DNA from: an uncultured Flavobacteriales bacterium
GTDB taxonomy: Bacteria > Bacteroidota > Bacteroidia > Flavobacteriales_G > Salibacteraceae
DNA: 53,214 bases
Reading direction: 5' to 3'
NCBI GenBank assembly: GCA_937899835.1
Contig: CALCCE010000092.1
Coordinates: 1-53,214 of the forward strand
The first letter of the stretch is position 1, and each line of letters begins with the position of its first letter. Positions 1-53,214 of this stretch are shown here, piece after piece. The notes under the pieces are model-generated. The model worked only from the letters and a program-made list of their open reading frames with translations, was not told the origin of the DNA and searched no databases. The position numbers and the translations under genes are program-made.

Positions 1-1640
1 ACGATCCGGGGATGTTGAGCCAAACCACTTACTTCATTCGTTGTGCCCGTCGTAGTGGTTGTAGCTTCTACGCTGGTGAATCGAACATTATCGAAGTAAA
101 AGTCTTTGATGCAGCTACTGTATCGGCTTCTATCGACAACAACGTTAGCTGTGCTGGCGGTGCTGATGGATCAGCCATTGCTTCGGCCACTGGCACTGCA
201 CCATTCAATTACATCTGGTCGAACGGAGCTACTACAGCAAATGCAAGTAATCTTTCTGCCGGAACTTACACGGTAACGGCAACTGATGCTAACGGCTGTT
301 CGGCTACTGCTTCAGTTACCATCACTGAGCCATCAGTTTTATCTGTGAGTGCAAGTGCTAACGATGCTACCTGCGCAAGCGGAGTAGATGGAGATGCTAC
401 AGCAACCACTTCTGGTGGAACCGCCCCTTATGTTTACAGCTGGTCCAATGGATCAACCACTGCTTCGATCACTGGATTGGGCGCAGGAACTTACGATGTA
501 ACGGTAACCGATGCCAACGGCTGTTCGGCCACTGCAAGTACTACGGTCAGTGTACCCACCTGTTGCAATGTAACTTCCGCCGGCACGATTGGCAACGACC
601 AAAGCAACTGCGGACCATTTGATCCTGCACCGATCAACAGCCTGAGCCTTCCTGGTGGTGGCTTGGGAACAATTGAGTACGTCTGGCTGCAAAGCCCGGT
701 GAATGTTCCTAATGTAGTAGGCAACACCAACTGGACCTTAATTCCTGGTGCTACCGGAGCTTCTTACGATCCGGGGATGTTGAGCCAAACCACTTACTTC
801 ATTCGTTGTGCCCGTCGTAGCGGCTGTAGCTTCTTTGCTGGTGAATCAAACATTGTTGAAGTAGAAGTACTTCCAGGTTTAACTGCTACTGCCTACATGG
901 GACGGCCTGTTACCTGTAATGGCGGTAACAATGGTTCTGCAAGTGTAAATGCAACTGGTGGTCTTGTACCGTACTCTTACTTGTGGTCAAATGGAGCTAC
1001 CACCTTCATGTTGCCTTCTTTGACTGCTGGTTCTTACACCGTAACCGTTACCGATGCAAACGGATGTACATCTGCATCAACCGCCACGGTAATTGAACCT
1101 ACGAGCTTGAGCTTGTCGATCTCAGGTACTGATCCAACATGTGCCAGAGGTATAGATGGAGGAGCAAGCATCAGCGTTTCTGGTGGAACTGCACCTTATC
1201 AATACGCCTGGTCTAACGGAGCTACCAGCAGCTCGATTACCGGGCTTGGAAATGGCAGCTACACGGTTACCATTACCGATGCTGCGAATTGCACTGCCAC
1301 TGCATCAGTTACTATTGCACGACCAGCTTGTTGCAACATTACTGATGGTGGTCAAATCGGATATTCTCAAGGATTCTGTGGAGGCTTTGACCCTGCACCA
1401 CTTCAAAATGTGGTTGCGCCAAGTGGAGGTATTGGAACCATTGAATACGTTTGGCTGCAAAGCCCTGTGAATGTGCCCAATGTGATTGGCAACACCAATT
1501 GGACGGTTGTTCCCGGAGCTAACGGCATCTCTTACGATCCTGGTTTCCTTACGCAAACCACTTACTTCATTCGGTGTGCTCGTCGGGACGGATGTTCCCT
1601 TTATATTGGTGAGTCCAACATTGTGGGCATCTACGTACAC
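1..1640 (+). repeat. Higher-order tandem repeat of about 765 bp inside the adhesin gene
   Basis: The first 55 bases of the window match positions 766-820 without a mismatch (offset 765), and the same codons recur diverged near 1534 (offset a further 768). Each unit holds one ~100-residue Cys-containing module plus two SprB-like repeats. At least three units exist, the first cut by the window edge. Confidence 0.85.
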
Positions 1641-4600
1641 GAATTCCCAACGCTAACCTTCAGTGGAACTGACGCCACTTGCACTGGTGTTACAGACGGT
1701 TCACTTTCGGTAACGCCTGCTGGGGGAATTGCTCCTTACACCTATAATTGGTCCAACGGAGCTACTACCGCTACTGCCAATAACCTAAGTGCTGGAACGT
1801 ATACCGTAACCGTAACCGATATTAAGGGATGTACGGTAAGCGAAACCCTTATGGTGGGTCAAACCAGTGGCTTGGTGGTTAACACTAACGGTACTGATGT
1901 GAGTTGCAACGACGGCAACTTGCGTATCTGCTCTGTACACAAGGCACAAGGTGGAGACCACGCCTTAACTATTCCTGGTCTTCCAGGTACGGACCGGGAT
2001 TTCATCTTTGGACCCAATGGAGGTACTTTCGTTCAATTCCAAAACGGAACTGCACGCCTTTACGGAGAGGCCATCAATGTGGATGAGCCCACCAAACGGT
2101 TCCTGGTTGATCTGTGGTACAAAGATCAAATGAACTGGGCCCAGTGGTCTGCACTTGGACGCAACAAAAAAGGCAATTCGCAAGGACAACACGTCAATTG
2201 GGACTTCTATGTCTTTGATGATACTCAATCCAACATCCTGATTGGTTTGGGAGATCTGACTGGCGATACTTTATACTTCACCCATCGTCCTTCCAATTAC
2301 CAATATGGATTGCAAGTGGGACAAAACGCAAACGACAAAGATCAATCGTTTGGCATGTCTTCCTGGTTCTTCTACTCAGGTGTGGTAAATGGTAATGCTG
2401 TGAATGGAGTAGGAGATGTAAACAGTACGAATGATTGTTCTTCCTCAGCTTCTGATGGCGGAGCAACGGCTACTGCAACCGGTGGAGCTGCTCCCTATAC
2501 CTACACCTGGTCAAATGGAGCGGTGGGTGCTTCCATCACTGGTTTGACTCCTGGTTCTTATGCTGTGACGGTCACTGACGCCAATGGTTGCACCGAATTG
2601 GGAAGTGTTCAGGTTGGAACTCCTCAAGTACTGGCTGTTTCGGCTTCTGGTGTGGATGCCAACTGCGGCAATAACTGCGATGGATTCGCAGGATTACAAG
2701 CAACCGGTGGAACTGCTCCTTATGCTTATGAGTGGTCTACTGGCGACACCACCGACACGGCAACTGGACTGTGCGCAGGTTCCTATGATGTAACGGTTAC
2801 CGATGCCAATGGATGCGTAGCTGTTGCTACGATCACCTTGGGAGGACCTCAACCGATTCAGTTGACTACCACCGTTACGCCTCCAAGTTGTTCCGGAGCC
2901 GCCTTCACCGCTTCTTACGTGATAGAGCGTGCCGCGGGTGATGGACATGCCGTTTGGTTGAGAAATCTTCCGGGAGGCATTTCTACTGATTTCGTCTTTG
3001 GACCGAACGGAGGAAACTTTATAGAATACCCTGATGGTACAGCTCGCATTAGTGGAATGGTATCCAACACTCAGGATGCTTCACGCCAATGGTACGTAGA
3101 CCTCTGGCTGAACCAAAAACGTGACTGGACACAATGGTCGGCCCTTGGCCGTGGCTACAAAGACGAACGGAACTTTGCTGGTCAGAATTTTACTACCTGG
3201 ACCTATTACGAATTGGACCACAGTCGGGTCAATAGCCTTACTGGTGCTGGTTCGTTGGCTGGCTCTTACCTTACGATTACGCATCGTCCTTCCAACCTCA
3301 ACTTTGGTTTCCAAATAGGTCAGGCTGCGAACAGCAAAAATGCTGATTTCGGAATGTCGGGTTGGTTCTACTACAGTGGAACGGTTAACGGTCAAACAGT
3401 AAACAACCTTATTGGTGATGTCAACTTTGATATTTCCAGTATAACCCTTGGCGGCTGTGATGGCGCTTTGGTAGCGAACGCCACCGGAGGGTCGGGAGCA
3501 TTGAGTTATGCTTGGTCCAATGGTGCTACAGGAACCTCTTTGAGTGACCTGTGTGCTGGAACTTACACGGTTACCATCACTGATACCAACGGTTGCACCT
3601 ATTCGGACTCAGTAGCGGTAGTCAATAACAACTGTCTGCCGTTTTCCAAACTGGAAAACAGTTCCTGTGACGTTACCCTGAATAGCTTCTCGCAACAGTT
3701 GTTTGCACAATTGGTGCCTGGAGCCAGTCAATACGAATTTGAGGTATCTCATCCAGCCACCGGTTTTGTAACCAACTACTTCCGGGGACCAGACCGCAAG
3801 CTGGCCTTCAATTGGTTGCAAGGAACGAGTTACGGCATGACCTACAACGTTCGTGTACGTGCTCAGGTAAATGGAAATTGGGGTGAATTTGGTTTGATTT
3901 GTCAGGTGACTACTCCTGCTGCTCCAACCACCCAATTGGCCAACAGCTCGTGTAACACCACTGTGAATACACTTAATGATTGGCTCTATATCACTTCAGT
4001 TCCTGGAGCGACCAATTACCGCTATGAGGTAACTGGGCCGAACAACTTCCAACAGGTGTATGTGCGCGGTTATCAGTGGACCAACTTTAGAATGGCCTTT
4101 GTTGGTGGATTGCAAAACAACACCACCTACAACGTTCGTGTTGCAGCAATGGTCGGTGGACAGTGGTTGCCTTATGGCCCTGCCTGTACGGTTACAACAC
4201 CAGGCAGTGGAGCCGGAGGAACTACTCAGCTGATCACCAACCAGTGTGGTATTACCATGTCCTCTATGCAAACCTATCTCTTCTACGATCCGGTACCGGG
4301 AGCTAACAACTACCGGTACGAGGTAACAGCACCAGGATTCAGTACGGTTTACGTGCGTGGTTATCAATGGACAATATTCCGTTTTGACTGGATACCGGGT
4401 GTACAACCTGGGGTAACCTATACTGTTCGAATTGCTGCCCGTGTTGGAAATACTTGGGGCAACTATGGTTCGGCCTGTACTGTTACTACACCAGGGAGCT
4501 CGGCTCGTACAAGAGTAGATGACCTGCAACCAACGGTTGACGGACTTGAAGCCGACGAGGCAATGCCGCAATCGCTGGAGCTGTTAGTGTATCCGAATCC

Positions 4601-4823
4601 GAACCGTGGAGCTTTCACCCTCGAGTTGGTTGGATCGACCACGCAGCAAACGCGTGTAGAGTTGTACAACCCAACCGGACAATTGATCCTAAGCGATCAA
4701 CCGGTAGCTGGTGAAGTCTACCGTCGTGAGGTTTCTTTGGAAGCTGGCTTTGCGAAAGGCGTTTACTTCATTCGCTTAGTGAATGGCGAAGAAATCATCC
4801 ACAGTAAAGTGATCGTACAATAA
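1..4823 (+). CDS. Giant T9SS-secreted SprB-repeat adhesin, 5' truncated by window edge
   Basis: The reading frame is open from the first base (window starts inside a Tyr codon), so the gene begins upstream and at least 1606 residues are present. Seen in order: SprB-type ~37-residue repeats (motif GTAPYxYxWSNGATT...TVTVTDANGC) mixed with a ~100-residue module at about 561-870 and 1330-1640 whose end also forms the window start; two copies of a ~165-residue module at about 1917-2430 and 2900-3425; three ~93-residue fibronectin-like modules at about 3640-3925, 3928-4205 and 4220-4500; and a C-terminal domain at about 4560-4820 (VYPNPNRGAFTLEL ... GVYFIRL) of the T9SS type A sorting family. Known of the family: exported by T9SS and attached to or released from the surface. 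Role in adhesion is inferred. It converges on the next gene with only 5 bp between stops. Confidence 0.9.
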   Translation, partial: DPGMLSQTTYFIRCARRSGCSFYAGESNIIEVKVFDAATVSASIDNNVSCAGGADGSAIASATGTAPFNYIWSNGATTANASNLSAGTYTVTATDANGCSATASVTITEPSVLSVSASANDATCASGVDGDATATTSGGTAPYVYSWSNGSTTASITGLGAGTYDVTVTDANGCSATASTTVSVPTCCNVTSAGTIGNDQSNCGPFDPAPINSLSLPGGGLGTIEYVWLQSPVNVPNVVGNTNWTLIPGATGASYDPGMLSQTTYFIRCARRSGCSFFAGESNIVEVEVLPGLTATAYMGRPVTCNGGNNGSASVNATGGLVPYSYLWSNGATTFMLPSLTAGSYTVTVTDANGCTSASTATVIEPTSLSLSISGTDPTCARGIDGGASISVSGGTAPYQYAWSNGATSSSITGLGNGSYTVTITDAANCTATASVTIARPACCNITDGGQIGYSQGFCGGFDPAPLQNVVAPSGGIGTIEYVWLQSPVNVPNVIGNTNWTVVPGANGISYDPGFLTQTTYFIRCARRDGCSLYIGESNIVGIYVHEFPTLTFSGTDATCTGVTDGSLSVTPAGGIAPYTYNWSNGATTATANNLSAGTYTVTVTDIKGCTVSETLMVGQTSGLVVNTNGTDVSCNDGNLRICSVHKAQGGDHALTIPGLPGTDRDFIFGPNGGTFVQFQNGTARLYGEAINVDEPTKRFLVDLWYKDQMNWAQWSALGRNKKGNSQGQHVNWDFYVFDDTQSNILIGLGDLTGDTLYFTHRPSNYQYGLQVGQNANDKDQSFGMSSWFFYSGVVNGNAVNGVGDVNSTNDCSSSASDGGATATATGGAAPYTYTWSNGAVGASITGLTPGSYAVTVTDANGCTELGSVQVGTPQVLAVSASGVDANCGNNCDGFAGLQATGGTAPYAYEWSTGDTTDTATGLCAGSYDVTVTDANGCVAVATITLGGPQPIQLTTTVTPPSCSGAAFTASYVIERAAGDGHAVWLRNLPGGISTDFVFGPNGGNFIEYPDGTARISGMVSNTQDASRQWYVDLWLNQKRDWTQWSALGRGYKDERNFAGQNFTTWTYYELDHSRVNSLTGAGSLAGSYLTITHRPSNLNFGFQIGQAANSKNADFGMSGWFYYSGTVNGQTVNNLIGDVNFDISSITLGGCDGALVANATGGSGALSYAWSNGATGTSLSDLCAGTYTVTITDTNGCTYSDSVAVVNNNCLPFSKLENSSCDVTLNSFSQQLFAQLVPGASQYEFEVSHPATGFVTNYFRGPDRKLAFNWLQGTSYGMTYNVRVRAQVNGNWGEFGLICQVTTPAAPTTQLANSSCNTTVNTLNDWLYITSVPGATNYRYEVTGPNNFQQVYVRGYQWTNFRMAFVGGLQNNTTYNVRVAAMVGGQWLPYGPACTVTTPGSGAGGTTQLITNQCGITMSSMQTYLFYDPVPGANNYRYEVTAPGFSTVYVRGYQWTIFRFDWIPGVQPGVTYTVRIAARVGNTWGNYGSACTVTTPGSSARTRVDDLQPTVDGLEADEAMPQSLELLVYPNPNRGAFTLELVGSTTQQTRVELYNPTGQLILSDQPVAGEVYRREVSLEAGFAKGVYFIRLVNGEEIIHSKVIVQ

Positions 4824-4828
4824 AGGAA

Positions 4829-5683
4829 TTACAAAACTGCCGAGAGGGGGAACGTATCTTTAAGTCGAACGCCTTTTTCGGTATGGTGAACTGTACAGCA
4901 CTCATTCACCGAATCGTGTTCTAAAAACAATATGAATTCCTCATCCGCAGCGCGGGTGAGGAATTTTTCTTTTTCACCCAGGGTAACCAATGGCCGAACA
5001 TCGTAGCCCATGACATAGGGGAGTGGAATGTGGCCGGTAGAAGGCAACAGGTCGGCCATAAAAACAATGGTTTTTCCTTGGTAGCGAATGTGTGGAATCA
5101 TCTGTGATTCGGTATGACCGTCCACAAACAACAGGTCGATGCCTTCAAATGGACTGGCAGAAAAATCCCCTTGGCGGGTAACCATTTTCAGTTGCCCGCT
5201 CTCCTGCATGGGCAGGATATTCTCCGATAAGAAAGAAGCTTTTTCTCTGGGGTTAGGATTAGTCGCCCACTCCCAGTGTTTGTCTGAACTCCAAAAGGTA
5301 GCATTGGGAAAGGTAACCCGAAAGCCGTCACGAGTAGAATTCCAAGCCACGCTACCTCCGCAATGATCGAAGTGCAGGTGGGTAAGGAGCACATCGGTAA
5401 TGTCCGCACGGCTGAACCCATGCTTTGCCAGGGATTTATCGAGTGAATCATCACCATGAAGATAGTAGTAGCTGAAGAACTTTGCACTTTGCTTGTCGCC
5501 CATTCCGGTATCGACTAAGATGAGTCGGGACCCATCTTCGATGAGCAAACTGCGCAAGGCCCAACTGCACATGTTGTTGGCATCGGCGGGGTTGGTGCGT
5601 TGCCAAATGGACTTAGGTACCACGCCAAACATGGCACCGCCATCGAGTTTAAAATAGCCGGTATTGATAGGGTAGAGCTTCAT
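4829..5683 (-). CDS. MBL-fold metallo-hydrolase
   Basis: A 284-residue protein if started at ATG 5683 (MKLYPINTGYFKLDGG); a longer frame to 5779 exists but its extra 32 residues look non-coding. It carries the metallo-beta-lactamase metal signature THLHFDHCGG and, further on, the DGHTESQ and EHDS segments expected to supply the remaining metal ligands. The fold hydrolyses lactones, thioesters or phosphodiesters; the general look is that of the N-acyl-homoserine-lactonase-like group, but the substrate cannot be read from sequence. It stands alone, divergent from the Mur ligase gene 116 bp away. No signal peptide, so probably cytoplasmic. Confidence 0.85.
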   Translation of the reverse strand: MKLYPINTGYFKLDGGAMFGVVPKSIWQRTNPADANNMCSWALRSLLIEDGSRLILVDTGMGDKQSAKFFSYYYLHGDDSLDKSLAKHGFSRADITDVLLTHLHFDHCGGSVAWNSTRDGFRVTFPNATFWSSDKHWEWATNPNPREKASFLSENILPMQESGQLKMVTRQGDFSASPFEGIDLLFVDGHTESQMIPHIRYQGKTIVFMADLLPSTGHIPLPYVMGYDVRPLVTLGEKEKFLTRAADEEFILFLEHDSVNECCTVHHTEKGVRLKDTFPLSAVL

Positions 5684-5799
5684 GGTCAAGTGCTTTGGGC
5701 GACAATTTACATACTTCCCCGCACCGTAAACACAGACCTGTGTAAAATAAACCGGGCCAGGGCCTGCCCAAATCGGCAATTTGGCGAAATTGGCAGGGT

Positions 5800-7158
5800 A
5801 TGAAGGTTCATTTTATTGCAATTGGTGGTAGTGCTATGCACAATCTTGCGCTTGCCTTGCACCACAAGGGATATGAAGTAAGCGGATCGGACGATGAGAT
5901 TTTTGAACCCTCCCGGAGTCGCCTCGCGCAGTATGGAATTCTTCCTGAAGAAATGGGATGGTTCCCCGAAAGGGTATATCAAGGATTGGATGCGGTGATT
6001 TTGGGAATGCATGCACGCGCCAATAATCCCGAACTGTTAAAAGCTCGGGAGATAGGGGTACCCATCTATTCTTATCCTGAATATGTTTACGAGCAATCGA
6101 AAGATAAGACCAGGGTGGTGATCGGGGGAAGCCATGGAAAAACTACCATTACCGCCATGCTGCTTCATGTTTTGCAAGCGCAAGGCATGGAGTTTGATTA
6201 CCTGGTTGGTGCACAGTTAGACGGTTTTGAGACCATGGTGAAACTCACCAAATCTGCTCCGATCATTGTTTTGGAGGGTGATGAATACCTTTCCTCCCCA
6301 ATTGATCGACGGCCTAAGTTTCACTGGTACCGCCCACAAATTGCGCTTTTGAGTGGCATTGCCTGGGACCACATCAATGTGTTTCCCACCTTTGAGAATT
6401 ACGTTGAGCAGTTTCGAATATTCATCGATTCCATCGAGGAAAACGGAACGCTGGCCTATTACTCAGGAGACGAACACCTTCGCCAATTGGTAGGCCAGGG
6501 GCCAGCCCTCAATTATCAATCTTATACCACACCTGATCATGTTATCGTTGACGGGAAAACGGTTCTTAAAACAGCATCGGGGGATGTTCCTCTCGAAATT
6601 TTTGGAGCCCACAACCTCCAAAACTTAGAGGGCGCTCAGCGCATTGCAGCAGCATTGGGTATTGCTAAATCAGTATTTTATCAATCCATTGCTACCTTTT
6701 CGGGTGCTGCCCGCAGGCTTCAGAAAGTAGCCGAAGCAGCGTCAAGTGTGGTGTATAAGGATTTTGCTCACTCTCCTTCTAAACTAAAAGCCACTACCGC
6801 TGCCGTAAAAGCGCAATATGCCAGGCGTAGATTAGTGGCTTGCATGGAGTTGCACACCTTTAGTAGCCTTAATGCCGATTTCTTGAAAGAGTATGCAGGA
6901 GCGATGAATGCAGCCGACCGGGCCATTGTGTATTTCAATCCGCACACCATTGCACACAAGAAGCTACCGCCCATTGCAATAGAACAGGTACGGGAGGCCT
7001 TTCAGCGCGATGATTTGGAGGTGCTAACCGATTCTGATAAGGTACGAGCAATGCTACGATCAGAAACCTGGGAGCATCAAAACCTGTTACTGATGACCTC
7101 GGGAAACTTCGATGGCATGAACCTGGATGACTTTGGCAAGGAGCTTTTGAGCGCTTAA
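5800..7158 (+). CDS. mpl: Mur ligase family protein, Mpl-like (UDP-MurNAc:tripeptide ligase)
   Basis: 452 residues. The N-terminus MKVHFIAIGGSAMHNLA is the Rossmann-like UDP-binding start of MurC/Mpl enzymes, and GGSHGKTTITAM (about residues 107-118) is the ATP-binding P-loop. The central part (VLEGDEYLSSPID) and the C-terminal Mur domain are complete. Mpl joins recycled L-Ala-gamma-D-Glu-meso-DAP tripeptide to UDP-N-acetylmuramate in the cytoplasm; MurC adds only L-alanine. The short N-terminus and the HGKTT loop favour Mpl, but reaction specificity is inference. Its stop codon overlaps that of the convergent DUF4199 gene by 4 bp. Confidence 0.85.
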   Translation: MKVHFIAIGGSAMHNLALALHHKGYEVSGSDDEIFEPSRSRLAQYGILPEEMGWFPERVYQGLDAVILGMHARANNPELLKAREIGVPIYSYPEYVYEQSKDKTRVVIGGSHGKTTITAMLLHVLQAQGMEFDYLVGAQLDGFETMVKLTKSAPIIVLEGDEYLSSPIDRRPKFHWYRPQIALLSGIAWDHINVFPTFENYVEQFRIFIDSIEENGTLAYYSGDEHLRQLVGQGPALNYQSYTTPDHVIVDGKTVLKTASGDVPLEIFGAHNLQNLEGAQRIAAALGIAKSVFYQSIATFSGAARRLQKVAEAASSVVYKDFAHSPSKLKATTAAVKAQYARRRLVACMELHTFSSLNADFLKEYAGAMNAADRAIVYFNPHTIAHKKLPPIAIEQVREAFQRDDLEVLTDSDKVRAMLRSETWEHQNLLLMTSGNFDGMNLDDFGKELLSA

Positions 7159-7643
7159 CGTGGCATTTTTCGTATCAATCCACCGATGACCAAAGAGTAA
7201 ACTACTCCAATCATCAAAAATCCAAAAAGGGTAATGGTGCTGTGTAAAAAAGGATCGTAGATAGTCGCTGCGTTCTTTTTAAACTGCTTGATATTTTTTG
7301 GAGTGGCCCCACTTTCTTCTAAAAGTCGAATGTTTTCAGTCGTTTTGTTGGCGAAAAAGTCAACATCAATGGCAGCGTAGTAAGTGTAGGTGAAAAGCGC
7401 GATGAGAACGGCATATATGGCCGCTACCTGCATGCCAGCCACTGCGTAGTAGCGATAAGGGCCGTCTGGCAGCACCTGCTTGGCTGCCCATGTTCTCCCT
7501 GCAATCGCCAGCAACAACCACAGGAAATAGCTATAGGTCGGAACCAGACTGATGTCGGGGTTGCCGGATTGAAAAACGAAAAGCTTGACGGCTGCGGACA
7601 AAGCAACTGCCAACAGCGCAACATTGAGTGGCTTCTTTAGCAT
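7155..7643 (-). CDS. DUF4199 family membrane protein
   Basis: 162 residues from ATG 7643; a TTG three codons upstream (7652) is possible but less likely. About four hydrophobic segments are visible (residues ~8-27, ~38-52, ~68-88 and ~137-156) with a charged stretch containing ENIRLLEESGATPKNIKQ between the last two, a layout typical of the Bacteroidota family DUF4199. Function unknown. It lies downstream of rho in the same direction but behind a terminator hairpin, so it probably needs its own promoter or read-through. It is convergent with the mpl-like gene and shares the bases TTAA of both stop codons. Confidence 0.7.
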   Translation of the reverse strand: MLKKPLNVALLAVALSAAVKLFVFQSGNPDISLVPTYSYFLWLLLAIAGRTWAAKQVLPDGPYRYYAVAGMQVAAIYAVLIALFTYTYYAAIDVDFFANKTTENIRLLEESGATPKNIKQFKKNAATIYDPFLHSTITLFGFLMIGVVYSLVIGGLIRKMPR

Positions 7644-7650
7644 TGGACAC

Positions 7651-7684
7651 AAAAAAATCCGTACCCGAAAACCGGATACGGATT
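7651..7684 (-). terminator. Intrinsic terminator downstream of rho
   Basis: Read on the minus strand, a 12-nt stem (AATCCGTATCCG with CGGGTACGGATT, one T-G wobble) closes a 5-nt loop and is followed by seven T. It sits 26 bp after the rho stop, so the gene for the termination factor ends in a factor-independent terminator. Confidence 0.85.
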
Positions 7685-7710
7685 GTGATGAATTATTTTA
7701 CAAATGCGGA

Positions 7711-9588
7711 TCAACCGTTCATGGAAATGAGGAACTCCTCGTTGGTTTGGGTAAACCGCATTTTGTCTTTTAAGAACTCCATGGCTTCCACTGGCGTCAT
7801 GTCGGCAAGGTGCTTTCTCAGGATCCAAATCCGTTGCATGCTTTCTTTGTCTAGCAGCAGATCGTCTCGACGAGTGCTGGAGGCAACAATATCGATCGAA
7901 GGGAATATTCTGCGGTTGGAGAGCTTGCGATCGAGTTGTAGTTCCATGTTACCGGTTCCTTTAAACTCTTCGAAGATCACCTCATCCATTTTCGATCCCG
8001 TTTCGGTCAGTGCCGTGGCAATGATGGAAAGGGAACCGCCATGTTCAATGTTTCGGGCGGCACCAAAGAAACGCTTGGGTTTGTGCAAGGCATTGGCATC
8101 CACACCCCCGGTAAGTACTTTACCTGATGCTGGTGCAGTGGTGTTGTAGGCGCGCGCAAGGCGAGTGATAGAGTCCAATAGGATGACCACATCGTGCCCA
8201 CATTCTACCATACGTTTGGCTTTTTCCAAAACAATGTTGGAAATCTTGACGTGGCGCTCTGCTGGTTCGTCAAAAGTAGAAGCAATCACTTCAGCACGCA
8301 CGCTGCGGGCCATATCGGTTACTTCTTCCGGGCGCTCATCGATCAATAAGATGATGAGGTATACTTCAGGATGGTTGGAAGCAATAGCATTGGCTACTTC
8401 TTTCAACAGTTGCGTCTTACCCGTTTTGGGTTGCGCTACAATCAATCCCCGCTGGCCTTTACCAATAGGGGTAAAGAGGTCCATTACCCGAGTGGAGATG
8501 GATTGCTGTTTGTGGCCCGTAAGCTTTAATTTTTCTTCAGGAAACAAAGGCGTGAGATAGTCAAACGGTACGCGGTCCCGCACTTGCTCAGGAGTACGGC
8601 CGTTGATCAATTCTACCTTGATCAAGGGGAAATACTTTTCGCCTTCTTTCGGTGGCCGAATGGTGCCCCGAATGGTATCTCCGGTTTTCAGACCAAACAG
8701 TTTGATCTGAGATTGGGAAACATAAATATCGTCAGGAGAAGAAAGGTAGTTGTAATCCGAAGAGCGTAGGAAACCATAGCCATCAGGCATAATCTCCAGC
8801 ACACCATCGTTGGAGATGATGCCTTCGAATCCAAATGGAAGCTCGCGTTCTTCTTTCTTTTGCCGGTGATCGTTGTTATGACGATGGCCACGGTCCCGAT
8901 CATTGCGGTCATTACGGTCATTACGATCGTGCCGATCGTTGCGCTGGTAGCGCCCTCCTTTAGAGTTTTGTTCATCACGAGGAGGTAAATCGTCTCTGCG
9001 TTGCCGTTGTGAACGGTCGCGGTTTTGACGTTGATTTGGTTGTTGTTCTTCCCTGCGGTTATCTTGCCGGTTTGACTCTCTTTTCTCAGGTTCAGGAGTC
9101 GCCACTTTTTTGGTGTCTTCTTTGGCTTTTGGAGCTTCCTTTTTCTGGGGAGCTTCCGCCGGCTTTTCCGACTTTTCTTTCCGATTGTTAGGAGCAGACA
9201 CGGGAGGAACCATTGGTGAAGCCTCCATGGCAGGCTCTTTCGGAAGGTCTTTGAACAGCTCAGGAGCTTTTGGGCTCGGTTCTGGCGCTGGTTGTGCCTC
9301 CGATTTTTTGTCTTTTTTGGTGTAGTTGCGGCTGGAACTCACTTTCTCTACCCTCGAAACGCGCGTCCTTTTACGTTTGGATTTGTTTTCATCCTCAACG
9401 GGATCGGCGGCTTTCGGCTTGGGCTCAGGCTTTTCTTCTTTTGGGAGAGGATTAATGGCCTGATGATCCAATATTTGGTAGATGAGGTCTTGTTTTTTGA
9501 GTTTCTCGAACTTCGGCACGTTTAGCTTCTTGGCAATTTCCTTCAGCTCATTGACCAACTTATTGTTCAATTCGATAATGTCGTACAT
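7711..9588 (-). CDS. rho: Transcription termination factor Rho with long disordered insertion
   Basis: 625 residues, about 200 more than E. coli Rho. Residues 1-45 form the Rho N-terminal helical domain ([20 protein letters not shown]). Residues ~45-245 are a charged low-complexity stretch rich in K, E, P, then R, N, D, Q and H, including back-to-back RND/RHD units. After this come the RNA-binding cold-shock-like domain (~250-325, [13 protein letters not shown]), Walker A QPKTGKT (~384), Walker [17 protein letters not shown] (~466) and the R-loop segment [11 protein letters not shown]. Rho is the hexameric RNA helicase that ends transcription. Such insertions are known in Bacteroidota and Actinobacteria; in Bacteroides this region drives condensate formation. 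Start is the ATG that begins the conserved first helix. Confidence 0.97.
8898..8942 (-). repeat. rho: Short tandem codon repeats (RND/RHD units) in rho
   Basis: About five 9-12-bp units reading as Arg-Asn-Asp, Arg-His-Asp or Arg-Asp occur back to back, with near-identical DNA (the string cggtcatta recurs). The array lies in the disordered insertion, where length changes by slippage would be tolerated. Confidence 0.75.
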
Positions 9589-9665
9589 CTGCCGGGTTTA
9601 AATAAAGTGAATCGAAATCGTAAAAGGGGGAGTATAAATCTGGAAATTCCTAACTGAGAGGAAGA

Positions 9666-9688
9666 TTACGAAAACGATTCTTTCGTAA
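9666..9688. repeat. Inverted repeat in the rho/DUF4293 intergenic region
   Basis: TTACGAAA and TTTCGTAA are a perfect 8-bp pair with a 7-nt spacer, about 80 bp upstream of the rho start and 165 bp upstream of the DUF4293 start. TAAGAAT is also repeated directly just beyond it. No -7 box with full match was found in this 265-bp region. It could be an operator or a leader hairpin; which is unknown. Confidence 0.5.
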
Positions 9689-9853
9689 GAATAAGGTTGA
9701 ATTTGTAGTAAGAATTACGGGAAAGGTAATCTGGAATAGATAGCCTATTCAGGCATTTCGCACCATGCAATAATACAAATAAATCGGAAACTGCCTAGTT
9801 CCTCCATGGTTTTTTTCAGTTATTTTGCAGCGCTCTAAGAAGCTCCCATTTCT

Positions 9854-10324
9854 ATGATCCAGCGCATTCAGTCCTTGTTTTTATTGGTAGCCATCGTTTG
9901 CTGTTCGTTGGTGTTCTTCTTTCCTGTAGCCTCTGTTGAAACCACCAACGGTTTGTTGGTCTGGGGCGTCACAGGAGCCCAATTATCTAATGCTGATGCT
10001 GTAGTGGAAGCCCCCTCACATTATCCGTTACTGGCCATTTCAGGGCTACAATTGTTGGTTACCATCGTGGTCTTGTTGCGTTTTAGCAACCGAAAACAGC
10101 AACTAAGACTGGGTAGAATAAACGGGTTGCTACTCTTTTTATTCCTTGGCAGTGGCATCACATACAGCTTCTTTTTAAAGCCTTTGGCGGCACAGCCCAA
10201 CGAAATGCCACAATTTGGATTGGCCTTGGTTTTTGGATTGGTAGCCCTCATTCTCAACATCATGGCCCTACGTGCCATCCACAAAGACGAAGAGTTGGTG
10301 CGGTCGGTCGACCGGCTTCGTTGA
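9854..10324 (+). CDS. DUF4293 family four-helix membrane protein
   Basis: 156 residues. The N-terminus MIQRIQSLFLLVAIVCC is the hallmark start of DUF4293. Four hydrophobic segments are visible: ~7-27, ~56-76, ~92-108 and ~121-140, followed by a short charged tail. This family is widespread in Bacteroidota, commonly next to rho, and has no known function. It is divergent from rho (265 bp apart) and nearly abuts the convergent phosphoesterase gene (5 bp between stops). Confidence 0.8.
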   Translation: MIQRIQSLFLLVAIVCCSLVFFFPVASVETTNGLLVWGVTGAQLSNADAVVEAPSHYPLLAISGLQLLVTIVVLLRFSNRKQQLRLGRINGLLLFLFLGSGITYSFFLKPLAAQPNEMPQFGLALVFGLVALILNIMALRAIHKDEELVRSVDRLR

Positions 10325-10329
10325 TTCCA

Positions 10330-10827
10330 CTAACCTCTTTTTCCCAGTTCGATCGCTTCTAGATCCTTTAGTTGCTCTCCGTCAACGGTGAAGCGAAGCA
10401 AGGTCCGCACTTTGTGAAACCCATGCTTTCCGGCAGCCCCTGGATTCATGTGAATCAACCCCAGCTTTTTGTCGGGCATGACTTTTAAAATGTGTGAGTG
10501 CCCACAAATGAACAGTCGAGGAGGGTTTTGCCGAATGGCCTCTCGCACCGGAGGCGCATAGCGGCCTGGGTAACCACCGATATGAGTCATCCAAACTGAA
10601 ACTGATTCACAAACAAATCGCTGGTGTTCGGGATGAGCCGCTCGAATCTTGTGGCCGTCAATGTTACCATAAACCGCTCGCAATGGCTTGAAGTCAGCCA
10701 AAGCATCGGTTACTTGGAGTGTGCCAATATCACCGGCATGCCAAATTTCATCACAAGCTTCGAAGAGATCGAAAACCCGTTGATCGAGGTAACCGTGAGT
10801 GTCTGATATAAGTCCGATTCTGGTCAT
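10330..10827 (-). CDS. YfcE/MJ0936-type metallophosphoesterase
   Basis: 165 residues from ATG 10827; a TTG two codons earlier would overlap the preceding gene. Metal-binding motifs of calcineurin-like phosphodiesterases are present: GLISDTHGYLD near the N-terminus, DEIWHAGDIG, AVYGNIDGH, and GHSH near residue ~115. The family hydrolyses phosphodiesters (YfcE acts on bis-pNPP in vitro); the natural substrate is unknown. It follows the HAD-like gene with 2 bp between the stop and this ATG, so the two are probably co-transcribed and possibly translationally coupled. Confidence 0.88.
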   Translation of the reverse strand: MTRIGLISDTHGYLDQRVFDLFEACDEIWHAGDIGTLQVTDALADFKPLRAVYGNIDGHKIRAAHPEHQRFVCESVSVWMTHIGGYPGRYAPPVREAIRQNPPRLFICGHSHILKVMPDKKLGLIHMNPGAAGKHGFHKVRTLLRFTVDGEQLKDLEAIELGKRG

Positions 10828-10829
10828 GC

Positions 10830-11288
10830 TCAAAGCTTCAGGTTAGGATCGGTTAGCAGCTCCCTCACCAGTTTCCAATCTTCATAGGGGTCAAATCCTG
10901 CCTTGTCGTCAAACAACACATTGAAATAGAATTTTTCTTCAAAATACCCATAGCCCAGACTGGGCACTTCAGGGTTTTGGTTGGAATAGTCGAAATGAAT
11001 CCCGTGATCCTTAAAATATTGTAGATAATGCTTGATTTCCTCGGGTCGTGAACTGGTGTATAGGATACGGCAGATATCGGCCCGTTGGCTGATCATTTGC
11101 AAGGTTTCCAGTGCCTCCGGATAAAACTCTGTTGGCAAGATGTTACTTCTGGTTGGAACCAGAATGGTCTCATGCACATCAAAAGCCCAAAAAGATTTGG
11201 TCCAATTTCGTTGCTTCGCGTAAGCAAAAGCTTTTAGGATGGCTTTGGTGATCAAAGGGTAACTTTTGGAAGCTAAAATTACAAACAA
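10830..11288 (-). CDS. HAD-like protein with altered DxH motif, uncharacterised
   Basis: Up to 152 residues. The only plausible in-frame start is TTG 11288, with a stop a short way upstream and no ATG before residue ~58, so the start is uncertain. It resembles HAD hydrolases: FDVHETIL (about residues 36-43) at the place of motif I, YTSSR at motif II, and LFDDKAGFD at the acidic motif. The second aspartate of motif I, normally the acid/base DxD, is His here, so ordinary phosphatase chemistry is doubtful. Upstream of and almost abutting the phosphoesterase gene; divergent from truA with 97 bp between. Confidence 0.6.
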   Translation of the reverse strand: MFVILASKSYPLITKAILKAFAYAKQRNWTKSFWAFDVHETILVPTRSNILPTEFYPEALETLQMISQRADICRILYTSSRPEEIKHYLQYFKDHGIHFDYSNQNPEVPSLGYGYFEEKFYFNVLFDDKAGFDPYEDWKLVRELLTDPNLKL

Positions 11289-11348
11289 GCAAGCAAGAGA
11301 TTGAAAAATAGAGACTGATATTTACCATTCGGGCTCTATCAATATTGC

Positions 11349-11356
11349 TAATTTTG
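11349..11356 (+). promoter_or_regulatory. -7 promoter box for truA
   Basis: TAATTTTG matches the Bacteroidota consensus TAnnTTTG exactly. Transcription would begin about 4-6 nt downstream, giving a leader of roughly 25 nt to the TTG start of truA. No good -33 TTTG at the usual spacing; TTTA at 11321 is the nearest. Confidence 0.55.
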
Positions 11357-11385
11357 CCACTCATCCCGCAAAAGCAAACATTTCT

Positions 11386-12150
11386 TTGAATCGGTATTTC
11401 CTTCAATTGTCTTATGATGGTACGGCTTACCATGGCTGGCAGATGCAAGAAAATGCCCTATCGGTGCAGGAAGTCATCAACAAAAACCTGAGTTTACTCC
11501 TCCGTAAGCCCGTCAACGTGCTTGGCTGCGGACGCACCGACACTGGGGTTCACGCCAGTCAGTTTTATGCTCATTTTGATGCCGAGATGGCCATCGATGC
11601 GGAGCAGATTGGGTACAAGCTCAATCGAATGCTTCCGTCAGACATTGCTATTCAAGGAGTGTTGCCGGTTCAGCCAGAGGCTCATGCGCGTTTTGATGCT
11701 ACCGGACGCACTTACCAATACCTGATCTGCCAACAGAAAGATCCGTTTTTGATTCATCGTGCGTGGCACATGACGCGTTCACTCGATGTGGAGGCCATGA
11801 ACCAGGCGGCAGCCCTTTTATTGGAGTACGAAGACTTTGCGAGTTTCAGCAAATCCAATACGGATGTGAAGACCTACCGCTGCGAAATTCGTGAAGCTCA
11901 ATGGCAACAAGAGGGGCATCGGCTCACTTTTACCGTTTCGGCAAATCGTTTTTTGCGCAATATGGTTCGGGCATTAGTAGGTACCTTGTGGAAAATTGGC
12001 GTGGGACAAATGGAAGTAGAGGACATGCGTAGAGTAATTGAAGCCCGGAACCGTACAGAAGCTGGTCCCTCAGTGCCTGCAGCAGGACTTTACCTTTGCA
12101 AAATTGATTATCCAACGACCCTATTTTTGAAAGGCAACCCACATGGCTAA
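11386..12150 (+). CDS. truA: tRNA pseudouridine(38-40) synthase TruA
   Basis: 254 residues. YFLQLSYDGTAYHGWQ is the TruA N-terminus and GCGRTDTGVHA holds the catalytic Asp (residue 52). The RNA-binding and C-terminal parts (NRFLRNMVRALVGTL) are intact. TruA modifies uridines 38-40 of the tRNA anticodon arm. The start is TTG at 11386: no ATG or GTG lies in frame near the conserved N-terminus, and a -7 box 30 bp upstream fits this start. The last 8 bp overlap the start of the ABC exporter gene, indicating a two-gene operon with translational coupling. Confidence 0.95.
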   Translation: MNRYFLQLSYDGTAYHGWQMQENALSVQEVINKNLSLLLRKPVNVLGCGRTDTGVHASQFYAHFDAEMAIDAEQIGYKLNRMLPSDIAIQGVLPVQPEAHARFDATGRTYQYLICQQKDPFLIHRAWHMTRSLDVEAMNQAAALLLEYEDFASFSKSNTDVKTYRCEIREAQWQQEGHRLTFTVSANRFLRNMVRALVGTLWKIGVGQMEVEDMRRVIEARNRTEAGPSVPAAGLYLCKIDYPTTLFLKGNPHG

Positions 12151-13909
12151 CGGAAACGTCACCGGAAAAGCATTTGACTTAAAGCTCTTCAAGCGGGTCA
12201 TGCGTTACGTTGGTCCTTATCGGGCCTTGTTCTACTTTACTGCCACTTTAACCATTGTTTTGGCCCTACTCAGTCCCCTGCGACCCTGGCTCATTCAAAT
12301 GACGGTAGATGACTACATCATGGTCTCCAACTACGAGGGCCTACAAAACATGGTGATGCTCATGGTAGCATTGTTAGTGGTGGAAGCCCTGGTCCAGTTC
12401 TTTCAAACCTACCTTGCCAACTGGTTGGGCCAATCCGTTATTCGAGACCTTCGAGTGAATGTATACCATCACATCTCTGACTTTCGACTCAAATACTTTG
12501 ATCAAAATGCCATTGGAACCCTGGTAACGCGTACCATTTCTGACATCGAAACCATCGCCGATATTTTTGCACAGGGCATCCTCATCATCATTGGCGATTT
12601 GCTCAAGCTGTTTGTCGTCATCTTGTTCATGTTCTTTTTTAATTGGCGGCTCACGCTCATCACCCTGGTTTCTCTGCCCTTCCTGATCGTGGCTACTAAC
12701 ATGTTTAAGAATGCCATCAAATCGGCATTTCAGGACGTGCGCACCCAGGTTTCGCGCCTCAATGCATTTGTGCAAGAGCACATCACCGGGATGAACATCG
12801 TGCAAATTTTCAACCGGGAGGAGATTGAATACGACCGCTTTAAAGCCATCAATAAACTCCACCGAAACGCCCATATTCGAACGGTCATCGCCAACGCGAT
12901 CTTTTTCCCAGTGGTCGAGATTTTATCCGCCCTTTCACTGGCATTGTTGGTCTGGTGGGGCTCGAAAGAAGTGTTGGCCCAACGGGTAGAATTGGGGCAC
13001 CTCATGGCCTTTATCCTCTTCATCTACATGTTGTTTCGTCCCATTCGGCAGCTGGCCGATCGCTTCAACGTGTTGCAAATGGGGATGGTCGCTTCCGACC
13101 GGGTATTCAAAGTATTGGATACCGATTCGGTCATCGAAGATCATGGAAACCGGTCGGCCTCAACCATTCAAGGTAATATATCCTTTCGCAACGTTTGGTT
13201 CGCCTACAACGAAGAGGATTGGGTTTTGAAAGACATCTCACTAGAAGTGGAGCAGGGGCAAACCATTGCTTTTGTAGGTGCTACCGGTGCTGGAAAAACA
13301 TCCATCATCAACCTCCTGAGCCGGTTTTATGAATACAACAAAGGCAACATTTCCATTGATGGAACCGATTTGCGCGCTTTTCGGTTGAATGAGCTAAGGG
13401 CCCACATAGGAGTGGTGTTGCAAGATGTTTTCTTGTTTTCCGATTCCATTCACAACAACATCACCCTGCAAAACCCCGACATCACCCGGGAACAAGTTAT
13501 CGAAGCCGCTAAAATTGTGGGTGCTCACGAATTCATTCAGCGACTACCCGGGAATTACGATTACAACGTGAAAGAGCGGGGAGCCATGCTCTCCGTAGGG
13601 CAACGCCAGTTAATCGCTTTCATCCGGGCTTACGTGTATAACCCAAGGGTATTGGTGTTGGATGAAGCCACTTCCTCCGTCGATACCGAGTCCGAAGAAC
13701 TCATTCAAAACGCCATTGCGCGCCTGACGGAAAATCGAACTTCAATTGTGATTGCCCACCGTTTGGCGACCATTCAACAAGCCGATACCATCATTGTGTT
13801 AGACGCCGGGCGCATCATTGAAAAAGGTAACCACCAGGAACTTTTACGCAGAGATGGAGCCTACAAGCGGCTCTACGAATTGCAGTTTACCGAAGCCGGT
13901 GCGGCTTAA
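12143..13909 (+). CDS. MsbA-like ABC exporter (fused membrane and ATPase domains)
   Basis: 588 residues. The first ~320 residues are an ABC type-1 exporter membrane domain with six hydrophobic segments; the rest is the ATPase: Walker A GATGAGKTS (~380), signature LSVGQRQ (~482, Val in place of the usual Gly), Walker B VLVLDEATSSVD (~505) and the switch His in VIAHRL. As a homodimer such proteins flip lipids or export drugs across the inner membrane; the substrate cannot be told. Overlaps truA by 8 bp, and its stop is 7 bp from the convergent uvrA stop. Confidence 0.92.
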   Translation: MANGNVTGKAFDLKLFKRVMRYVGPYRALFYFTATLTIVLALLSPLRPWLIQMTVDDYIMVSNYEGLQNMVMLMVALLVVEALVQFFQTYLANWLGQSVIRDLRVNVYHHISDFRLKYFDQNAIGTLVTRTISDIETIADIFAQGILIIIGDLLKLFVVILFMFFFNWRLTLITLVSLPFLIVATNMFKNAIKSAFQDVRTQVSRLNAFVQEHITGMNIVQIFNREEIEYDRFKAINKLHRNAHIRTVIANAIFFPVVEILSALSLALLVWWGSKEVLAQRVELGHLMAFILFIYMLFRPIRQLADRFNVLQMGMVASDRVFKVLDTDSVIEDHGNRSASTIQGNISFRNVWFAYNEEDWVLKDISLEVEQGQTIAFVGATGAGKTSIINLLSRFYEYNKGNISIDGTDLRAFRLNELRAHIGVVLQDVFLFSDSIHNNITLQNPDITREQVIEAAKIVGAHEFIQRLPGNYDYNVKERGAMLSVGQRQLIAFIRAYVYNPRVLVLDEATSSVDTESEELIQNAIARLTENRTSIVIAHRLATIQQADTIIVLDAGRIIEKGNHQELLRRDGAYKRLYELQFTEAGAA

Positions 13910-13916
13910 AATAAAA

Positions 13917-16748
13917 TCACATTTTCTCCTTCAGGAACTGGCTGGTATACGATTCTTTACAGTCCAACAAGCCTTCAGGTGTTCCTTCATAAACCAGGTG
14001 ACCACCCGCATCACCACCTTCAGGACCTAAATCAATTACCCAATCGGCACACTTGATCACGTCAATGTTGTGTTCGATAATGATCAGCGAATGGCCGTTA
14101 TTGATCAAGGCCTGAAAAGCTTTGAGGAGCTTTTGAATGTCGTGAATGTGAAGTCCGGTGGTAGGCTCGTCAAAAATGAACAAAGTGCGGTCTTGCCCTT
14201 TCCCAGAGTTAGCATTGCCTTTTGCCAGGAAAGAAGCCAGTTTGATCCGTTGGGCCTCACCACCGCTCAATGTGCTGGAAGATTGCCCCAGGTGAACATA
14301 TCCCAGCCCAACTTCTTGCAAAGGGCGTAACTTTTCCACGATCCGCTTTTCAACTGTTTTACCGTCCTTGTGGTTAAAGAAGTCCATGGCTTCATCAATG
14401 GTAAGGTCCAATACGTCGGCAATGCTCTTGCCACGGTGGCGCACTTCCAACACTTCTTCTTTGAACCTTTTCCCATGACAAGCCTCACAAGCCAGCCGAA
14501 TGTCGGCCATGAATTGCATTTCTACAGTGATTTCCCCTTCACCCTGGCATACTTCGCAGCGACCACCATCTACATTAAACGAAAAGTAGGCCGGTTTGTA
14601 ACCGCGTAGCTTTGATAGCTGCTGGCTGGCGTACAAACTCCGGATTTCGTCATAGGCCTTTACGTAAGTCACCGGGTTAGACCTAGAAGATCTTCCAATT
14701 GGGTTTTGGTCAATAAACTCCACCTGCGCGATGCGTTTCAGATCACCGTCCAAGCGGTCGAATTGACCGGTTTGTTCCCCATAGCCTCCAAAGATCTTTT
14801 TGAGCGATGGATACAAGATGCGTTTTACCAACGATGTTTTACCCGACCCTGAAACGCCGGTCACCACGGTGAGCACCTGCAATGGAACTTTTACATCGAA
14901 CCCCTTAAGGTTGTTTTCACGGCAGCCTTTCAGTTCAATAGCGTGTTTCCAACTCCGCCGTTTTTCGGGAATAGCAATTTCCTGACGTCCGGTGAGGTAG
15001 CGGGCCGTCAAACTGATTTCCTCGGATATCAAGTCGCTGTGATTGCCCTGAAAAACCAATTCACCACCCAATGAGCCCGCTTCTGGTCCTAAGTCGATCA
15101 AGTGGTCGGCCGCTTGCATGATCTCTTCGTCGTGTTCTACTACAATCACCGTATTACCGAGGTTTTTCAGCGATTGCAATACACCAATGAGGCGTTGCGT
15201 ATCTCGGGGATGGAGTCCGATGCTGGGTTCGTCTAAAATATACATGGAACCCACCAGGCTACTCCCGAGCGAAGTTGCGAGATTAATGCGTTGAGATTCG
15301 CCCCCCGAAAGGGTAGAGGAGAGGCGGTTGAGGGTGAGGTAACCCAAACCAACGTCACACAAATACTGCAAACGATTGTTAATTTCCACCATCAACCGGC
15401 GGGAAACCTCTTGTTCGTAGGGTTCCAAGTTTAGCGCCTCAAAAAAGCTTCTTAGTTTTTCCACCGGCATCAACACCAGATCAGTAATGGAATGTCCGGC
15501 TACTTTCACGTAGTTGGCATCTTTGCGCAAGCGAGTCCCCCGACATTCCTGACAGGTCGTTTTTCCCCGGTACCGGGAAAGCATTACCCGGTATTGAATC
15601 TTATAACTTTTTTCCTCCAGGTATGCGAAAAAGGCGTTGAGGCCTTTGAAATGTCGATTCCCGGTCCAAAGTAGTGCTTGCTGTTGATCGGTTAGCTCAT
15701 AGATCGGACGATGGATTGGGAAGTCAAATTTTTGGCTGTTCATCACCAAACGGTTCTTCCACTGTTGCATCTTCTCACCCTTCCACGCCACAATAGCATC
15801 GTCGTATACCGATAGCGATTTGTTGGGAATTACCAGGTCGTGATCAATGCCAATCACCGAACCGAAACCCTCGCAACTGCGACAGGCCCCCAAAGGATTA
15901 TTAAAACTGAAAAAGTGGGTATTGGGTTCCTCAAAGGTGATTCCATCCAATTCAAAACGGTTGGAAAACTCCCGTCTTTCTATCCCACTGTCCAAGACTA
16001 CATCAATGTAGCAGGACCCGTGCCCCTCAAAAAACGCCGTTTGAACCGAATCAGCAATACGATTTTGATTGTCTTCATCCTCTTGTTCTACCGAAAAGCG
16101 GTCGACCAAAACTTCGATAGGATCGGACGTGGAAAGAGCTTCGACTTTTACTTCATCAATGCGTTGGGCACGGCCCTCAACCAGGATGCGTGAAAACCCT
16201 TGTTGGGTGAGCATGGTCAACTGGTCTTTAATGCTCTGTCCTTCCCGAGCTTGTATCGGAGCGCTGAGCAACATGCGTGTGCCCGATGGATAGCCGTTGA
16301 TATAGTCGACAACGTCTTGGGTAGTGTCTCGCTTCACCTGTTCTCCGGAAACGGGAGAAAAAGTACGCCCGATTCTGGCAAAAAGTAGTTTTAAGTAATC
16401 GTAAATCTCGGTTGTGGTTCCTACCGTCGACCTTGGATTACGGGTATTGACTTTTTGCTCAATAGCGATTGCCGGAGAGATGCCTTTAATATAGTCGACG
16501 TCAGGTTTATCAATTTTTCCAAGAAACTGACGCGCGTAGGCCGACAAACTTTCTACGTACCTGCGCTGGCCTTCTGCATATAATGTATCGAAGGCAAGGG
16601 AAGACTTACCCGATCCGGAAAGTCCGGTAATCACCACCAATTTTTTACGGGGGATGGCCACATCCACTCCTTTCAGGTTGTGCATGCGTGCACCTTTGAT
16701 GATGATAAATTTTTTCGGATCGTAGGTCTCTATGTCAACTTTAGGCAT
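13917..16748 (-). CDS. uvrA: Excinuclease ABC subunit UvrA
   Basis: 943 residues, normal length. Two ATPase cores: Walker A GLSGSGKSSLAF near residue 39 and GVSGSGKTSLV near 633, each with an LSGGE signature (TLSGGESQRINLA, TLSGGEAQRIKLA). Zinc-binding Cys pairs are present in CRSCEGFG, CQECRGTRL, CEVCQGEG and CEACHGKRF. UvrA scans DNA as a dimer with UvrB to find bulky lesions in nucleotide excision repair. Single gene with its own promoter; convergent with the ABC exporter. No uvrB or uvrC in the window. Confidence 0.98.
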   Translation of the reverse strand: MPKVDIETYDPKKFIIIKGARMHNLKGVDVAIPRKKLVVITGLSGSGKSSLAFDTLYAEGQRRYVESLSAYARQFLGKIDKPDVDYIKGISPAIAIEQKVNTRNPRSTVGTTTEIYDYLKLLFARIGRTFSPVSGEQVKRDTTQDVVDYINGYPSGTRMLLSAPIQAREGQSIKDQLTMLTQQGFSRILVEGRAQRIDEVKVEALSTSDPIEVLVDRFSVEQEDEDNQNRIADSVQTAFFEGHGSCYIDVVLDSGIERREFSNRFELDGITFEEPNTHFFSFNNPLGACRSCEGFGSVIGIDHDLVIPNKSLSVYDDAIVAWKGEKMQQWKNRLVMNSQKFDFPIHRPIYELTDQQQALLWTGNRHFKGLNAFFAYLEEKSYKIQYRVMLSRYRGKTTCQECRGTRLRKDANYVKVAGHSITDLVLMPVEKLRSFFEALNLEPYEQEVSRRLMVEINNRLQYLCDVGLGYLTLNRLSSTLSGGESQRINLATSLGSSLVGSMYILDEPSIGLHPRDTQRLIGVLQSLKNLGNTVIVVEHDEEIMQAADHLIDLGPEAGSLGGELVFQGNHSDLISEEISLTARYLTGRQEIAIPEKRRSWKHAIELKGCRENNLKGFDVKVPLQVLTVVTGVSGSGKTSLVKRILYPSLKKIFGGYGEQTGQFDRLDGDLKRIAQVEFIDQNPIGRSSRSNPVTYVKAYDEIRSLYASQQLSKLRGYKPAYFSFNVDGGRCEVCQGEGEITVEMQFMADIRLACEACHGKRFKEEVLEVRHRGKSIADVLDLTIDEAMDFFNHKDGKTVEKRIVEKLRPLQEVGLGYVHLGQSSSTLSGGEAQRIKLASFLAKGNANSGKGQDRTLFIFDEPTTGLHIHDIQKLLKAFQALINNGHSLIIIEHNIDVIKCADWVIDLGPEGGDAGGHLVYEGTPEGLLDCKESYTSQFLKEKM

Positions 16749-16791
16749 ACTATTTGCTGATCAAAATGTGAATCTGCTCCGGGAAGGCGGT

Positions 16792-16799
16792 CAAAATTA
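16792..16799 (-). promoter_or_regulatory. -7 promoter box for uvrA
   Basis: On the minus strand TAATTTTG is an exact TAnnTTTG match 43 bp upstream of the uvrA ATG, giving a leader of about 40 nt. No clear -33 element. No LexA-like palindrome was recognised. Confidence 0.5.
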
Positions 16800-16974
16800 C
16801 TGACACTTTTTCGGTAACTTAGTTTCTCCAAAAAAAATTCAGTTGGGTATACAACATTCTAAAACATCTTTCGTTTAAGAACCTAAGTCGTCGTTAGACC
16901 TACCATTTTTCATTTAAACCAAATTGCCTATAGCTCAGGATTCTACCTTCTAATTGTCAGTTCACCCAGTTTAA

Positions 16975-16982
16975 AAGGAGGT
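16975..16982 (+). promoter_or_regulatory. Strong Shine-Dalgarno of the sigma-factor gene
   Basis: AAGGAGGT lies just before ATG 16986 and is fully complementary to the anti-Shine-Dalgarno core. Most genes in this window, as in Bacteroidota generally, lack any such site. Confidence 0.8.
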
Positions 16983-16985
16983 ATT

Positions 16986-17573
16986 ATGCACAGCCCTGAG
17001 TTAAGCGACAGAGTACTTATCAGTCGCTACCTGAAAGGAAGCGAAGAAAGTCTCGAAATTCTAATCGGACGCCATAAAGAGCGGGTTTACATATACATTG
17101 TAAACCTTGTGAAAGATCACGAATTGGCCGAAGACATTTTCCAAGACACATTTGTTAAAGTAATTAAGACCCTGAAGCGGGGTTCTTACAACGAGGAAGG
17201 TAAATTTCTCCCTTGGGTAATGCGTATTGCGCACAACCTTGTGGTGGATACCTTTCGTCGAGCCAAACGGATGCCCACCACCAGTGGATCACAAGACTTC
17301 GACATTTTTGACACGATCAAACAAGAAGATCCCAATGTTGAAGAGCGCATGATGGTCAACCAAATCCACGGCGACATTAAAAAGCTCATTGAGTTGTTGC
17401 CCGACGAGCAAAAGAAAGTGTTGAAAATGCGCCATTACCAAGGCATGTCTTTTAAAGACATTGCTGAAGATACCAATGTGAGCATTAACACTGCCCTTGG
17501 CCGCATGCGCTACGCTTTGATCAACTTACGAAAGTTGATGAAGGAAAGGCATTTGAACCTGACCCGGTATTAA
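16986..17573 (+). CDS. Sigma-70 family (ECF-type) RNA polymerase sigma factor
   Basis: 195 residues with only sigma regions 2 and 4. Region 2 (~20-90) shows DHELAEDIFQDTFVKVIK and the -10-recognition helix PWVMRIAHNLVVDTFRR; region 4 (~130-185) shows the helix-turn-helix LLPDEQKKVLKMRHYQGMSFKDIAEDTNVS. It redirects RNA polymerase to a special promoter set. No anti-sigma or receptor gene follows, unlike FecI-type loci; the only neighbour is a 73-residue protein gene 83 bp downstream, and a terminator follows that. The unusually strong ribosome-binding site suggests special translational control. Target promoters unknown. Confidence 0.92.
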   Translation: MHSPELSDRVLISRYLKGSEESLEILIGRHKERVYIYIVNLVKDHELAEDIFQDTFVKVIKTLKRGSYNEEGKFLPWVMRIAHNLVVDTFRRAKRMPTTSGSQDFDIFDTIKQEDPNVEERMMVNQIHGDIKKLIELLPDEQKKVLKMRHYQGMSFKDIAEDTNVSINTALGRMRYALINLRKLMKERHLNLTRY

Positions 17574-17656
17574 GCTTAACAATTTTTAACACCGGGGCAA
17601 TAAGCCGCGAAAGGGTCCGTTATTGTGATGATACCAACCAATTTCAACCACTGTAT

Positions 17657-17878
17657 ATGGACCAAATCTTTACGCTTGATGACCTTGCTAAGTTCAACCA
17701 ACAAGAGAAACAAATCCTGGCTTCGCTGGGGTTGACCGATCCGATGGAGGTTGCAGAAGAACCACAATTCCGCCGGGAGCCTAAAAAGGCAACCATCGAT
17801 AACCTACTTAGTTTTTCGAAGGTGTTGAGTGTTCGCAACTCCTCTCTGATGGGAACCATCGAGATGGTGCTGAACTAA
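17657..17878 (+). CDS. Small uncharacterised protein following the sigma factor
   Basis: 73 residues, no membrane segment or signal peptide, mostly polar and helical in look (FNQQEKQILASLGL; NLLSFSKVLSVRNSSLMGTIEMVLN at the end, split by a basic RREPKKAT stretch). ATG 17657 is preceded by an A/C-rich leader. It is followed after 22 bp by a strong terminator, so sigma factor and this gene form one unit. I do not recognise a domain. Being co-transcribed it may modulate the sigma factor, but that is inference only. Confidence 0.7.
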   Translation: MDQIFTLDDLAKFNQQEKQILASLGLTDPMEVAEEPQFRREPKKATIDNLLSFSKVLSVRNSSLMGTIEMVLN

Positions 17879-17900
17879 GTCAGGAAAACTGATTTTCGAA

Positions 17901-17932
17901 AAGGTCCGATCCAATTGATCGGGCCTTTTTTT
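17901..17932 (+). terminator. Intrinsic terminator of the sigma-factor unit
   Basis: AAGGTCCGATC and GATCGGGCCTT form an 11-bp stem (one G-T pair) around a 5-nt loop, followed by a run of T. It lies 22 bp after the small gene and 13 bp before the convergent nth stop. Confidence 0.9.
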
Positions 17933-17944
17933 GTGGTCCAAGGT

Positions 17945-18607
17945 TTACGCTCGAATGCTCAGCTTAGCGCCAGGAGCAAACAATGACCGCCGACCTACTA
18001 CTTTTTCAATTGGAGCTGTGTTGGGATCAAAACCACGCGCAGGACTGTATTCGCGTCCGTAAAAAATGATCTGAAGGTGCAACTTGTTCCACTGCTCTTT
18101 TGGAAATAGGCGCTTGGCATCTTTTTCGGTTTGTGCCACGTTTTTTCCAGTGCTCAGGCCCCACCGCCACATCAGCCGATGAATGTGCGTATCGACTGGA
18201 AACGCTGGATAGCCAAAACCTTGACTCATAACTACAGAAGCCGTTTTGTGTCCTACACCGGGCAGCACTTCTAAATCCTCAAAATTATCCGGTACCTGCC
18301 CTTTGTGGTCTTCAATCAACATTTCGCTCAAGCGATGAATGGCTTTTGATTTGGCCGGCGAAAGGCCGCATGGCCGAATGATTTCTTTGATATCTTCTAC
18401 ACTCAACTTTACCATGTCATAAGGGTTGTTGGCCCTTTTGAACAAAATGGGAGTGATTTGATTGACACGTGCATCGGTGCATTGTGCCGAAAGCAATACG
18501 GCTACCAATAAAGTGTAAGGGTCAGTATGGTCGAGCGGAATTGGTGTTTCCGGGTAAAGCTCTTCCAGGGTAGATAGGATGAAGTTTACTTTTTCTTTTT
18601 TCGTCAT
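17945..18607 (-). CDS. nth: Endonuclease III (Nth), iron-sulphur-cluster-less form
   Basis: 220 residues from ATG 18607 (MTKKEKVNFIL), the usual start; the longer frame to 18673 runs through the promoter. Helix-hairpin-helix LPGVGHKTASVV holds the catalytic Lys121 and PVDTHIHRL holds Asp139, so glycosylase/AP-lyase chemistry on oxidised pyrimidines is expected (base excision repair). The C-terminus (YGREYSPARGFDPNTAP) has no cysteine after residue 80, so the 4Fe-4S cluster of E. coli Nth is absent; I recall the same in other Flavobacteriales. Divergent from the GroES-like gene with overlapping promoters. Confidence 0.95.
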   Translation of the reverse strand: MTKKEKVNFILSTLEELYPETPIPLDHTDPYTLLVAVLLSAQCTDARVNQITPILFKRANNPYDMVKLSVEDIKEIIRPCGLSPAKSKAIHRLSEMLIEDHKGQVPDNFEDLEVLPGVGHKTASVVMSQGFGYPAFPVDTHIHRLMWRWGLSTGKNVAQTEKDAKRLFPKEQWNKLHLQIIFYGREYSPARGFDPNTAPIEKVVGRRSLFAPGAKLSIRA

Positions 18608-18631
18608 TGAAGCACATTCGTAGGTGGTACG

Positions 18632-18666
18632 CAAATATACCTTCCTTATTTTTGCTGCCTTCCAAA
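18632..18666 (-). promoter_or_regulatory. nth promoter (-33 and -7)
   Basis: Minus strand: TTTG at 18663-18666, 23-bp spacer, then TATATTTG at 18632-18639 (exact -7 consensus). Predicted leader about 20 nt. Confidence 0.6.
18647..18654 (+). promoter_or_regulatory. -7 promoter box for the GroES-like gene
   Basis: TATTTTTG matches TAnnTTTG exactly, 25 bp upstream of the ATG at 18680. It lies inside the -33/-7 spacer of the divergent nth promoter, so the two transcription starts compete for the same DNA. Confidence 0.55.
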
Positions 18667-18679
18667 ACTCCAATCGGAA

Positions 18680-19063
18680 ATGGCAGACATCGTAGAGGAA
18701 AAAGACCTCAACAAGTTCATCGTTATCGGAGACCGGGTGTTGATCAAACCCAAGTCACCGGAAAGTCGCACCAAGTCGGGTTTATATTTACCACCCGGGG
18801 TACGCGAAAAAGAAAAGATCAGAAATGGTTACGTGGTAAAGGTAGGACCCGGCTATCCAATTCCAGCGGTAACGGATGTGGAAGAACCTTGGAAAGATGC
18901 GGTAGATGAGGTAAAATATGTACCGCTACAACCCAGGGAAGGTGACCTGGCCATTTATTTGCAAAGCAACGGATGGGAAATTGAGTTCAATGCCGAGAAA
19001 TTCATCATTGTTCCTCAATCGGCCATTCTGATGGTGATCCGTGACGAAGGCTTTTTTGACTAA
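18680..19063 (+). CDS. GroES-like co-chaperone paralogue
   Basis: 127 residues, longer than the ~92-97 of true GroES. The beta-barrel start FIVIGDRVLIKPKS, a mobile-loop equivalent RTKSGLYLPPGVREKEKI and the C-terminal strand FIIVPQSAILMVI are recognisable; an extra ~20 residues lie in the middle (PIPAVTDVEEPWKDAVDEV). No groEL is adjacent. Canonical GroES caps the GroEL ring; whether this paralogue does so is unknown. Convergent with the acylphosphatase gene with 4 bp of stop-codon overlap. Confidence 0.85.
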   Translation: MADIVEEKDLNKFIVIGDRVLIKPKSPESRTKSGLYLPPGVREKEKIRNGYVVKVGPGYPIPAVTDVEEPWKDAVDEVKYVPLQPREGDLAIYLQSNGWEIEFNAEKFIIVPQSAILMVIRDEGFFD

Positions 19064-19344
19064 TAGCGGATTTCGAATCCTTTGAAGCCCTTTAACAGAC
19101 CGCTCTCAGAACGCACTTCGGTTACTTTCGCTTGTGGTGACCCCAAATGGCACCATTGGTGAAGTTGCTCTACTTGTTGTGGCAAACCTTCTGCTTCCAA
19201 ATACACGGAACCGTCCGGACGGTTGCACACCCAGCCGTTAACGTTGAATTCAAGGGCTTTTTCCAGGGTTGATTTTCGAAACCAAACGCCTTGTACCTTT
19301 CCACAGACCACTATTTTCCGGTGGATGAGGCTTGGGTTTTCCAT
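19060..19344 (-). CDS. acyP: Acylphosphatase
   Basis: 94 residues from ATG 19344 (MENPSLIHRK), matching family length; the frame continues upstream to 19392 without reason to be used. GKVQGVWFRKST carries the phosphate-binding loop with catalytic Arg23, and NGWVCNRPDGSV supplies the catalytic Asn41. The enzyme hydrolyses carboxyl phosphates such as 1,3-bisphosphoglycerate or acetyl phosphate in the cytoplasm. The stop codon TAG overlaps the TAA of the GroES-like gene on the other strand. Confidence 0.93.
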   Translation of the reverse strand: MENPSLIHRKIVVCGKVQGVWFRKSTLEKALEFNVNGWVCNRPDGSVYLEAEGLPQQVEQLHQWCHLGSPQAKVTEVRSESGLLKGFKGFEIRY

Positions 19345-19515
19345 AGAATAGCTTTTGGATTTTTGATGAATGCAATGCATCAAAGAAAGCAAACAAAATT
19401 GGTGGACGGATGTTAGACCCCTTTAATTAATACTTACAAAATTGGGGCGCTTTCGGTAGACCGTAAATACTTTACGTTCTTCAGTTGTTCTTTTGTTCAA
19501 AATCAAGTTCAATTG

Positions 19516-19532
19516 TGTCAAAATTTTTGACA
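19516..19532. repeat. 17-bp palindrome, distal copy upstream of bcp
   Basis: TGTCAAAATTTTTGACA: 8-bp perfect arms with one central T. Same architecture as the palindrome at 19645-19661; centres are 129 bp apart. Candidate operator. Confidence 0.6.
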
Positions 19533-19644
19533 AGATTTTTCACAAACGCTTGAAAATTAAGATATCGGAACAATTTCAATACAAAGGTTTTTCACCGGAT
19601 TTATTGATTGTGCAAAGATTTTGTTAAATTGTTCAACCAAATAT

Positions 19645-19661
19645 TGACGAAATTTTCGTCA
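19645..19661. promoter_or_regulatory. 17-bp palindrome at the bcp promoter, candidate operator
   Basis: TGACGAAATTTTCGTCA: 8-bp perfect arms with one central T, 18 bp before ATG. Position suggests a repressor or activator of the peroxidase gene binds here; the regulator is not in the window. Confidence 0.5.
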
Positions 19662-19679
19662 TTTTGCAAAAAAACCAGC

Positions 19680-20144
19680 ATGACACACCTGAAAGTAGGC
19701 GATGAAGCACCCGCCATCAATGGCGTTGATCAAGATGGAAAAACCCTAAGTCTGGAACAGTACAAGGGTAAAAAAGTGATCTTGTATTTCTATCCAAGAG
19801 ACAACACTCCTACCTGCACTACCGAAGCTTGCAACTTGCGTGACAACTACGAAGAGTTGACCAACCTGGGCTACGATGTAATCGGAGTGAGCGATGACTC
19901 TGCCAAGAAGCACACCAATTTTATTAATAAGTACGAGTTGCCTTTTCGCCTGTTAGCCGATACCGAACAAAAAACCTTAAATGCATACGGTGTTTGGGGA
20001 CCTAAAAAGTTTATGGGTAGAGATTTGATCGGTACGCACCGTACTACTTTCGTAATTGATGAGGCCGGAAAAATTGAGCAAATCATCGCCAAGGTAAAAG
20101 CTAAAGAACATACCAAACAAATCCTGGAAAACGCACCAGCATAA
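19680..20144 (+). CDS. bcp: Thioredoxin-dependent thiol peroxidase (Bcp/PrxQ)
   Basis: 154 residues from ATG 19680 (MTHLKVGDEAPAINGVDQDG); the frame extends further upstream into AT-rich non-coding DNA. The peroxidatic site is NTPTCTTEACNLRD with Cys46 and, five residues on, the resolving Cys51, the atypical 2-Cys PrxQ pattern. It reduces hydrogen peroxide and alkyl hydroperoxides with electrons from thioredoxin in the cytoplasm. 64 bp upstream of recA in the same direction. The palindrome at the promoter suggests stress-responsive control. Confidence 0.95.
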   Translation: MTHLKVGDEAPAINGVDQDGKTLSLEQYKGKKVILYFYPRDNTPTCTTEACNLRDNYEELTNLGYDVIGVSDDSAKKHTNFINKYELPFRLLADTEQKTLNAYGVWGPKKFMGRDLIGTHRTTFVIDEAGKIEQIIAKVKAKEHTKQILENAPA

Positions 20145-20208
20145 GGTTGGTAGTCGGCATCAGGACCATACAATTTGAACACCAATACATCATTCTAATC
20201 CGTTGAAA

Positions 20209-21222
20209 ATGGCACAAGACGTTGCAAAAGAAAAATTGAAAGCGCTCCAGCTAACCGTAGACAAACTGGAAAAAACCTACGGCAAGGGCGCCATCATGAA
20301 ATTGGGAGATGACCAGGTAGAAGCCATCGATGCCATTTCTTCGGGCTCCCTTTCCCTCGATATCGCACTTGGTATAGGAGGTTTCCCCCGTGGACGAATT
20401 GTTGAAATCTACGGACCTGAATCGTCGGGTAAAACCACTTTGGCCATTCATGCTATCGCTGAAACCCAAAAAAAAGGAGGCATTGCTGCTATCATTGATG
20501 CAGAGCATGCCTTTGATCGGTTCTACGCCGAAAATCTTGGCGTAGACACTGAAAACCTCTACATCTCGCAACCTGACAATGGTGAGCAAGCACTGGAAAT
20601 TACCGAAAACCTGATCCGTTCAGGAGCCATAGATTTGGTAGTGATTGACTCGGTAGCTGCGCTTACGCCTAAAGCAGAGATTGAAGGGGAGATGGGAGAA
20701 TCGAAAGTAGGTTTGCAAGCCCGTTTGATGTCTCAAGCGTTGCGGAAATTAACTTCTACCATTAGCAAAACTGGATGCTGTTGCATTTTCATCAACCAGT
20801 TGCGCGAGAAAATTGGTGTGATGTTCGGTAATCCGGAGACTACCACTGGAGGTAATGCCTTGAAGTTCTACTCTTCGGTCCGTTTGGACATTCGCCGTGC
20901 CGGCCAGATCAAAGTGGCCGATCAGGTGATTGGAAACAACGTGCGGGTGAAGGTGGTCAAAAATAAAATGGCGCCACCTTTCCGGAAAGCAGAATTCGAC
21001 ATCATGTATGGCGAAGGCATTTCCAAACCAGGAGAATTGATCGACCTCGGTGTTGCCCATGGTATTCTCAACAAAAGTGGTTCTTGGTTTAGCTACGGTG
21101 AAACCAAACTTGGTCAAGGCCGGGATGCAGTGAAAAATTTGATTGCTGATAACCCCGAACTTGCCGAGGAGGTAGAAGGTAAAATCAAAGCAGCCATTAT
21201 GGGAACCGGCGAAGAAGAGTAA
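20209..21222 (+). CDS. recA: Recombinase RecA
   Basis: 337 residues from ATG 20209 ([14 protein letters not shown]); a TTG two codons upstream is less likely. Walker [10 protein letters not shown], Walker B LVVIDSV, the DNA-binding loop L2 around [13 protein letters not shown] and the C-terminal acidic tail (GTGEEE) are all present. RecA forms filaments on single-stranded DNA, drives strand exchange and stimulates LexA cleavage where LexA exists. No LexA-like box was recognised upstream. Followed by its own terminator. Confidence 0.99.
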
Positions 21223-21250
21223 AGACTAAACAGTGCCTTTATAGCTGTTA

Positions 21251-21286
21251 AAGCCCAATTTTTTGTTAAATTGGGCTTTTCTTTTG
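21251..21286 (+). terminator. Intrinsic terminator after recA
   Basis: AAGCCCAATTT and AAATTGGGCTT form a perfect 11-bp stem with a 6-nt loop, then a T-rich tail. It ends 2 bp before the start codon of the TPR lipoprotein gene. Confidence 0.88.
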
Positions 21287-21288
21287 CT

Positions 21289-22314
21289 ATGAAATTCGCC
21301 AAAACTACTCTGATTTTTAGTCTGTTTTTGACCCTTGTTGCTTGCACCGAAACCACTCCTTCGCGTCCTGCTACCACTCAATCGTCAGACACTACCGCTC
21401 ACACCATTGATCGCTATGTGGCTGTCAGCCAAAAAATCAAGGAGGAACCCAACAACCCTGCACTTTATTTTGAGCGTTCCAAGGTCTTGTTCGACAGTTT
21501 AGAGCTGGCCGATGCCATGGGTGATATCGATCGCGCCTTGTTGTTGGATTCTAACAACGCAGAATTCAGGCTGCACAAGGCCGACATTTATTACCGTCAA
21601 AACAAGACCCGACTGAGCAAGGAGCAACTGGAAAAAATTCTGGCTTTAGACAAAGACAATCTGGAAGCCAACCTTCGAATGGCGGAGATCTTTCACATTG
21701 TGGGCAACTTCAAAAAATCCATTGAATACGTGAATGAGGTGTTGCGCATCGATGTTTACAATCCGACTGCTTATTATTGGAAAGGCCTTAATTATAAAAT
21801 GATCGGCGACACGGCTACTGCAGTGTCCAGCTTTCAAACCGCTCGTGAGCAGAACAACGATTTTTTTCAAGCCTACATTCAACTTGGTTTGCTGTACGGT
21901 TCAGTAAACGATGACCAGGCCATTGCCTACTACGACAATGCAATTCGTATCCAACCCAACAGCTATGACGCGCATTACAACAAGGCCATCTATTTGCAGG
22001 AGAACAACTACCCGGAACAGGCTTTGGGAGAATACCAGATCTTAATAAAAATTGGTGGGGCCAAGCTTCCGCAGATCTATCACAACATTGGGTACGTCAA
22101 TTTGATTTACCTGGAAGATTTTCCAGCGGCCATTGAGGCGTTTGACCAAGCCCTGGCACTGTTTCCAGAATACATTGAAGCGCGCCATAACCGTGGCCTC
22201 ACTCATGAGTCGATGGGCAACGCAGAAGCTGCAGTAAAAGATTATCGGATGGTGTTAAAAATGCAACCGGATTATACCAAGTCAGCCTTGGGCTTGGAGC
22301 GGCTACTGGATTAG
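21289..22314 (+). CDS. TPR-repeat lipoprotein
   Basis: 341 residues from ATG 21289. The N-terminus KTTLIFSLFLTLVACTE is a lipoprotein signal with lipobox LVAC, so the mature protein begins at a lipidated Cys. The rest is about eight tetratricopeptide repeats (e.g. NPALYFERSKVLFDSLELAD; YIEARHNRGLTHESMGNAEA), a protein-protein interaction scaffold, probably periplasm-facing. The recA terminator ends at its start codon, so expression depends on read-through or a promoter inside the recA 3' end. Partners unknown. Confidence 0.88.
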   Translation: MKFAKTTLIFSLFLTLVACTETTPSRPATTQSSDTTAHTIDRYVAVSQKIKEEPNNPALYFERSKVLFDSLELADAMGDIDRALLLDSNNAEFRLHKADIYYRQNKTRLSKEQLEKILALDKDNLEANLRMAEIFHIVGNFKKSIEYVNEVLRIDVYNPTAYYWKGLNYKMIGDTATAVSSFQTAREQNNDFFQAYIQLGLLYGSVNDDQAIAYYDNAIRIQPNSYDAHYNKAIYLQENNYPEQALGEYQILIKIGGAKLPQIYHNIGYVNLIYLEDFPAAIEAFDQALALFPEYIEARHNRGLTHESMGNAEAAVKDYRMVLKMQPDYTKSALGLERLLD

Positions 22315-22350
22315 CGATCGGTTTCGAGCGAACCAAACACACCGAAAATA

Positions 22351-22382
22351 AAAAGGGCCGTTTCGTGAGAAACGGCCCTTTT
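22351..22382. terminator. Bidirectional terminator between TPR gene and rplT
   Basis: AAAAGGGCCGTTTC and GAAACGGCCCTTTT form a perfect 14-bp stem around GTGA, with A on one side and T on the other, so it can serve both the TPR gene (plus) and the thrS-rplT operon (minus). Confidence 0.92.
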
Positions 22383-22403
22383 TTCATACCTGAAGGGAGT
22401 TCT

Positions 22404-22748
22404 TTATTTAATCTTCTCAGCGATGGCTTTGAACGCCTCAGGGTGATTCATCGCCAAATCGGCCAATACCTTGCGGTTGAGCTCAATGTTGTTGGCATGA
22501 ATTTTACCCATAAACTCTGAGTAAGACATTCCATGTTCGCGTGCTCCGGCGTTGATTCGTTGGATCCAGAGGGCGCGGAAGTTTCTTTTCTTTTGACGAC
22601 GGTCGCGGTAAGCGTAGGTCAATCCTTTTTCTACCGCATTCTTTGCTACGGTATGGACGTTTTTACGGCGTCCGAAATAGCCTTTGGCCTGCTTCAATAC
22701 TTTTTTACGGCGGGCTTTGGCGGCTACTGCATTTACTGATCTTGGCAT
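22404..22748 (-). CDS. rplT: Large ribosomal subunit protein bL20
   Basis: 114 residues, normal length: [20 protein letters not shown], the basic helix [20 protein letters not shown] and the globular C-terminus are typical. bL20 is an early assembly protein bound to 23S rRNA. It is last in the thrS-infC-rpmI-rplT operon, 92 bp after rpmI; in other bacteria bL20 or IF-3 regulates this operon by binding the leader. The 92-nt spacer has no obvious strong hairpin. Confidence 0.98.
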
Positions 22749-22840
22749 GTGTTTTCGTTTTTTGGCCGGAAGTGCTTCCTCAATCGGAATGGCTTACTGT
22801 GTGAAACTTACGGCCGGGTTAACAATGAACCGAAATGGAT

Positions 22841-23038
22841 TTACTTGAGACGGAGCAGGAGTTTGATGTTAGACTCGTCGGCTTTGTGTACGACGGTGTC
22901 TTTACCCAACTCATGCTTGCGCTTGGTCTCTTTCTTGGTAAGAATATGGCGTTTGAACGCTTTCTTACGCTTAATCTTCCCGCTACCGGTTACGGTGAAC
23001 CTTTTTTTGGCGCTGGAATTGGTTTTTACTTTAGGCAT
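22841..23038 (-). CDS. rpmI: Large ribosomal subunit protein bL35
   Basis: 65 residues starting [20 protein letters not shown], the standard bL35 sequence, highly basic. It sits 27 bp after infC and before rplT, the order found across bacteria. Confidence 0.98.
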
Positions 23039-23065
23039 TGCGCTTTATAGTTGTATCAGGTATGC

Positions 23066-23617
23066 TTACTTTTTCTTTTTCGGGGCGATGAACATAATCA
23101 TCCGTTTCCCCTCCAATTTGGGCATTTGCTCTACTACTCCGTATTCTTCCAACTCAGTAGCTAATTTGAGGAGCAAAATTTCGCCTTTTTCTTTAAAAAG
23201 GATCGAACGTCCTTTGAAAAACACATAAGCCTTCAACTTGGCACCTTCCGATAGAAATTTAACGGCATGGTTCTTTTTGAAAGCGTAATCGTGTTCGTCA
23301 GTATTCGGTCCGAAACGTATCTCTTTGACCACAACTTTAGAAGCCTTGGCTTTCAGTTCCTTTTTCTTCTTTTTCTGATCGTAAAGGAACTTGTTGTAGT
23401 CGATGATTTTACAAACGGGTGGAACAGCTTTGGCGGCAATTTCTACCAAATCCAATTCTTGTTCCCGAGCCATGGAAAGTGCTTTTTCCAAGGAATAAAT
23501 TCCTTGCTCTCCATTCTCAAGGACAACCCGCACTTCATCAGCGCGGATCAGCCGGTTAATCCGGTGTTCTGGTTCTCTACGAATCCTTCTGCCGGATGGT
23601 CTTCTTCGGTTGGCTAT
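23066..23617 (-). CDS. infC: Translation initiation factor IF-3, ATA start
   Basis: 183 residues when started at ATA 23617. The usual IF-3 N-terminus ([21 protein letters not shown]) is coded upstream of the first GTG (23533), so the true start must lie before it. Upstream of ATA an in-frame TAA occurs after five codons with no ATG, GTG or TTG between, and AAAAGGAGG lies 8 nt before ATA. The two IF-3 domains follow, joined by a Lys-rich linker ([16 protein letters not shown]), ending IAPKKKK. IF-3 binds the 30S subunit and rejects non-standard start codons; in E. coli infC starts at AUU and is autoregulated through it. The same logic is likely here. Confidence 0.93.
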
Positions 23618-23625
23618 GAGTAAGT

Positions 23626-23634
23626 CCTCCTTTT
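23626..23634 (-). promoter_or_regulatory. Strong Shine-Dalgarno of infC
   Basis: On the minus strand AAAAGGAGG is followed by 8 nt and then ATA 23617. It lies in the 27-bp gap after thrS and decides the infC start. Confidence 0.85.
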
Positions 23635-23644
23635 AGTTAATAAT

Positions 23645-25591
23645 CTAATTCGCTTGCAGAGCAAGCTTGGTTGCAATTTCGTCGTTGATGATCTTGGCAA
23701 AATCTGCTACTGGCATTGATCCCAAATCGCCCTCCCCTTGCTTGCGAACCGAAACGGTGTTTTGTTCCACTTCTTTTTCGCCGAGGATGAGCATATAAGG
23801 AATCTTTTTCAGCTCAGTATCTCGGATTTTTCGTCCGATCTTTTCGCTTCTGTCATCAACGAATCCGCGAATATCGTAATTATTTAGCGATAATAAAAGA
23901 TTGTGTGCGTGTTCGTTGTACTTCTCACTGATGGGCAAAACGGCTACTTGTTCGGGGGTGAGCCAGAGCGGAAACTTACCTGCGCAGTGCTCAATCAAAA
24001 CCGCAACAAAACGTTCCATGGAGCCGAAGGGCGCTCGGTGAATCATCACCGGACGGTGTTTTTCGTTGTCGCTACCGGTGTAGGTTAACTCGAAACGCTC
24101 GGGCAGGTTGTAATCTACCTGAATGGTGCCCAACTGCCATTTTCGACCTAAGGCATCTTTCACCATGAAATCGAGCTTGGGTCCGTAGAACGCGGCTTCT
24201 CCCACCTCTACAACCGTATCCAGGCCTTTTTCAGCAGCAGCTTCGGTAATGGCCAGTTCCGCTTTGTCCCAATGCTCGCTGCTGCCCAGGTATTTGTCGT
24301 TGTCGTTTGGATCGCGCAAAGAAATTTGAGCGGTGAAGTCTTCGAAATCCAAGGCTCGGAAAACGTAGAGCACCAGATCAATCACCTTTTTGAACTCCTC
24401 TTTCACTTGATCGGGCCGACAGAAAATGTGGGCATCATCTTGGGTAAAGCCACGCACTCGGGTCAAGCCGTGTAACTCCCCGTGTTGCTCATATCGGTAT
24501 ACCGTACCAAACTCTGCATAGCGAACCGGCAAATCGCGGTAAGATCGTGGCAAAGCCGCATAAATTTCGATGTGGTGTGGGCAATTCATCGGTTTGAGGA
24601 AGTACTCCTCATTTTCGTGCGGAGTGGTGATCGGCTGAAATGAATCTCCTCCGTATTTCTGAAAGTGCCCTGAGGTCTTGTAAAGTTCTAAGTTGCCAAT
24701 GTGGGGTGTAATCACCTGTTGGTAGCCAGCTTCCAACTGAGCCTTGCGCATAAAATCTTCTAAGCGGTACCGAAGGTCTGCTCCTTTGGGCAACCACAAC
24801 GGAAGTCCCATGCCCACCCGCTGCGAAAAGGTGAAGAGTTCCAACTCTTTCCCAAGCTTCCGGTGATCCCGTTTTTTGGCCTCTTCAAGCATTTGCAGGT
24901 GCTCGGTCAGTTCTTTTTGTTTCGGAAAAGAAACTGCGTAAATACGAGTAAGCTGCTTTTTGTTTTCATCGCCTCGCCAGTAGGCGCCAGCAATATTGAG
25001 CAGTTTCACCGCCTTGATAAATCCAGTGTCCGGAATGTGAGGTCCACGACAGAGATCGGTAAAATTACCTTGGGTGTAAAAGGTGATACTACCGTCTTCA
25101 AGGCCGTCCAGCAAGTCGAGCTTGTATTCATCGTCCTTTTCGGTGAAGTAGGCGATGGCATCGTCCTTGGAAACCTCTTTGCGATCGAAGGTGTTTTTTT
25201 CGCGGGCCAATTCGAGCATTTTCTTCTCGATTTTTGGAAAATCGTCAGAAGAAATGCTGCGGTCGCCCAAGTCGATATCGTAGTAGAACCCGTTTTCTAT
25301 CGGCGGACCAATTCCAAACTTGGTTCCAGGATAGAAAAATTCGAGTGCTTCCGCCATCAGGTGGGCCGAAGAGTGCCACATGGTGTTCTTACCTTCGGTG
25401 TCTTTCCAGGTAAGCAGTTGCAGGTCGGCGTCTGTGGTGATAGAACGGTTGGCATCCCAAACTTCACCGTTTACTTTGGCGGCCAGTACGTTGCGGGCCA
25501 GCCCTTCGCTAATGCTGCGTGCTACTTCCATGGACGAGGTTCCGGCTTCGTATTGCCGCTCCGAACCATCGGGAAGGGTAATTGTAATCAT
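23645..25591 (-). CDS. thrS: Threonyl-tRNA synthetase
   Basis: 648 residues, full length. N-terminal TGS domain (1-~62), then the editing/second additional domain (~65-230, [11 protein letters not shown]), the class II catalytic core with motif 2 region [19 protein letters not shown] and zinc ligands including the Cys of MNCPHH, and a C-terminal anticodon-binding domain ([12 protein letters not shown]). It charges tRNA-Thr. First gene of the operon with infC, rpmI and rplT. Confidence 0.99.
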
Positions 25592-25614
25592 GTGTTCAAT
25601 CGATTTTGAGCCGC

Positions 25615-25622
25615 CAAAGATA
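25615..25622 (-). promoter_or_regulatory. -7 promoter box for the thrS operon
   Basis: Minus-strand TATCTTTG, exact TAnnTTTG, 24 bp before the thrS ATG; leader about 18-20 nt, too short for a T-box or thrS-like operator. A TTG about 25 bp further upstream may be the -33 element. Confidence 0.6.
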
Positions 25623-25660
25623 GCAATTCCAATGTTGAATGTTTGAACAATAATGCTGTC

Positions 25661-25685
25661 GAAAAAGACCAGACGAATAGGTCCT
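25661..25685 (-). terminator. Weak terminator after the M48 peptidase gene
   Basis: Minus strand: AGGACC and GGTCTT form a 6-bp stem (one G-T) with a 9-nt loop, followed by TTT, 6 bp after the stop. Confidence 0.4.
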
Positions 25686-25690
25686 GAAAC

Positions 25691-27814
25691 TTACTGCTCT
25701 GCCGGTATATAGGGCGCTGCGATATGCTCCTGCAACTCCAGCAATGCACTGAGACTTTTGAAGTGCAAACGCCTCAAACGACCCGACATTTCATCGCACT
25801 GCGATAAAAATGGGTTGATCCAGGTATCCACTATTTTGTTTCGTGTGGCAGATGGAGCCTGATTTTTAGGGCACAAAAACTTCTTGAGGTCTTCAATGGC
25901 TTGTAGGTTGGGCAAGGTGGGTAGCTGTAAGGCTTTGGCTTCTTCAAACACAAGATCCATGCGCTGCGCCTGTTCGGTAAACAGGTTTTGATACACGACC
26001 ACCTGATTTTCATCCAACTGTCCGTTGGCAATGATTTCCTGCACTCCTTTTTGTGCATTCTCCATCGCTTGCTGGGTAGTTGCCAACATATTTTGAAGCG
26101 TGAGGTGGGCCTCGTAGCGATGGTGAAGCTCTTTGCGTTGCACTGTTGAGGCAAGCGCAAAATGCCAATCCACCACTTGCTGATCAATCCTGGTTAGTTC
26201 CTTGGTGTTGGTTTCCCACTCTTTTTCTACCGACTTGAGGATGGTGCGGGCCTCCTTTTTGCTTTTTTCCTCGCCTCTAAATTGAAAATGCTTGTTTTTC
26301 ACTACTCCGTGGACAACCGAAGCTACCTGATTCAGTTCTTCCTCTAACTTTTGGCGTTGGGTCATTGCTTTGGCGAGGCTTACCTCGTACAGTTCTTTTA
26401 GCTGCTCGGCGGGTTGTTGGAGTTTTTCCAGCGTTGCTCCTTCCTCGGGAAGTTTCAGGTCGATAAGAAAACGATTTTCGTAAGTGTTGTGGTACCGCGG
26501 ATGAAACTCAGTATCCTGCAATTCACTTTCGATGAACTGTTGCACTTGCTCCGGGGCCGAGAATTTCAGCTGGACTGGCTTGCCTGCTCCTTTTCCTTCT
26601 ACAAAATGACGGTAGAGCTTCCGGGTCAATTGCATTTTCAGTTCTCCTGCAGCTTTGAACAGTTCCCAAGGCGAACGCTGATCCTCCACGCCTTTAACGA
26701 AGGTTTGTTTGGCATTTTGTTCCCGCTGGTAGTTGGGCGGGTGGCTTGCATACATCACCGGTACTTCCAATTCATCCTTGGAAAATACCATGCCTTCTTT
26801 CTCTGAGTCGCTGGTTGAGGCAGTAGCGACTTTCTTTTTTTCAAGGTAGGCGATGGCCTTTTGGTGGTGAAAGAAGAAATCGGAGGAGTACAATTGGTGA
26901 TCAGCCGCCGAGCCTAAATTTTGAAAGGTAAGCCCCATGGCTTCCCCGGCACCGTCCAACTTGGCCAAGCCGTTGACGATGGCATTGCTACCAGTAACGC
27001 TTACTGCCACTAAATCGGCGTTGAATTCCATCTGGCGCGATAAAGACATGTGAAGCAAATACAGTCCTTTGTAGCAGAGCCACAAGGTTTGCCGAAGCAA
27101 AAACACCACCGCTTTCAGGGCGAGGGCAGGAGCCGCAATCCGAATATCCGATTGGGTAGCGCCATCCAACAAATTGTCCCAATAGTCCCGACCGTTCACC
27201 ATGGAGTCGATCACGCGAAAAGAGACGTAGACATAACTGCCCAGCTTCATGCTGCGCTGCGCAAAATGTCCGAATTCATGGGCTAAAACCGCTTTGAATT
27301 CTGTGAGGTTCAAGGAGTTGACCAAACCCAAACCGATGAGCAGGTTTTTGCGCTCGGGCAAAAACAAGCTCCGCATTGGATGTTCGTAATAAACTGCTGC
27401 GTTGATCTCGGAGGTGGCCACAATCTTTTTAGGAAACGGGGCTCCGGTATCACGGGTCAATTGGCGGACAAAGGCAAACAACTCGGGATAATCTTGCTCC
27501 TTAAGTTCTACACGGTCGTCGTCTTCCTCTGCCTTTTTACTGAACAAGAACTTGAGCGAAAAAACGAACAACATGGCTGCTCCGGCGATGGCTACCAGCT
27601 TGAGAAAGATGGTCCATTTGTTGACGTGCGTTATTTCATAAATGGCTGCCAGATAAGTCAGGTAGGCCGTTCCCGCCACCAAGGCAAAGTAAAAAAGCCA
27701 AAAAAGGATAACACCAAGTAGCACGAAGAAAACGCGCCATTTGTAAGAAGCGGGCAAACGCAATAATTGCTTTGCGTCCACAGTGGGACTTTGGGGGTAC
27801 AAATCAGAAATCAC
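25691..27814 (-). CDS. Membrane-bound M48-family metallopeptidase
   Basis: 707 residues from GTG 27814. Two hydrophobic segments at ~28-57 and ~68-90 anchor it in the inner membrane. The zinc motif HEFGH is near residue 182 (LAHEFGHFAQRSM), as in M48 proteases, with more membrane-like segments after it (~225-255). A long C-terminal part (~330-707), rich in Q, E and K and with coiled-coil character (QRQKLEEELNQVASVV), has no recognised domain. M48 proteases such as HtpX cleave misfolded membrane proteins; the target here is unknown. Lies 61 bp downstream of the OmpA gene. Confidence 0.85.
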   Translation of the reverse strand: MISDLYPQSPTVDAKQLLRLPASYKWRVFFVLLGVILFWLFYFALVAGTAYLTYLAAIYEITHVNKWTIFLKLVAIAGAAMLFVFSLKFLFSKKAEEDDDRVELKEQDYPELFAFVRQLTRDTGAPFPKKIVATSEINAAVYYEHPMRSLFLPERKNLLIGLGLVNSLNLTEFKAVLAHEFGHFAQRSMKLGSYVYVSFRVIDSMVNGRDYWDNLLDGATQSDIRIAAPALALKAVVFLLRQTLWLCYKGLYLLHMSLSRQMEFNADLVAVSVTGSNAIVNGLAKLDGAGEAMGLTFQNLGSAADHQLYSSDFFFHHQKAIAYLEKKKVATASTSDSEKEGMVFSKDELEVPVMYASHPPNYQREQNAKQTFVKGVEDQRSPWELFKAAGELKMQLTRKLYRHFVEGKGAGKPVQLKFSAPEQVQQFIESELQDTEFHPRYHNTYENRFLIDLKLPEEGATLEKLQQPAEQLKELYEVSLAKAMTQRQKLEEELNQVASVVHGVVKNKHFQFRGEEKSKKEARTILKSVEKEWETNTKELTRIDQQVVDWHFALASTVQRKELHHRYEAHLTLQNMLATTQQAMENAQKGVQEIIANGQLDENQVVVYQNLFTEQAQRMDLVFEEAKALQLPTLPNLQAIEDLKKFLCPKNQAPSATRNKIVDTWINPFLSQCDEMSGRLRRLHFKSLSALLELQEHIAAPYIPAEQ

Positions 27815-27825
27815 AATGAAAGAGG

Positions 27826-27850
27826 GGTTAATTCGAGGATGAAATTAACC
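27826..27850. repeat. Inverted repeat upstream of the M48 gene
   Basis: GGTTAATT and AATTAACC are perfect 8-bp arms with a 9-nt spacer, lying between the OmpA stop and the M48 start. No T tract follows, so it is more likely an operator or leader hairpin than a terminator. Confidence 0.45.
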
Positions 27851-27875
27851 TTCGTCCCTCAAAATTGCAAATGGT

Positions 27876-28727
27876 TCAGGAAGAGAGAATCCGGATGTCA
27901 ACCCGTCGGTTAGCCGTGCGGCCTTCTTCCGTATCGTCACTTCCCTGCGGATATTTGCGGTTGTAGCCTTTGTGCTTCAGGCGCTTTTTAGAAATGCCTT
28001 CCCGAACCAAATAATCGTAAATGGCCTTGGCCCGTTCGTCGGATAGGGGCTGATCGGACATGCAACAAACATGTCCCCGAATTTCAATTTTCAACCCTGG
28101 ATTTTCCTGCATGAATTCCAACAATTTTTTGACTGCGGGAATGGATTTGGGTAAAATCTCTGATTTACCACCAAAAAAGTGAATGTTTTCCAATGTAAGT
28201 ATATCACCTACTTTGAGTTCTTCTCCTTCAAAAAGAGGAGTAGTATCGGGCACCACCGAATCTACTTGCACTGCCGGTTGGCTGGGAGGTAGTTCCGTTC
28301 TGCTTACCGGGGCGGGTGGCGGCAGCCTTCGAAACGCCAAGGTTAGTTCTACCCGCCGGTTGCGATGGGGGTAGCCTGGTTTTCCAGTTTCCACCAAAAG
28401 GTGCCGTTTTCCCTGACCGCTACTGGCCTGAAAGGTGGCCCGTGTACCTTTTTCGTTGAGGTAAGCCAACACTTGTTGTGCACGAGCCTCAGATAATCGT
28501 TGATTGACTTTGGAGCCGCCCACCGGATCGCAGTGTCCTTCGGATTTGAGGTAAACCAACTCCCGGGTGCGCGTACTTTGCATCAGGCTATCCAGGTGTT
28601 GTTGGCTTTCAGCGGTTAGTTGGCTTTGATTGAATGGAAAATAGACCAGTGTTCTGATGGTATCTTGAGCGGATGCGGTTGCAGCGACAACCACTAAGCA
28701 AAGGGAGAAAACGAAAATACGCAGCAT
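27876..28727 (-). CDS. Secreted protein with two OmpA-type domains
   Basis: 283 residues from ATG 28727. Signal peptide MLRIFVFSLCLVVVAATASAQ. Domain 1 (~28-130) has VYFPFNQSQLTAESQQHLDSL and NRRVEL; domain 2 (~175-283) has FFGGKSEILPKSIPAVKKLLEF, the peptidoglycan-contact segment LSDERAKAIYDYL and NRRVDI. A Pro-rich linker joins them. OmpA domains bind the DAP of peptidoglycan; no beta-barrel is present, so it is probably periplasmic. The segment GHVCCMSDQPLS carries an unusual Cys pair. It starts 15 bp after the AraC stop, so both are likely one transcript. Confidence 0.88.
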   Translation of the reverse strand: MLRIFVFSLCLVVVAATASAQDTIRTLVYFPFNQSQLTAESQQHLDSLMQSTRTRELVYLKSEGHCDPVGGSKVNQRLSEARAQQVLAYLNEKGTRATFQASSGQGKRHLLVETGKPGYPHRNRRVELTLAFRRLPPPAPVSRTELPPSQPAVQVDSVVPDTTPLFEGEELKVGDILTLENIHFFGGKSEILPKSIPAVKKLLEFMQENPGLKIEIRGHVCCMSDQPLSDERAKAIYDYLVREGISKKRLKHKGYNRKYPQGSDDTEEGRTANRRVDIRILSS

Positions 28728-28742
28728 GGCCAAGCAGGAGAT

Positions 28743-29684
28743 TTACAGTGCTTTTCGAAAAGCCCCGGGGGCGGAACCATAACGTTTCCGAAAAGCTCGA
28801 TGAAAGCTTTCTGAGTGTTCGAATCCGCTTAGCCGCGCGATTTCTGTTATGGGTTCCCGGGTAGTTTTTAGCAGGCGGCAAGCTTCTTCCAAACGCAATT
28901 GTAATAGAAATTGGTGTGGTGTAATGCCAAACACCTGTCGAAAGCTGCGCAAAAAATGAAACTTGGAAAGGTGCCCCGATTGTGCGAGCTCTTCCAGATT
29001 TAGCGGGTTTCGAAAGTTGCCCATCAGGTTGTCCCGGGCGATACTCAGGCGGTGATACAATTCTTTTCGGGTAGAACTTTTTGTCACCGAAAGGCGCTGT
29101 ACCTGTTTTTTGATCTTTCCTTGTTGGCCGAGTACCAATTCCAGCAAATCATATAAATACGCCTCTTCCTGGGAAGCACTCAGTTGCTGCTTGCGGTGTA
29201 AAGTATGTAAGGCTTGCACTTTTTGTATGAAACCGGGCCCGGCAGTGTACAGTTGTTGGGAGAAATCAAACACTGCTGTTGCTTCCGCTTGTTGCTCTAG
29301 CAATTCATCGGTTGGCAACAGCAAGCTGGCCAGGCTTCTTTCGGTAAAACCTTGCCCAAAGTGGACATTGAATGTGGTTACCGGACGTTCTGATTCTACT
29401 TCTAAGGTGTAATATTCTCCCGGGTTGGTGAGAAAAAAACTGCCTTGAGGAATGGTGACAGTGCGTTGGTGCAGCTTACACCGGCTTTCACCTTCTAAAT
29501 TGAAAAACAGAGAAAGTGGACCCTTGATGTTGGGCCGATAGGCACGTCCAGTAGCGGTATTGAGCACTACATTGGGCCAGCCGGGTGTTTCTGGTAAGAT
29601 GCCATAAGGAGTTTTGCCATCGGCAAAAGCCGCTTCAGCTTGCTTTTGCAGCCATTGCAGGTTGGGAAATTCCTCTATGATCAC
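28743..29684 (-). CDS. AraC-family transcriptional regulator
   Basis: 313 residues from GTG 29684 (no in-frame ATG nearby). The N-terminal ~130 residues look like the cupin-type sensing domain (CKLHQRTVTIPQGSFFLTNPGEYYTLE); the C-terminal ~100 residues hold the double helix-turn-helix (NLEELAQSGHLSKFHFLRSF ... ITEIARLSGFEHSESFHRAF). Such proteins activate or repress nearby genes on binding a small ligand. Its likely operon partner is the double-OmpA gene; ligand and regulon are unknown. Confidence 0.92.
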   Translation of the reverse strand: MIIEEFPNLQWLQKQAEAAFADGKTPYGILPETPGWPNVVLNTATGRAYRPNIKGPLSLFFNLEGESRCKLHQRTVTIPQGSFFLTNPGEYYTLEVESERPVTTFNVHFGQGFTERSLASLLLPTDELLEQQAEATAVFDFSQQLYTAGPGFIQKVQALHTLHRKQQLSASQEEAYLYDLLELVLGQQGKIKKQVQRLSVTKSSTRKELYHRLSIARDNLMGNFRNPLNLEELAQSGHLSKFHFLRSFRQVFGITPHQFLLQLRLEEACRLLKTTREPITEIARLSGFEHSESFHRAFRKRYGSAPGAFRKAL

Positions 29685-29739
29685 AGGCCCAATATAGGAT
29701 TGGTTATCCCCCTAAAATTACAAGAAAATCCGGTGCGAA

Positions 29740-31386
29740 TCAGGTTTGAAGCACACCAACGTTGTACGGTTTTTCGATCGGTGCCTTGTTGGCCATTTCG
29801 ATGCCCATGGAGATCACCTTGCGCGTTTCTGCCGGATCGATGATGGCATCAACCCACAAGCGCGATGCCGCATAGTAGGGTGAGGTTTGCTCGTTGTAGC
29901 GGTCGGTAATTGTTTTTAATAGTTCGGCTTTTTTCTCTTCCGAAATCTCTTCTCCGCGGGCTTTCAAGCTGGCTACTTCAATTTGCAACAATACTTTGGC
30001 CGCCTGCGCACCACCCATAACAGCAAGGTTGGCGGTGGGCCATGCCACGATGAGCCTTGGATCGTAAGCCTTACCACACATAGCATAGTTACCGGCACCG
30101 TAAGAGTTGCCCATAATGACGGTGAACTTGGGCACCACCGAATTGGACATGGCGTTCACCATTTTGGCACCATCCTTAATGATGCCGCCATGCTCGGAAC
30201 GAGAACCTACCATAAAGCCGGTCACATCTTGCAAGAAAACCAGCGGTATTTTCTTTTGGTTGCAATTCATGATAAAGCGGGCCGCCTTGTCGGCAGAGTC
30301 GGAGTAGATGACACCACCAAATTGCATTTCGCCCTTTTTCGATTTCACGATTTGGCGTTGGTTGGCCAAAATGCCAACTGCCCAGCCATCGATGCGGGCA
30401 AGGCCACATACAATGGTTTGGCCGTAGCCTTCTTTGTATTCTTCGAATTCCGAATTGTCTACCAAACGGGCGATGATGTCGCGGGTTTGGTAAGGCTTGT
30501 CGCGCGTTTCGGGTAAAATGCTGTAAATCTCTTTGCTTGGATGGGCCGGTTCTTGAGGCGCTTTGCGGTCGTAACCAGCAGTTTCGGCCGCTCCAATCTT
30601 ATCAAAGATGTTGCGAATCCGATCTAAGCAATCGGCATCGTCTTTGGCTTTGTAATCCGTCACACCGGAAATTTCGCAATGCGTAGTGGCCCCTCCCAAA
30701 GTTTCGTTGTCGATGTCTTCGCCAATAGCGGCTTTTACCAAATAAGAACCAGCCAAGAAGATGCTTCCGGTTTTGTCTACGATCATTGCTTCATCGGACA
30801 TGATGGGCAAGTAGGCACCACCTGCTACACAACTTCCCATGATGGCCGCCACCTGAATGATGCCTTTGGAAGACATGATGGCATTGTTGCGAAAGATGCG
30901 TCCAAAATGCTCTTTGTCGGGAAAAATCTCATCCTGCATGGGGAGAAACACGCCCGCACTGTCAACCAGGTAGATGATCGGCAGGTTGTTTTCCATGCTG
31001 ATTTCCTGGGCGCGCAGGTTCTTTTTCCCGGTAATGGGGAACCAGGCACCGGCTTTAACGGTGGCATCGTTGGCCACAATCATGCATTGGCGGTCGTTTA
31101 CGTAGCCAATACCGGTCACTACTCCGCCCGAAGGACATCCGCCGTATTCCTTGTACATGCCTTCTCCGGCAAAAGCACCAATCTCCAGAAATTCCGACCC
31201 ATTGTCAATCAGGTAGTCGATCCGCTCACGGGCGGTCATCTTCCCTTTTGCCTTGTGTTTTTCAATGCGCTTGAGGCCTCCGCCTTCTTTCACTTTGTTG
31301 TGTCGGCGTTGTAATTCACTAAGCAATAACCGCATTTTGTCATCATTGCGGTTCATTTCCAATTCTTTTTTGGTCACCTGGGCCAT
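29740..31386 (-). CDS. Acyl-CoA carboxylase carboxyltransferase (beta) subunit
   Basis: 548 residues. The sequence KAKGKMTARERIDYLID, the oxyanion-hole glycines of GSCVAGGAYLP and, in the second half, GNSYGAGNYAMCGKAYDPR are typical of biotin-dependent acyl-CoA carboxyltransferases. The overall form is closest to methylcrotonyl-CoA carboxylase beta (leucine breakdown); propionyl-CoA carboxylase is the alternative. It moves CO2 from carboxybiotin to the acyl-CoA. The alpha (biotin) subunit is not in the window. It has its own promoter and no clear terminator. Confidence 0.9.
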   Translation of the reverse strand: MAQVTKKELEMNRNDDKMRLLLSELQRRHNKVKEGGGLKRIEKHKAKGKMTARERIDYLIDNGSEFLEIGAFAGEGMYKEYGGCPSGGVVTGIGYVNDRQCMIVANDATVKAGAWFPITGKKNLRAQEISMENNLPIIYLVDSAGVFLPMQDEIFPDKEHFGRIFRNNAIMSSKGIIQVAAIMGSCVAGGAYLPIMSDEAMIVDKTGSIFLAGSYLVKAAIGEDIDNETLGGATTHCEISGVTDYKAKDDADCLDRIRNIFDKIGAAETAGYDRKAPQEPAHPSKEIYSILPETRDKPYQTRDIIARLVDNSEFEEYKEGYGQTIVCGLARIDGWAVGILANQRQIVKSKKGEMQFGGVIYSDSADKAARFIMNCNQKKIPLVFLQDVTGFMVGSRSEHGGIIKDGAKMVNAMSNSVVPKFTVIMGNSYGAGNYAMCGKAYDPRLIVAWPTANLAVMGGAQAAKVLLQIEVASLKARGEEISEEKKAELLKTITDRYNEQTSPYYAASRLWVDAIIDPAETRKVISMGIEMANKAPIEKPYNVGVLQT

Positions 31387-31414
31387 TCGGGTTTCTGTTT
31401 TGAAATGAGTGAAC

Positions 31415-31422
31415 CAAAGATA
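31415..31422 (-). promoter_or_regulatory. -7 promoter box for the acyl-CoA carboxylase gene
   Basis: Minus-strand TATCTTTG, exact TAnnTTTG, 28 bp upstream of ATG 31386; leader about 23 nt. Same 8 bases as the thrS box. Confidence 0.55.
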
Positions 31423-31465
31423 GGAAAAGGGCTACGGGCAGGGTGAAGAACCCAATTATTCGTTG

Positions 31466-32104
31466 CTAAACTTCGGCCTTTACCGATAGTTGCCGCAAAA
31501 AGTCAAGGCCGGAAGGGCCTTGATTGAAAAGCAAATCCATAATGCTGAGGTCGGAAAGAAATCCGTGTCGATCGCCAAAAACCTGAATGTAGGCATCAGT
31601 TTCAGGCCGGGCATTCGCTCCCCGAGCCGGAAAAGCTGCGCGCCAGTCGGTTACTGTATCGGGCAAGGCCACTTCATAGCGTGTGGTAGGGCTTCCTGGC
31701 AAGACTACCTGTAACCATTGGGTTACCAAGGCGTGCAATTCGAAGTTGAAATCGAGCAAAAAGCGGAATTCTTTGTGGTAGAAGGGGTAGAGTTGGTCCT
31801 CAAAAAACTCGAAATAAGGGGAGGAGCGGTAGGCCGATTCAAAACTGCGCCAATGCAAGTGCTGCCAGCGTTCGCGGTTCGAAATTCGCTGCTCCTTTAG
31901 CGGCACCCGCTCTCCGTTACGCTCGGTAGGTACCGACAACACCAGTGGTCCGTTGGCGCCATAAATCACACAGCGGTTGCGGTAGGTTTGTTTCGGGAAA
32001 TGTTCCCATACCTCCCATTGAAATTCCGGGTGTTGCAACAGTGCGGCATAAAAACGGGTACTACCTAGGTAGTGAACGGGGAAAACTGCGGTTGGATTGG
32101 CCAT
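31466..32104 (-). CDS. WbqC family protein
   Basis: 212 residues from ATG 32104 (MANPTAVFPVHYLGSTRFY); the frame runs upstream into lepB but those residues are not family-like. PKQTYRNRCVIYGANGPLVLSVPTE and the later WRSFESAYRSSPYFEFFED are typical of WbqC proteins, which occur in O-antigen and surface polysaccharide loci of some bacteria and, in Bacteroidota, after signal peptidase genes. Biochemical role not established. A perfect -7 box lies only 5 bp before the ATG, so a leaderless transcript is possible in addition to read-through from lepB. Confidence 0.85.
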   Translation of the reverse strand: MANPTAVFPVHYLGSTRFYAALLQHPEFQWEVWEHFPKQTYRNRCVIYGANGPLVLSVPTERNGERVPLKEQRISNRERWQHLHWRSFESAYRSSPYFEFFEDQLYPFYHKEFRFLLDFNFELHALVTQWLQVVLPGSPTTRYEVALPDTVTDWRAAFPARGANARPETDAYIQVFGDRHGFLSDLSIMDLLFNQGPSGLDFLRQLSVKAEV

Positions 32105-32109
32105 GGCCA

Positions 32110-32117
32110 CAAATATA
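32110..32117 (-). promoter_or_regulatory. -7 box directly before wbqC
   Basis: Minus-strand TATATTTG, exact TAnnTTTG; only 5 nt separate its last G from ATG 32104. No -33 match was found, so it may be fortuitous. Confidence 0.35.
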
Positions 32118-32138
32118 AGGCAAGGGATTGGGGACGGT

Positions 32139-33128
32139 TCAGTGAATGGCCTTGAACCACCGATGGGAGCGAAACGAAAAGCCCTCCGAGCGATCACCCG
32201 AAAACAGGACCATGCTGGCTTTGCCTACCACGTGGTCGGCGGGCACAAAACCCCAATAGCGGGAATCGCCTGAATTGTCGCGGTTGTCGCCCAATACGAA
32301 ATAGTAATCTTGCTCAATGACGTAGTGCTCGCTCCATTGATCATCTACAAATATGGAATCCATACTCCGGTTGAGGTGGTGCCCTTCGTAGCGTTGTATG
32401 ATCCGTTCGTAGAGGGGCAGGGTATTCAGCGAAAGCACCACGGTGTCCCCTTTTTGAGGAACTTTCACCGGGCCAAAGTAATCGGTGTTCCACCCGAAGT
32501 TGGGGTGACTTGGAAATGAAATTTCGCGTTGGGTTCCAGGTGCTGCAAGGCTCAACTCCACGCTGGATACAAAAGAAAGTTGGTGGAGGCTGTCGGCTAA
32601 GGGTTGGGGAAGCGGAAGGCGCCAATTGTCGGGCTTTTCGTAGCGGCCGCCTTCGGTAATTCGATGGCGCTGGCAAAAAGTTTCCATCTGTGCATCGTCT
32701 GTTACCTGAATGAGGTAATTGTGTTGCACCTGCGTGGACGCTGAAACGGGTTGCCCATTACAATAAACCGCTTTACGCTCTATATTAATGGTATCGCCCG
32801 GCAAGCCAATGCAACGCTTCAAAAAATTGGGACGGTCTTTTAGCGAAATCTCCGAACTCATGGGATAGTGAAATACCATCACATCGTTGTGTTGGATGGT
32901 TTTCCATCCCGGTAGGCGCCAACCATCGGGCAAAAAAGGAAGTTGGGCACCATACGGAAGTTTGAAAACCAAGATGAAGTCGCCGGTGTAGACCGAACGC
33001 TCCATCGAACTGCTGTTGACGGTGTGCAGTTCGAGCACAAAACTTCGAACGATGAACAGGAGGAGAAAGGCGTATAAACCCGCCTTAATCCATTCTTTGA
33101 GCGGACTTTTGGAACGGTGCTTTTTCAA
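32139..33128 (-). CDS. lepB: Signal peptidase I (shorter of two tandem copies)
   Basis: 329 residues from TTG 33128; no ATG precedes the conserved catalytic Ser. One membrane segment (~15-33) precedes box B NSSSMERSVYTGDF with Ser nucleophile (~41); the general-base Lys is in FLKRCIGLPGDTI (~105), and box E GDNRDNSGDSRYWGF is present, so it should be active. The enzyme removes signal peptides on the periplasmic face of the inner membrane. 19 bp after the larger paralogue in the same operon. The pair probably divides substrates, as in other Bacteroidota. Confidence 0.93.
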   Translation of the reverse strand: MKKHRSKSPLKEWIKAGLYAFLLLFIVRSFVLELHTVNSSSMERSVYTGDFILVFKLPYGAQLPFLPDGWRLPGWKTIQHNDVMVFHYPMSSEISLKDRPNFLKRCIGLPGDTINIERKAVYCNGQPVSASTQVQHNYLIQVTDDAQMETFCQRHRITEGGRYEKPDNWRLPLPQPLADSLHQLSFVSSVELSLAAPGTQREISFPSHPNFGWNTDYFGPVKVPQKGDTVVLSLNTLPLYERIIQRYEGHHLNRSMDSIFVDDQWSEHYVIEQDYYFVLGDNRDNSGDSRYWGFVPADHVVGKASMVLFSGDRSEGFSFRSHRWFKAIH

Positions 33129-33147
33129 TCGACCACCTTGGTGCTAA

Positions 33148-34749
33148 TTATTCGATCAAAGAAAACATGCTGCTCCAACGGATCTTTCCTTCGGTAAGGC
33201 TCAGGTCTTCGTCCAGCGAAAGCCAAACGAATACCGCCTTGCCCACCACGTGATTTTCGGGCACAAAGCCCCAAAAACGCGAATCGAGGGAGGAGTGACG
33301 GTTGTCACCCATCATAAAGAAGTAATCCATTTGAAAGGTGTAAGTGCTGGCTTCTGCTCCGTTGATGAAGATTTTGCCTTCTTTCACCTTCAGTTCGTTG
33401 CCTTCGTAAACTTCAATGATTCGACGGTAGATGGGCAGGTTTTGCAGGGTGAGTCCTACCTGAGAACCGGCTTTGGGTATCCACAAGGGCCCATAATCAT
33501 TTTCGGTCCAGGTGTTGTTGCGGCTGTTAGGGAAAACATTTCCTGCTACCTTGTTGCTTTCCAGTATCCTGGCTCGATCCAACGGTAGATCGGCTTTCAT
33601 GGTTAGCTGCTGAATGTAGCTTTGACTTTCCATTTTTTCCTTCATTTCTTCCGTTAGTGGCCATATCTTCCGACCTGTACCCCGCTCAGGAGCTTGGTCC
33701 TGAATTCTAACATTGAAATCTTCCTTAACTCGCTTGGGGTTAAGGAGGGTTTGCGACTCTACCAGGTAGCTGTACTGCATTTCAGGAAAGTCGGGAGACG
33801 CTTCCCCATTCACAAATAGTTTGGCATTTTTGATCATGATGGTATCACCAGGAATGCCGACACATCGCTTGATGTAGTGTTCCCGTTTATCCAAGGGACG
33901 CACCCGCCACTCTTTTTGTGTCAAAAGACTTTTCCGACTTCTACCATCAAAATTTTCCCAGTCAAGTTTCGCATTCTTTTGGATCGCAAGATTGTATAGA
34001 GGAGCACTCAGATCCCGCACCTGCTGGTAGTAACTCGGGTTGTCCTTACCTACAATAATGGTATCGCCCTCCGGGAAGTTAAACACCACCACATCGTAGC
34101 GGTCAACATCGGTGAAACCCGGCAAGCGATGGTAGGGCAACTTCATCCACTCTAGGTAAGATGGAGTGCTGGTAGTGGCCGGCAGGGTATGGTGAGCAAA
34201 AGGAAACGAAAGTGGTGTGTTGGGCACTTTAGGGCCGTAGTGTAACTTGCTCACGAAGAGAAAATCGCCTACCAACAAGGTTTTTTCCATCGAAGGGGTG
34301 GGGATGGTAAAAGCCTCCATAAAGTAGGTGCGGATAATGCTGGCGGCTACAATGGCAAACACAATGGCTTCTCCCCATTCGCGCAAGGCCGATTTTTTGT
34401 GAATCTCCCGGTCTACCGAACCCACAAATTTCAAGTCTTCTTTAGAGGCGATCATTGGAAAAAACACGAAGGGCAACAGCGCAGCAAACAGGCCGTCGGT
34501 CATCGACCGCTTGTTAAAAGCCGTAGCCGTGTTCACAGAGATCACCATCAGCATCATGATGTTGACACCGGGTAGGAAAAACAGCAAAATCCAATACCAA
34601 GGTTTTTTGAGGAATCTCAAATTGACCCAAATGTTGTAGAAAGGGACAAAGGCTTCCCAGGTGGCCCGTCCAGCGATGCCAAACCATTTGAATTGGCTGG
34701 CTAGCACAATGTAGGAAGGCAACAGGATGTATAAAATGTAGTTGAGCAT
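33148..34749 (-). CDS. lepB: Signal peptidase I (larger tandem copy, 533 aa)
   Basis: 533 residues, much longer than E. coli LepB (324). Residues 1-~100 hold three extra hydrophobic segments not needed for catalysis. A further membrane segment (~127-145) leads to PTPSMEKTLLVGDF with Ser ~152; the Lys is in YIKRCVGIPGDTI (~292), about 140 residues later, with a long inserted region between them; box E is GDNRHSSLDSRFWGF. All catalytic residues are intact. It starts 13 bp after dapB and is followed by the second copy. Confidence 0.93.
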   Translation of the reverse strand: MLNYILYILLPSYIVLASQFKWFGIAGRATWEAFVPFYNIWVNLRFLKKPWYWILLFFLPGVNIMMLMVISVNTATAFNKRSMTDGLFAALLPFVFFPMIASKEDLKFVGSVDREIHKKSALREWGEAIVFAIVAASIIRTYFMEAFTIPTPSMEKTLLVGDFLFVSKLHYGPKVPNTPLSFPFAHHTLPATTSTPSYLEWMKLPYHRLPGFTDVDRYDVVVFNFPEGDTIIVGKDNPSYYQQVRDLSAPLYNLAIQKNAKLDWENFDGRSRKSLLTQKEWRVRPLDKREHYIKRCVGIPGDTIMIKNAKLFVNGEASPDFPEMQYSYLVESQTLLNPKRVKEDFNVRIQDQAPERGTGRKIWPLTEEMKEKMESQSYIQQLTMKADLPLDRARILESNKVAGNVFPNSRNNTWTENDYGPLWIPKAGSQVGLTLQNLPIYRRIIEVYEGNELKVKEGKIFINGAEASTYTFQMDYFFMMGDNRHSSLDSRFWGFVPENHVVGKAVFVWLSLDEDLSLTEGKIRWSSMFSLIE

Positions 34750-34762
34750 GGGTCGTAGAGGG

Positions 34763-35494
34763 TTAATCGTTCGTGCGCTGCCGCAGGTCCAATAAGTCGT
34801 TCATGGTAAAAATACCGGTTTTGCCCAATATCCATTCGGCGGCCAGCACCGAGCCGGTGGCAAAACCTTTGCGGTTAAACGCTTCGTGGGTAATGGTGAT
34901 CTGATCGATGCCAGACCGGTATTGGATGCTGTGGGTGCCGGGCACTTCAGCTTCGCGTTTCGAGGTGATATTTATTTCGTGGTCGGTAGCTTCCCGGCCT
35001 TCCGACCAGGCATTTTTTCGATCGAGGCGGTGGGTGATCTGCTCGGCCAGTGTGATGGCAGTTCCGCTCGGAGAATCAAGTTTGTGCACGTGGTGAATTT
35101 CTTCCATGTGCACCGCATATTCGGACCAGTCGTTCATCAATTCGGCCAAGAGCTGGTTGACCTGAAAAAAGAGGTTGACGCCCACGCTAAAGTTGGTGGC
35201 ATAGAAGAGGCTGCCCTGTTTTTGTTGCACCTGTTCAGCAATCGTCTCAAACTCATGGTACCAACCAGTAGTACCGACTACCACTGGCACTTGGGCTGCC
35301 AGGCATTGGCCAATGTTGGCAGTGGCCGTTTCGGGCCGGCTGAATTCGATGGCTACATCGTGCCCTTGCAAGGCACTGGCGGAGTAGTTGGCATTGGATT
35401 CATCTACCTTCAGGCCAATTTCATGGCCCCGTTCCAGGGCGATGCTTTCGATGGCCTTTCCCATTTTGCCGTATCCCAACAAGGCGATTTTCAT
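34763..35494 (-). CDS. dapB: 4-hydroxy-tetrahydrodipicolinate reductase
   Basis: 243 residues. MKIALLGYGKMGKAIES is the NAD(P)H-binding start, and MEEIHHVHKLDSPSGTA (~133-149) carries the catalytic His/Lys and the substrate-binding loop. It catalyses the second committed step of the lysine/DAP pathway, supplying meso-DAP for peptidoglycan. Placed 7 bp after the DUF5683 gene and 13 bp before lepB, an order I recall from many Flavobacteriales. Confidence 0.97.
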   Translation of the reverse strand: MKIALLGYGKMGKAIESIALERGHEIGLKVDESNANYSASALQGHDVAIEFSRPETATANIGQCLAAQVPVVVGTTGWYHEFETIAEQVQQKQGSLFYATNFSVGVNLFFQVNQLLAELMNDWSEYAVHMEEIHHVHKLDSPSGTAITLAEQITHRLDRKNAWSEGREATDHEINITSKREAEVPGTHSIQYRSGIDQITITHEAFNRKGFATGSVLAAEWILGKTGIFTMNDLLDLRQRTND

Positions 35495-35501
35495 GCGTGC
35501 G

Positions 35502-36104
35502 CTACCGTTTAAAGTTTAATCGAAGGTTAACGCCCATGTACATGCGGTCGGAGCCCACCATGGTAGGAAACACACCGGGCATAACACGCAGCGAAAGGTC
35601 ATCGCTTACATCGAAGGTGCTCAAATGCGCATCTACCGAGGCGTCCACAATGTTGAGCACGTAAATGCCTGCGGTGATGATGTAAGACAATTCCATCCAC
35701 TGGCGGTATTGATCAGCGCGTTCGCGCAGGGCAGTAGTGGTAAACAACGGGTTGAGGGTGCTCACCGTTTCCGGGCAGCTGTCTATCTCAGCGATATAGG
35801 CATCCCGAAAGTCAATGTAGTTTTTTCGGTTGTCGAGAATAAAGAAGATCGAGGTGCCCATACCAGCATAAACTATGGGGATTTTCCAGTACTTGCCGTT
35901 GTAGGCCTGGCCCAGGCCGGGGAGTAGGGCAGAATAAAGGGCCGCCTTGGCTGGCGACTTGCCCATCAGGGTATCCTCGGCGACAACTACTGCTGGTTGA
36001 TCTTCTGATGAGGTTTGCTCGGTTGGCGTTGCAACCGCCGTAGAATCAGTGGTTTGTCCAAAGAGCAGTGGGCTGCAAAACAGGCCAGTTGCCAAAAGGA
36101 TCAT
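35502..36104 (-). CDS. DUF5683 domain membrane/periplasmic protein
   Basis: 200 residues from ATG 36104, which gives a clean signal peptide (MILLATGLFCSPLLFGQ); the frame can reach a TTG at 36131. After a low-complexity T/S/E linker (~20-45) comes the family core LYSALLPGLGQAYNGKYWKIP with two hydrophobic segments, then YIDFRDAYI. DUF5683 is Bacteroidota-specific and of unknown function, nearly always between parB and dapB. Located 80 bp downstream of parB. Confidence 0.85.
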   Translation of the reverse strand: MILLATGLFCSPLLFGQTTDSTAVATPTEQTSSEDQPAVVVAEDTLMGKSPAKAALYSALLPGLGQAYNGKYWKIPIVYAGMGTSIFFILDNRKNYIDFRDAYIAEIDSCPETVSTLNPLFTTTALRERADQYRQWMELSYIITAGIYVLNIVDASVDAHLSTFDVSDDLSLRVMPGVFPTMVGSDRMYMGVNLRLNFKR

Positions 36105-36184
36105 CCTCAAAATATGTACACGGGTTTCCAAGATTTTGTTGCTTTTTCGAGCCCCGCGAAGTTAACGATAATGCGGAGATACTA

Positions 36185-37096
36185 TTACCCTCGGAGCAAC
36201 TCCAATAAGCGTTCCAATTCGTGCTGAGAAGCGTATGGAATAATGATTTTTCCGTTCCCTTTCTTGGATGGTTTGAGGGAAACATTGGTCTTCAGGTGCT
36301 GGCTTAGGTTATCTTGAACCTGCTGAATATCAGCGGGTAAGCTTTCGGGTGCCTTGGGGCCTGAAGGGGTGGAGACGCTGGGGATATTTTTGTCTCGAAC
36401 ACGCTGCTCTACTTGCCGAACGGAGAGTTCATCATTAACAATAATTGTGAAGAGCGCGCGTTGCGCTTCGGCCGAATCGAGGCCCAAAAGTGCCCGGGCA
36501 TGCCCCATACTGATGACCCGGTTGCGCAGGCCGAGTTGCACTTCGGCGGGCAGTTTGAGCAGGCGGAGATAGTTGGTAACAGTGGCGCGCTTCTTACCCA
36601 CTTTGCGACTCAACTCTTCCTGGGTGAGTTTTACTTCGTCGATGAGGCGTTGGTAGCCGATGGCAATTTCGATCGGGTCGAGGTTTTCGCGCTGAATGTT
36701 TTCTACCAAGGCCATTTCGAGCATGGCCTGGTCGTTGGCCACAATGATGTAGGCCGGAATTTCTTCGAGGCCTACCAGCTGAGAGGCGCGAAACCGGCGT
36801 TCGCCCGAAACCAGTTGGTAACGGTCGTAACCCATTTTTCGCACAGTAACGGGCTGAATAAGGCCGTGTTCGCGAATGGAGTCGGAAAGCTCGGTGAGGG
36901 CTTCCTGCTCAAATTGTGTTCTTGGTTGAAAGGGATTGGCTTCGATGTGTTGAACGGGCAGCTTGCTCACGGAGCCCACTAAGGCTGGATTGTCCTGGCT
37001 GCCAATTCGACTGGTGACATCGGTTTGCGTATTCTCAAGGAGTGCGCTCAGGCCGCGGCCCAAGGCTTTTTTTTTCTCCGGCTTCTTATCGGCCAT
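36185..37096 (-). CDS. parB: Chromosome-partitioning protein ParB
   Basis: 303 residues. The N-terminal ParB/CTPase domain (~45-135) includes the arginine patch LVSGERRFRASQLVG; the central helix-turn-helix (~145-200) includes LTQEELSRKVGKKRATVTNYL; a C-terminal dimerisation segment ends the protein. ParB loads at parS sites, slides as a CTP-driven clamp and stimulates ParA. No parS (TGTTNCACGTGAAACA) was seen in the window. Its start overlaps parA by 11 bp. Confidence 0.97.
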   Translation of the reverse strand: MADKKPEKKKALGRGLSALLENTQTDVTSRIGSQDNPALVGSVSKLPVQHIEANPFQPRTQFEQEALTELSDSIREHGLIQPVTVRKMGYDRYQLVSGERRFRASQLVGLEEIPAYIIVANDQAMLEMALVENIQRENLDPIEIAIGYQRLIDEVKLTQEELSRKVGKKRATVTNYLRLLKLPAEVQLGLRNRVISMGHARALLGLDSAEAQRALFTIIVNDELSVRQVEQRVRDKNIPSVSTPSGPKAPESLPADIQQVQDNLSQHLKTNVSLKPSKKGNGKIIIPYASQHELERLLELLRG

Positions 37097-37901
37097 TGGC
37101 TACCTCAATTATTTTCTCTTCTTCATTGATCCGGGTGAGGGAGTTGCGCTGCAAAATTTCCCGGGAGAGGTTGAGGTAGTTGATGGCACCTTTGCACGTA
37201 GCATCGTGCATGATGATGGTTTCCCCGTGGCTGGGGGCTTCACCAAGGCGGGTATTCCGATGGATGATGGTATCGAAGACCAATTGCTGGAAATGCATTT
37301 TTACTTCTTCTACCACTTGGTTGGCCAAACGCAGCCGTTGGTCATACATGGTCAACAGCATGCCTTCAATTTCCAGTTCCTGGTTGAGGCGCGATTGAAC
37401 AATTTTGATGGTGTTGAGCAGTTTGCCCAAACCTTCGAGCGCAAAATATTCGCACTGCACGGGAACGATCACCGAATTGGCTGCGCAAAGCGCGTTTACC
37501 GTGATCAGGCCGAGTGATGGCGAACAATCGATGATGATGAAATCATAATTGTCGCGCACTTTGTTGAGCGCCATCCGCATCATTTTTTCGCGGTTGGGCA
37601 GGCTAATCATCTCAATTTCGGCACCAACCAGGTCGATGTGAGCCGGAAGGATGTCCAAATAGGGAGAATCGGTATTGAGGATGATATCTTTGGGTTCAAC
37701 CTCGTTGATGATGCACTCGTAGATGCTGGTTTTGATGGCCCGTGGATCGAATCCGGTGCCCGAGGTGGCATTGGCCTGTGGGTCGGCGTCTACCAGAAGG
37801 GTTTTATATTCCAACACACCGAGACCGGCGGCCAGATTAATAGCGGTAGTAGTTTTTCCTACTCCACCTTTTTGATTCGCAACGGCTATAATTTTCCCCA
37901 T
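37086..37901 (-). CDS. parA: Chromosome-partitioning ATPase ParA (Soj)
   Basis: 271 residues. MGKIIAVANQKGGVGKTTTA is the deviant Walker A motif of ParA ATPases, with YDFIIIDCSPSLG as the Walker B region. It binds DNA non-specifically when ATP-loaded and is released by ParB, moving the origin region. Overlaps parB by 11 bp and begins 9 bp after the UPF0173 stop. Being chromosomal-type and beside dapB/lepB, it is not a plasmid remnant; by general rule the locus may lie in the origin half of the chromosome. Confidence 0.97.
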   Translation of the reverse strand: MGKIIAVANQKGGVGKTTTAINLAAGLGVLEYKTLLVDADPQANATSGTGFDPRAIKTSIYECIINEVEPKDIILNTDSPYLDILPAHIDLVGAEIEMISLPNREKMMRMALNKVRDNYDFIIIDCSPSLGLITVNALCAANSVIVPVQCEYFALEGLGKLLNTIKIVQSRLNQELEIEGMLLTMYDQRLRLANQVVEEVKMHFQQLVFDTIIHRNTRLGEAPSHGETIIMHDATCKGAINYLNLSREILQRNSLTRINEEEKIIEVANGR

Positions 37902-37910
37902 GCTTCAGCT

Positions 37911-38591
37911 TCAGATTTCAATGGTTTGTCCGATTGGCATCAAACTCAGGTCACAATTGGCCGCAGCAAACTTTGCTTTGGCTTCTTCATGCTCAATTTT
38001 GATGTAACCGAAGGTATCGTAGTGCATGCCGATGATGCGCTTGCACTGGATGAATTGACTCGCGGTAACCGCATCGTCAATCCCCATGGTAAAATTATCG
38101 CCAATGGGGAGAAGGGCAAAATCCAAGGCATGGGTTTCGCCAATAAGTTTCATATCGAGGGTGAGGGCCGTGTCGCCAGCGTTGTAGAAATTACCTTCTG
38201 CGCTTTCGATCACAAAACCACCGGGGTTTCCACCGTAGGAGCCATCCGGCATGGAGCTGGAGTGGATGGCATTGACCAATTTGACAGTTCCAAAATCGAA
38301 TTTCCAACGGCCACCATGGTTCATGGGATGGCCATTTTCAATTCCTTTGTTTTGAAACCAGGTCACAATCTCATAGTTGGAAACAATGGTAGCCCCGGTA
38401 CGCTGTGCAATAGAAAGGGCATCTGCCGTATGGTCTTGGTGCCCGTGGGTCAACAAGATGTAATCGGCGGGAATGGAATCCACATCTACTCCGGCCGCCA
38501 ACTCATTGTAGGTTACAAAAGGATCGAATAATAGGTGCTTTCCTGCTATTTCAATTCCAAAACATGAGTGACCGTAGTAGCTTACTTTCAT
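37911..38591 (-). CDS. UPF0173-type metal-dependent hydrolase (MBL fold)
   Basis: 226 residues. MKVSYYGHSCFGIEI and ILLTHGHQDHTADALS (metal motif HxHxDH) are typical of the UPF0173/UlaG-like MBL group; later metal ligands lie in AGDTAL and IGMHYDTFGYI. Substrate unknown. It is the first gene of the minus-strand run through parA-parB-DUF5683-dapB-lepB-lepB-wbqC; its start codon coincides with the first bases of a divergent promoter box. Confidence 0.9.
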   Translation of the reverse strand: MKVSYYGHSCFGIEIAGKHLLFDPFVTYNELAAGVDVDSIPADYILLTHGHQDHTADALSIAQRTGATIVSNYEIVTWFQNKGIENGHPMNHGGRWKFDFGTVKLVNAIHSSSMPDGSYGGNPGGFVIESAEGNFYNAGDTALTLDMKLIGETHALDFALLPIGDNFTMGIDDAVTASQFIQCKRIIGMHYDTFGYIKIEHEEAKAKFAAANCDLSLMPIGQTIEI

Positions 38592-38598
38592 ATCTTTG
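38591..38598 (+). promoter_or_regulatory. -7 promoter box for the FMN reductase gene
   Basis: TATCTTTG, exact TAnnTTTG, beginning on the last base of the divergent UPF0173 start codon; it would give a leader of about 110 nt to GTG 38713. On the minus strand TAAATTCG (38602-38609) is a one-mismatch box for UPF0173. Confidence 0.5.
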
Positions 38599-38712
38599 CC
38601 GCGAATTTAGCCGAGGGATTAAAAGCTCAAAGAACGTTTAAATGTAGCACGATTGCAGGGTGTCTGGCTGGTTTTTTATCCCCAATTTTTAAACAAAATT
38701 CTGTTAATAAGC

Positions 38713-39237
38713 GTGATTACAGTCATTTGCGGAACCAACCGTCCACAAAATGTTACCCGACACATTGCCTCCCTCTACAGCGCTCAATTAGAAGCTAAGG
38801 GCGTTGAAGTAAAACTTTTGAGCATCGAAGACCTCCCCAAGGATTACGCCTTTAACAATGACGTGTACGGGGAAACTTCGGAGGGTTTCCACCAGATCGT
38901 ACAAGAATTTATAGTGCCAGCGGAAAAGTTGGTGGTAGTTACTCCTGAATACAATGGGAGTGTACCCGGAGTATTCAAGGCGTTTATCGACGGCATTTGG
39001 CCCGAAGTATTGCGGGGCAAAAAGGCCGCACTCGTTGGGGTAGCCTCCGGAAGAGCGGGCAACGTGCGTGGCATGGATCACCTCACCAACATTTTCAACT
39101 ACCTCGATATTCAGGTACTACCTTATAAAGTACCCCTTTCTGGTATTGATGCTTTGCTGGACGAAGACCGGGTGTTGAAAGACCCGAAAGCCTTGGACAT
39201 GATTGACCGTCAAGTCGAAAAATTGTTGGTATTTTAA
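38713..39237 (+). CDS. NAD(P)H-dependent FMN reductase family protein
   Basis: 174 residues from GTG 38713 (MITVICGTNRPQN), which gives the normal family length and puts the flavin-binding segment at the N-terminus; the frame continues upstream to a TTG at 38653. TPEYNGSVPGVFKAFIDG is the conserved flavin/dimer motif of the azoreductase/ChrR-like group. It reduces quinones, azo compounds or free flavin with NAD(P)H in the cytoplasm. 21 bp before the DoxX-like gene, probably co-transcribed. Confidence 0.88.
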   Translation: MITVICGTNRPQNVTRHIASLYSAQLEAKGVEVKLLSIEDLPKDYAFNNDVYGETSEGFHQIVQEFIVPAEKLVVVTPEYNGSVPGVFKAFIDGIWPEVLRGKKAALVGVASGRAGNVRGMDHLTNIFNYLDIQVLPYKVPLSGIDALLDEDRVLKDPKALDMIDRQVEKLLVF

Positions 39238-39258
39238 ACCAACAATCTTTTCGCTGTC

Positions 39259-39702
39259 ATGCTATTGCTCATCGCTGATCTACCTGAAAAGGGCTTTTCT
39301 CCTTTTCTTTTTCTCACCCTTTCTTTCATTCTTGCCTTTCTGGCCATTTTGTTTCTGCAATCGGGCATTGACAAACTGACGGATTACAAAGGCAACCGCG
39401 AATGGCTCAACGGCCACTTTGCCAACTCGCCTTTTAAAAACATGGTGGGGTTGCTATTGGGCACGCTCACCCTGTTGGAAATGGCGGCAGGAATCACCAG
39501 TGCCGCCGGAGCAGTATTGGTGATGGTAACGTTCAACCTCGGTTGGAGCATTCCCGGACTGTTGTTGTCCGGGGTTTCTTTTTTGGCATTGTTTCTCGGT
39601 CAACGCATTGCCAAAGACTATCCGGGTGCTGCCTCTCTGGTACCGTACTATATGGTAGTGGTGGTGGGGCTCGCCATTTTGGCGTTTGCCCGCGCTTTTT
39701 AA
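39259..39702 (+). CDS. DoxX-like four-helix membrane protein
   Basis: 147 residues. Four hydrophobic segments (~16-37, ~62-80, ~84-112, ~122-145). LFLQSGIDKLTDYKGNREWLNGHF after the first helix is the DoxX-like pattern. The family is poorly characterised, linked to redox and thiosulphate metabolism in some members. Shares a transcript with the FMN reductase. Its TAA overlaps the stop of the convergent small gene by 4 bp. Confidence 0.75.
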   Translation: MLLLIADLPEKGFSPFLFLTLSFILAFLAILFLQSGIDKLTDYKGNREWLNGHFANSPFKNMVGLLLGTLTLLEMAAGITSAAGAVLVMVTFNLGWSIPGLLLSGVSFLALFLGQRIAKDYPGAASLVPYYMVVVVGLAILAFARAF

Positions 39703-39971
39703 GCTTCATTTTCCGTCTCCCCAGTTTCAATTTTTGGAGGGAGTTCCTTCCATTGGGTCCTTCGGTGTTTTTTCCAGTTGCGCTGTATTTTATCAAGCCT
39801 ACAGTTCACGGTTTCGAATCCGTGAGGGAAACAATGACCGCATCCCATATAATCGCCATAGAGCACACGCGAATATTGAACATTAGAAAATCGGGCCGGA
39901 ACATCAGGCAGTCCAGCTTCATTTTTTCCAAAAGCGCGTATCAACCGCTTTCGGGCCTTGTAATGTGACAT
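39699..39971 (-). CDS. Small basic protein with CGHCFPHG motif, uncharacterised
   Basis: 90 residues from ATG 39971. Very basic, no membrane segment. Notable parts: KARKRLIRAFGKNEAGLPDV at the start, then GDYMGCGHCFPHGFETVN with a CxxC pair and two His, and the basic stretch KIQRNWKKHRRTQWKELP. I believe similar small proteins occur elsewhere in Bacteroidota, but cannot name a family. CxxC plus His could bind zinc; the basic tail could bind nucleic acid; both are inference. Preceded by a hairpin in its leader. Confidence 0.6.
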   Translation of the reverse strand: MSHYKARKRLIRAFGKNEAGLPDVPARFSNVQYSRVLYGDYMGCGHCFPHGFETVNCRLDKIQRNWKKHRRTQWKELPPKIETGETENEA

Positions 39972-39976
39972 TTTGC

Positions 39977-40004
39977 ACTGTATTAGAGGTTACTCTAATG
40001 CAGT
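39977..40004. repeat. 12-bp-stem inverted repeat upstream of the CGHCFPHG gene
   Basis: ACTGTATTAGAG and CTCTAATGCAGT pair over 11 of 12 positions (T opposite G) around a GTTA loop, starting 5 bp before the small gene's ATG. It could be a leader hairpin hiding the start region or an operator. Confidence 0.5.
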
Positions 40005-40154
40005 TGGCCACTCATAAAACGGGATTTGGGGTACATGGGTAAATGCCTTTGGCTGTGAAGGTACAGCTATTACTTGTTTTTATTCAATGTGCTTGAAACG
40101 TTCCGGTTTCACACGATTATGGTCGAAAATAACCCAGGAATTCGGGGAAGCAGG

Positions 40155-40162
40155 TATTTTTG
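40155..40162 (+). promoter_or_regulatory. -7 promoter box for arfB
   Basis: TATTTTTG, exact TAnnTTTG, 17 bp before ATG 40180; leader about 12 nt. It supports this ATG over upstream in-frame starts. Confidence 0.5.
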
Positions 40163-40179
40163 CTGCAACCTTTGCTCCG

Positions 40180-40626
40180 ATGCACAGTCCTTTCACATTA
40201 AAGTTACAGGCCCAGCAATGGGAAGCTCTGCTCAAGGAGGTGCAATTTCGTACCAGCCGGAGTGGAGGACCCGGTGGGCAGGGAGTCAATAAATTGGAAA
40301 CCCGGGTAGAGTTGTTGTGGTCGGTAGCCGAAAGCGAGTGTTTGAATTTGGTGCAAAAGCACCATTTGTTGGAAAAAACCGATCGCAGAATGGATCAGGA
40401 AGGCATGGTGAGGTTGGCAGTGAGCGAATCGCGCAGCCAACTGAGCAACAAAGAAATTGCCTTGAAGCGATTGCGCGAGTGGTTGGAAATCCGACTACGC
40501 AAGCCTACTCCCCGACGTGCCACCCGGCCTGGAAAGGCGGCCCGGGAAAGGCGCATGCAGGCCAAAAAGAAAAAATCGGAACGCAAGCATACCCGAAAAC
40601 GCATTGATCCGAGAAGAGACTTATAA
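40180..40626 (+). CDS. arfB: Alternative ribosome-rescue hydrolase ArfB
   Basis: 148 residues from ATG 40180, close to the family length (~140); an in-frame extension to 40087 looks non-coding. RTSRSGGPGGQGVNKLETRV contains the catalytic GGQ (residues 32-34), and the C-terminal tail from ~115 is almost wholly Arg/Lys (RRATRPGKAARERR...KKKKSERKH), which enters the empty mRNA channel. It hydrolyses peptidyl-tRNA on stalled ribosomes. No ssrA or arfA in the window. Confidence 0.94.
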   Translation: MHSPFTLKLQAQQWEALLKEVQFRTSRSGGPGGQGVNKLETRVELLWSVAESECLNLVQKHHLLEKTDRRMDQEGMVRLAVSESRSQLSNKEIALKRLREWLEIRLRKPTPRRATRPGKAARERRMQAKKKKSERKHTRKRIDPRRDL

Positions 40627-40676
40627 ATTCTGTTACCTTAGTTATAAACCTACAACCAAACCAATCTAAAACAACT

Positions 40677-41111
40677 ATGAAAGCGATTTTAACCTGTCTC
40701 ATGGCTTGTTGCCTCGTTGGGTCAACTTTTGCCATTGGCAATTACCAGATCGACGATGCGGCATTGGAAGCTCAGTTTGAAGCAGCTACTGAAAAAAGCA
40801 TGATGACCGTTGACGACAGCTGGGACATGGCCGGTGCAACATCCGGTGTGCAAAAAGTGTCACACGTGCGCGGGGAGCGCGATCCGATGGTAGCTGCTAT
40901 CATTGCTTATGTGCAATATGCTTTTGCCCTTTGGTGGTTGCCCATCCACCGCATTTACCTGGGCACCAGTGGAGGCACCATTGCGGCCTACATTTTAACC
41001 TGTGGAGGATTCGGTGTTTTACCGCTGATCGATGGGCTCGTTTTGTTAATCGATGACGACCCTTACCGCTTTATAGACAATTCCAAATTCCTGATGTGGG
41101 CAGGTCAATAA
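40677..41111 (+). CDS. TM2-domain-like secreted/membrane protein
   Basis: 144 residues. Signal peptide MKAILTCLMACCLVGSTFAIG, a polar middle section (~20-70), then two hydrophobic segments (~75-92, ~100-123) around LPIHRIYLGTSGGTIAAYIL, the TM2-type pattern, ending IDDDPYRFIDNSKFLMW. Function unknown. The A/C-rich leader before the ATG is typical of this phylum; TACCTTAG (40634) is a one-mismatch -7 box. Confidence 0.75.
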   Translation: MKAILTCLMACCLVGSTFAIGNYQIDDAALEAQFEAATEKSMMTVDDSWDMAGATSGVQKVSHVRGERDPMVAAIIAYVQYAFALWWLPIHRIYLGTSGGTIAAYILTCGGFGVLPLIDGLVLLIDDDPYRFIDNSKFLMWAGQ

Positions 41112-41145
41112 ATCCTATCCCATATCCAAACGAATTTTTTGTTGC

Positions 41146-41169
41146 TGAGCCCCTCAATCGAGGGGCTCA
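41146..41169. repeat. Hairpin overlapping the rluA-like stop codon
   Basis: TGAGCCCCTC and GAGGGGCTCA form a perfect 10-bp stem around AATC. It lies after the TM2 gene and spans the last codons and stop of the convergent pseudouridine synthase gene. No T tract follows on either strand, so factor-independent termination is uncertain. Confidence 0.5.
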
Positions 41170-41852
41170 CTCATTACAGCCCATAGGTTGTCGCCCGAAG
41201 GTGGTGGTGCGGTAAGTACCACTGGTTCTTTTTTCACCGGGTGGATGAATTCCAGTTTCCGGGCGTGTAAGTGGATGGAACCGTTGGAATTCGAGCGTTC
41301 GGCACCGTATTTTAAGTCTCCTTTAATCGGGCAACCAATGGAGGCCAGTTGAGCCCTGATCTGGTGGTGACGGCCGGTTAAGGGCAACACTTTGAGCAGG
41401 TGGTAGTGGTTGGTGCTCATCAACAATTGATAGGTGAGTTCTGCCAGTTTCGAACCGTCTTTCCCGGTACTGGCCACGTAGCTTTTATTTTGCTTGGCGT
41501 TTTTCCGCAGGTAGTTTTTGATTTTGCCTTCGTAAGGGTCGGGACGTTGGCGCACCACTGCCCAATAGGTTTTTTGAATCGTACGCTCCTGAAACATTTT
41601 GTTGAGCCGTCCCAAAGCCTTGTCGGTTTTGGCAAACAACACCACGCCACTCACCGGGCGGTCCAGTCGGTGCACCACGCCGAGGTAAACCGCTCCTGGT
41701 TTGTTGTATTTCTTTTTTAGAAACGCCTTTACGGCTTCGTTCAAGGGCTGATCGCCCGATTGATCGCCTTGCACTGGAATGCCGGCTTTTTTGTTGATGG
41801 CAATCAGGTGGTTGTCTTCGTACAAGACCGAAGCAGGAGAAATTTCAAACAT
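41154..41852 (-). CDS. RluA-family 23S/tRNA pseudouridine synthase
   Basis: 232 residues. VHRLDRPVSGVVLFAKT (~61-77) carries the catalytic Asp, LPLTGRHHQIRAQLASIGCPI is the second family motif. There is no N-terminal S4 domain, as in RluA rather than RluC/D. It isomerises uridines in rRNA or tRNA; exact target not deducible. 18 bp after panB, so probably co-transcribed. Its 3' end forms part of a hairpin. Confidence 0.9.
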   Translation of the reverse strand: MFEISPASVLYEDNHLIAINKKAGIPVQGDQSGDQPLNEAVKAFLKKKYNKPGAVYLGVVHRLDRPVSGVVLFAKTDKALGRLNKMFQERTIQKTYWAVVRQRPDPYEGKIKNYLRKNAKQNKSYVASTGKDGSKLAELTYQLLMSTNHYHLLKVLPLTGRHHQIRAQLASIGCPIKGDLKYGAERSNSNGSIHLHARKLEFIHPVKKEPVVLTAPPPSGDNLWAVMSEPLD

Positions 41853-41870
41853 GGAATGCGACTAAGTCGA

Positions 41871-42710
41871 TCAATACTGTTCCCGCTCGTTGGGAAAATC
41901 CACCGCTTTTACATCGTGGATGTAGCCTTGCACGGCTCCGGTAATTTCTTCGGCGAGGTTGTGATACCGGCGGAGAAAGCGCGGGTGAAAATCTTGGTTG
42001 ATGCCCAGCATGTCGTGGATGACCAAAACCTGGCCATCGACCCCGGAACCGGCACCAATGCCGATCATTGGAATGGACGTGCTGGCAGCCACCTCACTGG
42101 CCAATTGGGCGGGAATTTTTTCGAGTACCACTGCAAAGCAGCCCGACTCTTGCAACAGCAAGGCGTCTTCTTTCAATCGCACAGCTTCTTCTTCCTCTCG
42201 GGCGCGCACTACGTAGGTTCCAAACTTGTAGATGGATTGTGGAGTGAGCCCCAGGTGACCCATGACAGGGATGCCTGCGGACAAAATCCGGTCGACCGAT
42301 TCCAGTATTTCGCGGCCACCTTCGAGCTTTACGGCATGCGCACCCGATTCTTTCATGATGCGAATGGCCGAAGAGAGGGCTTCTTTGGAGTTGCCTTGAT
42401 AGGCTCCAAAGGGCAAGTCGACCACCACCAGTGAACTTTCGATGCCTCGAATAACCGAAGCGGCATGATAGATCATTTGGTCGAGGGTGATGGGCAAGGT
42501 GGTTTCATGTCCTGCCATCACATTGGAGGCAGAATCGCCCACCAGAATGACATCAATACCCGCCGAATCTACAATTTTGGCAGTGCTGTAATCGTAGGCA
42601 GTAAGCATGGCGATTTTTTCGCCTTTCAGCTTCATCTCCTGCAAAACGTGAGTGGTCACCTTTTTGGCACCGCTGCTCACCGGAGTAAGGTTTTTTTCCT
42701 TTTTGCTCAT
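41871..42710 (-). CDS. panB: 3-methyl-2-oxobutanoate hydroxymethyltransferase
   Basis: 279 residues. [39 protein letters not shown] and [22 protein letters not shown] are the conserved PanB blocks, including the Mg-binding Asp/Glu residues. It adds a hydroxymethyl group from methylene-tetrahydrofolate to ketoisovalerate, first step of pantothenate/CoA synthesis. A ~15-residue Lys/Thr-rich N-terminal extension precedes the core. No other pan gene is near. Confidence 0.97.
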
Positions 42711-42819
42711 GAATCCAACCGTTTAACTACTGGTTCAAGCCGCTCAACCTTTTTGATGCGGACAAGCCGCTAAGAGTCTTTATTTTCGTTCAGACTTCCA
42801 AGGTATGGCCTGAAGTGGG

Positions 42820-42835
42820 CAAAGCTACAAAATTA
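42820..42835 (-). promoter_or_regulatory. Two adjacent -7 boxes for panB
   Basis: Minus strand reads TAATTTTG then TAGCTTTG with no gap: both match TAnnTTTG exactly. They would set two start sites 8 nt apart and a leader of about 100 nt to ATG 42710. Confidence 0.5.
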
Positions 42836-42876
42836 CTTTAGGGAGCCATTTTGTGGAATTGGTTAATTTAGCAGCC

Positions 42877-43998
42877 ATGATTTTTGGTAAACAACTCCGT
42901 TATCTCTCATTTTCAGCCGCTTGCATTCTTTCAGGAATGCTGGTCAATTCTTGTGAAACCGAGGTTGACATACAAGCACCCTACGAAGACGTTACGCTGG
43001 TATACGGATTGTTGAACCAACAAGACTCCATTCATTACATCAAGATCAACAAAGCTTTTCTCGGTGAGGGGGATGCATTTGTTTACGCACAAGAGCGGGA
43101 TTCTTCCGAGTACAATCCTGCTAACGTAGATGCTCGCGTTGAGCAGTTGGACGACAACGGCAACGTGGCTCGTACCTATCCTTTGATTCCCGACGAAAAT
43201 GTGGCCAAAGAGGATGGCGTATTCTATTCGCCTTTACAAACGGTCTATTATTTTGTGACCGATCCCAATGAAAGATTGAGTTCTTCTGCCGAATACCGGT
43301 TGGCCATAAACGTGGGGGGAGAAAACAAATTTGTTTCAGCCCTCACCCCTTTGATTGACGACAATGACGGCAACTATCAGTTCGATGGTTTGATCGTTGG
43401 TTTGCCCCGTGTGGGGCTGGCTACGGTAAGTCAGTTCACCAATTCATTGGCGGTAGAGTGGGTTTCGGCTCCGGGTGGAAAACGCTACCAACTTAGTTTT
43501 CTGTGGGGCTACACTGACATTTATGTCAACGGCAACGACACCACACAGCAAAGCTATACGGTTCGCTGGCCGTTCCCTACCATGAAAGCACCCAATGCTG
43601 ATGGTGGTGATGGTATGGAAGTGGTGATCAATGGAGAAGATTTCTACAAGTTTTTGGCTACTCAAGTGCCCGATTTTGACGACACTCCGAACCTCTACCG
43701 CCGTATTCCAGACATTGACATTGATTTGGAATTGGCCATTGGTGGAGAACAACTTGACATTTTTATGGATGTGGCAGAACCTGCCACTGGGGTGGCACAA
43801 GAAAAACCACAATACACCAACATCGACAACGGTATTGGCATTTTCTCTTGCCGCTATACCCTTAAGCTGACAGACAAAGAATTGTCCAAGGATTCTATTG
43901 AAGAATTGATCCGTGGTTTCATTGGTGGCTACACCAGCGAAAAAGGGTTTTGCGATCCGGTCACCAGCGGACCGCTCAACGATCGCCCCTGTTTCTAA
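42877..43998 (+). CDS. DUF4249 lipoprotein
   Basis: 373 residues from ATG 42877. Lipoprotein signal with hydrophobic run and lipobox-like LVNSC, then ETEVDIQAPYEDVTLVYGLL, the typical start of DUF4249 proteins of Bacteroidota; the end PVTSGPLNDRPCF carries a Cys. These are outer-membrane-associated lipoproteins of unknown role, often next to a TonB-dependent receptor; none is present here. TAATTTAG at 42864-42871 is a one-mismatch -7 box only 5 bp before the ATG. Confidence 0.85.
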   Translation: MIFGKQLRYLSFSAACILSGMLVNSCETEVDIQAPYEDVTLVYGLLNQQDSIHYIKINKAFLGEGDAFVYAQERDSSEYNPANVDARVEQLDDNGNVARTYPLIPDENVAKEDGVFYSPLQTVYYFVTDPNERLSSSAEYRLAINVGGENKFVSALTPLIDDNDGNYQFDGLIVGLPRVGLATVSQFTNSLAVEWVSAPGGKRYQLSFLWGYTDIYVNGNDTTQQSYTVRWPFPTMKAPNADGGDGMEVVINGEDFYKFLATQVPDFDDTPNLYRRIPDIDIDLELAIGGEQLDIFMDVAEPATGVAQEKPQYTNIDNGIGIFSCRYTLKLTDKELSKDSIEELIRGFIGGYTSEKGFCDPVTSGPLNDRPCF

Positions 43999-44045
43999 TT
44001 CACTTCCACTTCTTTCGAATTTTCATTGGCACATTGCTGCCTTTT

Positions 44046-44141
44046 TGACACAAATCTGTCATGTTAAATCAGGGCTTTGCGGTCGAATGCGTGTCATTTT
44101 TGCAAAGTTGGCACTCTGGCACCGGATGGCACAGTGATTGA
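44046..44141 (+). promoter_or_regulatory. dnaK control region: inverted repeat and -24/-12-like promoter
   Basis: Seen: TGACA-N6-TGTCA at 44046-44061; three TGGCAC hexamers at 44109, 44117 and 44127; and TGGCAC-AGTGA-TTGA at 44127-44141, which matches the sigma-54 consensus TGGCAC-N5-TTGC except for the last base. Transcription would begin near 44153, about 38 nt before ATG. No TAnnTTTG box and no complete CIRCE element were found. Confidence 0.45.
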
Positions 44142-44190
44142 CAAAGGGCCAGCAGACATTTGAAACGAACACCAAAATAACACACTTGTA

Positions 44191-46110
44191 ATGGGTAAAA
44201 TTATAGGTATCGACCTGGGAACGACCAACTCTTGTGTCTCCGTAATGGAGGGTAACGAGCCCGTTGTAATTCCTAACAGCGAGGGTAAGCGTACCACTCC
44301 TTCTATTGTGGCATTTGTTGATGGTGGAGAGCGCAAAGTAGGTGATCCTGCCAAGCGCCAGGCCATTACCAACCCTACTAAAACCATCTATTCGATCAAA
44401 CGCTTCATGGGCCAGTCTTTCGCAGAGTCGTCCAGGGAGATTAGTCGGGTGCCTTACACTGTAGTAAAAGGAGATAACAGCACGCCACGCGTAGATATCG
44501 ATGGTCGTCACTATACCGCGCAGGAAATTTCTGCCATGGTATTGCAGAAAATGAAGAAAACCGCTGAGGATTACCTCGGACAGGAAGTGGCGGAAGCAGT
44601 GATTACGGTGCCTGCCTACTTCAATGATGCACAGCGCCAGGCTACCAAAGAAGCGGGTGAAATTGCCGGACTTCAGGTGAAGCGTATCATTAACGAGCCT
44701 ACTGCAGCATCTTTGGCCTATGGTCTCGACAAGCGCGGAAGCGACATGAAAATTGTGGTTTTCGACTGCGGTGGTGGTACACACGATGTGTCCATCCTCG
44801 AGTTGGGTGATGGTGTTTTCGAAGTAAAATCTACGGATGGTGATACCCACCTTGGAGGAGATGACTTCGATCAAGTGATTATTGATTGGTTGGCCAATGA
44901 GTTTCAAAAAGACGAAGGGCTCGATTTGCGCAAAGACCCCATGGCGCTGCAACGCTTGAAAGAAGCGGCTGAAAAAGCCAAGATTGAGTTGTCGAGTACT
45001 ACGACTACCGAGATCAACTTGCCCTACATCATGCCGGTTGACGGTGTGCCCAAGCACTTGGTGAAATCGCTGAGCCGTGCCAAATTTGAGCAACTGGCCG
45101 AAGATTTGATCAAACGGACCATTGAGCCTTGTCGTACTGCGTTGAAGAATGCCAACATGAGCACTTCCGACATCGACGAGATTATTTTGGTAGGTGGTTC
45201 CACCCGGATTCCAGCCATTCAAGATGCGGTTAAAGGTTTCTTTGGAAAAGAACCTTCGAAAGGTGTAAACCCTGACGAAGTAGTGGCGGTTGGTGCTGCC
45301 ATTCAGGGCGGTGTTCTCACCGGTGAAGTAAAAGATGTGTTGCTCCTGGACGTTACCCCACTTTCTTTAGGTATCGAAACCATGGGCGGAGTGTTCACCA
45401 AGCTTATTGAGTCGAACACCACCATTCCAACTAAAAAATCGGAAACGTTCTCCACTGCGGCCGACAATCAGCCTTCGGTTGAAATCCATGTATTGCAAGG
45501 AGAGCGCCCAATGGCCCGGGACAACCGCACCATTGGTAAATTCCACCTCAACGATATTCCACCAGCACCCCGGGGTGTACCTCAAATTGAAGTGACCTTC
45601 GACATTGATGCGAACGGAATCTTGAACGTAGGTGCTAAAGACAAAGCCACCGGCAAAGAGCAAAGCATTCGTATCGAAGCATCCAGCGGTCTTTCTGATG
45701 CTGAGATCGATAGAATGAAGCAGGAAGCCGAAGCCAACGCTGAAGCGGACAAGTCGGCCCGCGAGCGGGTAGACAAGCTCAATCAGGCCGACGGTTTGAT
45801 CTTCCAAACAGAGAAGCAACTCAAAGAGTACGGGGATAAAATTCCGGCTGAAAAGCGCCAACCCATTGACGCTGCTTTGGAAGCTTTGAAAGAAGCCCAC
45901 AAGTCAGAAGACCTCGATGCCATTGACAAGACAATGGAAGAGTTGAATACCGCTTTCCAGGCTGCTTCTCAAGAAATGTATGCCGCACAACAAGAAGGCC
46001 AGGCCGGTGATGCTCAGCAAGAGCAAGCGGGTGGCAATGCTTCCAGCGGTGGTTCTGATGAAGAAGTAACCGATGTTGACTTTGAAGAAGTAAGCGAAGA
46101 CAAGAAGTAA
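44191..46110 (+). CDS. dnaK: Molecular chaperone DnaK (Hsp70)
   Basis: 639 residues, full length. [21 protein letters not shown] is the phosphate-1 motif; [18 protein letters not shown] is phosphate-2 (Cys and His replace the usual Leu/Phe; His is known in Flavobacteria); the linker [14 protein letters not shown] joins the ATPase to the substrate-binding domain, and the tail ends [16 protein letters not shown]. It folds proteins with DnaJ and GrpE, neither of which is adjacent. Stands alone between its own control region and a strong terminator. Confidence 0.99.
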
Positions 46111-46134
46111 GTTCAGCTTATTCAAATAATACAC

Positions 46135-46168
46135 AAGAGGGCGCTCCGAAAGGGGCGCCCTCTTTTAT
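46135..46168 (+). terminator. Intrinsic terminator after dnaK
   Basis: AAGAGGGCGCTCC and GGGGCGCCCTCTT form a 13-bp stem (one T-G) closed by a GAAA tetraloop, followed by a T-rich tail, 25 bp after the dnaK stop. Confidence 0.92.
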
Positions 46169-46221
46169 TTTATCAACTTTCAACTTGGATTTGATCGGCC
46201 ACAGAAGCCGATAAAAGCCCA

Positions 46222-49200
46222 TTACCGTACAATCGTAACCGTGCCGGTATATTCGTGGCGGTTTTGCTCTACGGTGAAATCCGTGGTAATAATTTTATAG
46301 ACGTACGCACCATTGGGCACCTTGCCGGTGCCATCTTGATAGGTGCCGTCCCACCCGTCTGCGAGGTTGTTGGACTCAAAGATGAGGTGTCCCCAGCGGT
46401 CGTATATGAGCATCTGGTAGTCGGTGTCCTGAATGCCTACTCCTACGGGTCTGAAGATTTCGTTATCGCCGTCTCCGTTGGGGGAGAATGCCTTGGGAAT
46501 CCAGAGCTGGAATTCGGCGGTAACCCGAACGATGTGGCTCGTAGAGGCCTGACAGCCGTACACTGTAGCAACGTCCAACTCCACCGTGTAGCTTCCTGTG
46601 TCCGTTGTAGGGAAGAGGTAAACCGGATTTCTTTCCTGGCTTTGATCAAGCCCGGCAAAGTTCCAATTCCAAAAATTGATGTCGCCGATCGATTTGTCTA
46701 CGAACTGTAATCGGGTATTGAGCAACGTTGTTGGATTTGGAGAGACCTCAAACCTTGGTAAAGGATTCGGGCGAACCGTAATGTAATCGCTTTGGGTAAG
46801 GCTGGCTTCACATCCATCCGGCGAGGTTACTGTGAGCGTTACATCGTAAGATCCATCGTTATCAAAGTCGTGATTCGGGCTACAAGAATTGTTGGATCGA
46901 CCATCGCCAAATTCCCAGGAACAAGAACTGGTCAAAGTGGACAGGTTGGTAAATTGAACCGATAATGGCTCACACCCTTCCGTAGGAGCTGCCGTGAAAT
47001 CCACCGTAGGAACCGGGTTTACGGTTACCGTTACCTGTTCGGTCACTGCCGGTGAACCACAAAAATCATTGAGGGTTACCGTGTAGGTAGTCGTTTGTGT
47101 GGGGGTAGCCACCGGATTGGAAAGTGTGGGGTTGGAAAGGCCGGCGATCGGAAACCAGCTATAGGTAAAACCTACACCGTTTCCACCGGTGCCGGAGGCA
47201 AAAAGTTGAGCAGAAGCACCCGGGCAAATATCGGTATCGTTGGAGGTCGTAACTACAAGGGTGTCATAGAGGTTGACTGTGATAGTCGATACATTGGAAA
47301 GGCATCCTTGAACATCCTCGGCATATACCTCGTAGGTGGTGTTTTGTGTTGGGCAAACATTGTGTGTCATGCTGTTGCCGAGAAATCCACTCCCCCCGAC
47401 GATGGTCCAATGGTAGGTGTAAGGGCCTCCGGAACCACCGGACGCCGGTGCCGAAATGTTGACACAATTGCTGACACAGATCGTGGTTTGGGAAAACGAA
47501 GGCGTAACCACTACCTCCGTCGGTTCCGTAATGGACCTTGAATCGGTCACTTCACAACCATTAGCGTCTCTTACCACCAGGTTGTAAAGCCCCGGAGCAA
47601 GGTTATTTAGCGCATTGGTGGATACAAAGGTCGCTCCACCGTCCTGGCTGACACTGTAAGGAGGCGTGCCTCCGGAGGCAAAAAGCGACAAACTGCCGTT
47701 CCCGTAACCAAAACACGAAACGTTTTGGACTTGAATGGAATCGATCTGCAAGGCGGTGGGGTGTGTGACCGTGAACGTAGTTTCTATCGTACATCCAGTG
47801 GCATCTGAAACGGTAACGGTGTAGCTCCCTGCACACAAATTGTTGATGCTATTTGCAGTGTTGGTCGAATTGCTCCATGCATAGCTGAACGCAGTAAATA
47901 CCCCGGAAGGATTTGCGGTAGCCGAACCGTTGCAAGATTGGTAGCAGGAATCGTGCACTACATTCACACCATTGCTTATCGGCAAAGGCTCGTTCAGGCT
48001 CACCTGCAGGTTAGCCTGACAGGTGTTGGTATCCTGAACTACTAAGGTGTAGGTGCCTGCATGCAGGCCGGTGAAAGCATTGGACGACTGGAAATTCGTT
48101 CCGTTATCTATACTGTAGGTCAATGGTCCGGAGCCAACCGAACCAAATATCGAAATGGCTCCTGTGCTGTCATTGTGACAAGAGAGGTCGGTCAGACTTG
48201 TGGAGTCGATCGCCAGCAGTGCCAATTCATTCAAGGTAACCTGAATGGCGGGGAAGGTAATACAACCCAAATTGTCTTGTACCACGATCCAGTAATCACC
48301 GCCGGCAAGGGACGGGAAGGTGCCAAAAGTGGAAAAGGTTTGCCCGCTGTCGATGCTATAGCTTAAACCACCGTTACCACCGGATGCAAAAATGTCAATT
48401 ACCCCGTTGTTGGCAGCAAAACAACTCAAATCGGTGGTGTTGATGCTGTCGATGGTAGGTGCCGTCGGATTGATTAAAGTATCGGAGGCATAGTCACTAA
48501 TACATCCCAAAGAATCCTGAACAAGGAAGGAATAATACCCAATGCTCAAGCCACTAAAAATCGCGCTGGTTTGCCAGGTAGCTCCACTATCGATGCTGTA
48601 CTGATAAGGTGGAAATCCGCCGGTAGTGGAAACGGTAACAGAACCGTTGTTTTGGCCACATGCAGGATGAACGGTCACTAATTGCAAAGGAGTAAGTTGC
48701 TCCACAGTTACCACTACCGAATCGGTCATCGTACATCCACAGGTATCGGAGTAAGTAACATGAAAGGTGGTGGTTTGGGTGACGGTTGCGATTGGGTTCG
48801 AGATGGTGTCGAAATCCAATAGGGTGTCGTTAGACCATTGCCAACTCCCACCGCCAGGACAGGCAAACTGGCTTGCTGTGGAGGCAAAGAGTGGCAAAGA
48901 TGTTGGGCAAACGGAAGTATCGTTGGAGACCGTCAGCGTAGATACATGAATGTTGACCGTAGAGGTATCGGCACATTCACTGCCAAAGGTATCGGTGACA
49001 ATCACCGTATATGGAGTGATTCCCGGTGGAGGAGTGATGACCGGATTGACAATACTGGTGTCGGTGATGGTACTGTCGTTGGGTGTCCACGCATAATTGA
49101 AAGCAGCCAGATCCGGGTCTGCGCAGTAGTTGAATTGAACGTTTGGCCTGCTGAAGGAACTACCAGTGATAAAATTCGACTGGCAGGCAGACACAAAACT

Positions 49201-51528
49201 GCTGAAACTGTTGTAGTAAACTACCGATAGAAAGGAGGTATTGGTGTATGGTGAACTGTGGTTTTGAGAAAATGATCCGTTTTGGAAACAGATCTCAACA
49301 ATCAGGTTGGTGGTGCCATCCCAATCGAAAGCCTGGTCAAATTGGTGGTTGTTCCAGCCTTGGGCAACGGTGATGGTTTTCGGATCAAAGACCTGAACCA
49401 GTCCTCCTTGCCACGAAAAACTTTGCAGAGCATTGAGCGAAGTACACCCCATTTTGATCGTATAATCCGAGAAAGAGGTGACGCTTCCCCAAAGCTGCGA
49501 AATGTTAAACGCAATGGATGTAATCTTACCTCCATTGATGCCTTGCGCATTGAGCTCGTTGGCACGGAAAAGGAATTGGTGGCGCGCTGTCCGGCGGTTT
49601 GAGCCATAAGGAGCCGGAAAGGCAAAATTGGTGTTGACAGTCGTTCCGGTTCCTATTTGAGTGATGGTATTTGGGCCCACACAAGCCTGGGTGCTAAGGC
49701 CACAGGAACTGGGAATGATCGCCCCGAGTATCACGTTGAGGGAGGTGGTATCGCTGCCACACAAGATCGTGTCGTTGGCAGTGGCGGTAACGATTGGAGG
49801 AAATGGAGGAGTGATCGAGATGGTATTGGAAGATGTTTTCACACATCCTGCATTGGAAGAAACGGTGACGGTATAGGTGGTCGTTACGGATGGACCTGCC
49901 ATTGGGTTGGCCGCGGTGGAGTCGGACAGCGAACCGGTGTTGTTCCACATATAATTGTAGGATCCCGGAGGGGTAGTGGTCATGATCTGGATACTGTCTT
50001 CCTGGCACAAAGCGGTATCTGGTCCAGAGGTCAGCGTAAAGTCGGGAACCACAAAGACGGTGATCGTATCTATGGCATTACAGGAAAGCAAGTTCACATT
50101 ACACCCCCCTGGAGTTGAGCCAGAGGAGGAACTCGTTACTTCGTAAACGGTAGTGGTAGTAGGCTGGGCCCAAGTGGAGGCACACGTGTCGCATCCAAAG
50201 TTGACCCCTACGTTGATCGGATCGCCGGAAATCACCGTCCAATTGAAGGTGTTGCCTCCGGTGGCATTGATGAAGGCTTGCTGCGCTCCGCAAATGGTGA
50301 CATCCGTGCCTGCAAATACTCCCCCAAATACAAAAACATCGTAATTGTAAGAAGAGATTCTTGGGGTTGGACAACTGTTGTCTGAGGCAGAAATGTTAAA
50401 GGAACTGAGTCCTAAATTGCCCGGCGTGGCCGTCCAGGAAATGGTGGCGGTGATGGGATTGGTACCCGAGGTAGTCATGGTGGCGCCCGGGAGCACCGTT
50501 CCAATGTTGGAAGAAAGCGAAATGGTCTGGCCTACATCAAGGTCGAAAAAATCGATATCAGCGGTAAAGGTTTGGCCTACGCATGCATTGATGGTATTGG
50601 AGTCGATGAGTGACGCGGATCCTGAGAAAGCGCTAAAGAGAATGCCATTGGTGTCTTGCGGAGAGACACAACTGTTGGTTCCGGGAGGTACCACAATAAA
50701 TTGAATGTCCCGATGAATGGTGGAAAGGTGCTCTCCCGTACAACGCTTGTATTCATCTACCTGAACATTGACAATATAAACACCACTAATCAAGGGTACA
50801 TTGAAGGAAATCTGTCCTGAAGTGGAATCGATAACGACACCTGGAATTGGGAATGCCCCTGAAAAACCCGCTTGATAGGTCACATTCGTAGTGGAATTCA
50901 ATTTTGCCGGAATAAGTGAATAGCGCAAGCTATCACCATCGGGGTCGACTACTCCAAAATTATAGTTGAAGGAAGTACCGGAACACACATATTGAAGCGG
51001 AAAATGAGAGGGTGTATTGATAAACGCCGGCGAATTGTTGCAAGAATCTGCCGCAAAATTCATGTATCCACTCACATACATGCCCGGAGATCCTACCACA
51101 TTAATGGTTCCGTTGGGACGGCAGCACCCTGATTGATAGGACATGGTCCAGGTTCCGTTTGGACAGGGGGGAGCCAGGGTAACAATCGATCGGTAGGTAT
51201 AGATTTCATTTCCGGGAAGTGTCCCGCCGTTGCAGGTACTGTTTGTGATGAGGCTCGGGCACAGTTGGCTCACATTGGTGCCTCCGGGGTTGGTCAAAGG
51301 CAGCGTAAGTGAAAAAGTGGTGCCACAGCTGCTGGTGAAGGTAACAGGAGCGGCCAGCGGAGCATTAATACTGGCACAATTCCGAAAGAAGTTGAAGGTA
51401 ACTTCAAACATATTGGGACCTACGCAGGTCCACGAAAAATCACCGCCGGTGATGTCTGAGCTAAAGCCAGAAAAATGGGTTAGGAGCGAAAAAACAAACG
51501 CGCAAAACAGTTTGATGAGCGTTTTCAT
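46222..51528 (-). CDS. Giant PKD/SprB-repeat surface protein with gliding-motility C-terminal domain
   Basis: 1768 residues. Signal peptide MKTLIKLFCAFVFSLLTHFSG; an N-terminal region to ~275 with many Cys (FNFFRNC, YQSGCCRPNG); Ig/PKD-like stretches to ~600; an embedded ~200-residue domain at ~605-805 (ARHQFLFRANELNAQGI, GKITSIAFNISQLWG); several SprB-type repeats with YSIDSG and GxYxxxVQDxxGC motifs (~930-1380); two PKD domains (~1515-1665; CSWEFGDGRSNNSC); and the C-terminal gliding-motility domain (IPKAFSPNGDGDNEIF ... YDRWGHLIFES ... DGTYQDGTGKVPNGAYVYKI), a T9SS type B sorting signal. Exported and surface-linked by T9SS in known cases; ligand and need for gliding are unknown. Confidence 0.93.
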   Translation of the reverse strand: MKTLIKLFCAFVFSLLTHFSGFSSDITGGDFSWTCVGPNMFEVTFNFFRNCASINAPLAAPVTFTSSCGTTFSLTLPLTNPGGTNVSQLCPSLITNSTCNGGTLPGNEIYTYRSIVTLAPPCPNGTWTMSYQSGCCRPNGTINVVGSPGMYVSGYMNFAADSCNNSPAFINTPSHFPLQYVCSGTSFNYNFGVVDPDGDSLRYSLIPAKLNSTTNVTYQAGFSGAFPIPGVVIDSTSGQISFNVPLISGVYIVNVQVDEYKRCTGEHLSTIHRDIQFIVVPPGTNSCVSPQDTNGILFSAFSGSASLIDSNTINACVGQTFTADIDFFDLDVGQTISLSSNIGTVLPGATMTTSGTNPITATISWTATPGNLGLSSFNISASDNSCPTPRISSYNYDVFVFGGVFAGTDVTICGAQQAFINATGGNTFNWTVISGDPINVGVNFGCDTCASTWAQPTTTTVYEVTSSSSGSTPGGCNVNLLSCNAIDTITVFVVPDFTLTSGPDTALCQEDSIQIMTTTPPGSYNYMWNNTGSLSDSTAANPMAGPSVTTTYTVTVSSNAGCVKTSSNTISITPPFPPIVTATANDTILCGSDTTSLNVILGAIIPSSCGLSTQACVGPNTITQIGTGTTVNTNFAFPAPYGSNRRTARHQFLFRANELNAQGINGGKITSIAFNISQLWGSVTSFSDYTIKMGCTSLNALQSFSWQGGLVQVFDPKTITVAQGWNNHQFDQAFDWDGTTNLIVEICFQNGSFSQNHSSPYTNTSFLSVVYYNSFSSFVSACQSNFITGSSFSRPNVQFNYCADPDLAAFNYAWTPNDSTITDTSIVNPVITPPPGITPYTVIVTDTFGSECADTSTVNIHVSTLTVSNDTSVCPTSLPLFASTASQFACPGGGSWQWSNDTLLDFDTISNPIATVTQTTTFHVTYSDTCGCTMTDSVVVTVEQLTPLQLVTVHPACGQNNGSVTVSTTGGFPPYQYSIDSGATWQTSAIFSGLSIGYYSFLVQDSLGCISDYASDTLINPTAPTIDSINTTDLSCFAANNGVIDIFASGGNGGLSYSIDSGQTFSTFGTFPSLAGGDYWIVVQDNLGCITFPAIQVTLNELALLAIDSTSLTDLSCHNDSTGAISIFGSVGSGPLTYSIDNGTNFQSSNAFTGLHAGTYTLVVQDTNTCQANLQVSLNEPLPISNGVNVVHDSCYQSCNGSATANPSGVFTAFSYAWSNSTNTANSINNLCAGSYTVTVSDATGCTIETTFTVTHPTALQIDSIQVQNVSCFGYGNGSLSLFASGGTPPYSVSQDGGATFVSTNALNNLAPGLYNLVVRDANGCEVTDSRSITEPTEVVVTPSFSQTTICVSNCVNISAPASGGSGGPYTYHWTIVGGSGFLGNSMTHNVCPTQNTTYEVYAEDVQGCLSNVSTITVNLYDTLVVTTSNDTDICPGASAQLFASGTGGNGVGFTYSWFPIAGLSNPTLSNPVATPTQTTTYTVTLNDFCGSPAVTEQVTVTVNPVPTVDFTAAPTEGCEPLSVQFTNLSTLTSSCSWEFGDGRSNNSCSPNHDFDNDGSYDVTLTVTSPDGCEASLTQSDYITVRPNPLPRFEVSPNPTTLLNTRLQFVDKSIGDINFWNWNFAGLDQSQERNPVYLFPTTDTGSYTVELDVATVYGCQASTSHIVRVTAEFQLWIPKAFSPNGDGDNEIFRPVGVGIQDTDYQMLIYDRWGHLIFESNNLADGWDGTYQDGTGKVPNGAYVYKIITTDFTVEQNRHEYTGTVTIVR

Positions 51529-51927
51529 TGGGGTAAGATTTGGTACGATTCAATCGCACTGGTGGTGAGGACTAAATCTTTCTCAAAAAAGACGCATGTT
51601 TTGAAAGAAAGGTTGCTTTATTTTACGGCCACAGCCACTTGAATTTACAAAATCTGCGCGTCCTTTTCAAGTTTAGCGGGTTATTTCAATCGATTCGCCC
51701 AAATGTTGTTCTCAAGCCCATCAAACACTACCCATCTTATTTGCTACAACTTGTAACGAGGGCGGTTGTTGAAGCAACTCCCTGTTTGAGCCCTTTTGAA
51801 GGGTAAAGCTACCGTTGACCGGTGTTGACAGTAGGAGAAGGAATTGGAGGGAAACAAACTCAACCATCAGGATGCGAATGGTTTGTGGGTTGAATGATTA
51901 TATTTGTTGTGACCCAATTGACCCTAG
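51529..51927. other. 399-bp divergent intergenic region
   Basis: Between the giant protein gene (minus) and a secreted protein gene (plus). No credible coding frame, tRNA or strong hairpin. The only clear signal is the plus-strand -7 box at 51899. No exact -7 box was found on the minus strand for the giant gene. Confidence 0.6.
51899..51906 (+). promoter_or_regulatory. -7 promoter box for the propeller-like protein gene
   Basis: TATATTTG, exact TAnnTTTG, 21 bp before the TTG start at 51928. TTTG at 51882 is a possible -33 element but spaced only 13 bp. The position supports the TTG start. Confidence 0.5.
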
Positions 51928-52929
51928 TTGTTTCATCGCCTTTCATACTTACTGTTCGCCTGTGCACTTTGGCTGTGCCCAACGGAGGTGACTTTGGCGC
52001 AAGAGCCAATAATAACGGTGCTGGAAGATGGGGAACAACAAACCGACAGTTCTTACTACGACATTGAGCAGGTAGGCGAAACGGAATATTGGGCAGTCGG
52101 AAAATACGGCATCATCACTTCGTTAAAAACCGACGGACAAATTTCCCGAGTCCAGTTTCCCAACCAGGGGGCCGATTTACTCAAGGTACAGCGCCTGGAT
52201 GAAGATCGGATCATGATTGCCGCGGACAGTGGCTACCTTTACTTTTATGAGAAAAGTACCGCCCGTTGGGAAGTAAACCGGGTGGAAGGTTATGAGAATT
52301 TTTGCTTTTACAATGCCGCTCAGGTGGATGGAGATGTGTTGTTGGTCTGTGGCGGAAAGTCAAGCATTGCAGCAGAGAAAAAGGCCTTGCCCTTTGGCTT
52401 CATTCTCCGATCTACGGATGGCGGAAAGAATTGGGAAAAAGTATTTGATAGCAAGCTGAACATGGTTTGGAGTGTGAAATACGACAAACTGGCCCGCGAA
52501 CTCAACGCGCTGTTGTATCATCCCATTCGGCAAAGCCGCCTCATCAGCTCGGCCGATTTGGGGCGCACCTGGAACAAAACCAGTACCCACCTGAAGGGAC
52601 TCTTCCACGATTTTTCTAACCTGAACGGTAAAACCCTGTTTTCAGGTGGACGCAATCCCAATTTCAACCTCAACGGTGCCATTGCAACGATGGAGAAGGT
52701 GAACAACTTTCAATCGGGCATGTTTTGGGACATTGCCCACAACAAGAATTGGATTTTGGCTACCAGCACCGATGGCAACCTGGTATACCGCAAGTTGCTG
52801 GGCGACTGGAATTTCCTCACTACTTCTGTTTGCAAAAACCTCTACGAAATTGCCTTTATCGATGAGCATACCGCCTTTGTGGTGGGCAGCTACAAAACCA
52901 TCCTCAAGGTTTCATTTCCCCAACAATAG
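51928..52929 (+). CDS. Secreted beta-propeller-like protein, uncharacterised
   Basis: 333 residues from TTG 51928, directly after an in-frame stop. Signal peptide FHRLSYLLFACALWLCPTEVTLAQ. The body has repeated blade-like units with ILRSTDGGKNWEKVF and ISSADLGRTWNKTS, which resemble BNR/Asp-box repeats of sialidase- and Ycf48-like propellers, and short hydrophobic strands throughout. No sorting domain at the C-terminus (ends KTILKVSFPQQ), so probably periplasmic. Function unknown. The RND/MMPL gene starts 80 bp later in the same direction, so a link is possible. Confidence 0.75.
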   Translation: MFHRLSYLLFACALWLCPTEVTLAQEPIITVLEDGEQQTDSSYYDIEQVGETEYWAVGKYGIITSLKTDGQISRVQFPNQGADLLKVQRLDEDRIMIAADSGYLYFYEKSTARWEVNRVEGYENFCFYNAAQVDGDVLLVCGGKSSIAAEKKALPFGFILRSTDGGKNWEKVFDSKLNMVWSVKYDKLARELNALLYHPIRQSRLISSADLGRTWNKTSTHLKGLFHDFSNLNGKTLFSGGRNPNFNLNGAIATMEKVNNFQSGMFWDIAHNKNWILATSTDGNLVYRKLLGDWNFLTTSVCKNLYEIAFIDEHTAFVVGSYKTILKVSFPQQ

Positions 52930-53009
52930 GGGGAACATTTCCTTTTCTCAAGGGTTCTATTTTGGGCCAAACGGCCAGCCAATGTCGAATCGATTTCAGT
53001 TGAAGAAGG

Positions 53010-53214
53010 ATGTATAGAGGGGCTGCAAAAATTGCACTGGTCACCATTGCGGTGCTCACCTTGGCGAGTGCTGGTTTACTAACCAACATTAGCTTCGACT
53101 ACGATTTCGAAAGCTTTTTTCCGACCGATGATCCCGACCTGGATTTCTACCTCGACTACCGCGAGGAGTTTGAGCCCGACAACGATTTTGTACTCATTGC
53201 CATTACTTCGGCTA
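53010..53214 (+). CDS. RND/MMPL-type transporter, 3' truncated by window edge
   Basis: Frame from ATG 53010 stays open to the window end (68 codons). A first membrane helix (KIALVTIAVLTLASAGLL) is followed by FDYDFESFFPTDDPDLDFYL and a segment FEPDNDFVLIAIT, the typical start of Bacteroidota MMPL-family exporters (first helix, then the first periplasmic loop with FPTDDP). Such proteins move lipids or hydrophobic molecules using the proton gradient. The rest of the gene lies outside the window. Confidence 0.75.
   Translation, partial: MYRGAAKIALVTIAVLTLASAGLLTNISFDYDFESFFPTDDPDLDFYLDYREEFEPDNDFVLIAITSA

Follow-up and report, generated by a model that had tools for sequence, protein, structure and literature searches.

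The stretch of DNA analyzed here (the window; 53,214 nt) comes from an uncultured member of the Flavobacteriales and carries on its minus strand four genes in the order thrS-infC-rpmI-rplT. Of these, thrS (23645..25591; 648 amino acids [aa]) ends 27 nt 5′ of the AUA codon from which we read infC, the gene for initiation factor IF3 (23066..23617; 183 aa from ATA), while rpmI (22841..23038; bL35) and rplT (22404..22748; bL20) both have ATG starts without a Shine-Dalgarno sequence (SD). The infC product matched PF05198 (E value, 1.5e-28; the sole match in the genome) and IF3 of solved structures (E value, 4.5e-42).

The AUA codon (23615..23617, minus strand) is preceded by the SD AAAAGGAGG (23626..23634, minus strand; pairing, −11.8 kcal/mol) and separated from it by ACTTACTC (8 nt), a working distance. 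An in-frame TAA (23633..23635, minus strand) overlaps the SD, with five sense codons (AAG GAG GAC TTA CTC) between it and ATA. No ATG, GTG, or TTG (here NUG) is in frame from this stop to GTG 23533 (23531..23533, minus strand), which lies within the conserved IF3 N-domain and was judged not to be a start; a protein read from it would have 155 aa and begin 28 residues late. Of the usual and near-usual start codons, AUA alone falls between the upstream stop and the conserved N terminus. The Pfam IF3_N match starts upstream of this GTG, at 23560. With GTG as residue 29, alignment to the best solved IF3 chain begins at infC residue 8, and that to the other chains covering the N-domain begins at residues 17 to 19. 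A sequence-only reading of the window, in which the strand was not given, had proposed that infC begins at ATA 23617 behind an SD 8 nt away, with an in-frame stop five codons upstream, no ATG, GTG, or TTG before the first usable GTG, and the conserved IF3 N terminus encoded ahead of that GTG. Each of these points was borne out on the minus strand, and on this sequence evidence, infC is confirmed as a real, correctly read feature. The six matches of an Rfam scan of positions 20000 to 27000 scored well short of the gathering scores, and none lay at the infC start; folding of the start region gave nothing special (z, −0.26).

Both the codon and the SD are scarce in their own surroundings. Among the 722 Ile codons of 25 genes in the window, 43 are ATA, and 7 copies of AAAAGGAGG, that of infC among them, were counted in 617,556 strand positions (308,778 sampled bases of the window genome). 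SD use was surveyed at 195 long open reading frames (ORFs) of the same genome by a crude rule that takes the first ATG as the start. Pairing of −8 kcal/mol or stronger was found before 6 starts and in 6 mock windows, pairing of −10 kcal/mol or stronger before 5 starts and in 4 mock windows, and pairing as strong as that of infC at 2 of the 195 starts. Since starts and mock windows give like frequencies, no general SD use is seen in this genome, which supports the sequence-only reading of a strong infC SD in a phylum where SD use is suppressed. The occurrence of both ATA and AAAAGGAGG at infC is more than chance. The genome's own 16S was not found among the 8 of 119 candidates scored. The 16S end was read in 10 family genomes, and in all 10 the tail holds the anti-SD CCUCCUUU, followed by U or C; the 9-nt AAAAGGAGG would pair with a tail reading CCUCCUUUU. 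Elsewhere in the window, an ORF at 16986..17573 (plus strand), which by eye resembles a sigma-70 family factor, has AAAAGGAGG ending 4 nt before its ATG; its pairing (−13.1 kcal/mol) is the strongest of the 195 ORF starts, at a short spacing.

Conservation of the start codon was read in three sets. The named relatives are the best 80 of at least 588 confirmed stretches, mostly Flavobacteriales with a few labeled just “Bacteroidia” or “Bacteroidetes bacterium,” and their counts are inflated by relatedness. All of these best 80 carry the homologous ATA followed by an Ala codon, which supports initiation at ATA. There is no NUG before the conserved core in 75, and the sole NUG in the other 5 lies 11 to 13 codons 3′ of ATA. 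The remaining Ile codons of infC in the same best 80 number 1,125 (ATA, 268; ATT, 597; ATC, 260). An upstream in-frame stop is present at all 80 loci, with at most 17 sense codons between it and ATA (at most 1 in 44 loci); variation is low, with a third-position bias 3′ of ATA and no codon pattern 5′ of it. No SD was found at the infC AUA in any of the best 80 of at least 588, so some other signal can serve there. The leader bases are A at −13 (95%), A at −12 (99%), G at −3 (93%), and C at −1 (89%) among these 80 loci. Over positions −22 to −1, their SD-less leaders (L002 to L081) have in common an A/T-rich block with an almost invariant A at both −13 and −12, followed by G at −3 and C at −1. 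Upstream adenines, including −13, −12, and −3, have been named as Bacteroidia initiation determinants (PMC9976891); those at −12 and −13 match in the best 80, and A at −3 is missing. Although thrS is upstream of infC at all 80 of these loci, its spacing runs from 10 to 99 nt, and a fixed-distance coupling to thrS was rejected.

Within the window's own family, a search of 35 genomes matched 32, and each of the 32 loci was examined. The starts were ATA with an SD (13 loci), ATA without an SD (5), ATT (10), ATC (2), and TTG (2), giving ATA at 18 and AUA, AUU, or AUC (AUH) at 30 of the 32; in these counts, L095 and L096 (ATA at −22, ATT at −18) were scored ATT by choice, as was L082 (ATC and ATA two codons apart) ATC. 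No NUG precedes the core at 28 of the 32 loci. In 30 of the 32, an SD stands before infC at 12, before rpmI at 1, and before rplT at none. Four other loci of the order (L141 to L144) comprise two with AGGAGG before ATA or ATT and two with TTG. As a trait, AUA with an SD thus stands in 13 of 32 family loci and fails in the named relatives (0 of the best 80 of at least 588), and since AUA is kept there without an SD, the combination describes some lineages and not the phylum. Together with the absence of an SD at 17 of the 30 AUH loci in the window's family, this indicates that an SD is unneeded for AUA initiation generally. The window genome's rpsU (L269) has an ATG start and no SD; rpsU was read in 22 of 28 loci, and GGAGG precedes its ATG in 6 of the 22 family loci read. 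By eye, no link was seen between the SDs of infC and rpsU, which occur together in some genomes and either alone in others.

The class-wide sample (149 genomes searched, 147 matched) gave 148 sequences from 62 families, all fetched and scored. From the upstream stop to the core, 63 of the 148 have no ATG, GTG, or TTG (31 of 62 families), and an AUH candidate is present in 62 of these 63. Because several candidates per sequence were tried, a mock window 30 nt upstream was used for comparison; an SD precedes the AUH candidate in 31 of 63, versus 4 of 63 for the mock window. Among the 81 other sequences with a plausibly placed NUG, which include 16 later called AUH with the SD standing before the AUH codon, 2 have an SD at NUG (31/63 versus 2/81; Fisher P value, 8e-12, relatedness ignored). 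This comparison avoids most of the bias of the called-start table, in which the SD helps choose the start. There, 147 called starts (ATA, 48; TTG, 28; ATC, 19; ATT, 18; GTG, 17; ATG, 17) have an SD at 47 of 85 AUH and 1 of 62 NUG codons. By family majority, 21 families are AUH with and 16 AUH without an SD, and 1 is NUG with and 24 NUG without (Fisher P value, about 1e-5, relatedness ignored). Eight families hold both start types. Families 80 and 83 fit an SD-AUH rule and family 84 is mixed, while families 9, 54, 56, 61, and 95 lack an SD at both start types, leaving the SD link unsupported there. With 62 of the 147 called sequences starting at NUG, infC can work without an AUH start.

Although the class is described as disregarding SDs, they accompany AUA, AUU, and AUC starts of infC in it and rarely its NUG codons, a pattern that we found nowhere described. 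A broader start rule mistook purine-rich coding stretches directly ahead of the core for SDs and was restricted, and six internal class matches were re-called; starts were scored among AUH and NUG codons, and calls without an SD depend on the rules of this analysis. Among control genes, rpmI has an SD in 4 of 80 named loci (best 80 of at least 588) and 2 of 23 class loci, and rplT has one in 1 of the 23 class loci. A laxer rule found infC SDs in 9 of 29 loci of the class, and the three infC matches at named loci (best 80 of at least 588) were internal codons. These controls weaken the SD contrast outside the family. One sequence (L207, family f65), counted in the 148 and the 63 and outside the 147 called, has no in-frame AUH or NUG candidate; by eye, another frame seems to read ATA GCA ACC CCC, a sequence that its relative L196 has in frame, pointing to a frameshift or an error of assembly in the N-terminal tail. 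One genome of the sample (G448) has two IF3 matches (L167 and L354), both without NUG before the core. Upstream of infC, thrS was found in 108 of the 136 class sequences, a set with many members trimmed to a few hundred bases.

From other classes of the phylum, 36 loci were read, the best 30 of 289 matches plus six picked, which do not make a fair sample. No NUG precedes the core in 24 of these 36, mostly with ATC instead; in 14 of the 24, ATC is followed by an Ala codon, and several have GAGG upstream. The sequence-only reading had likened the window start to the AUU of Escherichia coli infC, with AUA as the difference. The parallel with AUU holds, but AUA as an infC start is not new, and AUA, AUU, and AUC starts are common in the class and at the other loci of the phylum that were read. 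On the comparison of infC starts across Bacteroidota, which it had offered as a check, ATA is conserved in the named relatives (best 80 of at least 588) and AUH in the family (30 of 32 loci).

What the sequence shows directly is a conserved start at AUA, together with an SD that is conspicuous within its genome; autoregulation of infC by IF3 in the window genome is what we infer. The start could instead be real yet act as a fixed brake on IF3 with no feedback, the SD being a relic or weakly read. We consider this unlikely. Many relatives do have AUA without an SD, or a TTG, GTG, or ATG start, and Bacteroidia ribosomes sequester the anti-SD (PMC9976891). A relic would not be expected to follow AUH starts across the class as SDs do (31/63 versus 2/81), however, and IF3 repression of non-NUG starts has been demonstrated in E. 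coli and Streptomyces (PMC5472188). Initiation at GTG 23533 or another internal codon, leaving ATA untranslated and giving a shorter IF3, is very unlikely. GTG 23533 is the first standard start in frame, which gene finders limited to ATG, GTG, and TTG must choose, but the IF3_N match and the solved chains begin ahead of it, the SD is positioned for ATA and not for GTG, and 75 of 80 named relatives (best 80 of at least 588) lack any NUG ahead of the core. A sequencing or assembly error that turned ATG into ATA, which had been named as a possible refutation and which a fragmented assembly (307 contigs) might invite, has a negligible chance, since ATA recurs at 80 of 80 named loci (best 80 of at least 588) and 17 other family loci, with ATT or ATC at 12 more.

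The explanation that we hold to be probable, taken as a whole, is that infC starts at AUA 23617, with IF3 feedback acting on this codon and the SD keeping it usable. The initiator tRNA would read AUA with a third-position mismatch, and IF3 would destabilize such a complex. Since IF3 would reject AUA, infC would come under feedback, with little translation at high IF3 levels and more at low levels, a negative feedback like that at the E. coli AUU. The SD may retain the 30S subunit on the mRNA for a time sufficient for initiation at the poor codon; this would account for the SDs of the class standing at AUA, AUU, and AUC and rarely at NUG of infC. A broader proposal makes infC a second SD-controlled gene besides rpsU in the SD-poor Bacteroidia. 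Here the SD would let ribosomes with a free anti-SD (e.g., those lacking bS21) use a codon that ribosomes with a hidden anti-SD and IF3 reject, translation of infC would respond both to how much IF3 is present and to the share of 30S subunits whose anti-SD is free, and in SD-less relatives the replacement signal would consist of A at both −13 and −12 together with G at −3 and C at −1 (best 80 of at least 588). All of this together is doubtful.

The probable explanation, AUA with IF3 feedback and a supporting SD, would extend the best-known start-codon feedback of bacteria to a phylum with a different way of initiation. It would also make infC a gene in which SDs survive alongside a codon that may need them. 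The link between SDs and poor start codons across the class is the part worth following, and it opens to direct test the question of whether the ribosomes of Bacteroidia make use of an SD at a poor start codon. McNutt et al. concluded that, among Flavobacteriales, SD control is confined to rpsU (PMC9976891). For infC, the named relatives, mostly Flavobacteriales, agree (0 of the best 80 of at least 588), and the own family departs from it (SD at 13 of 32 loci). The same paper mentions SDs missed through wrong 5′ ends in ribosomal protein genes. Because the start of infC is easy to misplace in this phylum, scans for SDs at annotated starts can miss this one as well; infC is misannotated in most Streptomyces (PMC5472188). 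In literature covered mainly by titles and abstracts, and thinly for subscription journals, we found no description of Bacteroidota infC start codons, and the word “infC” is absent from PMC9976891, PMC6847099, and PMC8710568.

The window infC is most likely a further case of the known non-NUG infC starts of E. coli, Streptomyces, and Staphylococcus aureus, for which limitation of IF3 synthesis by IF3 itself has been shown or proposed. The infC start is ATT in E. coli and ATC in Streptomyces; IF3 represses non-NUG starts and autoregulates (PMC5472188). E. coli (PMC5472188) and the window share a non-NUG start and a full IF3 product, with AUU there and AUA here; the window genome, unlike the E. 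coli system, has no general SD use, and its feedback is a predicted one. Streptomyces is alike in the non-NUG starts of infC (ATC) and of sigR (GTC; IF3 repressed), the latter also with an extensive SD, and differs in codons, in phylum, and in the IF3 overproduction and infC mutants used to study it (PMC5472188). A further such case is S. aureus infC, where the start was mapped to AUA by Ribo-Ret, an extended SD was predicted, and autoregulation was called likely (PMC13009471), so that AUA as an infC start is not new. Gene and codon are the same, and a strong SD stands before both; in S. aureus, however, SDs are the rule (PMC13009471), whereas the window start was read from sequence in a genome without general SD use. 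In Bacteroidia ribosomes, the anti-SD is held by bS21, bS18, and bS6, and ribosomes of the Flavobacterium johnsoniae type are reported not to recognize SDs (PMC9976891). Flavobacteriales rpsU, autoregulated through bS21 and reported to have SD helices of 9 to 13 bp, resembles the window infC in having an exceptional SD where the anti-SD is hidden and in encoding part of the initiation machinery (PMC9976891). The window genome differs from that case, with rpsU starting at ATG without an SD and infC carrying one.
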